A stretch of DNA of 5,530 bases from contig JAGDXH010000027.1 of assembly GCA_023256295.1 (NCBI GenBank), positions 1,774 to 7,303 of the forward strand. Direction: 5' to 3'. Each line of letters starts with the position of its first letter. Within the stretch, counting starts at the first letter, position 1. This document shows positions 1 to 5,530 of this stretch, in pieces. The position numbers were made by a program, and so were the translations under genes. The stretch comes from Thermoproteati archaeon (GTDB taxonomy: Archaea; Thermoproteota; Thermoprotei_A; Marsarchaeales; UBA168). The notes under the pieces are model-generated. The model had not been told where the DNA came from, did no database searches, and worked only from the letters and a program-made list of their open reading frames with translations.

Positions 1-186
1 GGGGGGATCGTGGATGCAGGTGCGTCTTTGGCTTCAGGTTTGCTTTTGATTTATCTTTGGTACAAGATGCTCGTGAAGATCTTCAGGAGGCTCTCCTCCT
101 CGCGGACAGGTAGCTCTCGACGAAGTCCGCGATGTAAACGGCTGGGTTCTCAAACTTTGAAGTCAACTTGGACGCCTTGCGTCTGA
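1..186 (+). CDS. Possible 3' end of an unidentified membrane protein (partial, weak)
   Basis: Frame 1 is open from the window edge to a TGA at 184-186, giving 61 codons. The first 35 or so residues read like a C-terminal membrane helix followed by a basic tail: a hydrophobic run (ASLASGLLLIYLWYKMLVKIF) ends in FRRLSSSR. Beyond codon 30 the frame is rich in Arg and Ser and is antisense to the 3' end of the DUF354 gene, so the overlap of about 100 bases may be fortuitous. No family is recognisable. The stretch around 40-58 is T-rich on the plus strand, which could also suit a terminator. This is an inference from hydropathy only; the region could equally be non-coding. Confidence 0.25.
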   Translation, partial: GGIVDAGASLASGLLLIYLWYKMLVKIFRRLSSSRTGSSRRSPRCKRLGSQTLKSTWTPCV

Positions 187-1141
187 AGAGTTCCCTCTCT
201 TTCCTGAGGTCCAGCCCAGATGAGAAATGCCTCAGAAGCTCATCTTCGGTCATTCTCTTCAGGAGCCCCACCCTTTGGAGGTAGACCTCGTAGTCCACGG
301 TGCTGCCTGGGTAGATCGAGTAGGTCGGGGTACCCAGCAGAGCGGCTTCCGCGTTCATGGTGCCTCCGGCGCCTATGAAAGCATCGCACTCTTTGAGGAT
401 CGGGGTCATGATCGGGTGCCCCTTCACGATGCTAGCTCCCTTCACCTCTTCGCTTCCCTCGTAGCGCGGGATGTAGACCACCGAATAGCCAAGTTCGGCC
501 AGAGCTTGCGCAAGGCCCGCGGTGTGTGCTCTCTTTCCCTCCAAATACGAGGCCAAGTACTCCTCTTCTCTGATCGCAACCAGGCCCCTGCTCTTTTTCG
601 CGTCCTCCATGAACCCAGGGCTGGACAGGGGCTCCGGAAGAGGTAGCTTCGAGGCCCACGGTATCCATGCCATGGGGTCCAGCGCCTTGTACTGGAGCAC
701 CCTGGACCCATGAATGCCGTGTACTTCCCAGTGAGACTTTGGAACGGCAAAGGGAGTAAAGAGATAGGTGGCCAATGGGACGGTTAACTTGCTCTGTGCC
801 TCTGCGTGGGGTGAATCATGGGTCATGAAGTAAGGCACGCCCAGCCCAAAGGCGACGCGTGCAGTCTCAGGAGCTGCTTGAGCCAGGGCCAAGTCCACGT
901 CTTCGTATAGCCTGGAGAGTTCAAGTGACCTCTCCAGGCTCAGCTGCAACTTCTCCCGCTTGGTGGTACCGTGCCTCCCCACCACTACCGTCTTTATACC
1001 AGTCTGCCCCAGGACGTTGTCCAGCTCGACGTATTCCCTTGACGTCGCGATGATCTCATGGTTCTTTCCAAGTCTTTCCAGAAGCGTCTTCATGAAGAGC
1101 GCGTACTTTGGCGTCAGGATGTCCACGTGTATTTTTGCCAT
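83..1141 (-). CDS. DUF354 family protein, GT-B / UDP-GlcNAc 2-epimerase-like fold
   Basis: This is a complete 352-residue protein of the DUF354 family, common in archaea and thought to share the GT-B fold of UDP-GlcNAc 2-epimerases and some glycosyltransferases. Its substrate is unknown. The N-terminus (MAKIHVDILTPKYALFMKTL) is the typical first strand and helix of the family, which supports the start at 1141. The middle holds a family-like segment with His108-Asp109 (YFMTHDSPHAEA). The strongest signature is the C-terminal glycine-rich nucleotide-sugar-type loop at residues 257-279 (GAGGTMNAEAALLGTPTYS, then IYPG). The length is normal for the family and there is no signal peptide or membrane segment, so it is probably cytosolic. 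It is divergent from the inositol-phosphate-synthase-like gene, with 79 bases between the proposed starts. A TATA-like ATAAAG about 29 bases upstream of the ATG, with no Shine-Dalgarno, suggests a leaderless transcript. A role in glycan or lipid headgroup chemistry is possible from the fold, but nothing here proves it. Confidence 0.9.
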   Translation of the reverse strand: MAKIHVDILTPKYALFMKTLLERLGKNHEIIATSREYVELDNVLGQTGIKTVVVGRHGTTKREKLQLSLERSLELSRLYEDVDLALAQAAPETARVAFGLGVPYFMTHDSPHAEAQSKLTVPLATYLFTPFAVPKSHWEVHGIHGSRVLQYKALDPMAWIPWASKLPLPEPLSSPGFMEDAKKSRGLVAIREEEYLASYLEGKRAHTAGLAQALAELGYSVVYIPRYEGSEEVKGASIVKGHPIMTPILKECDAFIGAGGTMNAEAALLGTPTYSIYPGSTVDYEVYLQRVGLLKRMTEDELLRHFSSGLDLRKERELFRRKASKLTSKFENPAVYIADFVESYLSARRRAS

Positions 1142-1165
1142 GAGATGCGATGCACGCGCCTTTTT

Positions 1166-1176
1166 GGCTTTATCTT
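1166..1176 (-). promoter_or_regulatory. TATA-like box for the DUF354 gene
   Basis: On the minus strand this reads AGATAAAGCC and is centred near 1170, about 29 bases upstream of the ATG at 1141. That is the spacing expected for a leaderless archaeal transcript. A stronger AT-rich element at 1186-1197 also reads TATATATTTTT on the minus strand, but it would give a leader of about 20-25 bases. Which one is used cannot be decided by eye. Confidence 0.4.
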
Positions 1177-1185
1177 GTCGTTCCG

Positions 1186-1197
1186 AAAAATATATAT
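1186..1197 (+). promoter_or_regulatory. TATA box for the inositol-phosphate-synthase-like gene
   Basis: AAAAATATATAT is preceded by CG and purine-rich bases that could serve as a BRE. It is centred near 1192, 29 bases upstream of the ATG at 1221 and only 17 upstream of the ATG at 1209. Archaeal transcription usually starts about 25-28 bases after the box centre, so this spacing favours a leaderless message starting at or just before 1221. No Shine-Dalgarno precedes either ATG. Confidence 0.65.
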
Positions 1198-1220
1198 GCT
1201 GTCAGAATATGGGTTGGGAA

Positions 1221-2021
1221 ATGAACGTGAGGGTCTGTGCAGTGGCTTCGCCTCAAGTCGTGAGCGCGCTTGGCGCTTACTTGGACACGCTCTCCGATAC
1301 TCAAGTTTCAATGACCTGCGTCGTGTGGCCTTCCATGGCCGGCTCAACGATTTCCATTCCAAAGGGTGCCAGCGTGCGCGTCTCTGGAAAGGAGGCTCTC
1401 GCCTCGCTGGCCTCTTCTGGTGCAAACGTCATGCTTTTGGACTTGCTTCCCGGCGATGACGCCGAGGAATACGTTCGCGCTGCCCTTTCAGCCGGCTTAT
1501 CATTGGTGAACGCGGGTTTGCAGTCTGTGGCGACCGACCCGCTCACCTACAGGGCTTTTCGCGACAAAGGACTGATGGTCTTGGGCGACGACATCTTGGA
1601 AAAGTTCAGTCCGGTGGTCTTCATGAAGAGCATCATGGATCTGATCAAGGAAACGGGAGTGACTCCGAGTAGCTCCTACGTCCTCGGTGCCGGTGGTCAC
1701 GAAGTTGACGACAGCATGAGGGAGAGGAGAAGGTCAGACGAGGCATCATTGGTGAAAGGGACTCCATCATTCGTTGGTTCTGTTGAGCCCATAGATTTCT
1801 TGGGCGACAGAAGGCACTACTACGTGAGCGTGAAGGGAAAAGGGCCCCTTGGCTCTGATGTGACCTTGGATCTGGCGATAAAGTACGAAGAGATCCCATT
1901 CAGGGCTGCGTCGATGGCAGAGGTGTTGGCCCTGCTGGGAAAGGGCGGGTCGGACCTTGCCGAGGATCCTCGCCTTCAAGGGTACTTCAAGAGGAAGGTT
2001 GAGAGAGGGCAAGCTCTATAA
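1221..2021 (+). CDS. Compact, divergent myo-inositol-1-phosphate synthase-like protein
   Basis: This 266-residue protein is related to the short prokaryotic inositol-1-phosphate synthases (mycobacterial Ino1 type), which convert glucose-6-phosphate to inositol phosphate with NAD. From memory the match is clear in the second half. Residues 87-130 (AALSAGLSLVNAGLQSVATD, then GLMVLGDDI) align with the Ino1 region reading AGVAFVN...SDP...VGDDI. Residues 150-180 (YVLGAGGHEVDDSMRERRRS) align with NVGGNMDFLNMLERERLES. Residues 187-222 (DFLGDRRHYYVSVKGKG...LAIKYE) align with WLDDRKWAYVRLEGRA...LEYKLE. Differences are notable. It is about 90 residues shorter, with a reduced N-terminal Rossmann part. 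The usual glycine-rich NAD loop is absent (VCAVASPQVVSALG). The lysine of D-x-K appears as Arg198, and the conserved DSPNSAG segment reads IPFRAAS. Catalysis as a standard synthase is therefore doubtful. An upstream in-frame ATG at 1209 exists, but TATA spacing favours 1221. The prenyl synthase gene follows 99 bases downstream. Confidence 0.82.
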   Translation: MNVRVCAVASPQVVSALGAYLDTLSDTQVSMTCVVWPSMAGSTISIPKGASVRVSGKEALASLASSGANVMLLDLLPGDDAEEYVRAALSAGLSLVNAGLQSVATDPLTYRAFRDKGLMVLGDDILEKFSPVVFMKSIMDLIKETGVTPSSSYVLGAGGHEVDDSMRERRRSDEASLVKGTPSFVGSVEPIDFLGDRRHYYVSVKGKGPLGSDVTLDLAIKYEEIPFRAASMAEVLALLGKGGSDLAEDPRLQGYFKRKVERGQAL

Positions 2022-2120
2022 GCCCCTCTGTCCCCATTTTCGCAGTGCTTGATCTGAGATTGGCCTGCGGCTCGGTGAGAGAAGACGACCGAGGCTGGGA
2101 AATATGCCCCTGCGCTTCCA

Positions 2121-2711
2121 ATGCCTGTCCAGCAAGGTCTCAGGGAAGTCGACGCTCGGCTTTTGGGGTTGTTCAATGGAGGCGATGACCAGCTTTTTCA
2201 CGCAGCAGCTCACCTCCTTGGGGGAGGAAAAAGGATCAGGCCCACTCTGGTTCTCCTCTCTGCTTACTGCCTCGGGGGAGACGTCGGCAGGGCTGTTCAC
2301 GCTGCGACTGCCGTGGAGCTTCTTCATGTGGCGTCCTTGGTTCAAGATGACATAATGGACGGGGATGATTGCCGGAGGGACAGGCCCACTGTCCACAGGA
2401 TCTTCGGAGTCAACAAGGCAATCCTGGCCTCAGACCTCCTCATGCAAGGGGCCGTTAGGGAAGCCAACGCCTTGGGACGGCGGGTCGTGGCAGAGCTGGC
2501 CAGAGCTGCTTCCCTGCTGACCAAAGGACAGGACATGGACATTTCCATGAAGGACGTTCGCGTCGGCAAAAGGACTTACGAGAGGATGGCCATGCTGAAA
2601 ACGGGAAAGCTGATGGGTTGCGCGCTTGCCGAAGGGGCCATAGTTGCAGGCAGAAGAGGCAAGGAGATCGGGTTGATGAGGAAGGCAGGCGAACTCCGCG
2701 CGTCTCAGTGA
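2121..2711 (+). CDS. Polyprenyl (GGPP-type) diphosphate synthase, C-terminally truncated
   Basis: This is a trans-isoprenyl diphosphate synthase, the family that elongates allylic diphosphates with isopentenyl diphosphate to make archaeal lipid chains or quinone tails. Visible motifs in order are GGKRIRP at 35-41 (IPP binding), the first aspartate-rich motif DDIMD at 76-80 followed by RRDRPT at 85-90, KGQDMD at 135-140, and the KTG motif at 160-162. The family then continues with a helix and an FQ..DD..D second aspartate-rich motif. Here the protein departs after KAGEL (residue 192) into RASQ and a stop, at 196 residues instead of roughly 310-340. The second Mg-binding DDxxD and all C-terminal helices are missing, so an active enzyme is unlikely. 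Neither other frame downstream restores the motif. Ala71, at the fifth position before DDIMD, is small, which in this family often allows products longer than C20. ATG 2121 is the first start after an in-frame stop at 2076. There is no Shine-Dalgarno and no well-placed TATA box, so co-transcription with the upstream gene is possible. Confidence 0.88.
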   Translation: MPVQQGLREVDARLLGLFNGGDDQLFHAAAHLLGGGKRIRPTLVLLSAYCLGGDVGRAVHAATAVELLHVASLVQDDIMDGDDCRRDRPTVHRIFGVNKAILASDLLMQGAVREANALGRRVVAELARAASLLTKGQDMDISMKDVRVGKRTYERMAMLKTGKLMGCALAEGAIVAGRRGKEIGLMRKAGELRASQ

Positions 2712-3521
2712 GATTTGGTATTCGTTCCGAGCAAGGTCGAGCCTGTAGGCAACCGAGATTTTCAATGGAAGTTCTTGCAACATCACGTGCGCGGCCCTCC
2801 CCGTGAAGAAGTCTGCCTCTGCGGCCAGCCAGGAAAACCTGCCAGAAGCGGTCGGGCTGAGGCCCTGGATCTTGGATATGAAAGAGGACACAGCCTCGAT
2901 CTGCCTGAGGGCAGGCTGAACCAGCTCGGGGTCGTGGTAGTAGGGATCCCTTGCCAGCGCTTCTAGGAGGCGCAGCCTTTGCGCCTCGTCGTCCTGGACG
3001 AGGCCAAGAGTGAGCAGCGACGCCTCAAAGTAGGCAAGTATGGCATCGGCCTTCTCCATCAGGGGGGCTGCCAGCTTACCTCTTTCCATGTGATCTCCTA
3101 TGGCAGCGTAGACCGCGTACAAGAAATAGCGGGAAGGCAACAGGTCCTTCAGGTGATCGTAGGTCAGGACTCCTGCGCAGTCCTCTCTTGAATGGACAAC
3201 CGTTGTACCTGACTGAGCCAGATGGGTCAGGACCTGTGGGTCGTCTGGATGATGGTCGATGTAGATGACTTGAGCGCGGCGACCCTTTTCCATCATGGTT
3301 TTTTTGAAGGATGGCTGGGTCAGAGGATCGATCCCCAGATCAGCCACGTAAATCTTGTCTCCTTCCGCTTGGGCTATCTTCTCCAGGTAGTCGTAGTAGT
3401 CGGCGAACCGGACGGTCACAGAGTTTCCAGAGATCTCTTCGGCTTGCTTTATGAGAAGTGCCGACATCAGCCCATCCAAGTCGGCGATGTGCGATACCAC
3501 GTGAACGTGCATGAGATGCAT
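2430..3521 (-). CDS. DHH-family phosphoesterase, C-terminus lost and replaced by antisense read-through
   Basis: This is a DHH superfamily phosphoesterase (RecJ / NrnA / archaeal DHH-type), Mn-dependent enzymes that hydrolyse phosphodiester bonds in nucleic acids or nucleotides. Motif I is HIADLDG (His11, Asp14, Asp16), motif II is VADLG with Asp61, motif III is the DHH triad Asp89-His90-His91, and motif IV is IGDH with Asp143. A DHHA1-like C-terminal domain follows and reaches YQISLR at 268-273. Here the family normally goes on to a GGGH...AAG substrate-binding end. Instead, residues 274-363 are simply the antisense of the prenyl synthase gene, with no resemblance to any DHH protein. About 50 native residues are inferred lost, and no other frame restores them. 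The catalytic residues are intact, but substrate binding is probably impaired. The start could be ATG 3521 or ATG 3512 (MHVHVVSH), the latter nearer to typical family N-termini. The exact substrate cannot be named. The gene is divergent from the MFS gene. Confidence 0.85.
   Translation of the reverse strand: MHLMHVHVVSHIADLDGLMSALLIKQAEEISGNSVTVRFADYYDYLEKIAQAEGDKIYVADLGIDPLTQPSFKKTMMEKGRRAQVIYIDHHPDDPQVLTHLAQSGTTVVHSREDCAGVLTYDHLKDLLPSRYFLYAVYAAIGDHMERGKLAAPLMEKADAILAYFEASLLTLGLVQDDEAQRLRLLEALARDPYYHDPELVQPALRQIEAVSSFISKIQGLSPTASGRFSWLAAEADFFTGRAAHVMLQELPLKISVAYRLDLARNEYQISLRRAEFACLPHQPDLLASSACNYGPFGKRATHQLSRFQHGHPLVSPFADANVLHGNVHVLSFGQQGSSSGQLCHDPPSQGVGFPNGPLHEEV
2690..2711. other. Tail-to-tail junction of two truncated convergent genes
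   Basis: Prenyl-synthase sequence is recognisable up to about 2696 (KAGEL) on the plus strand. DHH-protein sequence is recognisable from the right down to about 2703 (ISLR) on the minus strand. The two meet within about 10 bases, with no intergenic space, no T-rich terminator and no repeat, insertion sequence or target-site duplication visible. Both genes lose their conserved 3' ends at the same point, so one event explains both: a deletion of roughly 0.5 kb or more, or an artificial join. Confidence 0.75.
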
Positions 3522-3541
3522 CTGGCCCCAAATAAAAGCGT

Positions 3542-3555
3542 GATATGCTTATATC
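3542..3555. promoter_or_regulatory. Palindromic TATA-like element in the DHH / MFS divergent promoter
   Basis: GATAT-GCTT-ATATC is an inverted repeat with perfect 5-base arms, centred at 3548.5. That centre is nearly equidistant from the DHH start at 3521 (about 27 bases) and the MFS start at 3577 (about 28 bases). Read rightward it offers CTTATATC; read leftward it offers GATATAAG. One element could therefore place the pre-initiation complex for two leaderless messages, or be a regulator's operator. A second A/T-rich patch (AAATAAAAG, 3530-3538) is an alternative plus-strand TATA box, so the assignment is tentative. Confidence 0.5.
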
Positions 3556-3576
3556 GGTTGAAACTGGGTTTTTGTT

Positions 3577-4791
3577 TTGTCTTCTCTCCGCGGTTCCCAA
3601 ACAGCTCCGAGGACCCTGCTGGCGGAGCTGATGTACGCTCACTTCACCAATGACGTGTACAACTTTCTGTTGCCTCCACTACTGGTCGTCATGGGTCACG
3701 ACTTTGGCCTGACCTACACCGAGGGGGGCTTGCTGGTAGCACTTTACCTGGCAGTTTCTGGCCTTGCTCAGACGCCAGTGGCCAGGTTCGCAGAGAAGAG
3801 AGGGCTTCAGAAACAGATGTTGGTGGCCGGATTCCTTCTGATGTCCTTCTCCGTGCTGATGATGGGGATTTCTTCCAACTTCCTGGAGTTTGTCTTGGAC
3901 TCGGCAGTTCTTGGCCTGGCCCTATCGCCCTATCACGCCCAGGCCATAGGGGCTCTCTCTTCCGCGTTCAAGGAAAGCTCGAGAGGAGGAGCTGTGGGCT
4001 TGCATCAGCTAGGCGGGAACCTTGGGATGATAGCAGCGCCCCTTCTTGTGGGACTTCTGTTTGCCGTGCTGGGCCTGAGCTGGTTCGATTCCTTGGCTTT
4101 GCTAGCTCTTCCTGCGGTCCTGGCTGCTCTTTTCTTGCACTTCGCTCTTCGCATGCCTTCCGACGCCAACCCGAGCGTAGGACGGAGCCCGGATGGCAGG
4201 AAAGCAGCCCTGATGGCACTCTCAGTTGTCTTCTTCTTGGCTATCGCGTATGCATTCAATGCGGTTGCGACCAGGGCATTCTCGTCCTTTGCTCCTTCGT
4301 ACATAGACTTCCTGACCAAGAACGTCGCCCTGTCAGAGTTGCTCACGAGCTTCGTGGTGGCGTCTGGAACGGTCGCCTTTCCCCTCGGAGGTTTTCTATC
4401 TGACAGGATGGGCAGATGGAGAGTTGTGGCCGGGTCTTACCTGCTCGCCGGAGTTTTCTACTTGGTGTACAGCGCGGAGGGAAGTCTGTTTGGACTCCCC
4501 CTCTTGTTTGCAGCGTTTTTCTTTGGCTACATGGGCTCTGCCCCGGCTCTGGCCTATGCCGCCGAGCTTGGTCCGAGGGGAATGGCCAACTCGAGCGTCG
4601 CCCTGGTCTTTGGTGCCGGTACTGTCGGGAACGCAGCAGGGCCGTTCTTGGTCGGTTTTCTCATAGATAGGATGGGCTTCTTGAGCGCCTTTCGCGTCGC
4701 CTCCATATTTGCGATGCTTGCTGCCTTTCCTCTCCTTCCGCTCAGAGGTGCTCGGAGGACAAAGGGATCATCTGGGCATGTCGAATCGTGA
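3577..4791 (+). CDS. MFS transporter, Fsr (fosmidomycin-resistance)-like subgroup
   Basis: This is a complete 404-residue major facilitator superfamily permease with about 12 hydrophobic segments in two halves, separated by a polar loop near residues 192-210 (RMPSDANPSVGRSPDGRKAA). The N-terminal helix HFTNDVYNFLLPPLL (22-36), the GLTYTEGGLL segment (44-53) and GGNLGMIAAPLLVGLL (146-161) resemble the Fsr-like efflux group. The MFS motif A appears clearly in the second half (GGFLSDRMGRW, 271-281), with a weaker copy in the first half (ARFAEKRG, 69-76) and a third DRMG at 364-367. The substrate is unknown; efflux of a small molecule or metabolite is the family expectation. The most likely start is TTG 3577, the first start-capable codon after the in-frame stop at 3559 and about 26 bases from a TATA-like box, with no Shine-Dalgarno. 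ATG 3631 would cut into the conserved first helix region and is less likely. The bases around the start are T-rich (3568-3585). A secreted-protein gene follows 49 bases downstream. Confidence 0.93.
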   Translation: MSSLRGSQTAPRTLLAELMYAHFTNDVYNFLLPPLLVVMGHDFGLTYTEGGLLVALYLAVSGLAQTPVARFAEKRGLQKQMLVAGFLLMSFSVLMMGISSNFLEFVLDSAVLGLALSPYHAQAIGALSSAFKESSRGGAVGLHQLGGNLGMIAAPLLVGLLFAVLGLSWFDSLALLALPAVLAALFLHFALRMPSDANPSVGRSPDGRKAALMALSVVFFLAIAYAFNAVATRAFSSFAPSYIDFLTKNVALSELLTSFVVASGTVAFPLGGFLSDRMGRWRVVAGSYLLAGVFYLVYSAEGSLFGLPLLFAAFFFGYMGSAPALAYAAELGPRGMANSSVALVFGAGTVGNAAGPFLVGFLIDRMGFLSAFRVASIFAMLAAFPLLPLRGARRTKGSSGHVES

Positions 4792-4840
4792 GTACTTTCG
4801 GAAAAAACGATTTCAAGGGGGGTGGCGCGTCTGACCCAGC

Positions 4841-5530
4841 ATGCGTTTCTCCTTGGCGGCGGGGTTTCTGCTGGCCATAGCGTTGCTGGATGTCCCAACG
4901 TACCCTGCCTCGGCCGTCCAGACAGCCTACGTCGTTCCTGCCGCATCACCGGTCTTCATGGGAAGCGGTGGTCCCTACGTTGCGACGGTGTACCTGTATG
5001 CCGTGAACCCGTTGGGATGGCCAGTAAGGCTTCGCTTGGACTTTTCCGGTGCCAACGTGAGCGCGTCACCGCGCAGCATGGAGCTTAACATGTCATCCTT
5101 GAGCTATCAGCTCGTGGGAGTTTCCGTCACGGTTCCCGGCCGGCCGGGCAGTTACGAGCTCGGTTACTCTTGGTCAAGCGGAGGCTTCTCTAGCAACGGC
5201 ACCTTGCAGGTCGACGTGCTTCAGGTGGTGGAGGAGGGAGAGTTGATAGACGTTTCAGCTCCGTACGCGCTGAACCTTCAGCCAGGTCAGGATGTTCAGG
5301 TCCCCATCTACGTGGAAGAAACCCAAGCGAAGGGAACTCCGTCTGCCGGATCTACCTTTTATGAAGAGATAGATGTTCCAGCTGGGTCTCCCTCTGAGGT
5401 ACTCCTGAAGCCCATCCCCCTTGCGGTCAAAGAAGAGAATCAGACCTTGGAGCTCTATGCTTGGCTGCCATACAGGGTTGCCAGTTACAGTGGCGACGGG
5501 CTGCTTCTGGACGCGCAGACAGCTCAGGAA
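4841..5530 (+). CDS. Secreted, beta-rich surface protein with signal peptide (3' end outside window)
   Basis: The frame is open for 230 codons from ATG 4841 to the window edge without a stop. The start is well fixed: an in-frame TGA lies only 7 bases upstream, at 4832-4834. The N-terminus is a classic Sec signal peptide, with Arg2, a hydrophobic core (LAAGFLLAIALL) and an AxA-type cleavage site after PASA (residue 25), so the protein is exported. The mature part has alternating hydrophobic/polar strands, many Val, Ser, Gly and Pro, no Cys, and PGxY-like turns (RPGSYELGYSW, 101-111), suggesting one or two Ig-like beta-sandwich modules. Four N-glycosylation sequons occur, at Asn72, Asn83, Asn119 and Asn200, as expected for archaeal surface glycoproteins. 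I do not recognise the family. An S-layer, adhesin or membrane-anchored surface protein is possible, and a C-terminal anchor would lie beyond the window. No clear Shine-Dalgarno or TATA box precedes it, so it may be co-transcribed with the MFS gene. Confidence 0.78.
   Translation, partial: MRFSLAAGFLLAIALLDVPTYPASAVQTAYVVPAASPVFMGSGGPYVATVYLYAVNPLGWPVRLRLDFSGANVSASPRSMELNMSSLSYQLVGVSVTVPGRPGSYELGYSWSSGGFSSNGTLQVDVLQVVEEGELIDVSAPYALNLQPGQDVQVPIYVEETQAKGTPSAGSTFYEEIDVPAGSPSEVLLKPIPLAVKEENQTLELYAWLPYRVASYSGDGLLLDAQTAQE

What the first reader, a model, noticed from the sequence alone, without database searches (positions are those of the whole stretch)
2690..2711. Two convergent genes truncated at one point: deletion scar or chimeric join
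The prenyl synthase ends just before its second DDxxD motif and the DHH protein ends just before its GGGH-type C-terminal motif, and the two breakpoints coincide within about 10 bases. Intact convergent genes should have both C-termini plus a spacer here. Other frames on either strand do not restore the missing motifs, so a simple frameshift does not explain it. A single deletion or a clone/assembly join explains both losses. If real, it would inactivate an isoprenoid-chain synthase that is normally important for archaeal lipids, unless a second copy exists.
Basis: partly seen in the sequence, partly recalled or inferred. Interest (0 to 1): 0.7.

Follow-up and report, generated by a model that had tools for sequence, protein, structure and literature searches.

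The report
Deletion joining two convergent archaeal genes
In a draft genome of an archaeon, likely a relative of the acid-hot-spring genus Tardisphaera, two neighbouring genes that point at each other both lose their ends at one spot, likely because about 364 bases that close relatives are inferred to keep were deleted; since the genome holds a second, full-length gene for the same kind of isoprenoid enzyme, that loss is likely bearable.

Summary
The prenyl synthase matches its family up to base 2696 and the DHH protein matches its own down to base 2694, so the two meet on one CTC. Metagenome proteins about 95% identical keep both ends: P0001 (271 aa, second DDxxD) and P0123 (382 aa, GGGH). 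Their 3' ends can be written on opposite strands of one DNA with 0 of 138 residue conflicts over 209 bases, against 42 or more in the other registers tested. They very likely sit at one locus, overlapping tail to tail; in that register the window lacks 364 bases. No spacer is expected. The genes on both sides keep their order in a same-genus genome, which has other genes in place of the prenyl synthase. The missing ends were not found elsewhere in the readable genome. A second, full-length prenyl synthase exists. P0122, identical to the window over 273 DHH residues, reads past the seam but has its own 22-residue gap over GGGH, so the window's junction is likely not the only state of this strain. 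I favour a real, non-fixed deletion slightly over a library or assembly join; reads would decide. Ordinary; low interest.

The parts
2121..2696 (+). kept part of a short polyprenyl synthase gene (residues 1-192), with the first Asp-rich motif DDIMD at 2346-2360
   Evidence: PF00348 128.5 bits, profile 4-172/251; 182 of 192 residues identical to P0001
2697..2711 (+). out-of-family tail RASQ and stop, read on the antisense of the DHH gene
   Evidence: none of the 6 aligned relatives continues this way; on the minus strand the same bases encode DHH residues just before the seam
2694..2696 (.). seam: CTC is Leu192 of the prenyl synthase on + and Glu276 of the DHH ORF on -, so at most 3 bases of microhomology (inferred from the relatives' residues)
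   Evidence: the next residue in relatives is Ala or Phe for the prenyl synthase and Gly for P0122 and P0123, and none of their codons fits the window bases beyond the CTC
2694..3512 (-). kept part of the DHH-family gene (273 residues counted from MHVHV), with the DHH motif IDHH
   Evidence: 260 of 273 identical to P0123, 273 of 273 to P0122; PF01368 23.7 bits, under the cut-off of 28.1
2430..2693 (-). likely chance continuation of the DHH reading frame through the antisense of the prenyl gene; not a protein domain
   Evidence: follows no relative in the alignments

Best explanation
Bases 2694-2696 are the point where both genes stop matching their relatives, likely the seam of a true deletion of about 364 bases that is likely carried by only part of this strain's population and that took the 3' ends of two convergent genes together. 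Shown: both proteins match close relatives right up to the same CTC and then stop matching; the relatives' proteins keep both ends; the genes on both sides keep the order of a same-genus genome. Inferred from the dual-coding fit of the relatives' proteins: the intact genes overlap tail to tail by 209 bases, so one deletion hits both. Inferred: the join used at most 3 bases of microhomology, as in end joining or replication slippage. Predicted: the prenyl synthase without its second DDxxD and the DHH protein without its GGGH motif would be inactive, and the full-length synthase on contig C70 would cover the isoprenoid chain needs of the cell.
For: Intact relatives of about 95% identity. Dual-coding fit of P0001 with P0123: 209 of 209 positions and 0 of 138 residue conflicts, against 42 or more in the other registers of 200-218 bases, 39 or more for the control P0125, and at most 0.835 of positions in 200 shuffled tails. 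Missing length 364 in that register. Order of ATPase, glycosyltransferase, DUF354, MIPS-like, DHH and MFS genes as in G001. Missing ends not found elsewhere in G000. A join over 3 bases or fewer cannot come from a k-mer overlap (recalled), and the four gaps in this contig are each marked by 10 N, not joined silently. Direct-orientation joins under 10 kb are rare among MDA chimeras: 11 of 475 (PMC1855051, passages). In the sample the DHH gene is the only one of 41 ORFs cut by more than 36 end residues away from an edge. P0122, the same strain at protein level, has another gap in the same motif, which fits a region that is really losing DNA.
Against: P0122 reads past the seam and its tail fits the prenyl 3' end of P0001 at 208 of 209 positions, so the window's form is likely not fixed in this strain. 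The junction protein was found once, on the window's own contig (P0121). The contig has four 10-N gaps in 11 kb and the bin is 69% complete. The MDA paper also reports complementary bases at 90.9% of its direct joins under 10 kb, so short shared bases do not speak against an artefact. Two different gaps at one motif could also mean a stretch that is hard to sequence. The DNA of P0001, P0122 and P0123 could not be read.
Confidence: 0.5

Rival explanations
1. The join is an artefact: a chimeric library molecule or a local assembly error skipped about 364 bases, and the real genome keeps both gene ends.
For: A protein of the same strain (P0122) carries the DHH end and is compatible with the prenyl end. 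The junction was found once only. The scaffold is gappy. P0122 itself has a gap at the same motif, which fits a stretch that resists sequencing.
Against: The seam has 3 bases or fewer in common and no N run. No comparable loss away from an edge among the 41 ORFs of the sample. MDA chimeras of this direct short-range kind are rare (PMC1855051, passages). The retained flanks fold no better than shuffled ones (z 1.21; 179 of 200 shuffles at least as stable), though the missing stretch itself could not be folded.
Confidence: 0.43
2. The window joins two places or two organisms that are not neighbours (a true chimera), rather than deleting a local stretch.
For: The bin is a draft of 70 contigs, and G001 has other genes where the prenyl synthase sits here.
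Against: The intact proteins fit tail to tail on one DNA, and genes on both sides lie in the order of G001, so both flanks belong to one locus.
Confidence: 0.05
3. Both proteins naturally end here and work as short forms.
For: Both ORFs end in ordinary stop codons.
Against: The seven prenyl relatives aligned keep the three Asp of the second motif. Seven DHH relatives aligned (P0123-P0129) keep GGGH; only P0121 and P0122 lack it (the tenth hit, P0130, was not aligned). The DHH ORF beyond the seam is antisense of the neighbour.
Confidence: 0.02

Closest known systems
Microhomology-type deletion scar making two pseudogenes (general class; from own knowledge)
   Same: Both flanks collinear with a relative, one contiguous stretch missing, at most 3 shared bases at the seam
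   Different: Not shown to be present in source DNA, and likely not fixed in the strain
MDA chimeras (PMC1855051; abstract and passages seen)
   Same: Few shared bases at junctions
   Different: 85% of those are inverted; this join keeps orientation and spans under 1 kb, a class (direct, under 10 kb) of 11 of 475
Short polyprenyl synthase of Tardisphaera saccharovorans (P0002, 279 aa; name given by the source)
   Same: 59% identity over 97% of the window ORF
   Different: P0002 keeps the second Asp-rich motif and the C-terminus
DHHA1-domain protein of Tardisphaera miroshnichenkoae (P0124, 327 aa; name given by the source)
   Same: 44% identity over 82% of the window ORF, same DHH motifs
   Different: P0124 keeps GGTGGGH and the DHHA1 domain

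Membership tests
Polyprenyl synthase (PF00348), functional | match to the family profile | tested here: met
   128.5 bits against a cut-off of 27, profile 4-172 of 251
Polyprenyl synthase (PF00348), functional | first Asp-rich motif DDxxD | tested here: met
   DDIMD at residue 76
Polyprenyl synthase (PF00348), functional | second Asp-rich motif and C-terminal part | tested here: not met
   present from residue 201 of P0001; no frame of the window holds it
DHH-DHHA1 phosphoesterase | N-terminal DHH motif set | tested here: met
   D, H, H and flanking residues invariant in the alignment; but PF01368 at 23.7 bits is under its cut-off of 28.1
DHH-DHHA1 phosphoesterase | DHHA1 domain with GGGH | tested here: not met
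   PF02272 found in P0123, P0124 and P0125 but not in the window ORF or P0122
Genomic deletion scar | missing stretch present and contiguous in close relatives | tested here: met
   by the protein dual-coding fit, not by DNA
Genomic deletion scar | flanks collinear with relatives | tested here: met
   same gene order in G001, which however has a GalT-like gene and a 445-aa ORF where the prenyl gene sits here
Genomic deletion scar | junction present in source DNA | not testable with these tools
   no reads available

The most novel reading that the evidence does not exclude
The tail-to-tail overlap of the prenyl synthase and the DHH gene is a deletion hot spot: one strain is losing the DHHA1 substrate motif by at least two independent microhomology deletions (66 bases in P0122, 364 in the window), so the RecJ-like protein is being discarded, with the overlapping prenyl synthase as a bystander.
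Probability: 0.2. Interest if true: 0.4.

Novelty: new member of a known kind. Interest (0 to 1): 0.18.

Why it matters
Mainly as a warning: two gene losses inferred from this draft genome rest on one seam that another protein of the same strain does not share. If the two deletions are real, they would show how an overlapping convergent gene pair loses two functions by one event, and that a RecJ-like gene is dispensable in this lineage.

Tried and rejected
Frameshift: rejected, no frame restores the tails. Tails moved elsewhere in the genome: for the DHH tail only a DHHA1 paralogue at 38% identity on C67 (E 4.5e-6) and a weak match on C66 (E 0.04) rang; for the prenyl tail nothing rang, without a positive control in that search. 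Stretches that read N cannot be searched, so this is not absolute. Scan of named genomes with the prenyl alignment: 6 loci, best 42% identity, none a near relative. Scan of viral contigs with P0001: 13 stretches matched a pattern, none encoded a relative. Search of 229 genomes of the class with P0123: 18 with a match at 1e-20, none but the window's own above 48% identity among the rows shown. Hairpin at the seam: the flanks fold no better than shuffles. Terminator- or promoter-like sites in 2500-2900: none found. Papers: PMC1855051, abstract and passages; PMC12542729, passages and one section; PMC9795473, passages, which gave no rate for deletions of this kind. The other titles were seen in listings only; the search found nothing.

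Full report
What is in the window. The window is bases 1774-7303 of contig C9 (11,241 bases) of a 750,054-base draft genome in 70 contigs, 69% complete. A run of exactly 10 N lies directly on either side of it, and the contig has four such runs. It holds a DUF354 gene (-), a gene without a Pfam match here called MIPS-like, a polyprenyl synthase (+), a DHH-family gene (-), an MFS transporter (+) and the start of a further gene without a Pfam match. The labels MIPS-like, ATPase, glycosyltransferase, GalT and IPP isomerase are my reading of the sequences and come from no call.

The two ends. The prenyl synthase is 182 of 192 identical to P0001, a 271-aa protein whose cluster has 4 members, up to the Leu at 2694-2696. 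P0001 goes on as AGLAFQLRDDLMDW with the second Asp-rich motif; the window goes on as RASQ and a stop. The DHH protein is 260 of 273 identical to P0123 (382 aa, cluster of 2) and 273 of 273 identical to P0122 (360 aa, longest contig 1,644 bases), down to the Glu whose complement is the same CTC. P0123 goes on to GGDGGGH and a DHHA1 domain. Neither tail is found in any frame of the window or its contig.

How the genes lie in relatives. I could not read the DNA behind P0001 or P0123. But the last 209 bases of the P0001 gene and the last 209 bases of the P0123 gene can be one stretch read on opposite strands: every position is compatible, and an exact test over codons needs 0 residue changes of 138, against 42 or more in the other registers from 200 to 218 bases; the control P0125, a DHH protein of a more distant relative, needs 39 or more; 200 shuffled tails reach at most 0.835 of positions. 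The pair therefore very likely sits at one locus, convergent and overlapping. In that register the window lacks 364 bases.

Is it a local event? Same-genus genome G001 carries the ATPase, glycosyltransferase, DUF354, MIPS-like, DHH and MFS genes in the same order; between the MIPS-like and the DHH gene it has a GalT-like gene and a 445-aa ORF, where the window has the prenyl gene. Both flanks thus belong together. In a sample of 110,281 bases of G000 (18,536 of them in seven contigs that read wholly as N) compared with 272,884 bases of G001, 41 of 313 mechanical G001 ORFs had a best match of 40% identity or more; 32 were covered 85% or more and 9 less; of the 9, 6 end at the edge of a contig or of the stretch taken, two are small differences at the ends (36, and 11 plus 14 residues), and one is the DHH gene, whose G001 ORF has 151 residues beyond the match, only about 50 of them in the conserved DHHA1 end (the 50 is my estimate). 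ORFs containing X and matches under 40% identity were dropped before this count, and antisense shadow ORFs were not removed.

Real or artefact. For a real deletion: the seam is clean, shares at most 3 bases, carries no N, keeps orientation, and is the only such cut in the sample. Lasken and Stockwell (authors recalled; PMC1855051, abstract and passages) found 85% of MDA chimeras inverted and only 11 of 475 in direct orientation under 10 kb; they also found complementary bases at 90.9% of those direct joins, so short shared bases alone do not separate the two readings. Against: P0122, identical to the window over 273 residues, reads past the seam, and its tail fits the prenyl 3' end of P0001 at 208 of 209 positions. 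The same-strain population therefore likely holds the missing ends; that P0122 comes from the same population is inferred from protein identity alone. P0122 in turn lacks 22 residues that include GGGH. Two different gaps at one motif in one strain mean either gene decay, or a hot spot, or a stretch that is hard to sequence. I give a real, non-fixed deletion 0.5 and an artefact 0.43.

Consequence. A prenyl synthase without the second Asp-rich motif and a DHH protein without DHHA1 would be inactive (established knowledge of the families, not tested here). The genome keeps a 328-aa synthase on C70, matching PF00348 over positions 4-238 of 251, directly behind an ORF that looks like type 2 IPP isomerase. 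So lipid chains would not depend on the window's copy.

Who it is. The nearest relatives that bear a species name are Tardisphaera saccharovorans for the prenyl synthase and T. miroshnichenkoae for the DHH protein, thermoacidophilic archaea formerly called Ca. Marsarchaeota (PMC12542729, passages and one section). That the window's organism belongs to this lineage is inferred.

Noticed in passing
P0123 and P0122 (relatives of window 2694-3512, -): In P0123 the DHH reading frame runs about 55 codons past the usual end (325-327 aa in P0124 and P0127), antisense to the end of the prenyl synthase: a tail-to-tail overlap of 209 bases by the protein fit.
   Followed up: partly
P0122 against P0123, residues after VDL: The same-strain protein lacks 22 residues with the GGGH motif, in frame, within the stretch that the window has lost.
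   Followed up: partly
window 2121-2711: Best NCBIfam model for the prenyl synthase is the family 2 encapsulin cargo polyprenyl transferase (143.6 bits; 173.9 for P0001), far under the cut-off of 450; the Tardisphaera paper mentions particles resembling encapsulin compartments.
   Followed up: no
L065:6892-9237: G001 has a GalT-like gene and a 445-aa ORF, also convergent with its DHH gene and overlapping it, where the window has the prenyl synthase.
   Followed up: no
L065:10026-10027: The match to the DHH gene of G001 splits in two at a pair of N.
   Followed up: no
G000:C67:54-677: A DHH paralogue with a DHHA1-like end starts at the edge of contig C67.
   Followed up: no
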